DNA from: an uncultured Pseudothermotoga sp. | GTDB lineage: Bacteria; Thermotogota; Thermotogae; Thermotogales; DSM-5069 | Direction of reading: 5' to 3' | Assembly: GCA_937995655.1 (NCBI GenBank) | Contig: CALKJI010000002.1 | Span: 1-64,000, forward strand | DNA length: 64,000 bases | Shown: in pieces, positions 1 to 64,000 of the stretch | Position numbering within the stretch: the first letter of the stretch is position 1 | Layout of the letters: each line of letters opens with the position of its first letter | Notes under the pieces: model-generated | Told to the model about the DNA's origin: nothing | The model's input: the letters and a program-made list of their open reading frames with translations, nothing else | Databases searched by the model: none | Program-made: the position numbers and the translations under genes

Positions 1-508
1 GTGGGACACCAGTGTATACAACATAAACAGTTTTGATGGTTCAGCACTCCCGCTGGAAGAAGTGATCGACACAGGTGTTGTCAGAGCTGAGGAGAGGTGG
101 TTCAACGATACCTCACTGGTCATACAGATAGGTGCCAACGAAGGTCACAACATGTTGGCTGGTCTTGATGACATGAGGGCTGCCGCATTGGGTATTACAC
201 CACAGTCTCTGGTTGTTACAGACCAGAACAGAGCTGAAAGAACGATCATGGTCATCGACGCTGCCATTCACAAGGTCAGCAGTGCACGTGCACAACTTGG
301 TGCTATTCAGAACAGATTGGAACACACCATAAGCAACCTTGGAGTAGCGGCAGAAAACTTGACGGCTGCAGAGTCTCGTATCAGAGATGCCGACATGGCG
401 AAAGAAATGATGGCATTCACAAAACAACAGATACTCATTCAGTCAAGTATGGCAATGCTTGCTCAGGCAAACACTCAGCCACAGACGGTGTTGCAGCTGA
501 TGAGATAA
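1..508 (+). CDS. fliC: Flagellin, C-terminal part (5' end outside window)
   Basis: The reading frame is open from the first base (first full codon at 2) to TAA at 506-508, so the gene begins upstream of the window. The visible part is the conserved flagellin C-terminal D0/D1 region: a helical stretch with NLGVAAENLTAAESRIRDAD followed by MAKEMMAFTKQQIL and a terminal tail rich in Q, A and N ending QLMR. In the family this region packs against the N-terminal helices to form the filament core; export is by the flagellar type III apparatus. The preceding residues, including MRAAALGI and MVIDAAIHKVSSARAQLGAI, are typical flagellin as well. A GTG at 62 is in frame but is internal. A strong terminator follows directly. 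Very confident of family; paralogue identity cannot be told. Confidence 0.96.
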   Translation, partial: WDTSVYNINSFDGSALPLEEVIDTGVVRAEERWFNDTSLVIQIGANEGHNMLAGLDDMRAAALGITPQSLVVTDQNRAERTIMVIDAAIHKVSSARAQLGAIQNRLEHTISNLGVAAENLTAAESRIRDADMAKEMMAFTKQQILIQSSMAMLAQANTQPQTVLQLMR

Positions 509-522
509 TCTTTCCAAAGAAC

Positions 523-550
523 AAAGGCGGGCAAATGCCCGCCTTTTTTG
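523..550 (+). terminator. Rho-independent terminator of flagellin gene
   Basis: A 10-bp stem (AAAGGCGGGC, 523-532, with GCCCGCCTTT, 537-546) has a 4-nt AAAT loop and a run of T on the plus strand. It starts 15 nt after the flagellin stop codon. Confidence 0.92.
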
Positions 551-677
551 CTAGATACATGTCACTGGCAGTGAAAAAGTGAGACACTAGTCTGGCAACA
601 TAACCTTTAATCTTGGCATATTCTTCAGTTTCTTCACAGGAAAGTATCTAGGAATCGATAAAGCTATGAAGGTCAAA

Positions 678-1949
678 TCAAGTAGGTATGTACATATAAA
701 AAGTGTTTTTACCGTTGTACTCATACTCTATCTTTGCACGGTGTAGATCCGCAATGGCTTTAACTACAGCAAGTCCAAGACCAAGTCCATCAGCTTTTGC
801 ATTCCTTGATCTGTAGAACCTCTCAAAGATCTTTTCCTTCTCTTCATCTGCAATAGGTTCACCATGATTTGAAACGACAAAGACTACAAAGTTTTTACTC
901 TTTGATAAGCTTACCTTGACGGGTTTATCTTCTTGAGAATACTTACAAGCATTTTCGATGAGATTTATAAAGGCATGTGAGAGAAGTCCTGGTACACACC
1001 TTGCTTTGATCTGTGCAGGTACATCGAGTATGAAATCGATCTTGGGAAATCTTTGCATGACTTGTTCAACGCTTTCTAAAAGAGTAACCGAAATATCTTC
1101 CTCTTGGAAGGTCTCTTCACGCTGGTGTTGTGCTCGTGCTATGAGTAACAAAGACGAGGTAATCTGAACCATCGTGTTTATATTTTTCAACATAGTTGTC
1201 AACTCATTTCTCAGTTCTTCATCATCGGTTTCTTTTAGCATGACCTCTATTTGTGCTTTGACACTTGCAAGTGGATTTCTTAACTGATGCGATAGACTCG
1301 AGGCAAATTCTCTGAGTTCTTCCATTGTACTGTGAAGCCTCTTGATGGCATCGTTGATCTGAAGTTGTAACCTTTCAGCTTCTTGGCTCGTCGGTTCAAT
1401 CTCTATGTGCTTTGCGTAACCTTTCGAGACATCATCCATTTGCTTTCCTATTTCTTCGATTGGTTTGATCATTCTCTCTGTGAGTTTCAAACCAAATCTG
1501 TGTACAATAAAGGTCAAGGCTACTATAACAGTTGCGAGTACAGTTGCAAGTATCGCCATTGTCACTAGATGATCTTTTATATCCTTGGCTACGGTCACCT
1601 TGTACGTACCGGCTCTGGTCGCATAGACCCTCTTGTAGTTGATGAATGTAAAACCCGTGTGATCAACTGGTATTTGCTCTTTTATGTTGAAACTCGCAAG
1701 AGTTTTGTCCTTCTCAAAAACTTGGAAGGAATAGTCTTTTTTACCAAAGATTGCTACCAGTTCACCAGAAGGATTTTCCAAAAAGTGAACCAGGTCATTT
1801 GTAAACGATAAAAGCTCTTGATCTATCTGTTTCATAGTGAGCCTTTCAACGGTGATTAAAAAAGTTACTGCCATGGCGCACATTGAAAGAATGAATATGG
1901 AAAGGTAGTACCTCTGGATGGCTTGGCGTAAAGATTTCATCTTTATCAT
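678..1949 (-). CDS. Sensor histidine kinase (two-component system)
   Basis: A membrane histidine kinase of 423 aa that should autophosphorylate and pass phosphate to the regulator encoded just upstream. A first membrane helix lies at about residues 13-35, then roughly 90 residues outside the membrane, a second helix at about 129-150, a HAMP-like linker, and the HisKA domain with H221 in SLSHQLRNPLASV. The ATPase domain shows the N box (LINLIENACKYS) and G boxes (DGLGLGLAVVKAIADLH). The ATG at 1949 overlaps the stop of the response regulator gene by 4 nt (ATGA), so the two are translationally coupled. The extracytoplasmic part has no domain I recognise, so the signal is unknown. The operon is convergent with the flagellin gene. 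Confidence 0.93.
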   Translation of the reverse strand: MIKMKSLRQAIQRYYLSIFILSMCAMAVTFLITVERLTMKQIDQELLSFTNDLVHFLENPSGELVAIFGKKDYSFQVFEKDKTLASFNIKEQIPVDHTGFTFINYKRVYATRAGTYKVTVAKDIKDHLVTMAILATVLATVIVALTFIVHRFGLKLTERMIKPIEEIGKQMDDVSKGYAKHIEIEPTSQEAERLQLQINDAIKRLHSTMEELREFASSLSHQLRNPLASVKAQIEVMLKETDDEELRNELTTMLKNINTMVQITSSLLLIARAQHQREETFQEEDISVTLLESVEQVMQRFPKIDFILDVPAQIKARCVPGLLSHAFINLIENACKYSQEDKPVKVSLSKSKNFVVFVVSNHGEPIADEEKEKIFERFYRSRNAKADGLGLGLAVVKAIADLHRAKIEYEYNGKNTFYMYIPT

Positions 1950-2617
1950 CCCTTGTGGAATCTATAACCAAGCCCAGGGACGGTCTCTATATATTTATCA
2001 TATCCATAAGGCTTTAATTTATTTCTCAGGTATAGTACATAAACATCGACGACATTGCTCCGTATTTCCTTTTCATTTTCCCAGACTCTCTCTATGAGCT
2101 CATCTCTCGAAAAAGTTATTCCAGGATTTCTGAGTAAAGTTTCAAGAAGATCAAATTCTTTCTTGCTCAATCTTATTAACTCATCCCTTACCGTGGCTTG
2201 TCTTGACCTGCTGTTTAGTTTCAAATCCTTAAAGACTATTTCCTCGCCTTTTGTAAGATTGTGTCTTCTTATGAGACTTTTAATTCTGGCAAGCAGTTCG
2301 CGAAAATCGAAAGGTTTTGTTAGATAATCGTCTGCACCGCTTGAAAGACCCTTGACTTTGTCATCAACGGCATCCAGGGCCGTCAACATTAAAACAGGCG
2401 TCTCTATTTGACTTTCTCTCAATGTCTGGACAAATTCAAAGCCATCGACACCTGGAAGCATGATGTCCAAAACAATGCAATCATAATGATTATCCAGGGC
2501 AAGATCTAGACCTTCGTCTCCATCTGTAGATTCATCAACAGTGAAACCTTCCTTTTTCAAGAACCTGACGATGGACCTGAGCAAGTCTTCATTATCCTCA
2601 ACAACCAGTATTCTCAT
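1946..2617 (-). CDS. OmpR/PhoB-family response regulator
   Basis: A 223-aa regulator: receiver domain (residues 1 to about 115) with acidic pocket VVEDNED, phosphoacceptor D51 in CIVLDIMLPG and conserved K in LTKPFDF, followed by a winged-helix DNA-binding domain (about 125-223) with the typical end VRGLGY-like motif TVPGLGYRF. It is the partner of the downstream kinase. Its ATG overlaps the stop of the secreted-protein gene by 4 nt, making a tight three-gene operon with two ATGA junctions. Target genes cannot be read from the sequence; the small secreted protein in the same operon is an obvious candidate for the signal side of the system (inference). Confidence 0.95.
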   Translation of the reverse strand: MRILVVEDNEDLLRSIVRFLKKEGFTVDESTDGDEGLDLALDNHYDCIVLDIMLPGVDGFEFVQTLRESQIETPVLMLTALDAVDDKVKGLSSGADDYLTKPFDFRELLARIKSLIRRHNLTKGEEIVFKDLKLNSRSRQATVRDELIRLSKKEFDLLETLLRNPGITFSRDELIERVWENEKEIRSNVVDVYVLYLRNKLKPYGYDKYIETVPGLGYRFHKG

Positions 2618-3132
2618 TTTTTCTTATCACCCCCTGAGATTTTCAATTGTCCCTCCCTTTTTTGAGTCGAAATCACTGCAGGTGTCTTCGTACTCACATA
2701 GGCAAGTTGTTCTTTTGATCCAATTAACCATGTATTTTCATCGTACTGAAAGGCAAAAAAGATGCCCTTCCCTATAGAAACAAAGGCAAGTGATATGGCA
2801 TCCTTGAGTGAAACAGTATACTCAGAAGCCTTGTAAACAATCTGCTGGGACGAAAAGATTTTCCCTGTGTAAGGATCAATCTTTATTTGATTATGAGTTG
2901 TCACGACAACCCATATAGGCGAGTTGTTCACAAAATCCAGGTAAGTGGCTATCACGTTTTTTTCTTTAGAGTTGTTTATCGCATCAAGGATGGTTATCTT
3001 CAGGGTACTCAGATTGAAAGTATTGTATAGATTGCTCAGTTCGTTTATTTTTTTTATGATATCAGAAAGATCGCTCTGGGCAACACCAAAAACAACAAAC
3101 AGAAGGATCAAAAAAAGCAAGGTTTTCCTCAT
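2614..3132 (-). CDS. Small secreted protein, first gene of the two-component operon
   Basis: A 172-aa protein with a clear signal peptide (MRKTLLFLILLFVVFGVAQS, cleavage probably after VAQ or AQS). The mature part is mixed alpha/beta with a short lysine-rich tail (SGGDKKK). The central part, IKIDPYTGKIFSSQQIVYKA, resembles a PepSY-type repeat, but this is only a weak resemblance. It is the first gene of the operon and overlaps the regulator start by 4 nt, which suggests a part in sensing or in the response at the cell surface. No function can be assigned from sequence. Upstream (3133-3390) about 260 bp separate it from the divergent lipoprotein gene and should hold both promoters; I see no convincing consensus there. 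Confidence 0.8.
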   Translation of the reverse strand: MRKTLLFLILLFVVFGVAQSDLSDIIKKINELSNLYNTFNLSTLKITILDAINNSKEKNVIATYLDFVNNSPIWVVVTTHNQIKIDPYTGKIFSSQQIVYKASEYTVSLKDAISLAFVSIGKGIFFAFQYDENTWLIGSKEQLAYVSTKTPAVISTQKREGQLKISGGDKKK

Positions 3133-3390
3133 CTGACCACCGTCCGAATTATACTACCCACAGGAGGTTAAAAAATTATTAGATTTCTTTCCGTACAATA
3201 TTTTACAGCAAAAGACACGATGTCCACTTTGAAATAATATTTAACTTTGATCGATGTGTGGGTAGAAAAAGATAACTGTTTCGTAAAAAACATACAACAA
3301 AAAAGCCTGTGAACATAGGTTTTTGAAAATTACTCATTTCTAATTATTTTTTAATCAGTAGCTAGTAAAGGAATTTATGGAGGTGGGACG

Positions 3391-4245
3391 ATGAAACAGG
3401 TATTTTTGTTTGTTGTTATTGGTTTCATAATGTTGATTGCTGGTTGCATTAATCTATCGCCTTCGAGTGGAAAATTGACAGTCTATCTGACAGATGCTGT
3501 TTTACAACTTGACCAAGTACAAAGAATTGATGTAACCATTGACAAAATCTTACTCATGAGCGACACAAGCGATGCCTCGGTTGTTATCTCAAACGAAGCC
3601 ACGACGGTGAATCTACTTGACCTGATTGGTTCAGAGATAAGTTTTCCAACCATTCGAACCTCAGGAACCTACACGCAATTGAGACTAGATATAGGCCAAG
3701 CGACAATAACTGTGAATGATCAAAAATATGAACTTAGAGTTTCATCAAGTTCTCTGAAATATACTTTCAAAGAACCACTACAGATAAACTCAGATACGGT
3801 CTTAGTATTAGATTTTGATCTATCAAGATCTATAAAGGTTACAGGCAGTGCAGGACAAGGGCAGGGCACCCAACAGAGCAGTAATACGGAGTATCACATG
3901 ACTCCAGTGATTCATTTGAGGCATGGGAATCTGTATGATATAACTGGGTCGGTTAAACAAAACGGCATTGGTATAGCTTATGCGCTCGTAGCATTGACCA
4001 ACGAATCAACTGTTGTTGCCACAACCTTGACTCGCAAAGATTCAGAAAAATGCGACGAAGGAGATTTTAAGTTTTCAAAGATAAAACCTGGTTCGTACTT
4101 AATAAAAGTTTTTTTGAAAGAAAAATACGAAGGCTGTGAAGATATAAAAGTCGTACTACAACAGACACCGGATGCTACAAAAACTGTGGAACTTTCTAAT
4201 CAAGACTTAGTTGGCATCGTTATTAATATTGGGGATAATCAATGA
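3391..4245 (+). CDS. DUF4382-domain lipoprotein
   Basis: A 284-aa predicted lipoprotein. The signal peptide ends in the lipobox LIAGC (C19). It is followed by a DUF4382 domain starting GKLTVYLTDA and continuing to about residue 185 (VILDFDLSRS-type strand, MTPVIHL). The C-terminal hundred residues, starting about YDITGSVKQNGIGIAYALVA, look like a carboxypeptidase-regulatory-like beta sandwich (FKFSKIKPGSYLIKVF) and contain two Cys (in KCDEGD and EGCEDI) that could pair. A strong ribosome site (GGAGGTGGG) precedes the ATG. The family has no known biochemical role; the protein is expected to be anchored on the cell surface or in the periplasm-like space under the toga. Confidence 0.87.
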   Translation: MKQVFLFVVIGFIMLIAGCINLSPSSGKLTVYLTDAVLQLDQVQRIDVTIDKILLMSDTSDASVVISNEATTVNLLDLIGSEISFPTIRTSGTYTQLRLDIGQATITVNDQKYELRVSSSSLKYTFKEPLQINSDTVLVLDFDLSRSIKVTGSAGQGQGTQQSSNTEYHMTPVIHLRHGNLYDITGSVKQNGIGIAYALVALTNESTVVATTLTRKDSEKCDEGDFKFSKIKPGSYLIKVFLKEKYEGCEDIKVVLQQTPDATKTVELSNQDLVGIVINIGDNQ

Positions 4246-4265
4246 GGGTTTTTCCCTTCATTTTT
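4240..4265 (+). terminator. Possible terminator after DUF4382 gene
   Basis: AATGAGGG, a TTTTT loop and CCCTTCATT form a short stem with one bulged T, followed by TTTT. The stop codon of the lipoprotein gene lies in the first arm. Weak stem, so moderate confidence. Confidence 0.45.
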
Positions 4266-4596
4266 CAGAGGGTGTCGAATATGTTACACTGTCAATGGAA
4301 GACGTAATCCAGCAGTTTCTCTTTGAAATGAGAACAAAAAATTTGTAATTGCGCATTCTACGAACTTTCAAGTTTAATCTATTTCTTGTTCCAAGCAGAA
4401 GAGACTCAATATCTACGACGTATGTAATATGCATTTTCACGTTCAAACAAATTTAAGATCCTCAGAAAAGTCACTAGCTTTAATAAACCACGCGGAGTGT
4501 CTTTTTTTCATAAAGGCTTATTTCTCAATTTTCAAAAAGTAAGAATAATTGAACAATACAGGATAAAAAGCTGTCCTAAAAGCAAGGAGGCATAGT
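4266..4596. other. Intergenic region, no supported gene
   Basis: About 330 bp without a gene I can support. A plus-strand frame with no stop runs from 4238 to 4348 and reads like protein (contains EGVEYVTLSMEDVIQQ) but has no start or ribosome site; it may be a gene remnant. The minus-strand frame 4258-4446 looks non-coding. No clear promoter for the downstream NAD synthetase gene was found. Confidence 0.4.
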
Positions 4597-5451
4597 ATGG
4601 ATCAGATCGATAAGATCTGTAATTTCATACGGTCTTTCTTGAACAAATACAGTTACAAAGGCGTTGTTATAGGTATCAGTGGCGGCATAGACTCTGCTGT
4701 TGTAGCATATCTTTGTGTAAAAGCTTTGGGAAAGGATGCAGTTTTCGGATTGCTTTTACCCGAGAGAGACTCGTCAAAAGACTCCGTAAAAGATGCGCTT
4801 CTTGTTTGCAAAGATTTAGGCATCACTTATAAGATAAAATCAATCACCCCTATGCTCAGGAAACTTGGTATCTACAGACTCTTTCCACCAGCTTCCATAT
4901 TTCCAAGATCGTTACAAGAAAAGTATGTATTGGGAAAATGGCAGAAATTGTCAAAAGACCCATTCATAGATGATTTATTAGATCAGGGCAACGAAGAATT
5001 TCTCAAAGGTCTCTCCTTTTACAGAGCAAAACACAGGGTAAGAATGTGCAATCTTTATTTCGAGGCTGAAAAAAGAGGTTATGCAGTGGCCGGGACCTCT
5101 AATAAAACTGAGATTCTTACGGGACTGTATGTAAAATGGGGCGATGATGCCTCTGACTTTGAACCAATCGCACATCTTTACAAAACAGAAGTCTTTGAAA
5201 TAGCAAGAGAGCTTAAGGTGCCCCAGAAGATCATCAAAAAGGCACCATCTCCAGATCTAATACCAGGTCTGATTGATGAGTTTGCTTTTGGAATGAATTA
5301 TCAAGAATTAGATAAGATTTTAAAGAAGATAGAGAGTGGCTCAAGACTTGACGATGAAGATCCTCAGAAGGTAGAAAGAGTTCTGAGAATACTCAAGGCT
5401 GCAGAAAAAAGAAAGATCAAATATTTCAAAATAACTGACCTTCAAAGTTAG
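4597..5451 (+). CDS. NH3-dependent NAD synthetase-like protein
   Basis: A 284-aa member of the N-type ATP pyrophosphatase family. The P-loop GISGGIDSAV is at residues 27-36, and the later motifs GTSNKTEILTGLYVKWGDDASD and PSPDLIPGLIDE match the NaAD and ATP sites of ammonia-dependent NAD synthetases, which turn deamido-NAD into NAD. The middle is unusual: between residues about 85 and 145 it is longer than in typical NadE and the usual GNI/L-x-ARxRM element reads GNEEFLKGLSFYRAKHRVRM. A full glutamine-dependent NadE is encoded at 15034-16785, so this one may be a second, condition-specific enzyme or act on another adenylated substrate. AAGGAGG lies 7 nt before the ATG. Confidence 0.82.
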   Translation: MDQIDKICNFIRSFLNKYSYKGVVIGISGGIDSAVVAYLCVKALGKDAVFGLLLPERDSSKDSVKDALLVCKDLGITYKIKSITPMLRKLGIYRLFPPASIFPRSLQEKYVLGKWQKLSKDPFIDDLLDQGNEEFLKGLSFYRAKHRVRMCNLYFEAEKRGYAVAGTSNKTEILTGLYVKWGDDASDFEPIAHLYKTEVFEIARELKVPQKIIKKAPSPDLIPGLIDEFAFGMNYQELDKILKKIESGSRLDDEDPQKVERVLRILKAAEKRKIKYFKITDLQS

Positions 5452-5454
5452 TGA

Positions 5455-5586
5455 GGGGTTATAAGATATCTGTCATGGTATTGCCCGTCTAATCAGACAA
5501 AAAGATCAAGGTACATTGTTAAAAAGGCATATGACGACATGTTCAAAGAGAACATAGAATTGGATTGGTCAATAAATTCACGATAA
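5455..5586 (+). other. Possible gene remnant after nadE-like gene
   Basis: An open frame of 43 codons without a start codon or ribosome site begins just after the nadE-like stop and reads like protein (contains KKAYDDMFKENIELDWSI). It could be the tail of a lost gene. Nothing identifies it, and chance is not excluded. Confidence 0.2.
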
Positions 5587-5593
5587 TTCAACA

Positions 5594-5615
5594 CAAAAAG
5601 CAGGCTTTCGCCTGC
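5594..5615 (-). terminator. Terminator of the pyr operon
   Basis: On the minus strand GCAGGC, a GAAA tetraloop and GCCTGC are followed directly by TTTTT. It sits about 45 nt past the pyrE stop codon and closes the pyr operon. On the plus strand the same hairpin has a weaker T run (GTTTT) and could also stop transcripts from the nadE-like gene. Confidence 0.88.
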
Positions 5616-5659
5616 CGTTTTAAGGTGTTTACCCTGCGTACTTTTTGAAAAATCTAGCT

Positions 5660-6226
5660 TCAGTTCTTTGATTGAGTCCTGCTACCTGGCTTTACAATAG
5701 GTACTTTTTGCTCGCACAATGGGCAACTTTCAGGCTCATAGATAGGTAGATCTAATTTCAAAAGCGAATAGAAAGGTACATCAAAGGGCAATGGTTGAGT
5801 TGATCTGTCTATGATACTGGCTATACAACAAATCTGCCCACCAAATTCTTTGACAACTTCGGCAACTTCTAAGACAGACTTACCCGTTGTTGTAACATCT
5901 TCGACGATTGCTACTCTTTCACCTTCGTTTATTTGGAAACCTCTTCTGAGCTTCATCACGCCGTCTTCCCTTTCTGTGAACATTGCTCGGGCGTTGAGAT
6001 TTCGTGCAACTGTGTAAGCAACAATTATTCCACCGAGGGCTGGCCCTATCACGATATCTGGTTTGTGTTGAAGTATCTTTTGTGCTATCATTCTACCGAC
6101 TTCATCTCCATATTGAGGGTATTCAAAGATTTTGGCACACTGAATGTACTTTGAAGAATGCTTGCCTGATGATAACAGAAAATGTCCTTGTAGCAATGCA
6201 CCTACTTTCTGAAGCATCTCAAGCAT
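5660..6226 (-). CDS. pyrE: Orotate phosphoribosyltransferase
   Basis: Joins orotate to PRPP to give OMP, the fifth step of UMP synthesis. The 188-aa protein carries the PRPP-binding motif VAIVEDVTTTGKS (residues about 105-117), the GPALGGIIVA loop near 61-70 and FTEREDG, all typical of OPRTase. The C-terminal tail contains CPLCEQ, a Cys pair that could bind metal. Last gene of the pyrC-K-D-F-E operon; its ATG (6226) overlaps pyrF by 8 nt. The operon ends at the hairpin near 5600. Confidence 0.97.
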   Translation of the reverse strand: MLEMLQKVGALLQGHFLLSSGKHSSKYIQCAKIFEYPQYGDEVGRMIAQKILQHKPDIVIGPALGGIIVAYTVARNLNARAMFTEREDGVMKLRRGFQINEGERVAIVEDVTTTGKSVLEVAEVVKEFGGQICCIASIIDRSTQPLPFDVPFYSLLKLDLPIYEPESCPLCEQKVPIVKPGSRTQSKN

Positions 6227-6836
6227 ACATAAACCTCCCTATCATTTCCATTGTTGCCTTTGGATCATCACTCTTATAGACCTCTCTGCCTATGACAGCG
6301 TAGTCGGCAACCTTTTTAATGTCTTCGATGCTCACGACATCCTTTTGATCATCTGCTTCTCTTTTCATTCTTACGCCAGGTACAAGTATCTTGGTCGATA
6401 TCTTTTCTCTCAACTTAACTGCCCAAGTGCCAGGTAGGACGAAAGAACTTCCCAGTTCCTTGAGTGATTCTATTTGGTTCAAGTAGTCTTCAAGTTCCCC
6501 TTCTATGGATGTGAGTTTTATGACAGAAAAAATGATTTTGTCTGTGTTCTCAAGAGCAGCTTTGATGGTTTCCCTGCCTGAAGCGGCATGGACCGTAAAA
6601 CCAACAACACAAGGATGATCCCACGATTTTATCGATCTCACAACCGTAGATGGTATATCGATAAATTTCAGATCTACAATTACTTTGAGACTTCTTTTTT
6701 CAAATTCGCTGAAGACACTCTTGCCATAGACTGCCACACTGTGTCCGATCTTGACATATTCAAAGGTTCCATATTTATTAATGAATCCAAAGGGATCTTC
6801 CATGTCCAAACTTAACACTGGTATCACCCATAGCAC
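6219..6836 (-). CDS. pyrF: Orotidine 5'-phosphate decarboxylase
   Basis: Decarboxylates OMP to UMP, the last step of the pathway. The 205-aa TIM-barrel protein shows the catalytic DxKxxD motif as VIVDLKFIDIPSTV (D55, K57, D60) and a phosphate-binding end GVRMKREADDQKDV. Length and layout match the short Thermotoga-type PyrF. It overlaps pyrD upstream (13 nt) and pyrE downstream (8 nt), consistent with translational coupling. Confidence 0.97.
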   Translation of the reverse strand: MLWVIPVLSLDMEDPFGFINKYGTFEYVKIGHSVAVYGKSVFSEFEKRSLKVIVDLKFIDIPSTVVRSIKSWDHPCVVGFTVHAASGRETIKAALENTDKIIFSVIKLTSIEGELEDYLNQIESLKELGSSFVLPGTWAVKLREKISTKILVPGVRMKREADDQKDVVSIEDIKKVADYAVIGREVYKSDDPKATMEMIGRFMYA

Positions 6837-7651
6837 CTCCCTATGTGCTTTGCTATCCTTTCAACTATATGAGGGTCTTTGTAAATAGCAGTACCAAGAC
6901 TTATGGCATCTGCACCAACTTTGAAAAAATCATCGGCATCCTTTTCGCACATGATACCGCCAGAACCTATCACATAAAGCTCTGGGGCTCTATTCTTGAC
7001 TTCGTAAACAGCCCTCAGTGCGATTGGTTTCAGTATGGGACCAGAGAGACCGCCTTTGAAGACTTTATCATTCACGATTTGTAGTCCCCTAATAGTGTTG
7101 ATGAGAGTTATCCCATTCCAAGCGTGGTCTTTCAAGATCTGAGCGATCTGTTCAACAAAAATGCCCTCGACACCAATCTTGGCTATTAGAAAACCCTTTA
7201 GTACTTTTCTCATATAGATCAATAAATCTTGGAGAGAAGAGAGATCAGAAAGGATGTTTAATCCTCCCTTTTTCACGTTCGGGCATGAAAAATTGACTTC
7301 GATGGCTTCAAAATGATCCTCGTATGGTGCTATCTTTTGTGCAACTCTCTTGTATTCTTGAGCATCGTCCCCTCCTAGACTAAATATCACCTTTGTTTTT
7401 TCAAATAGCTCCTCGTACTGATTGTTGTTCAATTTTTCTATGAAGGCATCTATTCCTACGTTCTCAAGGCCAATGTTGTTCATCAAATACTCTTGAGTTG
7501 CAAAAAGTCTTGGTGGAAGATTTCCTTCTTTGGGAAACAATGTGATTGTTTTCAAGGTGTAAGCACCTATGTATTTGGGATCGATCAACTTCAAGTACTC
7601 TCCCATGCCACCAACACCCGATGCTATGATCAAAGGGGGATTCAATTCCAT
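6824..7651 (-). CDS. pyrD: Dihydroorotate dehydrogenase, catalytic subunit (class 1B)
   Basis: Oxidises dihydroorotate to orotate using FMN; in class 1B the electrons go through PyrK to NAD. The 275-aa barrel has the catalytic-loop Cys in NFSCPNVKKGG, the FMN-site sequences ASGVGGMGEY near the N terminus and VIGSGGIMCEKDADDFF toward the C terminus, and NNIGLENVGIDAFI. GAGGTGATC precedes the ATG at 7651, giving a firm start; it overlaps the end of pyrK by 10 nt. Presence of pyrK next door confirms class 1B. Confidence 0.96.
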   Translation of the reverse strand: MELNPPLIIASGVGGMGEYLKLIDPKYIGAYTLKTITLFPKEGNLPPRLFATQEYLMNNIGLENVGIDAFIEKLNNNQYEELFEKTKVIFSLGGDDAQEYKRVAQKIAPYEDHFEAIEVNFSCPNVKKGGLNILSDLSSLQDLLIYMRKVLKGFLIAKIGVEGIFVEQIAQILKDHAWNGITLINTIRGLQIVNDKVFKGGLSGPILKPIALRAVYEVKNRAPELYVIGSGGIMCEKDADDFFKVGADAISLGTAIYKDPHIVERIAKHIGRCYG

Positions 7652-8295
7652 ACAAGATCACCTCTGAATACGGGCCCGTCAATACAGACGTGTTTAATGC
7701 CTTCTTTGGTTTGAATCGCACAACCACGACAAGCACCGATCCCGCAAGCCATGTATTCGTTGAAAGATATGTAAACCGGTGCCTTTTGGCGCAGTAGGTC
7801 AAAGGCTACTTTCTCCATTTGATCCGAACCCACTACGTAAAACCAGTCATAACCACTCAAAGATTCGAGTAATTCAACAAACTCATCGTTGCCGTAGACT
7901 ACTTCGAATGGTATCTCTGCCAAAAGTTTTTCAACAGAACCTATGAAAACATCACAGTCATACCTCTGATGAAGATCAAAGGCAATTGCAAGACAAGCCG
8001 GTGTTGCTATCATCGCACCTTTTCCAGAAGGTGGAACAAACCCTTTTCCCAAAGGACCATGTACCTTCAATGCCTTTTGTTCAACTATGTACGCTGTCCC
8101 TTTCCCTATAACTTCAACACCTATGGCAAGATCGTTAAACCACTCTCCAAGTGCGAAAGGTTTTCTAACGACTGATGGTGTCTCGATCATGATGAACTGA
8201 GTTGGGATAAAGTCCAGTTTCTCGTTGAAGGTAATTATGAAGCTGTTCTCAGTTACTTTAAGAGTGTTCTTGGTCGTTAAAGAGAAATTCTCCAT
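7642..8295 (-). CDS. pyrK: Dihydroorotate dehydrogenase electron-transfer subunit
   Basis: A 217-aa ferredoxin-reductase-type subunit with an N-terminal FAD barrel (VVRKPFALG is the flavin motif region), a nucleotide-binding middle, and a C-terminal 2Fe-2S site whose cysteines are visible in ACGIGACRGC followed by HVCIDGPVF. It passes electrons from PyrD to NAD. The ATG at 8295 lies 38 nt inside the end of pyrC; a shorter start is possible but the N-terminal strand pattern (FIITF) supports this one. Confidence 0.95.
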   Translation of the reverse strand: MENFSLTTKNTLKVTENSFIITFNEKLDFIPTQFIMIETPSVVRKPFALGEWFNDLAIGVEVIGKGTAYIVEQKALKVHGPLGKGFVPPSGKGAMIATPACLAIAFDLHQRYDCDVFIGSVEKLLAEIPFEVVYGNDEFVELLESLSGYDWFYVVGSDQMEKVAFDLLRQKAPVYISFNEYMACGIGACRGCAIQTKEGIKHVCIDGPVFRGDLVWN

Positions 8296-9388
8296 CCCAG
8301 TACACCCACTTTCCTTTCAGTTTTACACCAACAATCTTTCCTTTGAGCTTGATACCATCAAAAACACAATTTTTGCCCTTACTGTGAAAGTTTCTTACAT
8401 CAACTATGTATTCAGCCTCTGGATCGATCACAGTGATATTTCCAAGATCTAAATCAGTTTCAAGCCCCAAGATCTTTCTTGGCGCTATCGTCATCTTCTG
8501 TATAGTTTTTTCAAGATCCATGGTTATTGTATAAAAAGCGCTAAAAGCCACTTCAATTCCACTCGTCCCATAGGCAGCCCTTTCAAAATCAGAGGTTTTT
8601 TCGTGGTGCGGTGCGTGATCGGTTGCAAAGACATCTATGATGTCTTTTTTGACAGCCTCTAAGAGAGATTGTCGGTCTTTTTCTGTTGCGAATGGTGGAT
8701 TGACCTTAAAATTTGTGTTTTTGATATCCTCCATATTAAAAAAAAGATGATGGGGCGTCACTTCACACGATACTTGAGCATATTCTCTAAGATGTTGAAT
8801 CGTCTCTATTGAAAATTCTGTTGTGACATGTTGAATATGAAATCTTTTAAAACCATATTCTAAACCCAGCATTACATTTCGAAAGATACTGATGGACTCG
8901 CTACTGATGGGGCGCTTTTGAATATTAAGTGGCGTACCTTCGTAAAAAAGTCCACCTACTTCGTAGAACTGACTATGATCCAAAAGCAGGTCTGGTTTTT
9001 TCGATTTGAATGTCCAAAAGATCTTTTGCGTATCGTATTCTATCCCATCATTAGAATAACAAAGAATCCTTTTCCCATCAGGTTCTAATTGGCCAAAAAA
9101 GGAACATGTCCAGTAATAATCGATGATCTTTCCTTTGGCAAGTTCAAAGTGCATCTTAAGGACGTTCTCGGTCTCGATTGGAGGCTTTGTATTTGGTTGA
9201 ATCAGGACAGCTCCAAATCCACCGGCAAGGGCGGCTCTTTCAAGTGAATTGTAATCTTCCTGATCCAACAATCTTACATGCGTGTGTATATCAAAAAAGG
9301 TCGGAGATGCCACAAGACCTTTCTGATTTGCTGGTGTATCTATCTTCATTTCTTGCCATCTTCGTATCACAGGATTATAGATTTTCAA
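8258..9388 (-). CDS. pyrC: Dihydroorotase
   Basis: Closes carbamoyl-aspartate to dihydroorotate. The 376-aa amidohydrolase has the metal-binding HTH of DIHTHVRL (H35, H37), the histidine region HIQHVTTEF, and the C-terminal DHAPHH motif. The start is TTG at 9388: a six-G ribosome site (9396-9401) lies 7 nt upstream. An ATG at 9395 is in a different frame and ends after six codons. First gene of the pyr operon. Between promoter and gene sits a leader ORF and terminator, so expression is probably set by attenuation. The carbamoyl-phosphate and PyrB genes are not in the window. Confidence 0.95.
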   Translation of the reverse strand: MKIYNPVIRRWQEMKIDTPANQKGLVASPTFFDIHTHVRLLDQEDYNSLERAALAGGFGAVLIQPNTKPPIETENVLKMHFELAKGKIIDYYWTCSFFGQLEPDGKRILCYSNDGIEYDTQKIFWTFKSKKPDLLLDHSQFYEVGGLFYEGTPLNIQKRPISSESISIFRNVMLGLEYGFKRFHIQHVTTEFSIETIQHLREYAQVSCEVTPHHLFFNMEDIKNTNFKVNPPFATEKDRQSLLEAVKKDIIDVFATDHAPHHEKTSDFERAAYGTSGIEVAFSAFYTITMDLEKTIQKMTIAPRKILGLETDLDLGNITVIDPEAEYIVDVRNFHSKGKNCVFDGIKLKGKIVGVKLKGKWVYWDGEFLFNDQEHS

Positions 9389-9402
9389 AGTTCATCCCCC
9401 CA

Positions 9403-9437
9403 AAAATTAAAATAAAAGGGGCTTTCTCAAGCCCCTT
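9403..9437 (-). terminator. pyr attenuator (leader terminator)
   Basis: On the minus strand AAGGGGCTT (9437-9429), a GAGA loop and AAGCCCCTT (9424-9416) form a perfect 9-bp stem. It is followed by TTATTTTAATTTTT and then, within 2-3 nt, the pyrC ribosome site. A terminator placed between promoter and first gene is what attenuation control needs. The stop codon of the leader ORF (9427-9429) sits at the junction of the first arm and loop, so a terminating ribosome would cover the first arm and block the hairpin. A U-rich stretch (UCUUUUUG) comes just before it. Confidence 0.85.
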
Positions 9438-9507
9438 CAAAAAGACTCATAGCTATCATCCTATTGAAGATCCTTTCAATTTTTTGCCAGCCTCGCATAT
9501 ACATCAT
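9427..9507 (-). CDS. pyr leader peptide (26 aa)
   Basis: A 26-codon frame that starts with tandem ATGs (9507 and 9504), is preceded by the ribosome site GAGGTGA (9510-9516) and ends in TGA at 9429-9427, inside the terminator hairpin. The peptide starts MMYMRGWQKIERIF and ends MSLFEGA; it has no run of one amino acid, so control by a scarce charged tRNA is unlikely. The design is that of enterobacterial pyrBI and pyrE leaders, where slow RNA polymerase at U-rich sites at low UTP lets the ribosome catch up and stop the hairpin forming (established for those operons; inference here). It is too short to be a structural gene. An alternative is that the hairpin simply ends the upstream ABC transporter operon. 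Confidence 0.7.
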   Translation of the reverse strand: MMYMRGWQKIERIFNRMIAMSLFEGA

Positions 9508-9534
9508 TCTCACCTCTGAAATCCTCAAGTCAAG

Positions 9535-9543
9535 ATTCTATCA
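9535..9543 (-). promoter_or_regulatory. Candidate pyr operon promoter (extended -10)
   Basis: TGATAGAAT on the minus strand fits an extended -10 (TGnTAGAAT). The start of transcription would fall near 9528, about 12 nt before the leader ribosome site. The -35 region is weak. Its place between the ABC transporter stop (9601) and the leader ORF fits a separate pyr promoter. Confidence 0.5.
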
Positions 9544-9600
9544 TCGTACTGTCTATCACATTTTTCTTGAAAGTTACTTTGTTGTTTCATCGAGATTTTG

Positions 9601-11490
9601 TCATACGTCCACGAGTGCTCCCAGAAATTGGCTCTTGTACAACTGTGCATAGAAACCGTTCTTTTCAAGCAACTCCTTGTGTGTACCTTTTTCTATTATC
9701 CTACCTTCGTTCATAACCAGTATCAGATCTGCATTTCTTATCGTCGACAACCTGTGAGCTATGATAAAACTTGTTCGACCTTTCATCAGCTCATCCATTG
9801 CCTTTTGGATATAGATTTCAGTCAAAGTATCAACATTACTCGTTGCTTCGTCTAAGATCAAGATATCAGGATCTGCCAGAAAAGCCCTTGCGATAGTTAT
9901 GAGTTGCTTTTCTCCGTAAGATATGTTGGTTGCTTCTTCGTTTATGATTGTGTCATAACCATCTGGTAAAGCCATTATGAAGTGATGCGCTTGAGCCATC
10001 TTTGTAGCCTTTACTATTTCCTCTTCCGTAGCATTTTCTTTGCCGTAGGCTATATTCTCCCTTATGGTACCATTGAACAACCAAGTGTCTTGAAGCACCA
10101 TCCCAAAGCATTTTCTAAGATTGTTCTTGTGAATCTCTCTTATATCTATCCCGTCAACTTTTATGCTACCTTTTTGAATTTCATAAAACCTCATCAATAA
10201 ATTCACAAGTGTGGTTTTGCCTGCACCTGTTGGGCCAACAATTGCGATTCTTTGACCGCTTTTGACTTCTATGTTCAGATCTTCTATCAGTGGTTTTTCT
10301 GGAATATAACTGAAATAAACCTTTTCAAAGTTGATCTCTCCCTTCGCCCTGCCAAACCTGATTGCGTCCAATCTTTCTGGTTGTTCTTCTTGCTCGTCTA
10401 ATACCTCGAAAACTCTTTCAGCAGCGGCAATGGTCGACTGAATCAGGTTGGCTATATTCGATATCTGCACGATTGGTTGTGTAAACTGTTGTGAGTATTG
10501 AATGAAGGCTTGAACATCACCTATCGTTATGGCTCTCTTTGTTACGAGAATTCCTCCAACAACGGAAACTATCACATATCCAAGATTACCTATGAACCTC
10601 ATCAAGGGCATTATCATACCAGACAAAAACTGAGCTTTGTAACTGGCGTCACATAAATTTTCATTGATCTTTTCAAATTTCTCGACAGCATCTTTTTCTC
10701 TCAAATAGGCTTTCACAACTACATGACCACCATAGACTTCCTCTGCATGTCCGCTCAGTTCACCTAAATGTTTTTGCTGTCTGACAAAATGTTTTTGAGA
10801 AGATTTTGCAATAAAAATTGTTACTGCAATACTCAAAGGCAACGTCAGAACGGTCACACCTGTTAACAGTGGGCTTATCGTCAACATCATGATCAAAACT
10901 CCAACGACGGAAATGATCCCAGATACGAATTGAACAAAACTCTGTTGTAGAGTGTTGCTTATAAGATCGACATCGTTTATTACACGACTGAGTATTTCTC
11001 CATGAGTCCTCGAATCATAGAATCTAAGAGGCAATTTTGCCAGTTTTTCTGATATATCCTTTCTCATCTTCATGACTATCTTCTGCGAAACGCCTGCCAT
11101 TATATATTGTTGAACGTAGTTGAGTAAAGCACTGACAATATATAAAAGACTGACTTGAATCAATATCTTTGCAACGTAAGAAAAGTTTATAGCTGCATTT
11201 GGTAAACGGAGCACCTTTGCCATAACACCACGAAAGATCTCAGTCGTGGCTCTGCCAAGTATCTTTGGTGCTATTATCGTCAGTACTGTCGCGGTAACGG
11301 TGATGGCAAGAACGATCAATATTGGAACAAGGTAAGGTTTGAGATAGGTGATCAATCTCTTGAGTGTTCCTTTGAAATCCTTGGCTTTTTCTGCAGAGCT
11401 TGATAAGATTGGCCCGCCAAACCTTGGACCTCTTTCCGGCATGGGTCTGAACTGAGGCGTGGTCTTTTTTTCATCTGCCATTGAGTTCAC
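9601..11490 (-). CDS. ABC exporter subunit, TM288-like (consensus catalytic half)
   Basis: A 629-aa fused membrane plus ATPase protein. About 60 soluble residues precede six membrane helices, then an ATPase domain with Walker A (GPTGAGKTTL), Q-loop (VLQDTWLF), Walker B with catalytic Glu (ILILDEATSNVD) and switch His (IIAHRLSTI). The signature is degenerate (NISYGEKQ instead of LSGGQ). Together with the partner encoded upstream, which has a good signature but lost its catalytic Glu and His, this predicts one active and one inactive ATP site, as in Thermotoga TM287/TM288. Its start overlaps the partner gene by 20 nt. Substrate is unknown; heterodimers of this kind usually export drugs, lipids or peptides. 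Confidence 0.93.
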   Translation of the reverse strand: MNSMADEKKTTPQFRPMPERGPRFGGPILSSSAEKAKDFKGTLKRLITYLKPYLVPILIVLAITVTATVLTIIAPKILGRATTEIFRGVMAKVLRLPNAAINFSYVAKILIQVSLLYIVSALLNYVQQYIMAGVSQKIVMKMRKDISEKLAKLPLRFYDSRTHGEILSRVINDVDLISNTLQQSFVQFVSGIISVVGVLIMMLTISPLLTGVTVLTLPLSIAVTIFIAKSSQKHFVRQQKHLGELSGHAEEVYGGHVVVKAYLREKDAVEKFEKINENLCDASYKAQFLSGMIMPLMRFIGNLGYVIVSVVGGILVTKRAITIGDVQAFIQYSQQFTQPIVQISNIANLIQSTIAAAERVFEVLDEQEEQPERLDAIRFGRAKGEINFEKVYFSYIPEKPLIEDLNIEVKSGQRIAIVGPTGAGKTTLVNLLMRFYEIQKGSIKVDGIDIREIHKNNLRKCFGMVLQDTWLFNGTIRENIAYGKENATEEEIVKATKMAQAHHFIMALPDGYDTIINEEATNISYGEKQLITIARAFLADPDILILDEATSNVDTLTEIYIQKAMDELMKGRTSFIIAHRLSTIRNADLILVMNEGRIIEKGTHKELLEKNGFYAQLYKSQFLGALVDV

Positions 11491-13216
11491 CTCCGACTGC
11501 TTCTTCTTCAGAGATCTGTGACAGTACTATTTCTCTGTAGATTTCGTTTTTTTGCATCAGTTCTTTATGACTTCCTATTCCTTGTATTTTTCCATCTTTC
11601 AGGACAATGATTTGATCTGCGTGCATTATCGTTGCAACCCTTTGGGCAACAATAATAACAGTAGCATCTTTTGTTTCCTTCAGCAGTCTTGTTCTAACAC
11701 GTGCATCTGTTTTGAAATCCAGTGCAGAGAAAGTGTCATCGAAGAGATAGATCCTTGGTTTTGATGCGATGGCACGGGCTATGGATATTCTCTGCTTTTG
11801 TCCACCTGACAAATCAGTCCCACCTTGTGCAATTTTCGTGTTCAATCCTTCTGGCATCTTTTGAGCAAACTCGTTGACCTGTGCTATCTCGGCTGCGTTG
11901 AATATATCTTCATTCGTCAGCTCATCTCTCCCAAATCTTATGTTTTCGGCTATCGTACCAGAAAAGATGATCGCCTTCTGGGGTGCGTAACCTATCATGC
12001 CTCTTAACTTTTCCAATGGAATTTGGCGTACATCAACGCCATCTATCTTGATGCTACCTTTTGTAACGTCATAAAACCTTAAAATTAAATTCAATATAGT
12101 TGTCTTGCCAGAGCCAGTACTGCCAATGATGGCAGTCACCTTACCGGGTTCGGCTCTGAATGATATATCTTGCAGGGCTGTTTCCTTGGCTCCTGGATAG
12201 TGGAAGGACACATTTTCAAATTCGATCACACCTTCACCTGTGGGAAGTACCGGTTTTTCTGGCTCATTTATGGTAGGTTCTGTCTGGAGTACCTCAACGA
12301 CTCTCTGTGCCGAAACTGAGGCACGTGGCAAGAAAACAAAGATCACGGAGATCATGATAAATGAAAATAAAATTTGCATGACATATTGCATCACTGCCAT
12401 CATCGAACCAACCTGAAGTTTCCCAAGATCTATTTGTTTTGCACCAAGCCAAATCAAAGCAATAACGGTGAAGTTCAAAACAATCATCATAATCGGAAAG
12501 ATGATTGCACCTATTCTGTTCACCCTCAGAGCTGTTTGCGTCAGATCTTCATTGGCTTTTTCAAATCTGTTCTTCTCATATTCTTCTTTATTAAAAGCCC
12601 TGATAACCCTGATGCCTGTGACTCTTTCTCTGAGTACGAGATTCAATCTGTCTATCTTTTTCTGCATGCTTTTGAACAGTGGCATGGTTTTGCTAAAGAT
12701 GAGATACATGGCGGCCAGGGCTATCGGTACTGTTACAAGTAAGATCATCGTGAGTTTTGCATCCTTTGTAACTGCCATGAAGATACTTCCAACAGCAACG
12801 ATTGGTGCTCTTATCACCATTCTCTGTATAATAACAAGTGCCTGCTGTATCTGAGTGATGTCGTTCGTTGTGCGTGTGATCAAAGAAGCCGTACTGAATT
12901 TGTCTATCTCGGCAAGTGAGAAACTTTGGATCTTTTTGAAAAGGTCGTCTCTCAGATCTGTGCTTGCCTTTACCGCCGCTTTAGATGATGTCAAACTCAT
13001 GATTATTATTGCAAGGACTTGGATACCTGAAACGAGCAACATCTTTCCACCGACTTGCCATATAAAGTCAATGTTGCCTCTTGTTATACCTTTATCCACG
13101 ATCTGAGACATCAGATCAGGCAAATACAGTGTCACATAGGAATCAACTATTACAAGCAAGATAGTGACGATTACCAGCCAGGTGTACGGTTTGAGATATC
13201 TGAAGGTTTTAATCAT
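11471..13216 (-). CDS. ABC exporter subunit, TM287-like (degenerate half)
   Basis: A 581-aa partner of the next gene. Six membrane helices occupy the first ~310 residues. The ATPase domain has Walker A (GSTGSGKTTIL), an intact signature (DLSGGQKQRISIAR), but Walker B reads IYLFDDTFSALD (Asp in place of catalytic Glu) and the switch is VAQRVATI (Gln in place of His). These are the same changes that make the degenerate site in the characterised Thermotoga TM287/288 exporter. It overlaps marR by 8 nt upstream and the second subunit by 20 nt downstream, so all three are one operon. The MarR repressor suggests induction by a toxic or aromatic ligand (inference). Confidence 0.93.
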   Translation of the reverse strand: MIKTFRYLKPYTWLVIVTILLVIVDSYVTLYLPDLMSQIVDKGITRGNIDFIWQVGGKMLLVSGIQVLAIIIMSLTSSKAAVKASTDLRDDLFKKIQSFSLAEIDKFSTASLITRTTNDITQIQQALVIIQRMVIRAPIVAVGSIFMAVTKDAKLTMILLVTVPIALAAMYLIFSKTMPLFKSMQKKIDRLNLVLRERVTGIRVIRAFNKEEYEKNRFEKANEDLTQTALRVNRIGAIIFPIMMIVLNFTVIALIWLGAKQIDLGKLQVGSMMAVMQYVMQILFSFIMISVIFVFLPRASVSAQRVVEVLQTEPTINEPEKPVLPTGEGVIEFENVSFHYPGAKETALQDISFRAEPGKVTAIIGSTGSGKTTILNLILRFYDVTKGSIKIDGVDVRQIPLEKLRGMIGYAPQKAIIFSGTIAENIRFGRDELTNEDIFNAAEIAQVNEFAQKMPEGLNTKIAQGGTDLSGGQKQRISIARAIASKPRIYLFDDTFSALDFKTDARVRTRLLKETKDATVIIVAQRVATIMHADQIIVLKDGKIQGIGSHKELMQKNEIYREIVLSQISEEEAVGGELNGR

Positions 13217-13652
13217 GGCAACACCCCTTTACAGATCTTCTGAAGTTTGAAATAACATGGTCTAAGAGTCTTGCGAGTTCTCCTTTCTCATTTTCAGAAA
13301 GGCCCTCCATGGCCATTTTCTCGATTCTTTCAGCTTGCTCTTTTAATAGCTCACATATCTTTCTTCCCTTTTCTGTCAAAAAAACATGTTGAATTCTTTT
13401 GTCTTTTTTGTCTTGTTTTCTCTCTATTAAACCTGCTTTTTCCATACGTCTAAGCATGATGGCAACGGTTGCGGCACGTACATTCAGTTTTCGAGCAATC
13501 TCATTTTGATTGATACCTTCATTCTTTTGAATGAGTATTAACATCGGCGGTTGTCCTGGGTGGATGTCCTGTTTTTCAAGTTCCTCTTGTAAAATACGAA
13601 AATGGAGTCTTTGGATGATGAATAAACGTCTTAAAAGATGATTTTCATGCAT
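13209..13652 (-). CDS. MarR-family transcriptional regulator
   Basis: A 147-aa winged-helix repressor. The DNA-binding part is clear: NQNEIARKLNVRAATVAIMLRRMEKAGLIERKQDKKDKRIQHVFLT, here in two pieces, recognition helix near residues 62-80 and wing near 88-100. GGAGGT lies 5-6 nt before the ATG at 13652. It is the first gene of the exporter operon and its promoter region holds a perfect 19-bp palindrome, so it most likely represses itself and the exporter and is released by a ligand that the exporter removes. Confidence 0.92.
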   Translation of the reverse strand: MHENHLLRRLFIIQRLHFRILQEELEKQDIHPGQPPMLILIQKNEGINQNEIARKLNVRAATVAIMLRRMEKAGLIERKQDKKDKRIQHVFLTEKGRKICELLKEQAERIEKMAMEGLSENEKGELARLLDHVISNFRRSVKGCCHD

Positions 13653-13671
13653 ACGGTACCTCCAATCTTTT

Positions 13672-13690
13672 ACGTCTAACTATTAGACGT
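13672..13690. promoter_or_regulatory. Palindromic operator, probably for the MarR regulator
   Basis: ACGTCTAA-CTA-TTAGACGT is a perfect 8-bp inverted repeat with a 3-bp centre, and TAGACGTCTA (13684-13693) is a second nested palindrome. It lies 20 nt before the marR start, between it and AT-rich promoter-like sequence. Size and position fit a MarR dimer site. It is also about 65 bp upstream of the divergent promoter at 13756, which it might affect. Confidence 0.65.
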
Positions 13691-13755
13691 CTATATATTA
13701 TCACTGACATATTTGTTGAATACATATATTTTGAAAAAATTAACAGACCCGATTG

Positions 13756-13761
13756 TATAAT
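13756..13761 (+). promoter_or_regulatory. -10 element for the glycerol-1-phosphate dehydrogenase gene
   Basis: A perfect TATAAT; TTGAAA lies 19 bp upstream, a loose -35. Transcription would start near 13768, so the ATG at 13760 cannot be the start codon and the GTG at 13781 is used. Confidence 0.6.
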
Positions 13762-13780
13762 GAAACACAGGTGGTCAAGG

Positions 13781-15019
13781 GTGATCGATTTTTTGGGAAA
13801 AACCATTGAATGCCGTTGCGGTAGGATTCACAGTATACCATCCATCGATATCGTATGCGAGAACAATTTGTCAGAAAGGCTCGCAGACTTCTTTGAAAAT
13901 CCCCTTTTCATAGTTGATGAAAACACCTTCTCACTTGTCAATATACCCGAGGAAAATACATTCATTCTGAAAGATCCCAACAGAGTGATGGCAACGATGG
14001 AAAATGTGCGGAAAATACTCAGCCTTTTGAAAGACAAAGACTATAGACATATAGTATCCATTGGTTCAGGTACTTTAACAGATATTGCTCGATATTCTGC
14101 TTTTATCTCCAAAAAAGGCTTTTCTTGCTTTCCAACGGCTCCTTCTGTAGACGCTTACACATCATCTGTCGCTCCATTGCTTGTCGAAGGAGTGAAAAAA
14201 ACCTTAGACGCCAAGATCCCAGAAAAGATATTGATCGATCCTGAGGTTCTTGTGAATTCACCTACAGATCTTCTCAGGGCTGGTTTGGGTGACATCGCCG
14301 CAAAGGTTACTGCAAGACTTGACTGGGTACTATCAAATTTTCTCACGGGTGAGGATATTTGTAATTTTGTATGGGATGACATAAAAGATCTTTTGAAAGA
14401 AGTCATGAAAGATACAAAGAAAGTTCTTCAAAGAGATCAATCAGCTATCATGAAATTGATGAAAACTCAACTGATTTCTGGCTTGAATATAACCATCGTG
14501 GGAAACTCAAGGCCAGCCTCAGGGGCAGAACATTTGATCTCTCACGTTCTTGAGATGTATCAAGAATGTAGAGGAAAAGTACCACTATTTCACGGGCTTC
14601 AGGTCGCTATAGGAACTTATGTAACTTTGAAAGCATATGAATCGCTCATGCAAGATATTCAGTTTGCTAAAGATAAGCTTCCACTTGAAGAGAAAAAGAA
14701 GTTATTAGTTGATTTCTTTGGAATACAGATCGCCGATGAGTTTCAAAAGATCTATCTGCACAAAAAAAGAGTTGAAAAGATCAATATTGAAGACATCAAG
14801 AAATCTATAGAGACTTTGTACCTGCAGTATCATTCAGTCTTACAGTCTTCTTTACTCGATATAGGAGTCGAGGAACTTTTCTCAAAGTATGATAAGAATT
14901 TTATAAAAAATGCGATCATTGTCTCAACCATGATAAGAGATCGCTACACAGTTCTTGACCTATTCGATCAGTATGAAATTCTAAATGGCTTCTGCAATTG
15001 GTTTATAGAACAATTGTAG
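13781..15019 (+). CDS. Glycerol-1-phosphate dehydrogenase-like protein (AraM/EgsA family)
   Basis: A 412-aa iron-alcohol-dehydrogenase-fold enzyme. Family members reduce dihydroxyacetone phosphate to sn-glycerol-1-phosphate with NAD(P)H. Seen here: the nucleotide site SIGSGTLTDIARYSA, the substrate loop PTAPSVDAYTSSVAPL, and metal ligands in AGLGDIAAKVTA (Asp), SGAEHLISHVLEM (His) and LFHGLQVAIG (His). I place the start at GTG 13781, which has AGGTGG 6 nt upstream; the in-frame ATG at 13760 overlaps the -10 box. The next gene, nadE, follows after 14 nt and is likely co-transcribed. In archaea this enzyme sets lipid stereochemistry; in Bacillus AraM supplies heptaprenylglyceryl phosphate. GpsA, which makes the other enantiomer, is encoded at 33417-34436. 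Confidence 0.85.
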   Translation: MIDFLGKTIECRCGRIHSIPSIDIVCENNLSERLADFFENPLFIVDENTFSLVNIPEENTFILKDPNRVMATMENVRKILSLLKDKDYRHIVSIGSGTLTDIARYSAFISKKGFSCFPTAPSVDAYTSSVAPLLVEGVKKTLDAKIPEKILIDPEVLVNSPTDLLRAGLGDIAAKVTARLDWVLSNFLTGEDICNFVWDDIKDLLKEVMKDTKKVLQRDQSAIMKLMKTQLISGLNITIVGNSRPASGAEHLISHVLEMYQECRGKVPLFHGLQVAIGTYVTLKAYESLMQDIQFAKDKLPLEEKKKLLVDFFGIQIADEFQKIYLHKKRVEKINIEDIKKSIETLYLQYHSVLQSSLLDIGVEELFSKYDKNFIKNAIIVSTMIRDRYTVLDLFDQYEILNGFCNWFIEQL

Positions 15020-15033
15020 TGGAGGTGGAAAGA

Positions 15034-16785
15034 ATGAAGAAATTAAGAGTCGCACTTGCACAGATCAACTCAGTCGTCGGTGATGTTGAAGGCAATTTAA
15101 AGAAAATCATCGACAAAATTGAATTATCAAAGCAAATGGGAGTTGACATAGTTGCTTTTCCTGAACTTGCGTTAACTGGTTACCCACCCGAAGATTTACT
15201 TTTCAAACCTCATTTTGTTGCGAAAAACAAAGAAGCTGTGAATGATCTGGCAAAGTACGTTACCAAATCGCTTGTGGCAATCGTTGGATTTGTCGACAAA
15301 GACAATGATATCTACAACGCTGCTGCCGTACTCCATGATGGAAAGCTCAAGGCTGTTTATCACAAGAATTACCTACCAAACTACAGCGTCTTTGATGAAT
15401 TCCGATATTTTCGACAAGGAGATAAAGCCTTGGTGATTGCTCTGAAGGACATTCGCGTTGGCATCACAATCTGTGAGGACATTTGGTATCCTGGTGGGCC
15501 TGCCCGTCTCGAGACTCTTATGGGCGACGCACAGATCCTCATAAATATATCGTCCTCACCGTACCATTGTGGCAAGTCGACCTGGAGAGAGCGTATGCTT
15601 TCCGTTCGTGCCAATGATAACCTCGCCGTTGTCGCCTACGTAAATCTTGTTGGGGGGCAGGATGAACTGGTATTCGACGGTGCGAGTTTGATCGTGAACG
15701 AACAAGGTGAATTGATCGCAAGGGCAAAGCAATTTGAAGAAGATCTTTTGATAGCAGATCTTGATTTGAATAACATTGAAAGATCAAGATTGCGTGATCC
15801 ACGCCGAAGACAGGACAAGAAAGAATTTGACAAAGATACCTTCGAGAAAGTACAAATTGTTAACCTCGACCTTGACTGGACAAACCCGAAGCCTTTCATT
15901 GAAAAGCGAATAGAAGAACATCTTGATCCTGTGGCTGAAGTCTACCAAGCCTTGGTCGTCGGAACACGGGATTATCTAAGGAAAAATAAAATGACCGATG
16001 CCGTAATTGGTCTCAGCGGTGGCATGGACAGCTCCTTGGTCTGCTGTATAGCTGTAGATGCACTTGGGCCCGAACACGTGACGGGTGTCTTGATGCCCGG
16101 ACCTTACTCTTCAGATCACAGTTTTGAAGACGCCCGTACGCTGGCAGAAAACCTTGGTATAAGGTATTTAGTCATTCCCATCAACGACGTTTTTCAAAGT
16201 TTTCTTAGTTGTCTAGAGCCCGTATTCAAAGACCTTCCATGGGATGTAACTGAGGAAAATTTACAAGCACGCATCCGTGGAATGATATTGATGACTCTTT
16301 CAAACAAATTTGGCTGGATTGTACTCACAACGGGAAACAAAAGTGAAAGCAGTACTGGTTATTGTACTCTCTATGGTGACACGGCAGGTGGTTTTGCCGT
16401 TATAAAAGATATCTACAAGACCTTCGTTTACCAGTTGGCTGAATACGTCAATAGGAAGGCTAAGAAAGAAATTATACCCCGTAGAGTTTTTCTCAAAGCA
16501 CCGAGTGCTGAGCTGAAGCCAAATCAAACCGATCAAGACAAATTACCACCCTATCCAGTTCTTGATGCTATACTGAAGGCATATGTCGAAGAAGATCGCA
16601 GCATACCAGAGATCACTGCGATGGGATATGATGAATCCATTGTTCGTAAAGTCGCTTGGATGGTTGATAGCACCGAATACAAAAGGCGTCAACTCCCACC
16701 AGGTCCAAAGATAAGTCATCGCGCTTTTGGTAAAGACAGACGCTTGCCGATAACGAATCACTTTAAAGAATGGCAAGATGAATGA
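15034..16785 (+). CDS. nadE: Glutamine-dependent NAD synthetase
   Basis: A 583-aa two-domain enzyme that makes NAD from deamido-NAD with glutamine as N donor. The N-terminal nitrilase domain (about 1-260) has Glu in AFPELALTGYPPEDLL, Lys in AVYHKNYLPNYSVFDE and the nucleophile Cys in GITICEDIWYPGGP. The C-terminal synthetase domain has the P-loop GLSGGMDSSLV and TTGNKSESSTGYCTLYGDTAGGF split over the NaAD site. The start is ATG 15034 with GGAGGTGG 5 nt upstream; the in-frame ATG-like start at 14998 lies inside the previous gene. Ends at a strong hairpin shared with the convergent tldE gene. Confidence 0.96.
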   Translation: MKKLRVALAQINSVVGDVEGNLKKIIDKIELSKQMGVDIVAFPELALTGYPPEDLLFKPHFVAKNKEAVNDLAKYVTKSLVAIVGFVDKDNDIYNAAAVLHDGKLKAVYHKNYLPNYSVFDEFRYFRQGDKALVIALKDIRVGITICEDIWYPGGPARLETLMGDAQILINISSSPYHCGKSTWRERMLSVRANDNLAVVAYVNLVGGQDELVFDGASLIVNEQGELIARAKQFEEDLLIADLDLNNIERSRLRDPRRRQDKKEFDKDTFEKVQIVNLDLDWTNPKPFIEKRIEEHLDPVAEVYQALVVGTRDYLRKNKMTDAVIGLSGGMDSSLVCCIAVDALGPEHVTGVLMPGPYSSDHSFEDARTLAENLGIRYLVIPINDVFQSFLSCLEPVFKDLPWDVTEENLQARIRGMILMTLSNKFGWIVLTTGNKSESSTGYCTLYGDTAGGFAVIKDIYKTFVYQLAEYVNRKAKKEIIPRRVFLKAPSAELKPNQTDQDKLPPYPVLDAILKAYVEEDRSIPEITAMGYDESIVRKVAWMVDSTEYKRRQLPPGPKISHRAFGKDRRLPITNHFKEWQDE

Positions 16786-16786
16786 A

Positions 16787-16810
16787 ATTGGGCGACAGAG
16801 GTCGCCCAAT
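16787..16810. terminator. Hairpin between convergent nadE and tldE
   Basis: ATTGGGCGAC, an AGAG loop and GTCGCCCAAT form a perfect 10-bp stem centred between the two stop codons. T runs on both sides are short, so it is a weak-tailed, probably bidirectional terminator. Confidence 0.7.
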
Positions 16811-16813
16811 GCT

Positions 16814-18145
16814 TTAAGCCGTCTTGGATGTGAAGTTAAAATTGTTGACTTTCATGAAAGGTGCCACGGCTGGGAAGTAATCTCCACTGGTTGATTCAAT
16901 TTCTTTTGAGATTGCCTCGATGTTTTGCGTGAACTCGAAGAATTTTACATTGAACCTCATGTTTTTGATAGCCCTTGTGAGTTGACCATTCTCAATCAAG
17001 AACGTCCCATCCCGTGTCATGCCAGTAAACATTGCCTCATAGGGATCTACTACATTCATGTAGTGAAATCTGTTGACATAAATACCACGCTTAGTCTGAG
17101 AAATGATCTGTTCAACAGGCGTCTCTCCACCTTCTACAACAAGATTGGCAGCTATGGCAAAATCAAGGTCCTCAAGTGAAACTGTGTGACCTGTCGGCTT
17201 TTTGTTGAATCTTAAGGCAGCACCATGTGAATAGAAAATGTTTTTGAACACACCTTTCTCTATTATCGGCGTTCTTTCTCGTTTCTTTCCGCAAAGATCA
17301 TAGATCAGAGGCACCTGCATTTGGCAGCTCGGGTCATCATAAACATTGAGATAATCAGGCCCTATCTTCTGACCCAAGAATCTCACAGATGGGCTCATTT
17401 TCAATTCATGCATATACCCATTGGTACAAACATAGGAGAAATAAAAGAACAAATCGCTAACCGCCTCAGGGCCAAGGATCACTGTGTACAAACCCGGATC
17501 GACTTCAACTGGATCCTTTGATTTCTTTGCGAATTCAATAGCCCTTTGAATCTTCTTGTCAACATCCAGATCCTTATAACCCTTTGCCGTGGAAGAAACA
17601 TATCCACTACCAGAATCACTCAGTGCAACAAAATTGAATCCTGCACTTGAATATGCCTGATAGATGAACATCCCGTTGGAAGCTATAACTGCGTTTTCGA
17701 ATATGTTATCACTTATATATCCAAAGGCTTGCACATCTTTACCAGATGCCTTGATAATTCTGTCAAAGATCTGAGCCCTATCTTCAGCTGAAGCTTTTCT
17801 GACAGAGTCGCAAAGGTTCTCGACGGGGTACCCAACAGAAACCTCGGGGAGTTTGAATTCATAATCCAAAGGAGTCGAATTCTCAAGCATTTGTTCAAGT
17901 TTTTTCCTCGTCTCCTTCAAACCATTTATGGAAAGATCGTTGGTTGTTGCGATTGCTATTCTATTCTCCTTTGTGGCAAGGACGCTGATAGAGCTCTTCT
18001 TTTCAAATACATTCTGATGAATCTCGCTGTTTGCAAACCTGGTCAAAGCTCCTTCGGAATTTGAAACTGCACACAAGAATTTCATGCCTGTAAAGTGTTC
18101 ATTCATCAATCTGAATAGATTTCTATAGAAATTCTCACCTTTCAT
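16814..18145 (-). CDS. tldE: TldE/PmbA-family protein (non-catalytic partner of TldD)
   Basis: A 443-aa member of the TldD/PmbA family. It lacks the HExxxH motif found in the partner, as expected for TldE, which forms a heterodimer with TldD that degrades unfolded peptides and trims peptide precursors. Family sequences seen include FENAVIASNGMFIYQAYSSA, GSGYVSSTAKGYKDLDV and the C-terminal NMRFNVKFFE. The ATG at 18145 overlaps the tldD stop by 4 nt. The pair is widespread; in this genome no obvious peptide-antibiotic precursor lies nearby, so a general peptidase role is the simple reading. Confidence 0.93.
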   Translation of the reverse strand: MKGENFYRNLFRLMNEHFTGMKFLCAVSNSEGALTRFANSEIHQNVFEKKSSISVLATKENRIAIATTNDLSINGLKETRKKLEQMLENSTPLDYEFKLPEVSVGYPVENLCDSVRKASAEDRAQIFDRIIKASGKDVQAFGYISDNIFENAVIASNGMFIYQAYSSAGFNFVALSDSGSGYVSSTAKGYKDLDVDKKIQRAIEFAKKSKDPVEVDPGLYTVILGPEAVSDLFFYFSYVCTNGYMHELKMSPSVRFLGQKIGPDYLNVYDDPSCQMQVPLIYDLCGKKRERTPIIEKGVFKNIFYSHGAALRFNKKPTGHTVSLEDLDFAIAANLVVEGGETPVEQIISQTKRGIYVNRFHYMNVVDPYEAMFTGMTRDGTFLIENGQLTRAIKNMRFNVKFFEFTQNIEAISKEIESTSGDYFPAVAPFMKVNNFNFTSKTA

Positions 18146-19587
18146 TTTCTAACACCTACCTTTACCCCTCTGAATCTTGCTGGGGCTGTACCGTGTCCTA
18201 CGTACATTACCTGCATTGGTTGACCTTTACCACAGTTCGGGACACCCCACACGTGCCAGAAACTCTCATTTGCAACACCATCACATTTGTTCCAAAATTT
18301 CGGTGTTATATCAAAGTACACGGGGTTTCTGAAGATCCTTCCCGTTAACTTGCCATCTTTTATCTCATAGGCGATCTCAGTTGCAAATTGGAAATTAAGC
18401 CTTAGATCATCTATAGACCAACTTTTGTTAGTATCAAGTAAGAAACCATACTCTATACCAGCTATGAGCTGATCCAAAGTGAATTCACCAGGTAAAAGAT
18501 TTATATTTGTCATCCTTATTATTGGAAGATGGGACCAGCTATCTGCCCTAGCAGCACCGTTTGATCTTAAACCAAGCTCTGCTGCGGTTTGCCTGTTCAT
18601 TAGATAACCAACAAACAAACCATTTTTGACAATGTAGGATCTTTGCGCTTGAACTCCCTCATCGTCATAACCAAAACTTCCAAGTCCACCAGGTATCGTT
18701 GCATCGGCTGTGATCGTCACATGATCGCTACCATATCTGAGATTATTGAGCCTATCCAAACTCAAAAAGCTACCACCGGCAAAGCTCAGTTCTGAGCCCA
18801 TGACCCTGTCTAATTCGATCGGATGCCCACAAGATTCATGAACTTGCAGTGCAAGCTGATTTCCACTGATTATTATGTCGTACTCTCCTGGCTCAATTTC
18901 TGGTGCGTCGACAAGCTCTACAACTTCTTTCCCTATTTTTGGTGCATGTTCTACTAAATTCATTTGTTCTACAAATTCCCATCCTTTTGTCGAGTGATCA
19001 CCACCAAAACTTGAAGGATAAGATCTTGTCTGAAAACCACCTTTACCAACGGCTTGGGCTGTGATACCTCCACCAGAAACAACTATTTCCTGTTCAATCA
19101 CTGAACCTTCGGTGCTTGCAAAGATCTTATTAATCTTTCTGAATTGCATCGAACCGGTTGAACGAGCTACACCTTCAATTTCCTTAGCTTTCAACGTGGC
19201 CATCCTTAGAATCTCAATCTTTTCCTTCTCTGAAACTTCGAAGGGATCTTTTTGATATGGTGATCTGAATTTGTCTTGATGAACAGGTTCTGGAGCCAAA
19301 TTCAATGGCTTCTTAGCTCTTTTGTTTGAGGCTTGTGCAATCTCAAGTGCTCGATCTGCGATCCTTTCAAGCGCAGATTCTCCGCGCTCATCGGTCGCAG
19401 CGAACCCCCAACCATTTTCAAACAAAACCCTTATGCCAGTCCCCGAGTTGAAGTTATTACTCAGTGTTTTGAGGGAACCATCTTCAACAAAGATTTCTTG
19501 CTGAAGATGCTCTTCGTACCTTACATCTGCGTACCTTGCACCTTTCGAATTCAGATAATGCAAAATCTTTTGTAATCTCTCTTGCAC
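18142..19587 (-). CDS. tldD: TldD metalloprotease
   Basis: A 481-aa zinc protease with the family motif HExxxH as VHESCGHPIELD (H250, E251, H255) and a later Cys (NCGKGQPMQV) near the C terminus that helps bind the metal in the family. The start is GTG 19587: AGGAGGT sits 6-7 nt upstream, whereas the longer frame beginning at 19608 would place this ribosome site inside the coding sequence. It is followed by tldE with a 4-nt overlap. A hairpin lies just upstream (19612-19638). Confidence 0.95.
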   Translation of the reverse strand: MQERLQKILHYLNSKGARYADVRYEEHLQQEIFVEDGSLKTLSNNFNSGTGIRVLFENGWGFAATDERGESALERIADRALEIAQASNKRAKKPLNLAPEPVHQDKFRSPYQKDPFEVSEKEKIEILRMATLKAKEIEGVARSTGSMQFRKINKIFASTEGSVIEQEIVVSGGGITAQAVGKGGFQTRSYPSSFGGDHSTKGWEFVEQMNLVEHAPKIGKEVVELVDAPEIEPGEYDIIISGNQLALQVHESCGHPIELDRVMGSELSFAGGSFLSLDRLNNLRYGSDHVTITADATIPGGLGSFGYDDEGVQAQRSYIVKNGLFVGYLMNRQTAAELGLRSNGAARADSWSHLPIIRMTNINLLPGEFTLDQLIAGIEYGFLLDTNKSWSIDDLRLNFQFATEIAYEIKDGKLTGRIFRNPVYFDITPKFWNKCDGVANESFWHVWGVPNCGKGQPMQVMYVGHGTAPARFRGVKVGVRK

Positions 19588-19611
19588 AATCCGACCTCCT
19601 TTCAGCAATCA

Positions 19612-19638
19612 GAAAGCAGGGAATCAATCCCTGCTTTC
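19612..19638 (-). promoter_or_regulatory. Hairpin before tldD overlapping a short gene's stop codon
   Basis: GAAAGCAGGG and CCCTGCTTTC form a perfect 10-bp stem with a 7-nt loop. The stop codon of the small upstream ORF lies in the loop. The T run on the minus strand is poor (TTTCTGATT), so it may reduce rather than end transcription into tldD, or be a terminator of the small gene. Confidence 0.5.
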
Positions 19639-19812
19639 ATCATCTGTTTCCATTATATCGTTTATTGCTTTTTCTATGTTTTCCGCACTGACCTTTTGAC
19701 CCGTGCTGAGAACAATGAGAGCAGCTTTTATTACTAAGATGCGTGGGTATCTTTTGAGCAGTTTCCTAATTGGGTCGAGTTTCATGACATCCACTTCCAA
19801 GGTGATCACCAT
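19624..19812 (-). CDS. Small hypothetical protein upstream of tldD
   Basis: A 62-aa frame (ATG at 19812, AAGGA 8 nt upstream; an ATG at 19785 and a longer start at 19830 are alternatives). The longer start would run into the tRNA promoter on the other strand, so I reject it. The sequence is basic at first (IRKLLKRYPRILVIKA), then contains GQKVSAENIEKAINDI and an acidic tail (METDDESRD). It looks like a real small protein but I recognise no family. It ends in the loop of a hairpin 37 nt before tldD and may be co-transcribed with it. Confidence 0.5.
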   Translation of the reverse strand: MVITLEVDVMKLDPIRKLLKRYPRILVIKAALIVLSTGQKVSAENIEKAINDIMETDDESRD

Positions 19813-19823
19813 CCTAAAAGTCC

Positions 19824-19852
19824 TTGACACTATCAGGGACAGGATGTATAAT
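19824..19852 (+). promoter_or_regulatory. Perfect consensus promoter for tRNA-Met
   Basis: TTGACA (19824-19829), 17 bp, TATAAT (19847-19852): an exact housekeeping-sigma consensus. The mature tRNA starts 13 nt downstream. Confidence 0.95.
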
Positions 19853-19864
19853 CTTTCTTGCTGC

Positions 19865-19940
19865 GGGCTCGTAGCTCAACTGGTAGAGCGCCCGGCTCAT
19901 AACCGGGCGGTCGGTGGTTCGAGTCCACCCGAGCCCACCA
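19865..19940 (+). tRNA. tRNA-Met (CAT), probably elongator
   Basis: A 76-nt cloverleaf: acceptor GGGCTCG/CGAGCCC, D arm GCTC/GAGC, anticodon stem CCCGG/CCGGG with loop CTCATAA (anticodon CAT at 19898-19900), T arm GGTGG/CCACC with TTCGAGT, and encoded CCA. The first pair is G-C and the anticodon stem lacks the three G-C pairs of initiators, so it is not tRNA-fMet. Elongator Met is most likely; a lysidine-modified tRNA-Ile2 cannot be ruled out by eye. Confidence 0.95.
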
Positions 19941-19967
19941 AAGGGAGCTTAAGCTCCCTTTTATTTT
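19941..19967 (+). terminator. Terminator of tRNA-Met
   Basis: AAGGGAGCTTAAGCTCCCTT is a perfect 20-bp palindrome directly after the CCA end, followed by TTATTTT. Confidence 0.92.
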
Positions 19968-20389
19968 AACATTAAATTCGAATTTTGTAAAGTTACTTGT
20001 CATTCTTCATATTAGACTCGACGTAACTCAAACTTCGCATTGTCATGAACGGACTTATTAATCATTTTTTCACATTGCAATAAATAAAGAGATATTAACT
20101 GTTAACCACCCCTAAAGAAATTCCAACTTCATTTCTGAAAAGCCTTCAAAGATTTAATTCAGCAAAATCACAGCAGTAGTCAGTTGATATCAGATTTCAG
20201 AAAGACTTTCGTTCTAAAAAATCAAGTCTGCAGAGAAAAAATACTGCAATCTGAAGGTATTCTTCTAGTCTGTGTCAGAAAATTTGATTCATGATTTTCG
20301 AAATTCTCCACAAAATTAATCGAAAGCTTTTGCTTATTTTGAAAAATCATAAACTGTTGATTCTTGCAGAGTATGACTAGCAGTGAATG
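19968..20389. other. Intergenic region, no gene seen
   Basis: About 420 bp of AT-rich sequence with many stops in all frames. I see no RNA fold, repeat or small gene that I can support. Confidence 0.5.
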
Positions 20390-20395
20390 TATAAT
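20390..20395 (+). promoter_or_regulatory. -10 element for the ODP gene
   Basis: A perfect TATAAT 23 nt before the GTG start; no good -35 at 16-18 bp (TTGCAG lies 20 bp upstream). It implies a leader of about 15 nt and rules out the ATG at 20364 as start. Confidence 0.5.
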
Positions 20396-20417
20396 CTTAA
20401 TTAAAGGAGGTGCCTTG

Positions 20418-21179
20418 GTGGTAGAGAACACATCGCTTTTCGATAATGGAATGCATAAGTTCTATTTTCTCGGTTGGGAAGAAAAGCAGGAGGAAATTAT
20501 ACAAACTAATCAATATCTGATAGTCGATGGCGATGAAGCAGTTTTGCTTGATCCAGGTGGGGCTCACGTTTTCCCAAGGGTTCTGGCAAATGTATCGGAA
20601 ATCATTGAACCACACAAGATAAACCACATTTTTTACACACACCAGGATCCAGATGTGACTAGCGGTATCATCTTATGGCTCTCGATAGCTGAAAACAGCA
20701 AAGTTTACATTTCAAACCTTTGGGTAAGGTTCTTACCACACTTTGGTGTTTACGATCAAAAAAGAGTCGTAGCCATACCAGATCGCGGCGATACAATACG
20801 CTTAAAAAGCGGGAATTCGCTTGAACTGATACCATCACATTACCTTCACTCAACAGGCAATTTCACGCTGTACGATCCCGTTGCAAAGATCCTTTTTTCT
20901 GGTGATATTGGTGCCTGTGTCTTCCCAGCAGGTAAGAAATATAGAGAAACCGATGATTTTGATTCACACGTGAAGAACATGGAAGGATTTCACAGAAGGT
21001 ATATGACCTCAAACGTAGCTTGCAAGAAATGGGTTGACGTGGTCAGTAGGAAGCAGATCGATATGATAACGCCTCAGCACGGTGCAGTCATGAAAAAAGA
21101 ATGCGCAAAAAGATTTCTCCAGTGGTTTAGGGAGCTCAAGTGCGGCGTTGATTTGATTGATCAATTTTATGGGGTGTGA
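20418..21179 (+). CDS. ODP-family di-iron protein (metallo-beta-lactamase fold), probable O2/iron sensor
   Basis: A 253-aa protein of the oxygen-binding di-iron (ODP) branch related to flavodiiron proteins but without a flavodoxin domain. Candidate iron ligands: H75, D77 and D79 in [12 protein letters not shown]141/H144 in [12 protein letters not shown]163 in [10 protein letters not shown] and H221 in PQHGAVM. The position of the last His in the flavodiiron HxExDH motif is Val80, a change also expected for ODPs. In Treponema denticola such a protein senses O2/Fe(II) for chemotaxis. Here the next gene is a soluble chemoreceptor 5 nt downstream, so the same role is likely. The start is GTG 20418 with AAAGGAGG 7 nt upstream; a TTG at 20415 is possible. 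Confidence 0.85.
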
Positions 21180-21184
21180 AAAAA

Positions 21185-22018
21185 ATGGATGAAAAGACCT
21201 TTGAAAAGATTTCCTCTGCATTTTTTGCAGAAAATTTAATGACCAGCTTCATGACTCAGTTGGATGAAGCCCTCGTATCCCGAGTACTTGATCTGCAAGG
21301 ACGAATAAATTCCACAATCGACAGATTCTTACAGATGGAAGATCAACTCATAAAAATGCAAGAGAAATTTTCAGAAGATAGTAGAGAACTAAAGAAAGCC
21401 TTTTCTTCTATGGAAGAAATGAATCAAAGAATGCATTCTCAGTTGTCTCAATCTGGGCTCAGTTTAGACCAAGTGAGCGAAAGATTTACCAAGGCCCTCG
21501 AAAGAACCTCCCATACCCTTGAAAGTTTCAGAGAAACTGAGCTGATGGTAGAAAGGATCACAAGAATAGCAAAGCAGACTAGTTTATTAGCCTTGAATGC
21601 ATCCATAGAGGCGGCAAGGGCCGGTGAACAGGGAAGGGGATTTGCAGTCGTTGCCTCTGAGGTTCAGAAGTTAGCGGGTGAATCTAACAAAGCAGCCTCA
21701 GAAATAACGACAAATGTGAAACAGTTAAGTGAAATGGTTCAAAGCGCAATAGAAGATCTCAGGGTTGTTACAAACCTCTTCATCATCTTTCAAAGATCCA
21801 CCGAAGAAATGCTTGCTTTTCTGAAAAGTAATGCCGATTTGATAGGTAAAACCAGTCAAACCTTTGAAGAGACTGAAGTCAATATCTCTAAACAGAAAGA
21901 CTATATAAACCAAACACATGCCGTGTTGAAAGAGGCTGAAGAAAAGTTCAATTCAATGCTCAGGGTCATAAAATCAATAGTAAAGGCTCAACAGAAACTA
22001 AAAGATATAGCAATTTGA
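21185..22018 (+). CDS. Soluble methyl-accepting chemotaxis protein, partner of ODP
   Basis: A 277-aa chemoreceptor signalling domain with no membrane helix and no recognised sensor domain. It is coiled coil almost throughout. The kinase-contact tip is [29 protein letters not shown] in two parts near the middle, flanked by Q/E-rich helices suited to methylation. GGGGTG lies 8 nt before the ATG at 21185; a GTG at 21176 that overlaps the ODP stop is an alternative. Direct coupling to the ODP gene and lack of its own sensor suggest that ODP is the sensing subunit. The layout recalls the soluble receptor Tm14 of Thermotoga maritima. Confidence 0.93.
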
Positions 22019-22114
22019 TACAGTCAGTTTAATAAGATAACCGGGATCAAGCGAAGTTCTTTCCAAATGTATTATAATTCATACAAATATACACCTAAGA
22101 AGGAGGTGGTTCGT

Positions 22115-23647
22115 GTGAAGAAGTTAATTTTTGTTCTGATGATTCTTCTATCGGTCCTCTCTGTGGCTTCCTATCTCAACGTCGCAGTGATGGGTGAGAT
22201 TCGATCCTTGAACCCCTTTTTGGTGAAATCTTCCGCTGAAAGAATTGCTGTTGGTTTTATTTACGAAACACTCTTGACGGAGAGTTCTGGTCGAATCGTT
22301 GGTGCTGTTGCAGAAGACTGGCAGGTGGATTTCTCGACAAATAGTTTGATACTGAAACTGAGAGACAGAAATTTCCACGATGGAACAAAAATAACCGCCG
22401 ACGACGTCGTTTTTTCATTCAATTACATTTTACAGAAAAAGCTGCCTTTAGGTCCCATTCTTGCATACTTCACTGGAGCTGAAAAGATCGATGAAAAGAC
22501 AGTAAAGCTAAGTTTTAGGACGATGAATGTCTCCATGCTTTCCTTTGCACCTATGGCGATACCGGTGATACCAAAGTCGATTTGGGAAAAAATCGACAAA
22601 CCAATGGAATTCCCAAATATTGAAAAACCAGTAGGAAGTGGCTTACTCAGCTTTGAAAAACTCACGCTGCAGAGTCTTGTTTTGAATTTTTTCAAGGATC
22701 ATCCAAACTCTTCTGAAAATCTTCAAGGCATGATATTACATACCGTACAGGACGAAACGATGGGATTTCTAGGTCTTGTGAAGGGAGATTATGATTATCT
22801 GTTTTGGAACCTAGATCCTGAATTGGCAAGACAAGTACTGGATAACCCCAACAAATATCCAAATGTAAAAGTAGCTCTCATTGAAGGTGGGGCTGTCAAT
22901 GTCATTTTGTTCAACCATAGAAAACAACCTATGGATAATTTGAACTTCAGAAAGGCTGTTTTGAATGCGATTAACTATAAAGAAATCGTTCAAAAAGCTT
23001 ACAGTAACCTTGCGGATACGGCGTCCTTAGGTCTCATTCCCAAACGAGCTAGTGGCGTATATGACGAAAATATGGGAAAGCCTGAACAAAATATACCTTT
23101 AGCCAAAGAACTTCTCAAGAGCAGTGGGTACGATGGCAAAAAACTCAAATTACTTGTTTCTTCTGATAAGAAATCTATGGATATGGCAGAGTATATCAAG
23201 CTTTACTTGAAAAATGTTGGAATCGAGGTTGAGTTGGATGTTCAAGGTCCCGAAGGCTTGACGACAAAGCTCAAAAAAGCAGATTTTGATCTGGCACTTT
23301 ACTCTTACAACCTTGGTCATCATCCAGAGATGGTTTTCTATCACCTGCACTCTTCAAGAGGAACCATGAAAGACGGACAAGTTACAGGTTTTAACTACGG
23401 CGGTGTGGCCATAAAAGAACTCGATACGGTACTTGAATCAATCTGGATGGCTTTCTCTGAACAAGATCGTATAGTTGCCTTCAAGAATCTACAAAAACTC
23501 TTCAGTGAAATCATTCCAGTGGTGCCTCTACTGGTACCTGTAGATATAGAAATCTATAGCGTTAAGAACTTCACTGGTTGGGTTGTTTCTCAAACTGAAG
23601 GTGTCATGAATGCAGAGACTTTCAAATCGCTAAAGCCAGTGAGGTGA
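22115..23647 (+). CDS. Peptide/nickel-type ABC transporter substrate-binding protein
   Basis: A 510-aa family 5 solute-binding protein. A signal peptide is at residues 1-20 (MKKLIFVLMILLSVLSVAS). The mature part has the family layout: a start LNVAVMGEIRSLNPFLV, FHDGTKITADDVVFSFNYIL, NHRKQPMDNLNFRKAVLNAI split over the hinge, and LLKSSGYDGKKLKLLV. No lipobox is present, unlike many Gram-positive members. Start is GTG 22115 with AGGAGGTGG 5 nt upstream; the in-frame ATG at 22067 is upstream of the ribosome site. Ligand could be an oligopeptide or, as often in Thermotogae, an oligosaccharide. Confidence 0.94.
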   Translation: MKKLIFVLMILLSVLSVASYLNVAVMGEIRSLNPFLVKSSAERIAVGFIYETLLTESSGRIVGAVAEDWQVDFSTNSLILKLRDRNFHDGTKITADDVVFSFNYILQKKLPLGPILAYFTGAEKIDEKTVKLSFRTMNVSMLSFAPMAIPVIPKSIWEKIDKPMEFPNIEKPVGSGLLSFEKLTLQSLVLNFFKDHPNSSENLQGMILHTVQDETMGFLGLVKGDYDYLFWNLDPELARQVLDNPNKYPNVKVALIEGGAVNVILFNHRKQPMDNLNFRKAVLNAINYKEIVQKAYSNLADTASLGLIPKRASGVYDENMGKPEQNIPLAKELLKSSGYDGKKLKLLVSSDKKSMDMAEYIKLYLKNVGIEVELDVQGPEGLTTKLKKADFDLALYSYNLGHHPEMVFYHLHSSRGTMKDGQVTGFNYGGVAIKELDTVLESIWMAFSEQDRIVAFKNLQKLFSEIIPVVPLLVPVDIEIYSVKNFTGWVVSQTEGVMNAETFKSLKPVR

Positions 23648-23657
23648 AAAGCCTTAG

Positions 23658-24620
23658 ATGAGTATTTCTTACTTAATTAAGAGAATTCTTCAAATGCTCT
23701 TGACAGTAATTATTGCAGTCACTCTCAGTTTCATCCTCATCAGGGCTCTGCCGGGAGATCCGGCAGAGCGTTTTTATGGAGATCCAAGGATTCCTGAAGA
23801 AGTAAAACAAGAAATAAAAGCTGCCTTTGGCCTTGACAAGCCTGTTCTAATTCAATACCTTAACTTTCTCAAACAGTTTTTTAAAGGTGATCTTGGAGTC
23901 TCCTACACTTACAACCGAAAGGTTGTTCAAGTGGTATTGGAAAGATTACCATGGACATTATTTTTAACCGCTGTGCCGACAATATTGAGTATGATCGCTT
24001 CACTGAAAATAGGCGTTTATATAGGTTGCAAAAGAAATTCATTTGCAGACAAAGTCATTCGCTATATTGCTTTCGCATTGCATTCGGTTCCAACCTTCTG
24101 GTTTGCTTTATTGTTGATCCTGTTGTTTTCATTTAAACTGCAGTGGTTTCCCCTTCAAGGGATGGTTGCTCCAAATGTGAAAGGTTACGAAACAATCTTG
24201 AGTCTTTTACATCATGCAGCATTACCATGGCTTACCCTTTTTGTGATCAACGTCCCTGGCTTTGCAATGTATGTGAGGAATATGGTTATCTCAATCTTAG
24301 GCGAAGAATTCATAATCACAGCCAGGGCAAAAGGCTTGACACAGGCACAGATAAGAAAAAAACATATACTCAGAAACGCCCTGGGACCACTCTTTTCCAT
24401 GCTAACTCTGAGAATAGCCGGTATGTTGGGTGGTGCTGTACTCATAGAAACAATCTTCTCTTGGAAAGGTATGGGACTTTTAGTTTTGGAAGCTTCAAGA
24501 AACTCTGACTATCCCCTATTACAGGCAACGGTTTTGATCACCATAGTTTCCGTCATTTTGGCGAATTTCCTCGCAGATTTATTACAAGCAACCTTTGATC
24601 CAAGGGTGAGATTTGAATGA
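23658..24620 (+). CDS. ABC transporter permease, DppB type
   Basis: A 320-aa inner-membrane permease with six predicted helices. It has the N-terminal RALPGDPAERFYG motif of DppB/OppB, and the ATPase-coupling EAA loop EFIITARAKGLTQAQIRKKH near residue 220. It starts 10 nt after the binding protein gene and its stop overlaps the next gene by 4 nt. It needs two ATPases (DppD/DppF type), which are not encoded in the window. Confidence 0.94.
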   Translation: MSISYLIKRILQMLLTVIIAVTLSFILIRALPGDPAERFYGDPRIPEEVKQEIKAAFGLDKPVLIQYLNFLKQFFKGDLGVSYTYNRKVVQVVLERLPWTLFLTAVPTILSMIASLKIGVYIGCKRNSFADKVIRYIAFALHSVPTFWFALLLILLFSFKLQWFPLQGMVAPNVKGYETILSLLHHAALPWLTLFVINVPGFAMYVRNMVISILGEEFIITARAKGLTQAQIRKKHILRNALGPLFSMLTLRIAGMLGGAVLIETIFSWKGMGLLVLEASRNSDYPLLQATVLITIVSVILANFLADLLQATFDPRVRFE

Positions 24621-25474
24621 AGAAAAGAAGGAGTTTTCTCAAGGATTTATTAAAATCTTTTGAAGGTGTTGTTGGACTGGTGGTTTTATCTGTACTGGTC
24701 TTTTGTGCCATCTTTGCTCCTCTTATCGCACCCTATGATCCGTATGATATTACTCAGAGAGGTCGTAGATTGCAACCACCTTCAAAAGATCACATCATGG
24801 GTACAGATTGGTATGGAACAGACATATTCAGTCAGATCGTGTACGGTGCTCGTACGTCTTTGACTGTGGGCTTTCTGACTGCATTGGGTGTGAGTGTGAT
24901 TGGTGGATTTCTTGGTGTGATCGCAGGAGCCTTCGGAAAAGGTATCGATATTTTGATCATGCGCATCGTTGATTTTGTAATGGTACTGCCAGGCCTTCCA
25001 TTGATGATAATGGTCCTTACTTACTTAGGTAGCAGTTTCTGGACATTGACCTTTGTTCTTGTGGTTTTCGGATGGGCTGGCATTTCAAGAGTAGTTCGTG
25101 CGATAGTCTTGTCCGAGAAGAAAAGAGGATATGTCGAGGCGGCTCTTTGTGCTGGAGCAAGTAAGTGGTATATCATTAGAAAACATCTTCTCCCTGCTTC
25201 TTATCCTATTTTAGTCGTAAATACAGCCTTTTCCGCCGCTGGCGCTATGCTTGCCGAAGCTGGCCTTTCTTTCCTAGGATTTTCAGATCCAAAGGTTATC
25301 TCCTGGGGAAAGATGCTGAGCCTTGCAAGGACATCCAACGCGCTCGTTCTTGGCGGATGGTGGTGGGTCGTTTATCCTGGTCTTGCAATCTTTCTTGCTT
25401 CTTTTTCAATTATGTCTTTAGGTATAGCCAGTGAAAGAATACTCAATCCAAAAATCTCTGGTAGGAGGGAATAG
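24617..25474 (+). CDS. ABC transporter permease, DppC type
   Basis: A 285-aa permease: N-terminal helix, then PYDITQRGRRLQPPSKDHIMG and GTDWYGTDIFSQIVYGART in the periplasmic start region, and EAA loop GYVEAALCAGASKWYIIRKH. Ends LSFLGFSDPKVISWGKML and GIASERILNP as in DppC. The ATG overlaps the dppB-type stop (ATGA). Confidence 0.94.
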   Translation: MKKRRSFLKDLLKSFEGVVGLVVLSVLVFCAIFAPLIAPYDPYDITQRGRRLQPPSKDHIMGTDWYGTDIFSQIVYGARTSLTVGFLTALGVSVIGGFLGVIAGAFGKGIDILIMRIVDFVMVLPGLPLMIMVLTYLGSSFWTLTFVLVVFGWAGISRVVRAIVLSEKKRGYVEAALCAGASKWYIIRKHLLPASYPILVVNTAFSAAGAMLAEAGLSFLGFSDPKVISWGKMLSLARTSNALVLGGWWWVVYPGLAIFLASFSIMSLGIASERILNPKISGRRE

Positions 25475-25475
25475 G

Positions 25476-26165
25476 ATGAAATTTGAAAACGGCTACGTTT
25501 CTTTAGAAGTGAAAGGCTATGAAAGACAGTACAAATTGCATCAACTGAACGAAGATTTTTTCAACTGGCAGCTTCAAACTAGAGCAAAAGGTTTAAAAGT
25601 TTTCCTTGGTGTCGAAAAAGGTGTACCAAATTTCTCGCCACACACGGTCGTTATGTCCACTTATTCTGAAAAAACCGAGTTCGGAATAAACAGCTGTATA
25701 AAAGGATTAGGCTTGGTCCCAAAGGATGAATATTTAGAAGATCTTTCTAAGAAAGCACTTGGCCTTATAGAGCTTGCCAGAGAAAAGGGCATTAACGAGA
25801 CATTCAAAGAGAGGGTACAGTTTTTGCTTGAACTTTATGAAAAACCCGAAATATTTAACAAGAATGTGCTCTCCAGTATAGAGATGTATTACAAAAGAAG
25901 CTACCAAAATGTTCTTGAAGATCCTAGAGCCACTTTATTGTTCTATGATCAAATGAGTGGTTATAGCATCATGTTCAACGTAGTAGTCCAACTTGTGCCA
26001 AGAGAAGATCCTTTCTATAGATACGTCACAGCAATACATGATCTTTTCCATGTGCCAAAAGATCCCAAGATAAAAATAGATAGATACGAATTTGCTTATA
26101 AATTCTGGCCTATTGAAGCTTACGATAAAACACCGGGCCCAAAGGCAAGTAGCCAAATCTTTTAG
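25476..26165 (+). CDS. Unknown protein in the peptide ABC operon
   Basis: A 229-aa soluble protein with no signal peptide or membrane helix and no family I recognise. It starts at ATG 25476, one base after the permease stop, with GGAGGG 7 nt upstream, so it is surely in the operon. It begins MKFENGYVSLEVKGYERQYK, has a helical centre (SKKALGLIELAREKG, ERVQFLLELYEKP), and a C-terminal part with conserved-looking aromatic patches (FYRYVTAIHDLFHVP, YEFAYKFWPIEAYD). Its place where the ATPase genes normally lie suggests a link to uptake or processing of the substrate (inference). It ends head-to-head against a decayed protease gene with a 4-nt overlap. Confidence 0.8.
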   Translation: MKFENGYVSLEVKGYERQYKLHQLNEDFFNWQLQTRAKGLKVFLGVEKGVPNFSPHTVVMSTYSEKTEFGINSCIKGLGLVPKDEYLEDLSKKALGLIELAREKGINETFKERVQFLLELYEKPEIFNKNVLSSIEMYYKRSYQNVLEDPRATLLFYDQMSGYSIMFNVVVQLVPREDPFYRYVTAIHDLFHVPKDPKIKIDRYEFAYKFWPIEAYDKTPGPKASSQIF

Positions 26166-26937
26166 GCCGCTCTATGTCGAACCAATCTCCTTGGACCAAA
26201 TATTATCAATATAATCACTACAACAATCACATTTAGAATCACAGAAACAAGCCCACCAATGGCAGTTGCCATAGCTGGGAAAATGAAATGAGAAAGATTA
26301 CCCATAGTGTGGAACAACAAAGCAGCTAAGATACTGCCATTGGTGTTGTTGTAAATCCAAGTGAAGAGTATCGATAGAAAGACAGTGCCAAGAATAAAAC
26401 CAAAGATCGGAACGTTGCGATATATATCCTGGCCGCTGATGAAAAACAAAGGTAGGTGCCAAAGGCCCCAGATAACTCCAACAAGGACGCTCGAAACGAC
26501 TGCGTTAAAACGCTCCTGTAACCTGTCTAGAGCATAACCTCTCCAACCAAACTCTTCTGGAACAGGACCTCCAAGGAACATGATATAAAAGAATGCTGCT
26601 ACGATAGACCAAGGCTGAGATAATGCTGTCAGTTCAGGTAATGGTTCGCCGGCAAGAACTGCGATCAAAAGAGAAAGCCCCACGATAGATGGCAGAAGAT
26701 TGGGATGAGCCAAATTTTCTTGAAGTTAAAACTAAGCCCTCTTCTCAGAAGTTTCTTTACCCCGCCGTACCCTTCATACCTAAAAGTGAGTATGAAACTG
26801 GCTGCTGTAGGTCCAAAGGGCGCTAAATAGAGTCTTACACCCCACAGAATTTCCGGTAATCACAACAGCCAAGACCAGGCGAAGGTGATCAATAAAAAAT
26901 ACCACAACTCTTTGGCCTTTGTGTTACTATCTTTCAT
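26162..26937 (-). pseudogene. Decayed CPBP (CAAX-like) intramembrane protease gene
   Basis: An intact start (ATG 26937 with AAGGAGG) leads into a CPBP N terminus, but codon 26 is TGA (26862-26860) where family members have Trp (FAWSWLL*LPEILWG). The frame goes on through LAPFGPTAASFILTFRYEG and WLIPI, then shifts by one base near 26697-26700. After the shift the rest of the protein is intact: catalytic motif EEFGWRGYALDRL, HLPLFF and LFHTMGN with several membrane helices, to the stop at 26162. One nonsense and one frameshift mutation make a non-functional gene unless both are sequencing errors. CPBP proteases cut prenylated or other membrane-near peptides. Confidence 0.8.
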
Positions 26938-26996
26938 GCCTCCTTCCCCCTCTTTGTGACTGTATTCATTTTACATGAAAACTCATCATCGTTCAA

Positions 26997-28973
26997 TCAT
27001 TTTTTCCTTAGTCTTTCATAATGTTCTTCTATGACCTTCTCTTTGAAGATTCTAAGCCCTTCTTGATCAATAGCCGACAACTGAGGCCTGTCTGTTATAT
27101 CTATTATTGGTGCTATATCGAAATTCAGTTGTCTTGTCTGCCCATAGTTCAATTCGATGAGCGACACTTGACCATCTAACGGTTTGCCTGAAGTATAACC
27201 ATAGTACCCATAAAGATCACCAGCACTTATCTTATCATCACTGTCAAAATCCATCCAGGCAAAAAGATAGACCCTTTGACTTCTTACCTCAATCTCGTAA
27301 TTTCCCTGACTGTCAGCTTCAGTCCAATTATCTAATTGAAACTGATCATTTGTTGTAAAGACGACCAAGGGCTTCCAGCCACCTTGCCAAGTCACAGCAG
27401 CGTAAGCATCTATCAAACCCCAGCCGTAGTATTGATCCCATCCCATCGGACCAAGATCATAGGCAGTTCTACCTAGAATCTCTCTTATATTTTGCACACC
27501 CGTTATACCTTTGGCTATCATCAGAGCGATGACACCCGTCACATGCGGCGCTGCCATCGAAGTACCGCAGGCCCATAGGTACATGTTGTTTCGCCAAGTA
27601 CTTAAAACACCAAGATCTTCTTCCCCGCCTGGTGCTACAAAATCTAGCTCTGGACCATAGTCTGAATAAGAAGCTCTCTCACCATAATAATTCACAGCTC
27701 CTACAGCTATAGTTTCTGAATATGCTGCTGGATAGTCTATACCCATCGTTCCATCGTTGCCTGCGGCGCATACGATGATCACATCGTTCTCATAGGCGTA
27801 CTTCACAGCTTGGTACATAGCATCATTGCCTTGCTTAGCACCACCTGAGAAATTTATGAGCTTTGCTCCATGATCTACAGCGTAAACAAAAGCTTTTGCT
27901 ACATTAAAAGAAGTACCCTCACCTTGTGCATCAAAGACTCTCAAAGGTATTATTTTTGTTAGACCCCAAGTTACACTGGCAACGCCTTTGCCGTTGTTTG
28001 TCAAAGCAGAGATGATTCCCGTCACATGTGTACCATGACCGTGTTCATCTTGAGGAATTTGGTCATTTTCCACAAAGTCATAACCTGTAAAGTCATAACC
28101 TGTTGGGATTACGCCCTGAAGATCTTCATGATTAAGGTCGATACCAGAATCTACTACAGCTATCGTGATGAACTCAGCCGACTGCGTCTCAAACCATGCA
28201 AGGTGAAGATTTGTCATTTGAAGATTCCACTGCTGGGAATAATAACTATCGTTGGGTGGGATGGTGCCTGAAATTGTAAAGACATAATTCGGTTCAATGT
28301 TTACAAAATCTGGTAGTCTTGAAAGGTTCTGCTTCATATAATTAAGATCAAGGTCTGATTTCAATAGATAAAAGATTTTCTCACCAATCTGTAATTGATC
28401 TTTGGAAGATCCAAAGGTTTTCAGTGAACTCATCAGTGATTCTTTAGATTTAGATGTTCTTGCCAGATCAAATTGCACAATGTATTCACCTGGTACGTAT
28501 TCTTCAGAAATCTTTTTTGAAAAATCAAGCTGTTTGTTTGATGAAACAGAGGCTCGTGTGACATCGCCCTCGTAAGGTGATATCTTTCCCCTGATCCTTC
28601 CAGAAAATCCCATGGTGGTAAATGACCAAATCGGACCAGAGGTTTGCCCACCCTTGTCATCTTTCGCCACTATCTTCCAGTAGTAGGTAGTACCATAACT
28701 CAATGTACCAGGGCTATAAGTGGTTGTTGCGTGATTACTCTTTACAAGAGGAGGATTTGCATCAGTCCCAAAGTATACATCATAGACCAAAGTATCCCCG
28801 TCTAGATCAGAGCAAATCCAACTGAGTGTCGTGTTCACTGAAACACCTGTCTGATTATTCGATGGTTTTGGATTACTGGGCACAGTGGGTCTGAGATTTA
28901 CAGTTTGCACTCCACAGCTTACGAAGAACAAGGCCAAAACAACCCAAGCCAAGGAAAGATATACCCTTTTCAT
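26997..28973 (-). CDS. Subtilisin-like serine protease, probable lipoprotein
   Basis: A secreted protease of about 658 aa. A signal sequence ends in a lipobox-like FFVSCG (C about residue 20). An N-terminal fibronectin-type domain follows (GVSVNTTLSW to GPIWSFTT), then an I9-like propeptide (YVPGEYIVQFDLA to FVNIEPNYVF), and the S8 catalytic domain with Asp (IAVVDSGIDLNH), His (DEHGHGTHVTGI), oxyanion Asn (CAAGNDG) and Ser (GTSMAAPHVTGV). The C-terminal part has a beta domain with an EF-hand-like loop DFDSDDKISAGDLYGY. I place the start at ATG 28973, which has GGTGAT upstream; an ATG at 28979 and longer starts to 29015 are alternatives. Role: breakdown of external proteins, in line with the peptide transporter nearby. 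Confidence 0.93.
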   Translation of the reverse strand: MKRVYLSLAWVVLALFFVSCGVQTVNLRPTVPSNPKPSNNQTGVSVNTTLSWICSDLDGDTLVYDVYFGTDANPPLVKSNHATTTYSPGTLSYGTTYYWKIVAKDDKGGQTSGPIWSFTTMGFSGRIRGKISPYEGDVTRASVSSNKQLDFSKKISEEYVPGEYIVQFDLARTSKSKESLMSSLKTFGSSKDQLQIGEKIFYLLKSDLDLNYMKQNLSRLPDFVNIEPNYVFTISGTIPPNDSYYSQQWNLQMTNLHLAWFETQSAEFITIAVVDSGIDLNHEDLQGVIPTGYDFTGYDFVENDQIPQDEHGHGTHVTGIISALTNNGKGVASVTWGLTKIIPLRVFDAQGEGTSFNVAKAFVYAVDHGAKLINFSGGAKQGNDAMYQAVKYAYENDVIIVCAAGNDGTMGIDYPAAYSETIAVGAVNYYGERASYSDYGPELDFVAPGGEEDLGVLSTWRNNMYLWACGTSMAAPHVTGVIALMIAKGITGVQNIREILGRTAYDLGPMGWDQYYGWGLIDAYAAVTWQGGWKPLVVFTTNDQFQLDNWTEADSQGNYEIEVRSQRVYLFAWMDFDSDDKISAGDLYGYYGYTSGKPLDGQVSLIELNYGQTRQLNFDIAPIIDITDRPQLSAIDQEGLRIFKEKVIEEHYERLRKK

Positions 28974-29362
28974 GTACATCACCAAATCTATGATATCCCT
29001 CTTTCCATTAAACAATTATTAGAAGAGACTTTTCAAATTTCTGAACCGACAACTATTCTCTGTTCGCAAACTGTTCAGCAAATGGTAAGTACAGGTTGCC
29101 CAGATTGATCTATGATTATTCGATAGGATGAATTTTAAGGTCAACAGCGGCCAAAAAATCAATCTTTTATGTTTGAAAAAGAGAAAAGACATCTTTTAGA
29201 TTTTTGTAATAGTCAATGAGAAAGAAGTCAATCTGAAAGTTCAAAGATATATCGACATGAAAGGCCGAAAAAGTCCATCAAAAGATTTATTCGAAATTTT
29301 CTAATATATTTCTAATAAAATTTGCTGTACAATTTGCTTATCCATCCTAAGGAGGGATGAAT
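28974..29362. other. Divergent intergenic region
   Basis: About 390 bp between the protease gene and the secreted-protein gene. It is AT-rich; TACAAT (about 29329) could be a -10 for the plus-strand gene but no good -35 is seen. No gene or repeat supported. Confidence 0.4.
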
Positions 29363-29887
29363 ATGGGAAAGGTCGTTTTGGTAACGATCATCTTGGTGGG
29401 CACGTTGATCTTTGCCCAGGTTGGTCAGGTCCAACCGGTCAAGCCGAATATCCCCTTTGCACCACTGTTGACAAGTAAGGTTCAGGAAGTGGATGTTCTT
29501 GGTCCGTACGGTTCTGTTTGGAAAATCCATTGGGACGGTTGGGAAGGAACATTGGTCCTCTATAAAAATGGAACCGGCTATCTTCAGGACACAAACAACG
29601 TCAGATATAATCTGACCTATGTGATACTGAAGAATCCACAAGACAATATCTCAGGCATGACAGGACCTGGATACACCGGAAAGGCCAGCACACTGGGTCA
29701 TCGTATAGTTTTCATGGTTGATTTTGCAAACACACCAAACAACACTCAAGATGATCAGAGGTTCGATGGCTACATATTCACACAAACACTCAAAGTTTCT
29801 GCCAAAAGAGCTATCGCTGGTATCACCTGGTGGGACTCGATACCCTTTGGCTTCTATGCCACATTTTGGTATGATGTGCCAGGCTAA
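29363..29887 (+). CDS. Small secreted protein of unknown function
   Basis: A 174-aa protein with a signal peptide (MGKVVLVTIILVGTLIFAQ). The mature part starts rich in P and V and then looks like an all-beta domain with many Trp, Gly and Tyr (VWKIHWDGWEGTLVLYKNG, ITWWDSIPFGFYATFWYDV). I recognise no family. The start is the second ATG (29363): AAGGAGGG is 7 nt before it and only 1 nt before the first ATG. It stands alone with its own strong terminator. Confidence 0.82.
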   Translation: MGKVVLVTIILVGTLIFAQVGQVQPVKPNIPFAPLLTSKVQEVDVLGPYGSVWKIHWDGWEGTLVLYKNGTGYLQDTNNVRYNLTYVILKNPQDNISGMTGPGYTGKASTLGHRIVFMVDFANTPNNTQDDQRFDGYIFTQTLKVSAKRAIAGITWWDSIPFGFYATFWYDVPG

Positions 29888-29902
29888 GTTATAAAAAGAC
29901 AA

Positions 29903-29931
29903 AAAGGGGGGCTCAAGCCCCCCTTTATTTT
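29903..29931 (+). terminator. Terminator of the secreted-protein gene
   Basis: AAAGGGGGGC, TCAA loop, GCCCCCCTTT: a perfect 10-bp GC-rich stem followed by ATTTT. Confidence 0.95.
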
Positions 29932-29993
29932 GAAAAGGAAAGAGAAGCTGTATTTTGGTACTCAGTATAAAGTTATTTTAATCTTTCACGCTA

Positions 29994-30002
29994 TGGTATA
30001 AT
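29994..30002 (+). promoter_or_regulatory. Extended -10 promoter for the HD-GYP/H-NOX operon
   Basis: TGGTATAAT (perfect -10 with TGn extension), about 33 nt before the start codon at 30035; the -35 region (TTATTT) is weak, as is usual with an extended -10. Confidence 0.7.
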
Positions 30003-30034
30003 CAATACAGGGTAGCTCGTAAAGGGTGAATAAT

Positions 30035-31348
30035 ATGAATCTAAATATCTTGATACCACTCACCAGCTTCGTCAAACTGTTCAGTAAAATGAATCATGTG
30101 GAATATAGGAATTTTGTGAGACACTCGCTACAGGTTGCAAAAATTACACACAAACTCTCAAAGATGTTAAATTTACAGATAGATTCAGAGTGTGCATATT
30201 TGGCCGGAATGCTTCATGATATGGGACTGGTCATGAAGGCATCAATTGAAAATTATGATCTCTTCGTGGATATGTTTCGAAGAGTACCAGATTTGGAGAA
30301 GATAGTTCTAACCTTTGACAAAGGTGATGATCATTCGGTCATATCGTACGCCATAGGTTCCATGGTAAAACCATTGTGCCCAAATTGTGCTAAGAGTATA
30401 TTTTATCATCACAGACCGTATCAAAACATTCCTGAGAGTGACCAAAAAATCGTCTATCTTGCCAACAGTTTAAAGGTAGCAGATTTAATCTCTTTGATGG
30501 CTTTAAAAAACAATACAGAGGAGCTCACTGTGGATTTGTACAACGAAATGGTTCACACTGTAACAAAAGATGTAGGAATTCTTGAAGAAGTAAAAAAAGC
30601 AGCCTTGGCCATTCTGATTGATTACAAGATAATATGTGAAGTGCTTGATGAGCAAAATCGTTTTTCTTCTGATATAAAACTTTCTCTTGAGGATTTCGAA
30701 GAGGGAGCACGTCTTTTGGCAACACTTTTAGACTTGAGAAGCCCTTATACACGAAACCATACCTTTGTTACTGCAAAGCTTTCTGAACAAATCATATTAG
30801 AACTTTTAGGCAAAGAAGATTCTCGAGTTATGAACATAGCCGCTCTGTTACATGACATTGGCAAACTCAAAACACCACTGAGCATTCTTCACAAAAGAGA
30901 AAGATTAGATCAAAATGAATTCATGATAATGAAAAGACATGTGGTAGACACATACAAAATGCTTGAGGAAGCTGATCTTGTGCATATTGCAAAAGTCTCT
31001 GCTTCACACCACGAAAGACTCGATGGCTCAGGCTATCCCACCGGTTTGAAGTCAGAGCAGATGACGATTTTTCAAAGAACGATTCAAGTTGCTGATGTCT
31101 TTTCGGCACTGATAGAACACAGACCATACAGAGAAAGGATGTCAGTGACTGAGGCGCTGCAAGTTATAGAAAATGAAGTGAATCAAGGAAAATTCGATCC
31201 CACGGTGTATAATAAGTTAAAAGAACTTGTCAAGAATGGACTATTCGATAAGGATCTAATTTTTCGCAATGCTCTCGAACATTTGTTCAAGACCAGCTAC
31301 AGCGAGATCGGGGAAATGTTTGGGAAATTCCTTAACACGGAGGGGTGA
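30035..31348 (+). CDS. Tandem HD / HD-GYP protein, probable cyclic di-GMP phosphodiesterase
   Basis: A 437-aa cytoplasmic protein with two HD-type domains. The first (about residues 20-200) has H30 and GMLHDMGLV plus a CPNC pair and YHHRPYQ, an HDOD/HD-like layout. The second is a full HD-GYP domain: ALLHDIGKLKTP, MKRHVVDTYKML, ASHHERLDGSGYPTGL and IQVADVFSAL. HD-GYP domains cut cyclic di-GMP using two or three metals. The start is ATG 30035 with GGGTGA 5 nt upstream; a GTG at 30026 is an alternative. Only 3 nt separate it from the H-NOX chemoreceptor, so O2 or NO sensing and c-di-GMP turnover appear to be produced together. Confidence 0.92.
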   Translation: MNLNILIPLTSFVKLFSKMNHVEYRNFVRHSLQVAKITHKLSKMLNLQIDSECAYLAGMLHDMGLVMKASIENYDLFVDMFRRVPDLEKIVLTFDKGDDHSVISYAIGSMVKPLCPNCAKSIFYHHRPYQNIPESDQKIVYLANSLKVADLISLMALKNNTEELTVDLYNEMVHTVTKDVGILEEVKKAALAILIDYKIICEVLDEQNRFSSDIKLSLEDFEEGARLLATLLDLRSPYTRNHTFVTAKLSEQIILELLGKEDSRVMNIAALLHDIGKLKTPLSILHKRERLDQNEFMIMKRHVVDTYKMLEEADLVHIAKVSASHHERLDGSGYPTGLKSEQMTIFQRTIQVADVFSALIEHRPYRERMSVTEALQVIENEVNQGKFDPTVYNKLKELVKNGLFDKDLIFRNALEHLFKTSYSEIGEMFGKFLNTEG

Positions 31349-31351
31349 AGC

Positions 31352-33172
31352 ATGAAAGGGTTTGTGGTAAATGCCTGGTTTCAGACTTGGAGTAAACTTT
31401 TTGGTGCCGATACAGTCAAGAAAATAAGAGAAAAACATGGTTTAGATCCAAACAAGATCTACAGTCCCATCGAGGATTTGCCAGACAATGTTCCAATAGA
31501 GATTTCAAGAGATCTCGCATCGGAAAAAGGTATCAGTTATGATGAACTTTGGTACAGGACCGGTAAAGAGAACCTAAAAACTTTTTTCGAACATTATCCA
31601 GAATACTTCAAAAAAACCGGTTTTCTGTCCTTTATGGCTGCAATGGATGCTGTCCATAGAGTTTTGACAAAAAGAATCAAAGGTGCGACCCCTCCAAGGG
31701 TTTTCTTCAAGCTATTGGGTGATAAAAAGGCTATGGTCAGATACCAGTCAAAACGAAATTTCAAAAAGTATTTCCTTGGTCTGATGGACTCTTCTTCGGA
31801 ATTCTTCAGCGACCCCGTTCAATATAAAATTCTAAACGAGGGAAGTGTAGACGGGCAAAATTATATGGAAGTAGAAGTTCAGGCAACAAAACCTTATGGA
31901 AAGTTTGAAAAAATAAGAGCCATAGTGGGGCTCAGTCTTGGTTTGATGAAATCCTTAGTTCCCACATATATTCTGTTACTGCCGATATACACATTCGTGT
32001 TGACTTTCTTATCCTTCACTTTCATACCAGCAAATGTCTATATAAAGTCAGCTGCCAGCGCAATCGGTGTGTTTTTAATTTCGATGGTAGGAATCTATGG
32101 TTTTAAAAAAGGTATGAAAGCCGTAGATCATGCATTAGAGTCGGTGAAAAAGAAAGATTTGGACAATCCTCTTTCTGTAGATGGTTTAAAGGAATTCTCT
32201 GACTTATCCCATTCGTTGAATAGCGCTGTCGATAGTGTGAAGGAAGTGCTTTTGGCTATATCTGGTGATGTACAGGAAATAAATTCTTACTCCGATAGAG
32301 TTATCAATGCAGTAAATGCCATGAGAGAACAGCTTGACACGATGGGGTCTCTCTCCAATGAGATTGCAAACACAGCAGTTCAGATAAGCAACGACACCGA
32401 AAGGATATCAAACGCCGTCAGTTCAAATGTGGAAACCATAACCTCGACTATTTCAGAGCAAACGCAAATAGTCAATGCACTCAGAGAAGCTGTTTCTTTG
32501 ATAGTTGACTCTGCAAACAACGTTGAAAAATCTGCAGACGGAATAGTTAGGATGAGTGAACGATTTGCCAGACTTGTGGAAGAAGGTAAAAAATTACAGG
32601 ACCAGGCCAGTACAATTATGCAAGTTGCATCGACCGTTTCAAGCATAGCAGAGCAGACCAACTTGCTAGCTTTGAATGCAGCAATAGAAGCCGCACGAAG
32701 TGGTGAAGCTGGTAGAGGCTTTGCGGTGGTGGCAGATGAGATAAGAAAACTTGCAGAAGAAAGTAGGACCTCTGCTGCCAAGATTTCGGAGTTCTTGGGA
32801 TCGATCACTTTGGGAATCGATGATCTTGGCAAGGCGATTCAAACTGAGTTCAACGAAATGAAAGTACAATCCCAGAAACTACTCGAAAGCTCTGAAAGGA
32901 ATAAAAAGTCCAGCGATGTGATATCTTCAATCTCACAGAAACTCAACACATTGATCGAGACATTGAATGCTGAAATAAGTAAACTCAACAGCATAACAAA
33001 CAGTATACAGAACTTGCTAGCGATTTCAGAAGAAAGCTCTGCGACAGCAGAAGAGATTAGTTCGTCCATACAGAACTTCTTTGCTCAACTGAAGATCGTG
33101 CTTGACAGCGTGAATGAAACTGTCAGGTTGTTGAAGGTGATACAAGACAATTTCAAAGAGATCAAACTTTAG
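31352..33172 (+). CDS. H-NOX (heme O2/NO-binding) chemoreceptor
   Basis: A 606-aa fusion of an N-terminal H-NOX heme domain (1 to about 185), two membrane helices (about 195-218 and 222-245), and a chemotaxis signalling domain to the end. Key H-NOX residues fall at the very same numbers as in the Caldanaerobacter tengcongensis H-NOX: proximal His H102 ([18 protein letters not shown]), P115, and the heme-propionate motif Y131-S133-R135. The distal hydrogen-bond residues W9, N74 and Y140, needed there for O2 binding, are all present, so O2 binding is predicted. The signalling tip reads [30 protein letters not shown] precedes the ATG. The sensor should be cytoplasmic. Confidence 0.95.
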
Positions 33173-33416
33173 CTTTTAAAAGGTTTTGGGGAATTCATAA
33201 GACAGATCAAACCAGCAATATATATGGCACGTCAGTTTGAAAGAAATCTTCTTTTGCCCAATTTATTGCGCCAGTAGATAGTAAAAGCCGTAATTGTTAT
33301 TTGATCTATACTAGTCAAGTGAAAAAAGCGAGTTTTTGCAAATCTCAAGATTGTGATTAACAAAAGAAGATATTTTATTTCAAAACCATTTTGAGTCTTT
33401 CAAAGGATCATTTGTA

Positions 33417-34436
33417 TCAAGTACTCGAAGCTTCACAATTTGAATCGATATTGAAATCACTCTCAATCTTCAAGGGTCTTTTCATCAATTCGTTTATAGC
33501 TTCATAAGGGTTTTTACTCAAGAACAATACTTCGTAAACTTTTTGAGATATGGGCATATCGACCTTCAATATATGTGCCAATTCTAATAGTGGCTTAACG
33601 GTATGCACACCTTCAGCAACCATCTTCATATTGCAAAGTACCTCTTGCAAAGTTTTTCCCTTTCCCACCATTTCACCAACGTATCTGTTTCTACTGTAGT
33701 TACTGGTACAGGTAACTATCAAATCACCCATACCCGCAAGTCCCATGAAAGTGAGAGGGCTTTTGCAACCTTTAGCCAATCCAAAGCGTGTCATTTCATG
33801 AAGACCGCGTGTTATTAACGATGCTTTTGCGTTGTGCCAACGCCCCAGTCCATCCAAGATTCCTGCGGCTATGGCTATCACGTTTTTAACAGCTCCACAG
33901 ATCTCTACGCCCAAAACATCTTCACTGGCATAAACTCTGAAATACTCATTGCTCAGAATAGTTTGAAAACGATTTGCCAAAGTTCTATTTTTCGACGCAA
34001 TGACAACACTTGTTGGAAGTCGTTTTGCCACTTCAGGTGCATGGCACGGACCAGAGAGTACTAGATAGTCGATATCTTGCCACCTTAAATTGATAGCTTG
34101 TCCCACTGTGTTCAATTTACTATCGATACCTTTTGAAAGATTGATGATGATCCTAGGTTTAGTAGCTATTTTTTCTAACGTCTCTTGTAAATACTTCACA
34201 GGTACAGCAATTACAAGAATGTCACTGAATTGCTCTATTTCGCTCATTCGTGATGTGGCAACTAATGTAGGTGGAAGATCTACGGAAGGCAAATATTCCA
34301 GATTCATATGATTTTCGTTTATCTGTTCTGCCAGTTCTTGCCTTCTTGCCCAAAGTAGAACTTCATGACCATTTTCAACAAGCAATTTTGCAAAAGTGGT
34401 TCCCCAGCTTCCCGCACCAAGAATAGAGAATTTCAA
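33417..34436 (-). CDS. gpsA: Glycerol-3-phosphate dehydrogenase [NAD(P)+]
   Basis: A 339-aa enzyme reducing dihydroxyacetone phosphate to sn-glycerol-3-phosphate for phospholipids. Seen: the dinucleotide motif LGAGSWGTTFAKLLVENGH, the LSGPCHAPEVAKRLPT loop, the catalytic Lys in GAVKNVIAIAAGILDGL and TRGLHEMTRFG. Last gene of a long minus-strand operon; its ATG overlaps trmB by 4 nt. The extension SDFNIDSNCEASST at the C terminus is unremarkable. Confidence 0.96.
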   Translation of the reverse strand: MKFSILGAGSWGTTFAKLLVENGHEVLLWARRQELAEQINENHMNLEYLPSVDLPPTLVATSRMSEIEQFSDILVIAVPVKYLQETLEKIATKPRIIINLSKGIDSKLNTVGQAINLRWQDIDYLVLSGPCHAPEVAKRLPTSVVIASKNRTLANRFQTILSNEYFRVYASEDVLGVEICGAVKNVIAIAAGILDGLGRWHNAKASLITRGLHEMTRFGLAKGCKSPLTFMGLAGMGDLIVTCTSNYSRNRYVGEMVGKGKTLQEVLCNMKMVAEGVHTVKPLLELAHILKVDMPISQKVYEVLFLSKNPYEAINELMKRPLKIESDFNIDSNCEASST

Positions 34437-35362
34437 GAACTAACCACCTCAGCCACCTTTTTTACAGAAAATTTCACCACAGGTGTCCTGTAAGCAGGTG
34501 CATCTGGATCGAGTTTGATAAGCCAACCTTCTTTATCCTTTTCGATGCTTATGAAATACCTCTGCTGGAAATTTTCTTCATTCGAGACTACTCTCAAAAG
34601 ATATTCTCCTTCACGAAAGTACACATTTCTCACTACAAAAACTCCCCTAGGATGTCTAAAGATAGTTCCAGAAAGCCTTGAAACTTTCTGCTCATCTATA
34701 CTGTTCAAGTGAATATTGGGCATTGAATCTTCCCCCCAAGTCCATCTCTCAACATTGATCTGATTCTTTTTCTTGACAATCAGAATGTATGTTTTTCTAC
34801 CTTCTGACAACCATCTTCGCTCATATCTTGTCCCTACGATTGTTTTACTGCTCTCATCAAATTGAAGTAGATCGAAACAACCCGTTTCCAATAGAATATC
34901 TTTCATATTTCTCACATACCACTCAACGTCTGTAACAAGTTGATAGGTACCTTCATAAGACAGAACAGCACCCAATGTCTTTGCAAAATCTCGATTTGTG
35001 AATCTCTTTTCCTGGTGAGATTTCTTTGGCCATGGGCACGGAAAATTCGTATAGACCCGTTCGATACTACCATCTTTGAAAAATTCTCTAAGGGCGAATT
35101 GGCCATCTACTAGAGCTACTCTAATGTTCTTCAAAGAATGGTCATATATCTTTCTTTGGATCTTGACAAGCGATGTTATCGATGTCTCAAACCCAACAAA
35201 ATTGTATTCTGGCTTTTCTCTTGCCAAAGAAACAAGAAACTCGCCGTTGCCAAATCCTATTTCAACGGCGAGTTTTGCTTGTCTTTGAAAGATTCTATCC
35301 CAATCTAAAGGTGTTGAATATTGCTGGGGCTTTATGAAATATAAAAGAGACTCAACGAGCAT
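34433..35362 (-). CDS. trmB: tRNA (guanine-N7-)-methyltransferase with C-terminal extension
   Basis: A 309-aa SAM-dependent enzyme that makes m7G46 in tRNA. The methyltransferase core (1 to about 200) has the SAM motif VEIGFGNGEFL, FVGFETS and the family motif VYTNFPCPWPKKSHQEKRF. Typical bacterial TrmB has 210-240 residues; here about 100 extra residues at the C terminus form a beta-rich domain (GTIFRHPRGVFVVRNVYF and later strands) that I believe is common in Thermotogales but of unknown role. It overlaps gpsA by 4 nt. Confidence 0.93.
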   Translation of the reverse strand: MLVESLLYFIKPQQYSTPLDWDRIFQRQAKLAVEIGFGNGEFLVSLAREKPEYNFVGFETSITSLVKIQRKIYDHSLKNIRVALVDGQFALREFFKDGSIERVYTNFPCPWPKKSHQEKRFTNRDFAKTLGAVLSYEGTYQLVTDVEWYVRNMKDILLETGCFDLLQFDESSKTIVGTRYERRWLSEGRKTYILIVKKKNQINVERWTWGEDSMPNIHLNSIDEQKVSRLSGTIFRHPRGVFVVRNVYFREGEYLLRVVSNEENFQQRYFISIEKDKEGWLIKLDPDAPAYRTPVVKFSVKKVAEVVSS

Positions 35363-35365
35363 CTT

Positions 35366-36517
35366 TCATCTCCCATTCAATTTTTGCAGGAAATATTTAG
35401 CATGAGGTACATATTCACTGTTAGGATAGCTATTCACAAATTCTTCAAACAATCTCTTGGCTTTAGCGATATCACCGGATTCATAGATGCTCAGTGCCAT
35501 ATAATACAAGGCATCATCTTTGAAATATATGTCTGTGTCCTTTAAAATGTTTACAACATTGCTCAAAACATTGTATGCATCTTGGTGATACTTTGCTTGG
35601 TACAATCTATAACCAAACAGCCACAGAGACTTTGTGAGTTCCAGATCTAAGTTCTTCGAAAAAGTCAAAGTTGGTCTTGTTTGAACACTCGTATTCATAA
35701 GCAGGAGTTTGGTGATCTCGTCTTTTAATGATCTCAATTCCTGAGAATCACTCACTTTAGTCGATTCAATCATCTGTAATAATCTGTCAAAGGAGGCAGA
35801 AAGTTCTTGATTGGTTTGGTCTATTTTTTGCTCTACGAATGAAAGCCTCTCTAGGTTTGACAAGACTTTTTTTAGGTCGGAAACAGATGTGTCAAGATTC
35901 TTGACATGATCTCTAAGTTCTGTAACCTCAGTTTTCACTGCACTCACCATGCCAGACTGAGAAAGATTCAAGAAAACGCCCATCAATGCCACACCGAGCG
36001 TAGCGATTATTGCAACAAGTAAAATTATATCTACACTGGCGAATTTTGAAACCTGCTCTTGTTTAGATATCAGCAATGGATGAGATGCATCAATTCTCTT
36101 AAGGGCTTCTTCGTATATCTTTGCCCTTGCCTTATCTTTCTTACGCCTTGCCAACTCAAGCTTCAAGGCTATGGCTTCAGCAAGTTCTGGATATGCCTTT
36201 GAAACACCTTCAAGGATTGCTATTCCACCTTCGAAATTGCTTTTTGAAATCTCTTCAAAGGCCTCTTTTATATCCTCGGCGTAGTCTGCCTTGACCCTTT
36301 CAACGGCAGTTTTGTAAAGTGTTTTGTACTCTTCTTTACGCTGGTCAGACAGCCTCTCATAGAGCTTTGAAACCATCTTCCAGTTACCAGAAGCTGCTTC
36401 CAATTCAACTAAAAGATGTGGATAATCATCTTGAAAAAGACTCAAAACAGCTCTTGCTCTTGACAGCTGATTGTTTCTGATTAAATCCCTTACCACCCTT
36501 TCGACTACATCACTCAA
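35366..36517 (-). CDS. Membrane-anchored TPR/coiled-coil protein
   Basis: A 383-aa protein. Residues 1 to about 155 are helical repeats (TPR-like, SNFEGGIAILEGVSKAYPEL). One membrane helix follows at about 165-187 (VDIILLVAIIATLGVALMGVF). Then comes a coiled coil (about 195-285) and a C-terminal TPR pair with the pattern of the YbgF/CpoB C terminus (GDIAKAKRLFEEFVNSYPNSEYVPHA, in two parts). It probably spans the cytoplasmic membrane with the C-terminal half outside, as a scaffold for envelope work. Its stop is 3 nt before trmB, its start overlaps the Nnr gene by 4 nt. No precise function can be given. Confidence 0.85.
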   Translation of the reverse strand: MSDVVERVVRDLIRNNQLSRARAVLSLFQDDYPHLLVELEAASGNWKMVSKLYERLSDQRKEEYKTLYKTAVERVKADYAEDIKEAFEEISKSNFEGGIAILEGVSKAYPELAEAIALKLELARRKKDKARAKIYEEALKRIDASHPLLISKQEQVSKFASVDIILLVAIIATLGVALMGVFLNLSQSGMVSAVKTEVTELRDHVKNLDTSVSDLKKVLSNLERLSFVEQKIDQTNQELSASFDRLLQMIESTKVSDSQELRSLKDEITKLLLMNTSVQTRPTLTFSKNLDLELTKSLWLFGYRLYQAKYHQDAYNVLSNVVNILKDTDIYFKDDALYYMALSIYESGDIAKAKRLFEEFVNSYPNSEYVPHAKYFLQKLNGR

Positions 36518-38043
36518 CTTTCCACCTCCTTTATTGCAGAAGGAATTAGATCTAATAGCTCACTTGTCAACATTGTGCCTTCTTTGGAACTATAATGTTC
36601 TGCCGCCAACCCATGTAAATATACAGCGCAGATTGAAGCATCTTTCACGTCAATTCCTTGAGCTACTATACCAGCTATCATACCAGTAAGTATGTCTCCC
36701 GTTCCTGCCTTAGACAAAGATGTACTCCCGGTTAAATTGAAGAAAGTTCCATCTGATGTTGAGACAATTGTTGTTGCACCCTTCAAAACTAACGTGACAT
36801 TGTACTTACTGACAAACTCTTCTACTAATTTGTAATTGTACCTCACTTCACTGATATTCTTACCGAGCAATCTTGCAAACTCACCGGGGTGTGGTGTCAA
36901 GACAGCAGAACCTGAGATCTCATGAAGTATTTCTAGATCCTGTGCAAGACAATTTAAACCATCGGCATCTATAACAACAGGTTTTGAAAGATTGAGAACA
37001 ACTTTTTTGAAAAAATTCACTGTATCAGAATTACAGGTCATCCCTGGACCGATTACGACAGCATCAGCATCTTGAAGCATTTGTAAAGCTATGTGAGCAT
37101 CTTGTTCCATGAAATGCTCATGATCTACAGCTCTCACTACTATTCCTGGTTCTTTTGTTATGGCAAGTGTCTCAATTGGTGAACAGGTCAGAAGCTGAAG
37201 ATAGCCACAGCCCACCCTCAGTGCTGCTATACTTGTTAAAATAGCAGCTCCAAGATAAGTTCTGGAACCAGCTATGACCACAACTTTACCATAACTGCCC
37301 TTGTGTGAATTCCTGATACGCTTGGGCAAGATTTTTTTCACCATTTGCTTTGTTATTATTTGTCTTGTGATTTGTTTTGATTCTCTGAGAAACCTTGGAA
37401 TTCCTATACTTGCCACCTTGAGCTTTCCACACAACTCTCTACCTGGGTACAAAACATGACAAGGTTTGGGAAGGCCGAAGGTTACTGTCATATCTGCCTT
37501 TACAGCAATTCCAAGCACCGCACCTGTGTCAGTTTCAACGCCAGAGGGTAGGTCAACGGAAACAACGTATTTGGAGTACAGATTAATCAACTTTATTACC
37601 TCTGATATGGGATCTCTAATCTCACCCTTTATTCCTACCCCTAAAAGGGCATCTACAACTACATCGGCAGACTTTATAAGTTCGGCAAGTTCACCGGTTG
37701 TTAAGTCAGTACCTAATCTTCTTACGTCGCCGCCGATAGCTCTTAGTCTTGCGAGATTAGCTGATGATTCTTCTGATAACTTTCTCTCATCTCCCACCAA
37801 AATAGTGACGACATAATCTGTATATTCAAGCAGATCTCTTGCAACAACAAATCCATCTCCACCATTGTTGCCTTGACCACACAAGACAAGAAATGAAGAA
37901 TTAGTTATGTCACCAAGATCTTGCTCAATCGCGAGGACGACAGAAAGACCTGCTCGTTCCATGAGCATGGAAGGTGGTATACCAAACTGCTCATAACAAA
38001 TTCTGTCGATTCTTCGCATTTCTTCTGCTGTAACGATCTTCAA
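36514..38043 (-). CDS. nnr: Bifunctional NAD(P)H-hydrate repair enzyme (epimerase + dehydratase)
   Basis: A 509-aa fusion of NnrE (about 1-210) and NnrD (about 225-505), which repair hydrated NADH/NADPH. NnrE shows CGQGNNGGDGFVVARDL and VDALLGVGIKGEIR; NnrD shows GSYGKVVVIAGSRTYLGAA, VIGPGMTCNSDTV, TPHPGEFARLLG and SKAGTGDILTGMIAG, the ADP-forming dehydratase sites. Damage of NAD(P)H by heat makes this enzyme useful in a thermophile. It overlaps the next gene by 4 nt. Confidence 0.96.
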   Translation of the reverse strand: MKIVTAEEMRRIDRICYEQFGIPPSMLMERAGLSVVLAIEQDLGDITNSSFLVLCGQGNNGGDGFVVARDLLEYTDYVVTILVGDERKLSEESSANLARLRAIGGDVRRLGTDLTTGELAELIKSADVVVDALLGVGIKGEIRDPISEVIKLINLYSKYVVSVDLPSGVETDTGAVLGIAVKADMTVTFGLPKPCHVLYPGRELCGKLKVASIGIPRFLRESKQITRQIITKQMVKKILPKRIRNSHKGSYGKVVVIAGSRTYLGAAILTSIAALRVGCGYLQLLTCSPIETLAITKEPGIVVRAVDHEHFMEQDAHIALQMLQDADAVVIGPGMTCNSDTVNFFKKVVLNLSKPVVIDADGLNCLAQDLEILHEISGSAVLTPHPGEFARLLGKNISEVRYNYKLVEEFVSKYNVTLVLKGATTIVSTSDGTFFNLTGSTSLSKAGTGDILTGMIAGIVAQGIDVKDASICAVYLHGLAAEHYSSKEGTMLTSELLDLIPSAIKEVES

Positions 38044-38047
38044 GATT

Positions 38048-38506
38048 TCACCTCACCCAGAAGTATAAAATTTTGTAGATCCTATAGTAGGCCTTGATCT
38101 TTTGCAAATATCTGTTGGAGATGCTGTTTTGCGAAGAAACTCTTGCTGGTCCAGCATTGTAAGCCCTCAAGGCTAAGTCTAGGTCACCGTTATAAAGATT
38201 CAACAAATACTGTAGATATTTGATACCAATGACAATATTACCCACCGGAGAGTTTATATCCATATTTAGATTAAGTTTTTCAGAAATCCACATAGCGGTC
38301 TCGGGCATCACTTGCATCAACCCGATTGCTCCCGCATAGGAAACTGCATACTCTCTAAAGTTACTTTCTACTTTTATCAGTGCCATTATTAAAAGTGGAT
38401 CGATAGATCCACTGTTTTCTCTTACGACAGAATAATATTTCAAGGGAAAAAAGGAATAAAAGAAAAAAATTATCGAAAGAACAAAAAAAACCAAAAGTAT
38501 CCTCAC
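38048..38506 (-). CDS. Membrane-anchored lytic transglycosylase (SLT family)
   Basis: A 152-aa protein: N-terminal membrane anchor (residues 1-22), then a compact SLT domain with the catalytic Glu E47 (ALIKVESNFREYAVS), AIGLMQVMPETA, and LALRAYNAGPARV. It cuts peptidoglycan glycan strands with formation of 1,6-anhydro ends. No separate substrate-binding domain is present. It sits 6 nt from the prepilin peptidase gene, so it may open the wall for a pilus or secretion machine (inference). Confidence 0.93.
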   Translation of the reverse strand: MRILLVFFVLSIIFFFYSFFPLKYYSVVRENSGSIDPLLIMALIKVESNFREYAVSYAGAIGLMQVMPETAMWISEKLNLNMDINSPVGNIVIGIKYLQYLLNLYNGDLDLALRAYNAGPARVSSQNSISNRYLQKIKAYYRIYKILYFWVR

Positions 38507-38512
38507 TTTTGA

Positions 38513-39235
38513 TCACATCTTTAAATAAATTTGAATCATCAGAGTAAAATATCCAGCTGGAGCCAAAAAGGTTCCAAAGGGTATTCTTTCTTTCATTGCA
38601 AGTTTTCCCTTGTTTTTTATTAAAGCATAAACAATCGCACTCATAGAGGCGAATACCAGAGTATAGAAGGAACTAACTATCCCCAGACTTAAACTCAGAC
38701 CGGCCATGAGAATCACATCTCCACCACCAAGACCACCTTTGTACAAGAAGCCTAAGAGCATCAAGAGCCCCGTGACAAGTCCAACACCAATCAAATTATA
38801 AAGGTCTAAGCCTCTTACAAGCCATAATATGAAACTTCCTAACGCGATAAGAAACAATGTCACATCAGGTATCAACATGAATTCAAGATCAATAAAGGCT
38901 ATGACGAGCGAACAAGATATTATCATACACAGGGCTAGGAATTCTAAAGGATTTGAGGTGGCATAGGAGTTAATCAAATAGCATAGTCCATTGATAAGTT
39001 CCACAAAGGGGTATCTTAGGCTGATTTTAGCCTTACAGTTTCTGCACTTTCCTCTTAGTAATATATAGCTTAGTATCGGTATATTATCGTACCAAAGTAT
39101 CCTTTTACCACAAGACGGGCATATGGAGTACGCCGGTTTGACAATACTCAAGTCCTTTCGTGGTAATCTGTATATGACTACGTTCAGAAAACTTCCAAGG
39201 ACTACACCAACTATCAAACTCAAGAAATGCCACAA
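38513..39235 (-). CDS. pilD: Prepilin peptidase / N-methyltransferase
   Basis: A 240-aa membrane enzyme that trims and N-methylates type IV prepilins and pseudopilins. It keeps the cytoplasmic zinc-binding Cys pairs (CPSC at 39-42 and CRNC at 64-67), the conserved [13 protein letters not shown] start, and the two active Asp in [11 protein letters not shown] and [13 protein letters not shown]. No pilin genes are in the window. Its start overlaps the TPR gene by 16 nt. Confidence 0.95.
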
Positions 39236-40305
39236 ATTTGCATTTCCTCCTCGGACAAAAACTCTGAAAATAGCTCTTTCTTACCATACAAATACCATAT
39301 GTTTTGATCTTTCATCTCCTGGATCAATTGTTTTGCCTCTTCTAATTTGCCTTGCTTTAAATATGATATGAACAGTAATAATTTGAGATGAGTTTTAGCC
39401 TTGGTACTATCTGAAAGCATCTGTGTTACAACCTCTTCGACAGTGAGATAATTACCATGTTTAAGCTGAACGCGGCTCCAAACTTCAACATCACTTGCAT
39501 AGACAGGCCTCATTTTCAGTATCCTTTCCTCTATCTGCCTTGCTTGGTCATTTTTTCCAACCTTGTCGTAAGCTTCCATAAGTTCATAGAGTCCCAAAAT
39601 ACTGTTTGGATCGATTTTCAAAAATCTTTCAAGAACACTACATACTCTGTCATATAAGTTAATTTTCCTGTAAGCTTCCGCAAGCATGAAATAAGTAAAT
39701 TTATTGTCTGGCGCATATTCTATTTCCCTTTCCCAATAAGAAGCCGCTTTTATATAATCACCTAGATTATAGTATGCCTCTCCAAGTGAAGAATAAGCTT
39801 CAACAAGCCATGGATCTATTTCTACTGCTTTATCTAGGTATCTTATGCCCTGTTCAAAATCACCTTTTTCAAGCAATAAAGAACCATAAAGTTCGTAGGC
39901 AGGAGCGTAATTCTTATCCACATCGAGTATGTACTTTATGATTCTAAAAGCCACTTCGTGAAGATCCCTGTCAGCATAATCGAGTGCAAGATCATATAAA
40001 CCATTCAAAGATGCATGAACAAAATTTCTTGGCGAAATTTTCTTATCTTCTAACCATTCAAGTAGTTCATCAAAACATATCGGATCATACACCGTTTCAT
40101 TCAACAGAGTAACATGACTCTCAAGATACTCGCACTTCTCTATTTCTTTAGCCAGCATGTTCTTGTCACCAAAATCTTGTTTCATCAACTGCCAGTCACC
40201 TTCATACATCAGATCTCTAAGAATAATAACGAATGGAGTATCTGTGGTAATCTCAATCTCACGATCTTGTACCTGCAAGATGATCACCCTTTCCAAGGAT
40301 ACCAC
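39220..40305 (-). CDS. TPR-repeat protein
   Basis: A 361-aa cytoplasmic protein. Residues 1-90 form an alpha/beta N-terminal part of unknown type. From about 95 to the end there are some six TPR repeats, with canonical units such as [20 protein letters not shown] and [20 protein letters not shown]. No signal peptide. ATG 40305 has GGGGAG upstream; a TTG at 40278 behind GGGTGATC is an alternative start. Its place between the UPF0104 membrane protein and PilD genes suggests a scaffold for an envelope complex. Confidence 0.85.
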
Positions 40306-40363
40306 TCCCCTGCAATATTTGCGTCATCTGTACTTTACATTATACCACAGTTTTTTAAAAAAT

Positions 40364-41386
40364 TCATCCCTGGTCAAATTTGCTCAAAACTCTTATTTCA
40401 TGTGCGGTCGTCAATCCTCCAACTATTATATTCACATAATAGGTGAAAAACCTCCACAGTAAGAGAGTTGCGACGGTCTGAGGTCCAAAAAGGAAACTGA
40501 AGAACAGAACATAGCCGCTCTCAGAAACTCCCATAGCCCCAGGCGTTGGAATCAGTGAGACCACTAAAAAGAGAACTAACTGAAACATAATGGTGTCGAC
40601 ATATGAACAATTTATATGTACAGCTCTTGCCACAAAATAAGTTATCGAAACTCTCACTAGCATTTGACATGATGTTGCCAAAAAGGCAAGAGAAAGAAGA
40701 GATAGTTTACCCATCGATCTGATCATACATCTATGAAATAACTCTATTTGATTTAGCGTTCTTTCCACCGTTTCGGTTTGATTTTTTACCACCTTCAAAA
40801 AGGCTAATGGTTTAATGAGCGCCTTTACCAACCATTCCACCAGATCTCTTTTGATGGAAAAGATCAGCAAAAAAAAGAGTACGGCACCATTGAGAACAAA
40901 CCCAAAAAAAGCAAGAAGTGCAAATTTGGTGATATTTTTAGAAAGAATGTCATGTGCAGTATATATACCAAGCAAGCCAAAAACCGTTATGACAATCTGG
41001 TAAACAATAAATCTTGAAACAAGAAGTGCGGTTGCTTCTCCATATTCCACACCACGTTTGTTCATAAAGGCAATCTGTGCAGGCTGACCACCTGTCGAAA
41101 ATGGTGTTATTGCCGAGAAAAAGCTGCCGATCAAGGTTGATTTGAAAAGGTATAATAAATTCACCCTGGTTTTATAGGAAACAGCAAAAATTTTCACCGT
41201 TAATGCCTCGGCAAACCAATCACAAATCAACAAGAAACTGACCAATACTAACCACTTTACAGAGACCATCTTCAGAGTCTTTATCGTTAAAGATATGTCG
41301 GTTAAACCTGCGATCAATATTATTATGATAACGCTTAAAGCCATAATCAACAATGATCTAGCAAGATTCTTTTTCAATTTCTGCAC
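40364..41386 (-). CDS. UPF0104 / lysylphosphatidylglycerol synthase TM-domain family membrane protein
   Basis: A 340-aa polytopic membrane protein with about eight helices. Family marks are STGGQPAQIAFMNKRGV and PTPGAMGVSESGYVLFF. It lacks the soluble C-terminal aminoacyl transferase domain of MprF, so it is not a lysyl-PG synthase; such stand-alone membrane proteins (AglD/YbhN-like) are thought to move or bind lipid-linked molecules. It overlaps the glycosyltransferase gene by 13 nt, which supports a role in glycolipid assembly. Confidence 0.9.
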   Translation of the reverse strand: MQKLKKNLARSLLIMALSVIIIILIAGLTDISLTIKTLKMVSVKWLVLVSFLLICDWFAEALTVKIFAVSYKTRVNLLYLFKSTLIGSFFSAITPFSTGGQPAQIAFMNKRGVEYGEATALLVSRFIVYQIVITVFGLLGIYTAHDILSKNITKFALLAFFGFVLNGAVLFFLLIFSIKRDLVEWLVKALIKPLAFLKVVKNQTETVERTLNQIELFHRCMIRSMGKLSLLSLAFLATSCQMLVRVSITYFVARAVHINCSYVDTIMFQLVLFLVVSLIPTPGAMGVSESGYVLFFSFLFGPQTVATLLLWRFFTYYVNIIVGGLTTAHEIRVLSKFDQG

Positions 41387-42384
41387 CGCCTCAGAACTTC
41401 TTCATATGTCTTGGCGAGTACTTTACCAATCTCTAAGAGATCTCTTTCAAGGGCAATTTTCCTACCTTGTGATGCGATCTCGCATGCAAGGTTTTTATTT
41501 GAAATGAGATTTTCTATGATCTTTATGAACTCATCATTTGAGCGACCCTTCATGCAATTTACGTTGTGTCGTAACCAGTTTTTGTACACAGGTATATCTC
41601 GAATTACCACGGGGCATTCACATGAAAGCGCCTCCAGGACGACTATTCCTTCGTTTTCCTCATAGGTTGGAAAGAGGAAAACATCCGCAGCTGAATAAGC
41701 TTCGACCAATTTCTCTTGGGGCACAAAACCAGGAAAGATAACATTTTCAGGAGGATTTTTCAGTAACCGACGTACATCTTTTGGAAGGACTGTTGTAATC
41801 CGCGCCCCAAACCAAATGAAGGTGATATCCTTCATTTTCCTTGCGATGTCCACAAAATCGTGTATACCTTTTCTTTTGAATGGAAAACCAACACTTAGGA
41901 CTATGGGCCCTTTTATTCCAAACTCCTCCCTGAACTTTTCCGCTTTTTTAACATCTTTCTTAAAAAGAGCTGTATCAACACCATTTGATATCACCGTACC
42001 AGGTACATTGATACCATATCTTCTGATGACACTCTCTGTGTAATGAGTGGGAAAAATCAAATGATCAGCCATACCATATCTTTTCTTAAGAGACCTGCGG
42101 AAAATTTTAGCGTAAAAATTACTGAAAATGAAACTGTTTTTGATGTCTTCGGCGGTGGTATGAACGTTACATATTATGGGTATACCTTTTCTTTTACAAT
42201 GTTGTATCACTGCTCTGGCACCAGGTCCTATGGTATTTACATGGGCTATATCATACTCATCTTCCCAATCAGATGTGTACTCTAAACCTACTCTTCTGAG
42301 AGCTTCCATCTGATGTTTGTATGCTGTACCTATTCCCGACTTTGATATCAACCTTGTGGCTTCAGCATAAAGTAAAATTTTCAC
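41374..42384 (-). CDS. Glycosyltransferase family 4
   Basis: A 336-aa GT-B glycosyltransferase. The N-terminal half shows SKSGIGTAYKHQMEAL and HVNTIGPGARA; the C-terminal half has VLSVGFPFKRKGIHDFVDIA and the nucleotide-sugar motif TYEENEGIVVLEALSCECPV. It probably adds a sugar to a lipid (with the UPF0104 gene next to it). I choose GTG 42384, where the protein begins MKILLYAEATRL; the ten residues encoded before it (from 42414) look non-coding. First gene of the long operon that runs to gpsA. Confidence 0.92.
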   Translation of the reverse strand: MKILLYAEATRLISKSGIGTAYKHQMEALRRVGLEYTSDWEDEYDIAHVNTIGPGARAVIQHCKRKGIPIICNVHTTAEDIKNSFIFSNFYAKIFRRSLKKRYGMADHLIFPTHYTESVIRRYGINVPGTVISNGVDTALFKKDVKKAEKFREEFGIKGPIVLSVGFPFKRKGIHDFVDIARKMKDITFIWFGARITTVLPKDVRRLLKNPPENVIFPGFVPQEKLVEAYSAADVFLFPTYEENEGIVVLEALSCECPVVIRDIPVYKNWLRHNVNCMKGRSNDEFIKIIENLISNKNLACEIASQGRKIALERDLLEIGKVLAKTYEEVLRRCRN

Positions 42385-42408
42385 ATATCTCGCCCCCACA
42401 AGAAAGTC

Positions 42409-42437
42409 TTGCAAAACTTCTCCTGCAATGATAGAAT
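42409..42437 (+). promoter_or_regulatory. Promoter of tRNA-Val
   Basis: TTGCAA (42409-42414), 17 bp, TAGAAT (42432-42437); the tRNA begins 13 nt further on, the same spacing as for tRNA-Met. Confidence 0.85.
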
Positions 42438-42449
42438 TTTATCACGTAC

Positions 42450-42524
42450 GGGTGCGTAGCTCAGGGGGAGAGCGCTTCCCTCACGAGGAAGAGGCCGCAG
42501 GTTCGATTCCTGCCGCACCCACCA
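42450..42524 (+). tRNA. tRNA-Val (CAC)
   Basis: A 75-nt cloverleaf: acceptor GGGTGCG/CGCACCC, D arm GCTC/GAGC, anticodon stem CTTCC/GGAAG with loop CTCACGA (anticodon CAC), T arm with GGTTCGATTCC, and encoded CCA. Its end is one base from the recG stop on the other strand. Confidence 0.95.
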
Positions 42525-42525
42525 C

Positions 42526-44868
42526 TTAACCAATCTTGACTAATTTGAGCCTATCGCCGTAAATTTTCTGAACCTTTTGAAAAAGCCAGGGGTATTCTCT
42601 TTGTTTAGACAGAAAGATCTCTGCATCAGCACGCGCTTTGAATAAGAGATCTCTATCTCTTACAAGATCTGCCACCTTCAATTCTGGTAACCCGTGCTGT
42701 CTTAATCCGAGAAATTCTCCGGGCCCGCGAATTTTCATATCATATTCGGCAACTTCAAACCCGTTTCTGGTCATGGAAAAATATCTTAGTCTTTCAAGGG
42801 CATCTTCTGAAACATTCCCAACAATTAAGAAACAGTATCCCTGCCTTTCGCTTCTTCCCACTCTCCCACGCAGTTGGTGAAGTTGTGCCAGGCCGAATCT
42901 TTCTGGATTTTCAACGATAATCGTTGTCGCCCTGGGAATATCTATACCAACTTCTATGACCGTTGTTGAAACAAGAATATCGAACTGCCCCAGCGCAAAA
43001 TCCTCCATTATCCTGTCCTTTTCTTGTTGACTCATTCTACCGTGAAGTAACCCCACTTTAAATTCCTTGAAGATTTCTTCAGCGAGGTGTTTATACATTT
43101 GTGTCGCCGCCTTGGCTTCGATTTTGTCAGATTCTTCGATCAATGGGTACACTACAAAGGCTTGTCCGCCTTCCCTCACTTCCCTTTTTACAAAATCATA
43201 GACTTGTTCAACCTTAGAAACTGAGACAAGAAGGGTTTTCACTTCCTTTCTACCAGGTGGCATCTCATCGATTATTGTGAGGTCAAGATCACCATAAACC
43301 GTTAAAGCCAAAGTTCTTGGTATTGGAGTTGCTGTCATGACCAACGTGTCAAGTGCCTTTCCTTTACTGACAAGAGCTTCTCTCTGTTTAACACCAAACC
43401 TGTGTTGCTCATCTATCACGACCAATCCTAAATTAGCAAAATTCACATCTTCCTGAATGAGAGTATGTGTACCAATGACAACGGAAGCCTCGCCAGAAGA
43501 TAGAAGCTGTTTTATTCTCTCCTTTTCCTTAGGGTTGGTTTCGCCCAGTAAGAGGACTGTTCTGATGCCCAAATCCTCAAATACTGGAGCCATCCTACGA
43601 TAGTGTTGTATCGCAAGTATAGATGTTGGTGCCATAACAGCAGATTGAAAACCCGCTTCGAAGTTGTCGATTATCGCGAGCTGAGCAACAACCGTCTTTC
43701 CTGATCCAACATCTCCTTGGAGCAATCTACTCATAGGCTTATTTGAAATCATATCCTGTCTTATTTGCTGATGAGCAAGAACCTGGGATTTGGTCAACTT
43801 GAAAGGTAATCTGCTGAGGAAATCTTCTGCGACTTTACCTTTTATATTTTTCTCAATACCTCCAATTTCTTCAAAGGTTTTCCTTGACAATAGAAGAGCT
43901 AACTGCATCAGAAAGAGTTCTTCATAAGCTAATCTCTCGATAGATTTTTTTAAATGATACATACTCTTTGGAAAATGCATTCCAAGCAATGCTGCAGATA
44001 TATCGATCAATTTTCTTCTTTCTATCAATTCGTTGGGCAGTTCATTAGCAAAATAACAGGTGCACGAGATATTCTCTTTTACAATCTTTCTCAGTTCTTT
44101 TTGGCTTATACCTTCGGTCAGAGGATAGATAGGCAAGATTTCCAGAACAGCTGACCCTTCCTGTAACTCAATCTCCGGATTGACTATTTCAACAGAACCA
44201 AACTGCCCTCGTTTAACTGTTCCGGTCACGTAAACCATCTTGTTTTTCATTGTTTGTAGAATCTTTTGAAGGAATTCTTGATTAAACCATTTCAGCAAAA
44301 TCTGATTGATGCCATCTGAAAGTACTGCTGCCGTTATTGTGATGGAACTTATCCTTTTTGTTTCCACACTTATGATCTTGCCCAGCGTAGTTATCTTTTC
44401 TTCTGGTCGAATTTCAGGAATCGGAATTACCCGTCTTCGATCTTCGTAGTCCCTTGGAAAATAGAAAATCAAGTCTTGCAGTGTGAAGATGCCCAGTTTT
44501 TTCAAAAGTGACTCTCGCTTTGGCCCCACACCTTTTGCGTACTTTATCTCACAACTGGGTTGTTTTGCACCCAATTGATCTGGCTTTGAAATCAAGTGCT
44601 GATCTCGAAGGCGTTCAATCATTCCAATGCAATTTTTCAATCTCTTGATGGCTCTTTGTTGATCAAGAGTATCAACAGTTTTGATATATTCTACAAGCTG
44701 CCTCAGTTTCTGGGCAGTTTCTTTTTCATCTAAGATAGGATCTGCAATCAATTCATAGTTGTCTTGAAGAGTCTCTGTGAATTCACTCACTTGTATCTGA
44801 CTTTGAATAAGTTTAAAAACGTTCTCTTCCAGAGAGCTTAAGAATTCCTCAACGAGGACTGGACGCAT
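42526..44868 (-). CDS. recG: ATP-dependent DNA helicase RecG
   Basis: A protein of about 780 aa that remodels stalled forks and branched DNA. It has the wedge OB domain (about 150-330), helicase motifs I (LLQGDVGSGKTVVAQLA), II (VVIDEQHRFGVKQRE) and VI (QLRGRVGRSERQGYCF), and a roughly 100-residue N-terminal helical extension as in Thermotoga RecG. The start is uncertain: ATG 44868 or TTG 44892; either one overlaps the small membrane-protein gene. It ends 2 nt from tRNA-Val. Confidence 0.95.
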   Translation of the reverse strand: MRPVLVEEFLSSLEENVFKLIQSQIQVSEFTETLQDNYELIADPILDEKETAQKLRQLVEYIKTVDTLDQQRAIKRLKNCIGMIERLRDQHLISKPDQLGAKQPSCEIKYAKGVGPKRESLLKKLGIFTLQDLIFYFPRDYEDRRRVIPIPEIRPEEKITTLGKIISVETKRISSITITAAVLSDGINQILLKWFNQEFLQKILQTMKNKMVYVTGTVKRGQFGSVEIVNPEIELQEGSAVLEILPIYPLTEGISQKELRKIVKENISCTCYFANELPNELIERRKLIDISAALLGMHFPKSMYHLKKSIERLAYEELFLMQLALLLSRKTFEEIGGIEKNIKGKVAEDFLSRLPFKLTKSQVLAHQQIRQDMISNKPMSRLLQGDVGSGKTVVAQLAIIDNFEAGFQSAVMAPTSILAIQHYRRMAPVFEDLGIRTVLLLGETNPKEKERIKQLLSSGEASVVIGTHTLIQEDVNFANLGLVVIDEQHRFGVKQREALVSKGKALDTLVMTATPIPRTLALTVYGDLDLTIIDEMPPGRKEVKTLLVSVSKVEQVYDFVKREVREGGQAFVVYPLIEESDKIEAKAATQMYKHLAEEIFKEFKVGLLHGRMSQQEKDRIMEDFALGQFDILVSTTVIEVGIDIPRATTIIVENPERFGLAQLHQLRGRVGRSERQGYCFLIVGNVSEDALERLRYFSMTRNGFEVAEYDMKIRGPGEFLGLRQHGLPELKVADLVRDRDLLFKARADAEIFLSKQREYPWLFQKVQKIYGDRLKLVKIG

Positions 44869-45004
44869 CGTACACAGTTTTCTCCTTTTCAAGTGGTGCC
44901 AAGCCAGAGACCCTCATATCGATAAGTCTTTGAAGCGAAAAAAGCATGGTGAAAACAACCACAAATATCACCAAGGCTGCTACTATCAACGAACCTTTTT
45001 TCAT
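44849..45004 (-). CDS. Small single-pass membrane protein between hpt and recG
   Basis: A 51-aa frame with a start overlapping the hpt stop (ATGA) and an end 20 nt inside recG in another frame. The product is MKKG followed by one strongly hydrophobic helix (residues 5-24, SLIVAALVIFVVVFTMLFSL) and a charged soluble tail (RLIDMRVSG, LEKEKTVYD). The coupling, the length of the helix and the lack of any other gene in this 100-bp gap speak for a real gene. No family recognised. Confidence 0.65.
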   Translation of the reverse strand: MKKGSLIVAALVIFVVVFTMLFSLQRLIDMRVSGLAPLEKEKTVYDASSPR

Positions 45005-45513
45005 TCCATGTACCCTATATAGGGAAGGTTTCGATATCTTTCCTCGTAGTCCAGACCGTAACCAACCAAGAAAATATCCCCCACCTTGAAACCAACAAAA
45101 TCGATCGGTATGCCATGTTGATATTTTTCTTTCTCTATCAAAGCCGCGATTTTCAAATCTGCCGGTTTGTATTTTTTCAGGTATGAAAGTATATACCTAA
45201 GTGTATTACCCGTATCGACAATATCCTCAACAACGAGCACATACTTGCCTTGTAAATTCTCGTCAACCCACGATTTTACCCGTACCCTACCTGTAGATTC
45301 AGTTCCTGCGTAACTTGACACGTGAACAAAAGAATAATTAATATTCATGTTGATGTTCAGAACCAGTTCACTGAAGAAGTGTACAGAACCTTTCAAAATG
45401 CAAATTGCATACAAAGATTCTGTCTTGTCACGATAGTAAGTTTCTATTTGCCGTGCCATGTCCTTGATCTTTCTACGAAGCGCTTCTTCATCGAATAGAA
45501 CCTTCGGTTGCAC
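45001..45513 (-). CDS. hpt: Hypoxanthine phosphoribosyltransferase
   Basis: A 170-aa purine-salvage enzyme that makes IMP (and probably GMP) from the base and PRPP. The PRPP motif is VLVVEDIVDTGNTLRYIL; other family parts are AICILKGSVHFFSEL and DFVGFKVGDIFLVGYGLDY, where FVGF/DIF binds the purine. It lies 13 nt after the UPF0173 gene and overlaps the small membrane-protein gene. Confidence 0.96.
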   Translation of the reverse strand: MQPKVLFDEEALRRKIKDMARQIETYYRDKTESLYAICILKGSVHFFSELVLNINMNINYSFVHVSSYAGTESTGRVRVKSWVDENLQGKYVLVVEDIVDTGNTLRYILSYLKKYKPADLKIAALIEKEKYQHGIPIDFVGFKVGDIFLVGYGLDYEERYRNLPYIGYME

Positions 45514-45526
45514 AGAATGCCTCCCT

Positions 45527-46159
45527 TCAAATGCTCAAAACATAGACAAATCTGTTTTGGTTCTTAATCTCTTTGCCAATCTCAAGAATATTATTACCCA
45601 AGTACTTTACATTTTCGCACAGCTTTGCAAATTCTTCAACGGGGGCTATATCAAACTTAATATGCTTGGTTTTGAAATGCATTGGAATTGCTGCATGTGG
45701 ATCAATTTGGTCTAAGACTTTCTTTGCTTCAGCTGGACCTATCGTGAAAGTTCCGCCAACAGGTAATAATAAGATATCAACAGGCTTGATTTGATCAAGC
45801 TGAATTTGATTCAAAGTGTGTCCAAGATCGCCAAGATGAACGATCTTGAAATCTTCTACTTCGAAAACAAAAACTATGTTTTGTCCCCTCTTCGTCCCAG
45901 CTTCGCAATCGTGGAAGGTCTTGATCCCGGTGATCTTCACACCCTTGAGTTGATGAACGCCCGGTTCTTTGACGAGTTCAAACTTTCCTTTTATCAGATG
46001 ATGAGCGTTATGATCGAAATGTTGATGACTTTCGGTGACAATATCAGCGGCTACATTTGGTACTTTATATCCTACAGAGCTATCAAAAGGATCGGTGAGT
46101 ATCTTTATTTGGGCTGTTTCAATAAGAAAACATGCATGACCAAACCATGTGATCTTCAT
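45527..46159 (-). CDS. UPF0173 metal-dependent hydrolase
   Basis: A 210-aa protein of the metallo-beta-lactamase fold. Metal motif: ESHQHFDHNAHHL; further His in HDCEAG, LGDLGH and PMHFKTKHI. Substrate is unknown for the family. ATG 46159 has GGGGGTG 7 nt upstream; a GTG at 46168 lies within that ribosome site. First gene of an operon with hpt, a small membrane protein and recG. Confidence 0.92.
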   Translation of the reverse strand: MKITWFGHACFLIETAQIKILTDPFDSSVGYKVPNVAADIVTESHQHFDHNAHHLIKGKFELVKEPGVHQLKGVKITGIKTFHDCEAGTKRGQNIVFVFEVEDFKIVHLGDLGHTLNQIQLDQIKPVDILLLPVGGTFTIGPAEAKKVLDQIDPHAAIPMHFKTKHIKFDIAPVEEFAKLCENVKYLGNNILEIGKEIKNQNRFVYVLSI

Positions 46160-46259
46160 CCCAAACACCCCCTTGGTTCACCATTCACTTTCAGCTCTCT
46201 AAAGATCGAGAGCCACTTGATTTTCTCCCTAATGATCTTTCTCTAACCATTTTAACAAA

Positions 46260-46268
46260 ATTATACCA
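46260..46268 (-). promoter_or_regulatory. Extended -10 promoter of the UPF0173-hpt-recG operon
   Basis: On the minus strand TGGTATAAT; transcription would begin near 46253 and leave a leader of about 90 nt with a small hairpin (GCTCTC/GAGAGC, 46195-46214). Confidence 0.6.
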
Positions 46269-46309
46269 GCAACGAGAACCGTAGTTGATGAATATCTAAC
46301 CTGAATTAG

Positions 46310-46336
46310 ATAGCAATCTAATATAACGATTGCTAT
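46310..46336. promoter_or_regulatory. CIRCE-like operator (HrcA) upstream of dnaK
   Basis: ATAGCAATC-N9-GATTGCTAT: perfect 9-bp arms with a 9-bp spacer, exactly the CIRCE layout (consensus TTAGCACTC-N9-GAGTGCTAA), with 7 of 9 bases of each arm matching. HrcA-CIRCE control of chaperones is known in Thermotogae. It lies 85 bp upstream of the dnaK -35 box, between the two divergent promoters, which is farther than usual. Confidence 0.55.
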
Positions 46337-46420
46337 ACAATTTATATGCGTAATTATTTATATATCTATAATTAAATCTGTTAGGTCATTATAGATAACA
46401 CCAAATAATCACCCAAACCC

Positions 46421-46449
46421 TTGACAAACCATCTGCTTACTCATATAAT
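46421..46449 (+). promoter_or_regulatory. Consensus promoter of the dnaK-hsp20-clp operon
   Basis: TTGACA (46421-46426), 17 bp, TATAAT (46444-46449), a perfect housekeeping promoter 30 nt before the dnaK start codon. Confidence 0.93.
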
Positions 46450-46478
46450 CATGTTGGAAACGATCAGGAGGTGAAACG

Positions 46479-48254
46479 ATGAGCGAAAGAGAATACGTTG
46501 TTGGTATCGATTTGGGTACAACAAACTCTGTCATAGCTTGGATGAAACCAGATGGTTCGATTGAAGTAATACCCAATGCAGAAGGAGGAAGATTGACACC
46601 ATCGATAGTTGCCTTTACAAAGACGGGTGAGATAATCGTTGGGGAACCCGCCAAAAGACAAATGATTCTTAATTCCGAAAGAACCGTCAAATCTATAAAA
46701 AGAAAGATGGGCAGTGATTACAAAGTAAAGATCGATGACAAACAGTACACACCACAGCAGATCAGTGCCTATATCTTGCAGAAGATGAAAAAAGATGCAG
46801 AACAGTACCTGAACGGGAAGATTAAAAAAGCCGTGATCACATGTCCGGCATACTTCAACGATGCGCAGAGACAGGCTACCAAGGAAGCTGGACAAATAGC
46901 AGGATTCGACGTACTCAGAATTATAAACGAACCCACAGCTGCCGCACTGGCATACGGACTAGACAAGAAAAAAGAAGAAAAGGTTCTCGTTTACGATCTT
47001 GGTGGTGGAACCTTTGATGTCTCCATACTCGAAATAGGAGAAGGTGTGATACAAGTTGTAGCGACATCTGGGAACAATCACCTTGGTGGAGACGATTTCG
47101 ATCAGAGAATAGTCGACTGGATGGCAGAAGAATTCAAAAAACAGCACGGTGTCGATTTAAGACAAGATAGACAGGCACTGCAACGATTGAGAGATGCAGC
47201 AGAAAAAGCAAAAATCGAACTATCAAGTAAACTTGAAACCGACATAAGTCTTCCATACATAACAGCAACAGCTTCTGGACCATTGCACCTTGAAATGAGG
47301 TTGACAAGGTCTTTGTATGAATCTTTGGTGAAAGACTTGTTCGATATGACAAAAGGACCTGTTGAAAAGGCACTCAGCGACGCAAAACTGTCCCCAAGAG
47401 ACATAGATGAAATAATACTGGTCGGCGGCATGACACGTTCTCCAATGGTGCACAAGATTATATACGATATCTTCGGCAAAGAACCAAACAAGAGTGTAAA
47501 TCCTGATGAAGCAGTAGCAATAGGTGCTGCAATTCAAGCAGCAATCCTCGGTGGAGAAGCAAAGGAGAAAGATATCGTTCTGGTAGATGTCACACCGCTC
47601 ACACTTGGAATAGAAGTAAAAGGTGGATTGATGGAACCAATCATACCAAGGAACACGACGATACCTGTCAAGAAGAGCAAGGTCTTTACAACGGCCGAAG
47701 ATTATCAAACAGAGGTTGAAATACGAGTCTATCAAGGTGAAAGAACTATGGCGAGAGACAACATATTCCTTGGAAGCTTTAGATTGGTAGATATACCACC
47801 AGCACCAAGAGGTGTGCCTCAAATAGAAGTAACCTTCGACATAGATAGTGATGGAATAGTACACGTTTCTGCAAAGGACCTTGCGTCTAACAAAGAACAA
47901 TCAATGGTGGTGACAGGTAGACATAAACTCAGAGAAGAAGATATAAAGAAAATGATGGAAGAAGCTCAGAAATATGAAGAACAAGATAGAAGAAAACGGG
48001 AAGAAGTTGAACTCAAGAATAGAGCAGACGACCTTGCGTACAGTGTGAATAAGTCTTTGAAAGAGCATGGAGATAAACTACCGAGTGATCTAAAATCAAG
48101 ACTTGAACAACTGGTCAACGATTTGAGAGACGCAATAAACAAAGATGACATAGCAAAAGTGAAATTACTCTTCGACGATCTACAAAGAGAAAGCATGAAA
48201 ATAGGCCAGTATCTTTATGAAAATGTTAAACGAGAGCAATCAAGTTCACAATAA
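46479..48254 (+). CDS. dnaK: Chaperone DnaK (Hsp70)
   Basis: A 591-aa ATP-driven chaperone. ATPase domain: [62 protein letters not shown] and [10 protein letters not shown]. Substrate domain: [16 protein letters not shown] and the linker before it; the helical lid ends in a short Ser/Gln tail. AGGAGGTGA precedes the ATG. It heads a chaperone cluster with hsp20 (24 nt) and a Clp ATPase, as in Thermotoga maritima where dnaK is followed by hsp20. No grpE or dnaJ in the window. Confidence 0.97.
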
Positions 48255-48278
48255 AAAATTCTGGAAGGAGGGATCTTC

Positions 48279-48722
48279 ATGTTGTTGGAAAGGCGTGAGG
48301 ACTTCATGAAACCGTTCAGAGAACTTCAACGTGAGATCGACAGAATCTTCGAAGATTTCTTCACTCCAGTGACTCGCAGAAGTACAGTTTATTCATATCT
48401 ACCAGACATTGACGTTTATGAAACGGACGATTCAGTTGTAATTGAAGTAGAAGTCCCTGGAATGGACAAGAAAGACTTTGAGGTGAAGGTAGAAGACGGT
48501 ATCCTAAGAATCACTGGTGAAAAGAAGTTAGAACGCGAGAAAGAGAACAGGAATTACAAAGTCGTAGAAAGATGCTACGGTAAGTTCGAAAGAACGTTGG
48601 CGCTGCCCGACTATGTTGATCCAGAAAAGATCAAAGCAAAGTATGAAAACGGTGTCTTGACAATCTCTTTACCCAAACGTGAGCAGAAAAAAGCCAAAGT
48701 TGTGGATGTAAAGATTGAATAA
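48279..48722 (+). CDS. hsp20: Small heat-shock protein (Hsp20/alpha-crystallin)
   Basis: A 147-aa holdase. An N-terminal arm (FRELQREIDRIFEDFFTP) is followed by the alpha-crystallin domain (about 45-135: DIDVYETDDSVVIEVEVPGM, GDILRITGEKK-type strand, FERTLALPDYVDPEKIKAKY, ENGVLTISLPK) and a short tail with KVVDVKIE. Likely start is ATG 48279 with GGAGGG 8 nt before it. It should hold unfolded proteins for DnaK and the Clp ATPase encoded next to it. Confidence 0.96.
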   Translation: MLLERREDFMKPFRELQREIDRIFEDFFTPVTRRSTVYSYLPDIDVYETDDSVVIEVEVPGMDKKDFEVKVEDGILRITGEKKLEREKENRNYKVVERCYGKFERTLALPDYVDPEKIKAKYENGVLTISLPKREQKKAKVVDVKIE

Positions 48723-48728
48723 GAAAGT

Positions 48729-48748
48729 GGGGCGGGCAACCGCCCCAT
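48729..48748 (+). terminator. Hairpin between hsp20 and the Clp gene
   Basis: TGGGGCGG, GCAA tetraloop, CCGCCCCA: a perfect 8-bp GC-rich stem with only TTAATTT after it, 19 nt before the clp start. Likely a partial terminator or RNA-stability element that makes dnaK-hsp20 more abundant than clp. Confidence 0.6.
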
Positions 48749-48767
48749 TAATTTAGGAGGTGTTACA

Positions 48768-50993
48768 ATGCTTGATTTCAAAGATTACACAGAGAGCGCA
48801 CAAAGAGTTTTAACTTCTGTACAAGACATACTCAATAGGTTCTCACAAAATCAGATGTCTTCAGAACATATTTTGCTTGCCATCCTTGAGGATGACAATA
48901 ATGCTGCCGTAGATATTTTGAGAAAGATCGGTGTGAACATAGATGCTTTGAAAGATGAGACCTCTTCCTTCGTAAGTAGATATGGGATGAGGTCTGCAGC
49001 TCCATCTCAGCCGGGTGCTGTTGCACAAATTTACATCACACCAGACGCAAGATATGTGCTAGAAGAAGCAAAAAAAGAAGCAAGGCGAATGGGGGATGAA
49101 AAAGTCGGGACAGACCACTTGCTCTTAGGAATGATATTGGTTCCTAATTCAATGACTTACAGACTCTTATCAAGACAAGGAGTGACACCAGACAAAGTCT
49201 ATGAAGCTATAAGAGAGGTTCGTACCAGTGGCAAGACAGCAGAAGACGAAAACGTTGACGTTTTATTCAAATTCACAGAAGATTTGACAAGAATGGCAAA
49301 AGATGGAAAACTGTTGCCTGTTATAGGTCGTGAAAAAGAAATTTCAAGAACGATCCAAATATTGGGCAGAAAATTCAAGAACAATCCTGTCTTGATAGGT
49401 GATCCTGGTGTTGGGAAAACGGCCATAGTTGAAGGGTTGGCTCAAAAGATAGTGAAAGGTGATATACCAAATTTTCTAAAAAACAAAAAGATTCTGAAAC
49501 TGGACATGGGAAGAATTATCGCTGGTACAAAATTCAGAGGCGAGTTCGAAGAAAGGATGAAAAAACTCATCGACGCTCTCAGAAAGAATACAGGTCAATA
49601 CATACTGTTCATAGATGAACTTCACACCGTAGTGGGTGCGGGTGCGGCAGAAGGTGCAGTCGATGCAGCAAATCTACTGAAACCTGAGCTTGCCCGTGGT
49701 GAGATGCAAGTTATCGGTGCAACAACTGTAAATGAATACAGAAAATATGTTGAAAAAGACAAAGCTCTTGCTCGAAGATTTCAGCCAATCCTTGTAGACG
49801 AACCATCCGTAGAGGATACAATTGAGATACTACGGGGAATCAAAAAAGAATTTGAGAAACACCATGAAGTTACTATATCAGACGACGCTTTGATTGCGGC
49901 AGCCCGCCTGAGCGCAAGGTATATCACAGATAGATTCCTACCAGACAAGGCGATAGACCTAATCGATGAAGCAGCATCTGCGATCAGACTTCAAAACAGC
50001 GAAAAGGTCGTAGATGAAAATGAGATTGCCAAGGTGATCGAATTGTGGACGGGCATTCCTGTATCAAGAATGCTTGAATCAGAGAGAGAAAAACTTATGA
50101 ATCTTGAGCAGTTGCTACATAAAAGAATTATCGATCAAGACGATGCTGTGAGAGTAGTAGCGCAGACCATCAGAAAGGCAAGAGCCGGGCTAAAGGATCC
50201 AAAAAGGCCCAACGGTGTCTTTCTGTTCCTTGGTCCTACCGGTGTCGGTAAAACGGAACTTGCAAAAGCCCTTGCTGAAGTCTTGTTTGGAAGCGAAAAT
50301 GCTTTGATAAGAATTGATATGAGCGAGTACACAGAGAAGCACACCGTAAGTAGATTGATCGGTGCTCCTCCAGGGTACGTTGGTTATGAAGAAGGAGGAC
50401 AGCTCACAGAACAGGTAAGGAGAAAACCGTACAGCGTGGTCTTACTAGATGAGATTGAAAAGGCACATCAAGAAGTTTTCAATCTCTTACTTCAAGTCTT
50501 CGATGATGGAAGACTGACAGATGGTAAAGGGAATACCATTGATTTCAAGAACACGATCATCATCATGACAAGCAACATTGCAAGCGAGCATATATTGGAT
50601 GCACTTGAAGAAGGGAACATTGATTTGACTAATCTAATCGAAGATGAGATGAGAAAATATTTCAAGCCAGAGTTCATAAACAGAATCGATGCTGCCATAA
50701 TCTTCAAGCCTTTAACGATCGAGCACATGAAACAGATAGTGGAACTGCAACTTGAAAAAATCTCTCAACGCATCAAAGAACAAAAACGGCAGATCGAGTT
50801 TACAGATCAGGCAAAGGAGTACTTGGCAAAGCGTGGTTATATACCAGCTCTTGGTGCACGACCTTTGAAGAGAGTCATCGAAAGCGAAATTGAAGCAATT
50901 CTGGCAGAAAAGATTATCTCAGGTGAATTCAAAGAAGGGTCGAAGATAATCGTGGACGCAGATGAATATGGAATAATTTTATCAGAGGGGTAG
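48768..50993 (+). CDS. Clp/Hsp100 ATPase without middle domain
   Basis: A 741-aa two-ring AAA+ unfoldase. Order: Clp N domain (1 to about 150, two repeats), D1 with Walker [16 protein letters not shown] and Walker [12 protein letters not shown]2 with [15 protein letters not shown] and [11 protein letters not shown], then the C-terminal lid ([14 protein letters not shown]). Between D1 and D2 only about ten residues stand where ClpB has its roughly 120-residue coiled-coil M domain ([20 protein letters not shown]). In D2 the segment after [11 protein letters not shown] lacks the [LIV]G[FL] loop used by ClpA/ClpC to bind ClpP. So it is neither a normal ClpB nor a normal ClpC. AGGAGGTG precedes the ATG. 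Its place next to dnaK and hsp20 points to protein disaggregation. Confidence 0.9.
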
Positions 50994-51004
50994 TGATACC
51001 CCTC
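50985..51004. terminator. Bidirectional terminator between clp and lacI
   Basis: GAGGGGTA, GTGA, TACCCCTC: perfect 8-bp stem that contains the stop codons of both convergent genes. Confidence 0.7.
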
Positions 51005-52007
51005 ATATCTTTGCCACCGATTCACGCTCTATGAAGTGCGCTTTCAGGATTGTTTTACTGTTTTTCCCATTGTGCATGATTTTATCTAAAAGCAGTGTTG
51101 CAGCAACCAATCCCATCTGTTCCGGTTCCTGTGCAACACAGGTTATGGGTGGATCAAAGATTTGATTCCAGTATGAATCGTCAAAACATACCACCGATAT
51201 ATCATCAGGTACCTTCAATCTCAAATCTTTCATTGCCTTCATAACACCAAGCATCATCAAATTGTTTTGCACAAGCAACGCTGTAGGTCTTTCTTCGAAA
51301 GAGAACAACCTCCTTGCAGCTTCGTAAGCACCTTCTTGGCCGGACTTACCATCTAAGATCCATCCATCTTTTATTGTAATTCCAAGTTCTTTACAGACTT
51401 TCAAGGTGCCGTTGAGTCTCACTCGACCGGTGAAAGATCTTGATCTGAGCGTTATGACACCTAAGCTTTCATGCCCGTTTTTATGGAGATACTCGACGAG
51501 TTCTCTGATACCAGCCTCATTGTCTGTTATGACATAACTTGTCTCGATATCTGGTACTATACGATCGAAGAAGACTAACGGGATCCCATTTTCCAGAACT
51601 CTTGTGTAAAAGACCTTGTTACCGCCAGAATCCACAGGTGCAGCAAGAATGCCTTCAACTCTTTGCCTCAGCAATGTCTTTAGATTTTCTTCTTCATGTT
51701 CAGGATCTTCATCTGTTGAACACAAGAGTAAATGATAACCCACTGGACGAAAGACTTTTTCCATACCCCTCACAATTTGCGCAAAAAATGGGTTTGCGAT
51801 ATCTGGTATCAGTACACCTATGATTTTAGTCTTGCCCTTTTTTAAACCAGTAGCGGTCATGTCAGGAGAGTAACCCATTTGATCGGCTATTTGAGTTATT
51901 TTTCCCCTAAGTTCATCACTCACTCCAGGCTTTCCATTCAAAGCTCTCGATACTGTGGAAACATTAACACCTACAGCCTTTGCAATATCTTTGATTGTAA
52001 CCTTCAA
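51003..52007 (-). CDS. LacI-family transcriptional regulator
   Basis: A 334-aa repressor: N-terminal helix-turn-helix (IKDIAKAVGVNVSTVSRAL, then hinge NGKPGVSDELRGKI) and a periplasmic-binding-protein-like ligand domain (IIGVLIPDIANPFFAQIVRG to the end). The start is TTG 52007 with GAGGTGTGA upstream. It is divergent from the isomerase-TRAP-lyase operon, which carries a palindrome just after its promoter, so it is most likely the local repressor, released by the transported sugar acid or a product of it. Confidence 0.93.
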   Translation of the reverse strand: MKVTIKDIAKAVGVNVSTVSRALNGKPGVSDELRGKITQIADQMGYSPDMTATGLKKGKTKIIGVLIPDIANPFFAQIVRGMEKVFRPVGYHLLLCSTDEDPEHEEENLKTLLRQRVEGILAAPVDSGGNKVFYTRVLENGIPLVFFDRIVPDIETSYVITDNEAGIRELVEYLHKNGHESLGVITLRSRSFTGRVRLNGTLKVCKELGITIKDGWILDGKSGQEGAYEAARRLFSFEERPTALLVQNNLMMLGVMKAMKDLRLKVPDDISVVCFDDSYWNQIFDPPITCVAQEPEQMGLVAATLLLDKIMHNGKNSKTILKAHFIERESVAKI

Positions 52008-52057
52008 ATATCACACCTCTTTTACGCAAACTTTCAAAAATTCCATTGCCTAACTCT

Positions 52058-52085
52058 ATTCTACAATATCTTTGAAGTCAATCAA
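52058..52085 (-). promoter_or_regulatory. Candidate promoter of lacI-type gene
   Basis: TTGATT, 16 bp, TAGAAT on the minus strand, about 50 nt before the TTG start. The half-site GTTTGCG near 52021-52030 resembles one arm of the operator at 52211-52232 and may allow self-repression. Confidence 0.5.
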
Positions 52086-52171
52086 TCTTTCAATTTGTGC
52101 GATTTGACCAATCTAGAACGAATAACTTTGCAAATCTCGCCTTTCCTCAATCTTGCGTTGTTTTTCTTTGA

Positions 52172-52200
52172 TTGACTTTTTGTTTTATTAGAGATATTCT
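52172..52200 (+). promoter_or_regulatory. Promoter of the isomerase-TRAP-lyase operon
   Basis: TTGACT (52172-52177), 17 bp, TATTCT (52195-52200). Transcription should begin near 52207. Confidence 0.65.
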
Positions 52201-52210
52201 TTCATTGGGG

Positions 52211-52232
52211 TTTCGCAAACGAATGCGTTTCA
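52211..52232. promoter_or_regulatory. Probable LacI-type operator
   Basis: AAACG-AATG-CGTTT (52217-52230), an even palindrome within TTTCGCAAACGAATGCGTTT, placed at about +4 to +26 relative to the predicted start of transcription. That position suits a repressor blocking RNA polymerase. Confidence 0.55.
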
Positions 52233-52255
52233 CGTTATAGAAAGGAGTGTTAAGA

Positions 52256-53671
52256 TTGAAAAGAAAGGTTGGCATTCTGACCTTTTCAGATGGTAGAGAA
52301 TATGTTCACAAAGAACTGATAGAGGTCAACAAGAAATTTGAAGACGACCTTGCAAAAGCACTCGAATCAACAGGGGAAATAGAAGTCATAAGGGCAAATC
52401 AAATCGTTCACAAACCTTCGATAGCTAAGCAACAAGCCCTTTTACTGAGAGACAAGGGCGCTCAGATGACGATCTTTAACTACGCTGTCTGGGCCTTCCC
52501 CCATTTTAGTGTGATCGCAAGTAAGTTTGCACCATCACCATTTTTGTTGTTTGGGAATATAAACCCTAAATATCCAGGCATGGTGGGAATGCTTGCAGCA
52601 GCCGGTGCACTGGATCAAGACGGTACACAAACCTACAGAGTTTGGGGTGACATAAAACAAAAACAAGTTCTCAAAAAGGTTCTTGCCTTTGTCCGGGCTG
52701 CTACTGCAAAAAATATGCTCAAAGGTCAAAGATATGGTCTTTTCGGTGGAAGATCGATGGGTATGTACACCGCGGTACCAAACGTGGATCTTTGGAATAA
52801 ACTCTTTGGCATAGATATAGAACACATAGATCAACTGGAAATCATTGAAGAAAGCAAAAAGGTTTCAGATCAACAGGCAAGACGTGCGCGAGAATGGCTT
52901 GAAAAACTCACCAAGAAGATTCACTATGATGGAAAGCAACTCACTGAAGAAAAATTAGAGCTACAGATCAAAAGCTATTACGCGGTAAAAAAAATGTGTG
53001 AAGATTTAGAGTTAGATTTCACGGGTATAAAAGCCCAACCAGAACTGACAGAACACTTCGTGACCATGGACTTGACAGAAGCCTTCATGAATGACCCCTA
53101 TGACTGGGATGGAGCTAAAGAACCAATTGTTTGTGCAACAGAGGCAGATTCAGATGGAGCTTTGACGATGCAGATATTTAAACTGATTTCAAACCAACCA
53201 GTTCTGTTCGCAGATGTGAGGCATTATGATGCTGAAAACGATTTCTTCGACCTGTGCAACTCTGGAGAACATGCCACCTTCTTTGCTGCAAGATCGTACG
53301 ATCCAGCAGTAAACTTAGCGAAGGTAGAACTCTATCCAGAAAGTTTCTATTTTCCAGCAGGCGGTGCTTCTGTAAGACATATCGCAGCACCCGGTGAGGT
53401 TACTTTAGGAAGACTAACACGAAAAAGTGGTGAATACGTCATGACAGTCATCAAGGGAGAATTTCTCGATTTTGGTGAAGAAAAGAACGAGGAAAGAGCA
53501 AAAAACACGCAAATCGAATGGCCCCACGCTTTTGCCAAACTCAAAATCTCGGCAGACGAATTTTTGGCAACTTATGGTTCTAACCATATCCACGGAGTCT
53601 ATGGAGACTATGTCGAAGAGATCAAACATTTTTGTAACTTGTTAGGAATAAAGTTCGTATCACATGTTTAA
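52256..53671 (+). CDS. L-fucose/L-arabinose isomerase-family protein
   Basis: A 471-aa protein of the FucI/AraA fold, which interconverts aldoses and ketoses with a metal. Family features: VGILTFSDGREYVHKEL start, VIASKFAPSPFLLFGNINP, GRSMGMYTAVPNVDLW, and probable metal ligands in CATEADSDGALTMQIF (Glu) and FFDLCNSGEHATFF. The substrate is unclear: the family includes enzymes for fucose, arabinose and less known sugars. Start TTG 52256 with AAAGGAG 8 nt upstream; the GTG at 52247 overlaps the ribosome site. First gene of the LacI-linked operon. Confidence 0.85.
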   Translation: MKRKVGILTFSDGREYVHKELIEVNKKFEDDLAKALESTGEIEVIRANQIVHKPSIAKQQALLLRDKGAQMTIFNYAVWAFPHFSVIASKFAPSPFLLFGNINPKYPGMVGMLAAAGALDQDGTQTYRVWGDIKQKQVLKKVLAFVRAATAKNMLKGQRYGLFGGRSMGMYTAVPNVDLWNKLFGIDIEHIDQLEIIEESKKVSDQQARRAREWLEKLTKKIHYDGKQLTEEKLELQIKSYYAVKKMCEDLELDFTGIKAQPELTEHFVTMDLTEAFMNDPYDWDGAKEPIVCATEADSDGALTMQIFKLISNQPVLFADVRHYDAENDFFDLCNSGEHATFFAARSYDPAVNLAKVELYPESFYFPAGGASVRHIAAPGEVTLGRLTRKSGEYVMTVIKGEFLDFGEEKNEERAKNTQIEWPHAFAKLKISADEFLATYGSNHIHGVYGDYVEEIKHFCNLLGIKFVSHV

Positions 53672-53691
53672 ACTGAAGGGGAGGGATTTGT

Positions 53692-54681
53692 GTGAGAAAG
53701 TTCCTGGTTGTTTTCTTAGCGATCCTTATTTTGCAATTTGCTCTTGCCGCACCAAAATACGTCCTTAGGTTCAACACCGTCGCAGCACCAACACAACCAC
53801 AAGTGCTCGCAATGCAAAAATTTGCTGAGATTGTGAATGAGTTGAGCAACGGAGATATCAAGGTGGAAGTTTATCATTCCGGACAGTTAGGTGATCAGAA
53901 GACAGGTTTACTTGCCGTCATGAGAGGCGACATCGAAATGGCCGGAGATGGTTCTCCGTCATGGTTTGCAGATCTGGGTGCAATGCCTGAGTTCGGAGTT
54001 TTTGAAGCGGCATACGTCTTTAAGGACCTTGATCATCTGTACAGAGTAATGAGCAGCAAGATGGTGCAGGACTTGTTTGATAAATTAGCTGCAAAAACGG
54101 GGCTCAGAGTGTTAGATGTATGGTATCTTGGAACACGTCAACTGAATTTGGTTGAGAAAGTTGGTCCAGTGAAGAAGCCAGAGCAACTAAAAGGTGTGAA
54201 GTTGAGAATGCCAAACAACAAAACTTTCCTCGATATGGGTAGAGCATTGGGAGCCAATCCAACACCAATGGCCTTTGGTGAAGTTTACCTTGCTTTGAAG
54301 ACCGGAGCAATCGACGGCCAAGACAATCCATTACCAACAAACCTTTCAGCGAAATTTGTTGAGGTCACAAAATACATAGTCCTTACAGACCACCAGATCG
54401 GTATGATTTGTCCAGTGATCAACGAAAAGCTCTGGAAAAGCTTACCGGAGGAATACAGAGTTTATATCAAGAAAGCTATGGAGGTTGCTAGAGCATTCAT
54501 GAACTATACTGTTCTAGAGCAGGAAGCAAAACTTTTGAAACAATTTGCCCAAGAGTACAAGATGGAAATAGTTGTTCCAGACAAGGAAGCATTCATGAAA
54601 AATGCAAAGGAATTTTACAGTCAACCTGAATTTGATAAACTCTGGGGCGAAAAAATGTACGAAAAGATTCAAGGAATGTAA
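53692..54681 (+). CDS. dctP: TRAP transporter substrate-binding protein
   Basis: A 329-aa DctP-family protein with signal peptide (MRKFLVVFLAILILQFALA, cleavage near ALAAP). The family hallmark carboxylate-binding Arg is in GVKLRMPNNKTFLDMG, and FGEVYLALKTGAIDGQDNPL is the conserved helix. It binds an organic acid, probably a sugar acid or an acidic sugar, given the lyases in the operon. GTG start at 53692 with GGGGAGGG upstream. Confidence 0.95.
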   Translation: MRKFLVVFLAILILQFALAAPKYVLRFNTVAAPTQPQVLAMQKFAEIVNELSNGDIKVEVYHSGQLGDQKTGLLAVMRGDIEMAGDGSPSWFADLGAMPEFGVFEAAYVFKDLDHLYRVMSSKMVQDLFDKLAAKTGLRVLDVWYLGTRQLNLVEKVGPVKKPEQLKGVKLRMPNNKTFLDMGRALGANPTPMAFGEVYLALKTGAIDGQDNPLPTNLSAKFVEVTKYIVLTDHQIGMICPVINEKLWKSLPEEYRVYIKKAMEVARAFMNYTVLEQEAKLLKQFAQEYKMEIVVPDKEAFMKNAKEFYSQPEFDKLWGEKMYEKIQGM

Positions 54682-54687
54682 TATCCT

Positions 54688-54708
54688 CCGCCAGGCACTG
54701 CCTGGCGG
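54688..54708 (+). promoter_or_regulatory. Intercistronic hairpin after dctP
   Basis: CCGCCAGGC-ACT-GCCTGGCGG, a perfect 9-bp GC stem just after the dctP stop with no T run. Such hairpins often protect the upstream message so that the binding protein is made in excess over the membrane subunits. Confidence 0.65.
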
Positions 54709-54725
54709 CTTTCAAGAGGTGTACC

Positions 54726-55223
54726 ATGAAGCGCGCTCTGAAAATAATCTCTGACGTAATTCAGGTTCATGTTCCGGCTATCAGTATACTCATCTTATTT
54801 TTGAGTATGTTCTTACAGGTTATCTTAAGATACGGCTTCAAGCATCCATCGCCGGAACTGTTTGAGATATCCTCTTACACCTTTGTGTGGACAGTTCTAC
54901 TCGGCGCAGCATTAGCAAACAGGTTCAGAAATCACATCAGATTTGATGTCATCTATAGCAAGTTATCGAAGAAGATTCAGCTCCTTACAGATATCGTTTT
55001 TGATGGTCTGTTCAGCTTTCTTTTATTGATTTCTCTTTCACCGGTTATCAGGCAAGCCCTTTGGTATCGAATAATAAAATCTGAGGTGCTCGGTATTCCA
55101 TGGACATTCCTCGTTATTTGTCTCCCATTGATGATGGTTCTAATCATCATCCAGAATATTGTCTCCATTTACAAAAATATAAGTGTACTTCTCAAGAAAA
55201 CCACCAAGGTCGCGGAGGAATAA
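54726..55223 (+). CDS. dctQ: TRAP transporter small membrane subunit
   Basis: A 165-aa protein with four membrane helices and the DctQ family core (FEISSYTFVWTVLLGAALANRFRNHIRFDVI). It joins DctM to form the sodium-driven TRAP channel. AGAGGTG precedes ATG 54726; dctM begins 2 nt after its stop. Confidence 0.93.
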   Translation: MKRALKIISDVIQVHVPAISILILFLSMFLQVILRYGFKHPSPELFEISSYTFVWTVLLGAALANRFRNHIRFDVIYSKLSKKIQLLTDIVFDGLFSFLLLISLSPVIRQALWYRIIKSEVLGIPWTFLVICLPLMMVLIIIQNIVSIYKNISVLLKKTTKVAEE

Positions 55224-55225
55224 AG

Positions 55226-56521
55226 ATGGCTTTGTCGGTATTTCTAGTAATCTTTGGCTTGACCTTTGCCCTAGGATATCCCATAGCCTTTGGTATGTTA
55301 GCTGGGGGAATAGTTTACTTTCTCATTAAAGGCTTGAGTCTGGCAAATCTTTTAGATATGCTGGTCATCAATCTTTCTGGTCAAACCGTTTTAATAGCCG
55401 TACCACTTTTTATCCTTGCCGCAAATGTTATGAATGATACAGAGATCACAAACAAATTGTTCGATTTCGTCAAGAAATCATTTGGAAAGGTTCGAGGCGC
55501 ACTTGGGTATGCGAATATAGTCGCAAGTATTATCTTTGCAGGTATGAGCGGCTCGCAGCTTGCAGATGTTGCAGGACTTGGAAATATAGAAATAAAGGCG
55601 ATGAAGGATGCAGGATATGACGGTCCATTCTCCTGCGCCGTTACTGCTGCTTCAGCAACGATTGGACCTATAATACCACCAAGTATACCGATGGTGCTGT
55701 ACTCAATGCTTTCAGGTGCATCGCTTGGATACCTTTTCTTAGCTGGTTTTCTACCTGGTCTACTGTTGGCTGGCTTCGAGATGATCTTGGTTTACATTCT
55801 CTCTATTGTGAGAAAATACCCAGTTGGTGAAAGGATACCTTTCAGAGAGCTTGTAAGATCTTTCTTTAGTGCTTTACCCGCACTACTTGCACCAGTTATT
55901 TTGTTAATTGGTATGTATGGAGGTATATATACACCAACTGAAGCCGCTGCCGTTGTAGTGGGCTATTCGATAATCATTAGCATCTTCCTTTACAAGACCA
56001 TGGGGCCAAAAAAACTGTATAAGATACTCATAAAATCTGCACAAGATGTTGGATATATAAGTATAATGGTTGCCGCTGCTCAGTTGGTGAGCTATATTGT
56101 GACAAGAGAAAAGGTTGCCATTGCTTTGACGGAGTTTTTCGTGAGTACTGGACTGGTTTCAAATAGAATCTTACTACTTGCGAGTATCAATGTGTTGTAT
56201 TTTGTTCTTGGTATGTTCGTCGATGCCTCTGTGACAATATTAGTTGTGATACCTATGCTTTTACCATTGATCAAAGCCGCTGGTATAGATTTAGTGCACT
56301 TTGGCGTCATGAGTGTTCTTAATATAATGATAGGACTTGACACACCACCTTACGCACAAACAGGTTTTATCACCAGTGCAATCAGTGGCACACCTGTGAA
56401 AGATGTATTTAGAGAGATGCTAAAATTCTGGATACCTATAGAGGTTTTCGCACTGATTTTGGTAACCTATTTTCCTGATGTGAGTTTGTTCCTGCCGAGA
56501 TTATTTGGTTACAACGGATGA
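55226..56521 (+). CDS. dctM: TRAP transporter large membrane subunit
   Basis: A 431-aa transporter of the DctM family with 12 or so membrane helices. Family motifs: GYPIAFGMLAGG, IFAGMSGSQLADVAGLG, ATIGPIIPPSIPMVLY and MFVDASVTILVVIPML. The start is ATG 55226 (GGAGG 7 nt upstream); the frame is open farther upstream inside dctQ but that part is not coding. Confidence 0.95.
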   Translation: MALSVFLVIFGLTFALGYPIAFGMLAGGIVYFLIKGLSLANLLDMLVINLSGQTVLIAVPLFILAANVMNDTEITNKLFDFVKKSFGKVRGALGYANIVASIIFAGMSGSQLADVAGLGNIEIKAMKDAGYDGPFSCAVTAASATIGPIIPPSIPMVLYSMLSGASLGYLFLAGFLPGLLLAGFEMILVYILSIVRKYPVGERIPFRELVRSFFSALPALLAPVILLIGMYGGIYTPTEAAAVVVGYSIIISIFLYKTMGPKKLYKILIKSAQDVGYISIMVAAAQLVSYIVTREKVAIALTEFFVSTGLVSNRILLLASINVLYFVLGMFVDASVTILVVIPMLLPLIKAAGIDLVHFGVMSVLNIMIGLDTPPYAQTGFITSAISGTPVKDVFREMLKFWIPIEVFALILVTYFPDVSLFLPRLFGYNG

Positions 56522-56536
56522 AAGGGAGAGAAAACC

Positions 56537-57451
56537 GTGAAAGACTTTAGAAAATTTGGAAGAATTCTTTTGCCAATGATAACAGTTTTCAACAAAGATG
56601 ATCAGTCAGTCGATTATAAATCATCAAGGAGAGTTGCCAGATATTTAAAGGAAAACAAACTCTGCAGTTCAATAATCGTAGCCGGTACAACGGGTGAGTT
56701 CTATACATTGAGTTTTGATGAAAGAGTCAGATTATTCGAAGAAATAAAGGACGAAATCAAAAACGATATTCCATTGATAGCTGGCACAGGCAGTGTGTAT
56801 GTTGGTGAAGTTATTAAATACACAGAGATTGCAGAAAGACTTGGTTACGATGCCGTGATGGTTGTAGCACCATATTACTGTAAACCGGAGCAAGAAGGAA
56901 TATACCTTCACTTCAAACAAATCGCTCAGAGCACCTCACTTCCTGTGATGGTTTACAATATACCGTTGTTCACAGGAGTGAACATAAACCCAGAAACTCT
57001 TGCAAGGCTTTCAGAGTTAGAAAATATCTTTGCAATCAAGGATGAGGCTGGCATAAACCCACTCCAAGCCACTGAATATATAAAGGCAACCAAGGCAAAG
57101 ATACCTGTATACTCTGGCGATGATACAATGGTTCTTCAAGTACTCAGCCAAGGTGGTGTTGGTGTAGTCAGTGGTGGCTCACACATAATCGGTCAGGAAA
57201 TGAAAAAAATGATAGATGATTTTTTGGATGGTGAAGTTCAAAGGGCAAAGGAACTTTTCCAGGAACTCTTTGAAGTTTTTGCTTCTTTTCGGGGGTTGAA
57301 GAACAGGATCAATCCAACACCAATGATCAAAATGGCCTTTGAACTGATGACAGGTATCCCAACCTCGATGCCAAGACTGCCTTTAGTGCCAGCAACAGAT
57401 GAAGAAGTTGAATTCATGAAAGGGGTACTCAAGAAAATAGGTAAGATATAA
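56537..57451 (+). CDS. DapA/NanA-family lyase, first copy
   Basis: A 304-aa class I aldolase-type TIM barrel of the dihydrodipicolinate synthase family. It has the GTTGEFYTLSFDER loop, catalytic Tyr in VMVYNIPLFTG and Schiff-base Lys in FAIKDEAGIN. Genes of this family outside lysine operons often cleave 2-keto-3-deoxy sugar acids or N-acetylneuraminate. Context (TRAP uptake, isomerase, LacI) points to a sugar-acid aldolase rather than lysine synthesis. GTG start at 56537 behind GGGAG. Confidence 0.9.
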   Translation: MKDFRKFGRILLPMITVFNKDDQSVDYKSSRRVARYLKENKLCSSIIVAGTTGEFYTLSFDERVRLFEEIKDEIKNDIPLIAGTGSVYVGEVIKYTEIAERLGYDAVMVVAPYYCKPEQEGIYLHFKQIAQSTSLPVMVYNIPLFTGVNINPETLARLSELENIFAIKDEAGINPLQATEYIKATKAKIPVYSGDDTMVLQVLSQGGVGVVSGGSHIIGQEMKKMIDDFLDGEVQRAKELFQELFEVFASFRGLKNRINPTPMIKMAFELMTGIPTSMPRLPLVPATDEEVEFMKGVLKKIGKI

Positions 57452-57476
57452 AAAAACAAATAGAAGGAGGGTTCTC

Positions 57477-58385
57477 ATGAAAAGGCTTTCTGGTGTCACC
57501 GTTGCTGCTTTGACTCCATTGACAGAGGATGGCATGCAGGTTGATTATGCGGCGATCAAAGATTATGTTGACTTTCTAGTTCAAAAAGGAATTGACGGCA
57601 TCTTCGCCCTTGGTACAACGGGTGAAGGTTTACTTTTGACGTTGCAGGAAAGAAAAAAAGCTCTTGAGAGTTTTGTAAAAGCAATCGATGAAAGGGTGAT
57701 ATTGATCGCCCATTGTGGTGCTTTGAGAATAGAAGAAGTTCAAGAACTTTTGGATCATGCAAAATCATGTGGTGCAGACGGTGCCGCGATCGTTGCACCT
57801 TTTTACTACAAATATAGGCAAGATGAGATGACAGAATTTTTCTTGCAAGCTACAAAAGATGTGAAAGATTTTCCAATCTATCTATACAATATCCCTGGAT
57901 TGACTGGAAACTGGATCACACCAAAGATGGCAGAGCAGGTTCATTTACAAAAACCAGAGATAATTGGAATTAAAGACAGCAGTGGAGATCTATTGCATGT
58001 AATCTCTTTGATAAATGATACATCTAAAGACTTCGATGTCGTTGTTGGCTGTGATAGAGCTTTTCTGACAGTACTTCAAATGGGTGCAAAAGGCTGTGTT
58101 TCAGGACCTGCAGCGGTCTTCCCAGAGTTTTTTGTAAAACTCTATGAACAATTCGAAAATGGTGATGTAGAAGGTGCAAAACAAACACAAAAGAGACTCA
58201 CAAAACTATCCCTCGCCGTAGGAGATGGTGCCAGTATACCTATGCTCAAAACAGCACTTAAATGGCGTGGTTTGAAGATGGGAGGCTGTAGATCTCCTCT
58301 AAGACCTTTACCATTACATGAAGAAGTTAAGTTTAAAGAGACTGTTGAAAAGGTTTTGGAAGATGTAGGGCTGAGTTTGAAATAA
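57477..58385 (+). CDS. DapA/NanA-family lyase, second copy
   Basis: A 302-aa paralogue of the preceding gene in the same operon. It has GTTGEGLLLTLQER, Tyr in IYLYNIPGLTG and Schiff-base Lys in IGIKDSSGDLLHVI. The C terminus differs (KWRGLKMGGCRSPLRPL). Two tandem but clearly different members suggest that they handle different stereoisomers or successive steps. AAGGAGGG precedes the ATG at 57477. Confidence 0.9.
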   Translation: MKRLSGVTVAALTPLTEDGMQVDYAAIKDYVDFLVQKGIDGIFALGTTGEGLLLTLQERKKALESFVKAIDERVILIAHCGALRIEEVQELLDHAKSCGADGAAIVAPFYYKYRQDEMTEFFLQATKDVKDFPIYLYNIPGLTGNWITPKMAEQVHLQKPEIIGIKDSSGDLLHVISLINDTSKDFDVVVGCDRAFLTVLQMGAKGCVSGPAAVFPEFFVKLYEQFENGDVEGAKQTQKRLTKLSLAVGDGASIPMLKTALKWRGLKMGGCRSPLRPLPLHEEVKFKETVEKVLEDVGLSLK

Positions 58386-58522
58386 TGTTTTGCACTCTTG
58401 AGTATTTGTAACTTCTCTGTCACATAAGTTCAGAAAGCCGTGCCTTCCGATGATCCTGTTTATATTCATCTTTCAACCACACTAACATGTAAAATCTCAT
58501 GGTTTCTTATCCAGGATCTTTC

Positions 58523-58551
58523 TTGGAGAAATAAGACGATGGTGATATAAT
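58523..58551 (+). promoter_or_regulatory. Promoter of the GH5 endoglucanase gene
   Basis: TTGGAG (58523-58528), 17 bp, TATAAT (58546-58551) with a TGA extension before it (TGATATAAT). Confidence 0.8.
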
Positions 58552-58571
58552 CTCATTGGGGAGTTTTTTGT

Positions 58572-59576
58572 ATGTCAAAGATTAATCTTTGTGTGGCTCT
58601 GTTGATTGTATCTACCATAACCACAGGGTTAAACGTCTGGGGTCAGAAAGGTTTTGAGTATAACAAAAAACTTGGCGTAGGTGTCAATCTTGGTAACGCT
58701 CTGGAGGCGCCAAGAGAAGGCGCCTGGGGCATGAGAATACAGGATGATTATTTTCCAACTATCAAACAAAGAGGATTCAATCACGTTAGAATTCCCATAC
58801 GATGGTCTGCCCATTGTCAGAAAGAGCAACCCTACAAGGTAGAAGAAGAATTTTTCAAAAGAGTCGAACACGTTGTAAATAAAGCACTCGAAAATGATTT
58901 ACTCGTCGTGATAAACATTCATCATTTTGAGGAACTTTATCAAGACCCTCTCAAGCACAAAGAGATGTTTTTGGCACTGTGGAGACAAATAGCTGAAAGG
59001 TTCAAAGATTATCCTTGGCAGCTGAGTTTTGAAATTTTCAATGAACCAGCTCAGGCTTTCACACCTTCAATTTGGAATGATTTTGTTCGTGAGACCTTGA
59101 AAGTGATCAGAGAATCAAATCCTTCCAGAATTGTTATAATCGATGCACCAAATTGGAGTCATTGGAGTGCCGTTGAGCTTTTAACTGTACCAAAAGATGA
59201 AAATATAATCGTGTCATTCCACTATTATGAACCCTTCAACTTCACTCATCAAGGTGCCGAGTGGGTTTCACCAATACCCCCTGTTGGAACCAAATGGCAA
59301 GGTACAAAAGCTCAGGTCAATGAGATCGAGAAACATTTCAGGGCTGTGAACAATTGGTCAATCAAGAACAACGTTCCCATTTATCTTGGCGAATTTGGTG
59401 CCTATTCCAAAGCGGACATGGAATCAAGAGTTAACTGGACAAGAGTAGTGAGTCAGCTGGCACAAAAATATGGCTTTTCCATAGCTTACTGGGAATTTGG
59501 CGCGGGTTTTGGCATTTACGATCGCTCAAAAGGTGAGTGGATAGAACCCCTAGCAGAGGCAGTTTTTGGCAGATAA
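58572..59576 (+). CDS. Secreted GH5 endoglucanase
   Basis: A 334-aa glycoside hydrolase of family 5 with an N-terminal signal segment (about 1-24). The barrel has LGVGVNLGNALEAPREG, HVRIPIRWSAHC, VINIHHFEEL, acid/base Glu E158 in FEIFNEPAQAF, SFHYYEPFNFTHQGAEW and nucleophile Glu E274 in IYLGEFGAYS. It resembles the Thermotoga Cel5 enzymes that cut beta-1,4-glucans and mannans. It stands alone with its own promoter. No carbohydrate-binding module. Confidence 0.95.
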   Translation: MSKINLCVALLIVSTITTGLNVWGQKGFEYNKKLGVGVNLGNALEAPREGAWGMRIQDDYFPTIKQRGFNHVRIPIRWSAHCQKEQPYKVEEEFFKRVEHVVNKALENDLLVVINIHHFEELYQDPLKHKEMFLALWRQIAERFKDYPWQLSFEIFNEPAQAFTPSIWNDFVRETLKVIRESNPSRIVIIDAPNWSHWSAVELLTVPKDENIIVSFHYYEPFNFTHQGAEWVSPIPPVGTKWQGTKAQVNEIEKHFRAVNNWSIKNNVPIYLGEFGAYSKADMESRVNWTRVVSQLAQKYGFSIAYWEFGAGFGIYDRSKGEWIEPLAEAVFGR

Positions 59577-60060
59577 TTGAAATTTGAAATGATCGATAAA
59601 ATTTATGAACCTCATACCATGATGCACACTAAACATTATATCTTCCACAACTACATCACAAATGAAAGTCCAAAAAGATTCTTATTCGCCCCCATGGAGG
59701 TTTAAGATGATATTACCCGTCTCTTTTTAAGCACGTAGTTTATTGATTTTATTTGTTTCTGTGATAGTTCATCATTACGTATGAGTTACTCGATGAGTGA
59801 TCAATTTTTTCAATCTTCATAGTTTGCAAGGCACGATCATGATAGTATAAAGTAAACGTCCTACTTCAATAGGCTAGACAAATCCCCTTTAGAACAGTTT
59901 GTATATTCTCACTTGAGCATGTTGATGATGCAGCATAGAAAATTTAATCACTGAAGATGACCAGGAACTGAGAGGACCCGTGTAGTTTTCTTGCTGAAAA
60001 AGAGTAAAGCTTTTAGGCACGATTCGAAGGAAGGAATTCTCTTATCTGACCTTGTGTAAG
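59577..60060. other. Gene-poor region with possible gene remnants
   Basis: About 480 bp without a supported gene. Directly after the endoglucanase stop, the same frame stays open for 42 codons (59577-59705, ending ESPKRFLFAPMEV). GGAGGT then precedes an ATG at 59707 whose frame stops after seven codons and then reads on as a hydrophobic stretch, which could be the wreck of a signal peptide or membrane protein. These are weak hints only. Confidence 0.3.
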
Positions 60061-60099
60061 AAAAATGGAAAAAGCGCAGACCTAAGTCGGTTTGCGCTT
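60061..60099 (-). terminator. Terminator of the 60-aa gene
   Basis: On the minus strand AAGCGCAAACC, a 6-nt loop and GGTCTGCGCTT (one G-U pair) are followed by TTTCCATTTTT. It starts 26 nt after the stop codon at 60125. Confidence 0.85.
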
Positions 60100-60124
60100 C
60101 AGCAAGATCAAAAATCTTGGAAAG

Positions 60125-60307
60125 CTAAACTCTTGATTTTTGTTCTGTCTTTTTACTAGCTTTTTTGTGATCTGCCACATTTGATCCATAAATTACCTTT
60201 GCTTTTCTTTCATCTAAGGTTTGTCTTTCTCGCTCTACTTTTTCAAGTTTTTCTTTGTAAAGAAATTTCAATGCCATCATTTCTACCAATCCGATCATCT
60301 CATCCAT
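60125..60307 (-). CDS. Small charged protein of unknown function
   Basis: A 60-aa protein with a hydrophobic N-terminal helix (MDEMIGLVEMMALKFLY) followed by a highly charged helix likely to be coiled coil (EKLEKVERERQTLDERKAK) and a basic tail. It has its own strong promoter (60452-60480), ribosome site GAGGAGGG 6 nt before the ATG, and a terminator, so I take it as a real gene, probably well expressed. I recognise no family. About 140 nt of leader could hold control elements. Confidence 0.72.
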   Translation of the reverse strand: MDEMIGLVEMMALKFLYKEKLEKVERERQTLDERKAKVIYGSNVADHKKASKKTEQKSRV

Positions 60308-60451
60308 CTTAATCCCTCCTCATGCCTATTTGTTTCTCAGCAACTTTCCTTGGCAATCTTTTGTTGGCAAATCAGCTAGAAAGTCCTATCTCTATAGCCA
60401 CTCAGCTGCTAATTCCCTCCATCTTCAAAATTTTTATTGTTATCTGTATAA

Positions 60452-60480
60452 ATATTAACTCACATATCAATTTTTGTCAA
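60452..60480 (-). promoter_or_regulatory. Promoter of the 60-aa gene
   Basis: On the minus strand TTGACA (60480-60475), 17 bp, TAATAT (60457-60452). Confidence 0.75.
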
Positions 60481-60874
60481 GTACTAATTTCATAATAATA
60501 CTAAAATAACCTTGCTCTTAAGTAAATAGAAGTATGAACTCAATATTTTTCAAGTCATAATTACATATGTTTTTTGACAAAATGGATGGGATGGTTTTGA
60601 TGAAATATCAAGATTCCGTGGGCAGTTTCTTGACTCTATGAACTTTGATTATCACTCTTGTGTCCATATTTGTTACGGCTTTGGTGCCTGAGCAAATATA
60701 CTTTCATTCTATTCACAGGATCTGGAGAGGCATTATTCTCACTATTAATATTCTTAAGTCATTGTTGCTACCAAGCAGGAGCATCATGCTCCAATATTCA
60801 GATCGAGGAAGGCAAAACTCGTTGTTTACTACAAACAATAGTGTAATCCATACTACCTACTGAGTTGTTTTGCA
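60481..60874. other. Intergenic region, no supported gene
   Basis: About 390 bp with short frames on both strands that do not look coding. A TTGACA at 60574-60579 lacks a good -10 but could serve a plus-strand transcript ending at the hairpin near 61000. Confidence 0.4.
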
Positions 60875-60907
60875 CTGGCAAATAAAACCGTCGATTTTGT
60901 TTGCCAG
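60875..60907 (+). ncRNA. Strong hairpin in a possible non-coding transcript
   Basis: CTGGCAAATAAAA and TTTTGTTTGCCAG pair over 13 bp (one G-U) around a 7-nt loop CCGTCGA. With no gene on this strand and an intrinsic terminator about 85 nt downstream, it may be part of a small RNA. Evidence is structural only. Confidence 0.3.
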
Positions 60908-60990
60908 AAAACTTGAATCTCAAAGCTGCTGGAACTGTAGTTTTTCTTAGTTTAGAGAAATGGGCGAGTGCGAGGGGAATGGGCAAGAAG

Positions 60991-61014
60991 GCAGGTTCAA
61001 TAACCTGCTTTTTT
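60991..61014 (+). terminator. Intrinsic terminator on the plus strand over the recombinase 3' end
   Basis: GCAGGTT, CAAT, AACCTGC and then TTTTTT on the plus strand, though no plus-strand gene lies upstream. The stop codon of the minus-strand recombinase gene falls in its loop; on that strand the tail (CTTCTTG) is poor. Either it serves the recombinase gene or it ends a plus-strand RNA. Confidence 0.6.
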
Positions 61015-61824
61015 CAGACTTTCTTTCATATCATCAATGGTGACTTTGAGATACCTTTGAGTAGTAGCAAGACTTGCATGCCCAAGGAATTCTTGCACGA
61101 TTTTTAGATTGACTCCTCTTTTCAAGAGAATTGTTGCAGCTGTATGTCTTAAAATATGGGGTGAAATATTGTTAACATGCACCTTTTTTGCTAATTCCTT
61201 TAGCAGATACTCTATACCATGAATTGATAGAGGTTCACCGATACGGTTTTTCAACAGATAATCCTCTTCTTTCAAAGTGGATGCCAACTTAAAGATATAT
61301 GGTTTCAGTTTACTAGGTATCGGTACAATTCTCATTTTCCGACCTTTACCATTTATCAATATATAATCTTCTCTCAGATTAATATTAAACATCTTAAGCG
61401 AGATCAATTCACTTACTCTTAAGCCGGCGAACCCTCCAAGTCCAACAATAAGAACCAACCTGTGATCCTTGTCAAAGGCTTTCACCGCTGCCTTCCACAG
61501 TTTTGAAAGTTCTTGTTCTGAAAGAGCCTTCGGTATACCAGAAGATCTCCCTTTTATTTTCAGTTTATCCTTCAATTCGAGTAAGACATGAGGAGAGGTC
61601 TCTTCAAGAAATCTTCTAGTTGCTGAATAATACAGATTGACGGTGGCTGGTTTGTGACTATCCGCAATTTTTCTCGCCCAAGATAGTACACTCTTTTCAT
61701 CAATCTCATTGACGTCTTCAAGTAACTTTCTTGCTACCGACAAATATGCTTTGATCGTTAACTGGCTCAATTTCTGAGTCCTTAAAATAGTTTCGAACTG
61801 CTCGAGTAAGTGAGATTTATCCAT
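60997..61824 (-). CDS. Tyrosine recombinase (XerC/XerD-like)
   Basis: A 275-aa site-specific recombinase. The N-terminal SAM-like core-binding domain covers about 1-90 (LSQLTIKAYLSVARKLLE). The catalytic domain has all residues: R136 (GFAGLRVSELI), K160 (INGKGRKMR), H223 and R226 (SPHILRHTAA), H249 (FLGHASLATT) and Y258 (TQRYLK). Size suits a XerA/XerC-type enzyme for resolving chromosome dimers, or an integrase; no phage genes are near, so the former is likelier. AAGGAGG lies 11 nt before the ATG. An unusual inverted-repeat element lies 130-320 bp upstream. Confidence 0.92.
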   Translation of the reverse strand: MDKSHLLEQFETILRTQKLSQLTIKAYLSVARKLLEDVNEIDEKSVLSWARKIADSHKPATVNLYYSATRRFLEETSPHVLLELKDKLKIKGRSSGIPKALSEQELSKLWKAAVKAFDKDHRLVLIVGLGGFAGLRVSELISLKMFNINLREDYILINGKGRKMRIVPIPSKLKPYIFKLASTLKEEDYLLKNRIGEPLSIHGIEYLLKELAKKVHVNNISPHILRHTAATILLKRGVNLKIVQEFLGHASLATTQRYLKVTIDDMKESLKKAGY

Positions 61825-61953
61825 TTTCGCATTAACCTCCTTGAAAGCCTAAGAAATGTTTCTTGTGAACAATCTTTCTTTGGGACAAGCATAATATTTT
61901 AAAGCAAAAGTTGTGGGCCATTTTAAGAAGAGGAAAAGATTATGTATCTAAAT

Positions 61954-61972
61954 AATGATGATTATTTATAGT
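61954..61972 (+). repeat. Left arm of a 192-bp inverted-repeat element
   Basis: AATGATGATTATTTATAGT is the exact reverse complement of 62127-62145. The arms bound 192 bp with no gene. An inner pair, GTGCAATG (about 62075) and CATTGCAC (about 62115), adds further dyad symmetry near the right end. No target duplication is seen at the flanks. Confidence 0.8.
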
Positions 61973-62126
61973 AATTCTACCACAAATAAACTCTTTTCAA
62001 CATCTTTCTTGATGCGGCTTTCCTCTATAATAACTTAATTATAAGCCACGTAGAAGTTACTGATAATTGTCACTGTGCAATGTCATTCGTTACTCACCCA
62101 TCTTCGCGGTAAGCATTGCACGCGTA

Positions 62127-62145
62127 ACTATAAATAATCATCATT
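62127..62145 (-). repeat. Right arm of the 192-bp inverted-repeat element
   Basis: ACTATAAATAATCATCATT, perfect 19-bp inverted copy of the left arm, ending 39 bp before the start of the HD-GYP gene. In RNA the two arms could pair and enclose the inner stem; as DNA it could be a MITE-like element or a recombinase target. Confidence 0.8.
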
Positions 62146-62184
62146 CTTATAACAATCCTTACAGTTGGATGAAAGGGGACCTTC

Positions 62185-63165
62185 GTGAAGCTTAAGAAGA
62201 TATTGCTTCTTAGTAGAGACCCTGACATAATTCGGATTTTTAAAGCTTTTCACAACGAAGGACACACAGTCACTGTTATCAAAAATATCTCAAGCGCCTG
62301 CAAGGCTCTTGATAAATTCCTGGATTCTATTGATCTTGTCTTCATACATCAGAACAACTCAAAAGAAGATTATTCCCCGTTAATTCAAATGATCAATAAG
62401 AGATCAATATCTTTCATAAATCCACATATAGTTGTAGTAGACAACAGAAAAGACAACTTTGCACTGAAAATTGGTGCTGACATTGTTTGTCATCGGTTCC
62501 CAGATGAAAAAGATATCGATTTAATCATTCACGACGATCGGTCCTCACTGAACCTGAATGCCATCATAAATCATGCGGCAAGCATGATACGGATCAAAGA
62601 TACTCAAACCGCCGAGCATTGCAGAAATACAGCCAAGATTTCTTCGGCACTTGCGTCGTTATATATGCAATATTTTGAAGGGAAGAGTTTACTATGGCAT
62701 CAAAACTTGAAGACGGCGGCATTGTTACACGACATAGGTAAGGTACTCATTTCAGAGTCAGTCTTGCGGAAATCATCAAGACTAACCGATGATGAGTTTA
62801 GGATTATGAAGAGTCACACAAAACTTGGTGGCGAGTTGTTTAAAAATATGATGAATGCGTATCCAGGATTTGAGTTGCTTTCCCTGTGTGCTGAGGTATG
62901 TTTTTATCATCACGAAAGGTTTGATGGTACAGGCTATCCAGATGGTCTCAAAGGGGACGGGATACCCTTGGAAGCCAGAATCGTAGCAATAGCCGACGTC
63001 TTCGATGCACTTACGTCAGATAGATATTACAGAAATGCTCGTACATTTGACGAAGCATTACAGATCATGAGATATGAGGAAGAAGGACACTTTGATCCCA
63101 AATTATTTGACTTATTTGTGAATAATTCAGATATATTCATCCAGATAAAATTGCAGATGAAGTAA
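62185..63165 (+). CDS. HD-GYP protein with degenerate receiver domain
   Basis: A 326-aa protein. The first ~115 residues have the fold pattern of a response-regulator receiver (KKILLLSRDPDIIRIFKAF, IDLVFIHQNN) but the site of the phosphoacceptor Asp reads His/Gln, so it probably is not phosphorylated. The HD-GYP domain (about 130-310) is complete: TAEHCRNTAKI, ALLHDIGKVLI, MKSHTKLGGELF, YHHERFDGTGYPDGL and AIADVFDALTSDRYYR. It should cut cyclic di-GMP. GTG start at 62185 behind AAAGGGGA. Single gene. Confidence 0.9.
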   Translation: MKLKKILLLSRDPDIIRIFKAFHNEGHTVTVIKNISSACKALDKFLDSIDLVFIHQNNSKEDYSPLIQMINKRSISFINPHIVVVDNRKDNFALKIGADIVCHRFPDEKDIDLIIHDDRSSLNLNAIINHAASMIRIKDTQTAEHCRNTAKISSALASLYMQYFEGKSLLWHQNLKTAALLHDIGKVLISESVLRKSSRLTDDEFRIMKSHTKLGGELFKNMMNAYPGFELLSLCAEVCFYHHERFDGTGYPDGLKGDGIPLEARIVAIADVFDALTSDRYYRNARTFDEALQIMRYEEEGHFDPKLFDLFVNNSDIFIQIKLQMK

Positions 63166-63189
63166 CATTAAGACCTATAACAAACCTTG

Positions 63190-63360
63190 TTAATGTCTTG
63201 CATAAGCAGGGGACACCTTTGAAGAGTACTTAATTTTATCCAGCATTCCGTCGCTTGTTGGTGATGTTACTATTTTTGTGATAAGAGTCTCACGATTAGT
63301 CAACATCGCTCCAGTGTGATGAAAAATCCATTCAAAATCGATTGGCCTTTTTGGAAACGA
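63190..63360 (-). other. Possible gene remnant
   Basis: A minus-strand frame of 56 codons reads like protein (RPIDFEWIFHHTGAMLTNRE, then SPTSDGMLDKIKYSS) and ends in TAA at 63190. It has two in-frame stops a little upstream and no ribosome site. It may be a decayed 3' end of a gene that followed the acetyltransferase gene. Not identified. Confidence 0.25.
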
Positions 63361-63417
63361 TCAGCTACAAAAGTTCAGACACACTCAAATCAAGTGTTTC
63401 GGATAATCATTCCATAC

Positions 63418-64000
63418 CTAAAGCCCTTCAAATGACATTCTTTCAAAACAAAACTCACGGTGACCAACTCTGATCTTTTTTTCGGAAATCTTTTTAAATG
63501 CCATTTTATAATATAAAGCCTTTGCTGGTTCATTTCCCTTTTCAACATCGAGTACTACCCTTTTGCAATTTTGTTGTCTTGCAAGTTCAAAGACATATTC
63601 GACGAGTTTTTTACCAAAACCCATTGATCTGAACTTTGGATATATGGCTATATTACTCAGATAGAATTCATCCTTTGAATGTTTACCCAAAGCACTTTCG
63701 ACTTTGACCAAATTCATGAATCTGAAAAGCCCTATCTCTTTCAATATCATTATTCCTGTATTTAGCCTGTTCTTTTTCACATAATCATAGGAATAACCAA
63801 CTATTAACCCTACAATTTGGGCTTCAAGTAGGCCGAACCAGGTGCATTCATGACTGAAAAGATTTCTTTCCTGAATATAAAGATTTCGCAACATCCTTTC
63901 GACTCGTCTACCAAAACAGCCCTCAAAGAAATTCCTGCCAGTCATTAAGACCAGATCTACAAAATCACAGGCATGTGATTTTTGTGCCTTTATCAGTTCT
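63418..64000 (-). CDS. GNAT-family N-acetyltransferase (5' end outside window)
   Basis: The frame is open from the window edge (first full codon at 63999) to TAG at 63418, with no start codon before ATG 63945; the residues before that ATG (AQKSHACDFVDLVLM) fit the usual GNAT start, so the gene begins outside. At least 193 aa are visible. The acetyl-CoA motif is FRSMGFGKKLVEYVFELA, preceded by the strand EFYLSNIAIYPK and followed by CKRVVLDVEKGNEPAKALYY and MAFKKI, all standard. Substrate unknown. Confidence 0.9.
   Translation of the reverse strand, partial: ELIKAQKSHACDFVDLVLMTGRNFFEGCFGRRVERMLRNLYIQERNLFSHECTWFGLLEAQIVGLIVGYSYDYVKKNRLNTGIMILKEIGLFRFMNLVKVESALGKHSKDEFYLSNIAIYPKFRSMGFGKKLVEYVFELARQQNCKRVVLDVEKGNEPAKALYYKMAFKKISEKKIRVGHREFCFERMSFEGL

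Follow-up and report, generated by a model that had tools for sequence, protein, structure and literature searches.

A probable leader-translation attenuator before the pyrC operon of an uncultured Pseudothermotoga

Attenuation coupled to translation is the enterobacterial textbook case of pyrimidine gene control, and the PyrR protein is the Gram-positive answer. In the attenuator of E. coli pyrE, the stop codon of the upstream rph/orfE gene lies next to the terminator. The Bacillus mechanism acts through an antiterminator RNA and not a leader ORF, while in the Thermus pyr leader a PyrR site covers the ribosome site of a leader ORF, the translation of which serves as the antiterminator. The terminator of E. 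coli pyrBI is located inside a 135-bp leader gene, pausing sites pace its transcription, and in this bacterium a terminator is suppressed when a ribosome finishes translation only a few bases away (PMC4824070). Read directly from the K-12 sequence, this leader gene, pyrL, is 44 codons long and extends across the terminator, with its stop codon 3 nt short of pyrB.

In this work, a 64,000-nucleotide stretch of DNA from an uncultured Pseudothermotoga sp. (the window) was analyzed together with the rest of its genome and its relatives, with a focus on the leader of the pyrC-pyrK-pyrD-pyrF-pyrE operon (9388 to 5660, minus strand; Table 1). The original prediction had listed an extended -10, the ribosome site GAGGTGA, a 26-codon ORF, a U-rich stretch, a terminator, and the pyrC ribosome site, and all of these parts are present on the minus strand. 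The terminator hairpin was described as having 9 bp; the hairpin itself was confirmed, but 10 pairs were counted. No good -35 was found with the extended -10 TGATAGAAT at 9543-9535; an TGATAAAAT-type element occupies the equivalent place in three congeners (G008, G009, and G010). The locus resembles E. coli pyrBI in having a promoter, a Shine-Dalgarno sequence, a short ORF, a U-rich stretch, an intrinsic terminator, and a pyrimidine gene in the same order. It differs from pyrBI in the genes that are led, here pyrC-KDFE and separately pyrB, and in an ORF that stops inside the hairpin; in addition, the leader peptides and hairpins are dissimilar in sequence, a U-rich stretch is not found throughout the phylum, and PyrR is also encoded.

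Table 1. The pyr operon and its leader in the window, with coordinates counted from the first letter of the stretch
Feature	Coordinates	Strand	Remarks
Extended -10 TGATAGAAT (putative leader promoter)	9535..9543	-	Expected transcription start near 9527-9530
Leader Shine-Dalgarno GAGGTGA	9510..9516	-	7-base match to AGGAGGTGATC
Leader ORF MMYMRGWQKIERIFNRMIAMSLFEGA, 26 codons	9427..9507	-	Stop TGA 9429-9427 in hairpin
U5 run, candidate UTP-sensitive pause	9439..9443	-	Adjoins hairpin
Intrinsic terminator hairpin GAAGGGGCTT-GAGA-AAGCCCCTTT	9415..9438	-	10 pairs
T-rich tail TTTTATTTTAATTTTT	9402..9417	-	Three bases shared with hairpin base
Second frame KGLEKAPFILIFGGMNFENL	9375..9440	-	Frame used by the leader ORFs of relatives through the hairpin; one-base indel
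pyrC Shine-Dalgarno GGGGGG	9396..9401	-	
pyrC, dihydroorotase	8258..9388	-	TTG start; NF006840, 609.9 bits, cut-off 483
pyrK, dihydroorotate dehydrogenase electron transfer subunit	7642..8295	-	Best family match, below curated cut-off
pyrD, dihydroorotate dehydrogenase	6824..7651	-	Best family match, below curated cut-off
pyrF, orotidine-5'-phosphate decarboxylase	6219..6836	-	TIGR01740, above cut-off
pyrE, orotate phosphoribosyltransferase	5660..6226	-	TIGR01367, above cut-off

The layout of these parts and the precedent of E. coli suggest that translation of the leader prevents termination. RNA polymerase would start at the extended -10, transcribe the leader ORF, and then meet the strong terminator before pyrC. 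A ribosome following closely on the leader ORF would cover the 5' arm of the hairpin, so that the terminator would not form and pyrC-pyrE would be transcribed; with the ribosome lagging or absent, transcription would stop at the terminator. The likeliest signal would be the pace of the polymerase over the U-rich stretch, where low UTP would slow the polymerase and the ribosome would catch up, and we infer this step less firmly than the translation step. A leader-translation attenuator before pyrC is very probable. The best explanation as a whole, namely pyrBI-like translation-coupled attenuation that is independent of PyrR at this locus and has UTP pausing as its most likely signal, appears reasonably probable. 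Control of the pyrBI type, as originally predicted, gained from the wide conservation of the ORF with its terminator, from the divergent upstream genes of relatives, and from the comparison with K-12 pyrL, but lost the stop codon within the hairpin as a conserved element.

The stability of the hairpin at 9438-9415 (-16.5 kcal/mol, z -4.3) was equalled in none of 200 shuffles and is beyond chance. A Shine-Dalgarno-led ORF reaching the hairpin arose in 40% of the dinucleotide shuffles of the same leader; taken alone, the leader ORF is no better than chance, and it becomes significant only together with its relatives. Among 23 leaders, 18 passed this test against 6.9 expected, with P ~5e-7 if independent, a value that is optimistic because the leaders are phylogenetically related and were treated as independent; the pyrC leaders of the g5/g6 genomes, the ORF of which starts upstream of the tested region, were scored as failures. 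A natural control with a stricter test was provided by the intergenic terminators of the window and of same-family loci: ATG or GTG ORFs with a Shine-Dalgarno value of at least 5 enter 8 of 11 first pyr hairpins, compared with 0 of 20 other intergenic terminators. The four "other" matches of this control are the second pyr hairpins of the g4 genomes.

The chance frequency of the ORF (0.40) would also suit a hairpin that is a mere terminator of the upstream ABC transporter gene, with the short ORF being accidental. The ABC gene lies on the same strand, the gap of 212 bases between its stop at 9601 and pyrC holds the whole leader, and no other terminator-like site was found between them. This explanation is nevertheless very unlikely, being largely refuted by the three congeners that keep both hairpin and ORF behind a divergent upstream gene; moreover, the hairpin ends 27 bases before the TTG start of pyrC at 9388, which leaves no room for an ordinary promoter downstream.

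For the comparison with relatives, pyrC homologues were drawn from 45 genomes of the order and 58 more of the class. A leader ORF that enters or crosses a terminator before pyrC or pyrB is present in all 11 genomes of the family; outside the family, a leader ORF with a terminator was found in 4 of 4 genomes of one second-family genus, in one third-family genome, and in a further two families of the class. Before pyrC, a Shine-Dalgarno-led ORF with a terminator occurs in G008, G009, G010, G002, and the four g7 genomes G022-G025, and a pyrC leader of the same layout in other families of the class (G046 and G097). Before pyrB, where this gene comes first, the combination is found in G001 and G003-G007, and also in G033. 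In the five g4 genomes (L055-L059), two terminators stand in tandem before pyrB, and a single leader ORF spans both and has a stop codon that overlaps the start codon of pyrB. The distance from the ORF start to the hairpin is mostly 50-70 nt across the leaders. All three congeners retain the promoter-like element, the Shine-Dalgarno sequence, an ORF, and a near-identical hairpin. Because the upstream gene is divergent in relatives (G008, G009, G010, G003, G006, G097, and the g7 genomes inspected), the hairpin belongs to pyrC and not to the upstream gene. The conserved short ORF that had been proposed as a check upstream of pyrC is thereby borne out in the form of a widespread leader ORF overlapping the terminator.

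The leader peptides show little sequence conservation, so it is frame and layout that speak for translation. A short leader peptide preceding a terminator is also what amino-acid attenuation through codon-dependent ribosome stalling would require. The original prediction saw no regulatory codon run in the peptide, and none is present in any leader peptide compared; the peptides differ between congeners, and the hairpin overlaps the ORF itself, unlike in trp or his leaders, which makes such stalling extremely improbable.

The stop codon of the leader ORF, TGA at 9429-9427, spans the border between the 5' arm and the loop of the hairpin. The stop within the hairpin is thus present here as predicted, but it is not conserved at pyrC in the genus, a finding that the original prediction had listed as refuting; the leader ORFs of the congeners read through the hairpin and end at the pyrC start or slightly within the gene. 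The sequences differ by one base beside the hairpin, GAA-GGGG in this genome and CAAAGGGG in the congeners, and this one-base indel shifts the ORF into a frame with a stop in the loop; the reading frame of the relatives remains open in the same sequence (Table 1). On this comparison, we take the stop within the hairpin to be a species trait or a sequencing error, and the overlap of the ORF with the terminator to be the conserved feature. Reading through the terminator, as done by most relatives, is also the arrangement of E. coli pyrL.

Every genome of the genus (4 of 4) has a U-run adjoining the hairpin, and in G008, G009, and G010 this run is U4-U5 in a similar position; it is not conserved in G002, G022, G025, and G003. 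A combined U-tract test gave weak results (Fisher 0.013 for runs and 0.08 for windows), and the use of U-tract conservation as proof of UTP sensing was rejected as too weak. UTP sensing, as claimed originally, is no more than plausible, because the congeners share the U-run but the phylum at large does not, and the chances that UTP pausing is the input of the attenuator are about even. Another input to a leader-translation attenuator, such as the supply of ribosomes, the rate of leader initiation, an effect of nucleotides at the short 5' end, or simple growth-rate coupling, would fit a U-run that is not general, an expected leader 5' UTR of only ~20 nt, and the promoter-proximal sequence that is similar within the genus. 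The leaders are, however, repeatedly associated with pyrC or pyrB operons in the class, and two of them occur in this genome, which argues for a pyrimidine signal; an input other than UTP pausing, of the kinds just listed, is judged unlikely.

The search for PyrR suggested with the original prediction did find the gene (NF003549, 226.7 bits, cut-off 138), but no PyrR-binding loop in the pyrC leader. Within the order, almost every genome of the first two families encodes PyrR, whereas the third family does not. The Rfam family RF00515 was searched on the window, the genome, and the phylum; none was found in this genome, and within the phylum the elements are confined to the second family. A covariance model of the binding loop with 42 positions was built from the sites of this second (sister) family; as a control, three held-out pyrC sites were recovered at 5e-6 or better. 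The model finds one strong site in each genome of the family (11/11), in every case over the ribosome site of an NCS2-type uracil permease-like gene. The site of this genome (L270, G000:C5:252880-252921, minus strand, score 1.3e-10) is the only clear PyrR site found genome-wide. With filters off, the model finds no loop in the pyrC leader described here, in the other pyrC or pyrB leaders of the family, or in the g7 pyrC leaders. The uracil-permease loops (L259, L262-L269, L270, and L271) are missed by RF00515. An earlier text pattern, GTCCNGNGAGGC, had suggested a family without a PyrR loop and was rejected, since the covariance model finds sites reading CTCC or CCCC.

Because no PyrR-binding loop was found in it, we take the pyrC leader not to be a PyrR element of known type. 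It shares with Bacillus PyrR attenuation the pyrimidine operon, the terminator, and an encoded PyrR, and differs in the lack of any RF00515 match in the genome. In an alternative scheme, PyrR with UMP would bind a diverged site at the leader start and block leader translation, so that the terminator would form. The PyrR gene of this genome would allow such control, and there are models for it in the sister family: in the g5/g6 genomes inspected, the PyrR loop lies in the first codons of a pyrC leader ORF of 68-83 codons (MVNLVQRGQN...) that crosses the terminator, and in g7 genomes the loop is carried by the Shine-Dalgarno sequence of the purE leader. Against it, the model that detects the uracil-permease site of this genome and the held-out pyrC sites finds no loop here, the g7 pyrC leaders lack the loop even though the same genomes carry it at purE, and the leaders persist in genomes devoid of PyrR, as in G033, G046, and G097, where the pyr leader is kept and no PyrR scores above the curated cut-off. 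PyrR input to this pyrC leader is accordingly judged unlikely. The preferred reading, attenuation independent of PyrR, does carry a cost: because the PyrR system sits at the uracil permease, one must further assume another pyrimidine sensor that is unrelated to it.

The Thermus layout matches the g5/g6 pyrC leaders and the g7 purE leaders of the sister family, unlike the pyrC leader of this genome, in which no PyrR loop was found. The pyrC leaders starting with MVNLVQRGQN and bearing a PyrR loop (L035, L036, L037, L065, and L066) are from Fervidobacterium-like genomes; a preliminary view of the g5/g6 pyrC leaders as lacking an ORF was rejected, the ORF of 68-83 codons starting further upstream. 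In L074-L077 (g7), the PyrR loop on the Shine-Dalgarno sequence of the purE leader ORF is followed by a terminator, an apparent case of a purine gene under a pyrimidine regulator.

We propose tentatively that the Thermotogota have kept a single output module, in which a ribosome translates a leader ORF overlapping a terminator before pyrimidine genes, and have exchanged the input: in some genera a PyrR loop would cover the start of the ORF, and in others sensing would be free of PyrR and rely on the NTP-dependent pace of the polymerase, even in genomes that retain PyrR for a uracil permease. Such a change of sensor from one sister genus to another, with the leader-ORF output retained, would be unexpected. 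If true, pyr attenuation of the E. coli type and of the Thermus type would represent two states of the same design. An enterobacterial layout in a deep-branching thermophile phylum, within the same order as versions of the operon with PyrR over the leader ORF, would form a natural series with a changing sensor and a constant actuator, and the pyr leaders make transcription-translation coupling in Thermotogota directly testable. A literature search, mostly of papers outside subscription, found no description of such pyr attenuation in this phylum.

A second leader lies at a separate locus of the genome, before pyrB, a PyrB-PyrI fusion gene. Its leader ORF and terminator (L134, G000:C10) lie ~120 nt upstream of the start of pyrB (79205), and the pyrB homologues of G008, G009, and G002 have the same design (L134-L137 with this genome). 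The hairpin is unrelated in sequence to that of pyrC. As a weakness, the pyrB leader ORFs of this genome and of G009 lack a good ribosome site. Both have a U5-U6 run ~20 nt before the hairpin (U6 at about 18 nt in this genome), similar to the U-tract of E. coli pyrBI, which is 22 nt before its hairpin.

Other arrangements occur before pyrB elsewhere. Fervidobacterium-like loci (L138, L140, L143, and L144) have a conserved short hairpin of the GTCGGG...ACCGAC type ~40 nt before pyrB, without a terminator. The pyrC leader shares with E. coli pyrE a ribosome ending at or near the hairpin, and differs in its dedicated short leader ORF, which replaces an upstream enzyme gene. In Thermotoga-like loci (L147, L149, L150, L152, and L156), the gene before pyrB ends inside the terminator hairpin CGCACCGTTAGGTGCG, and this placement of the upstream gene's stop is closer to the E. 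coli rph-pyrE arrangement than is the pyrC leader of the present genome.
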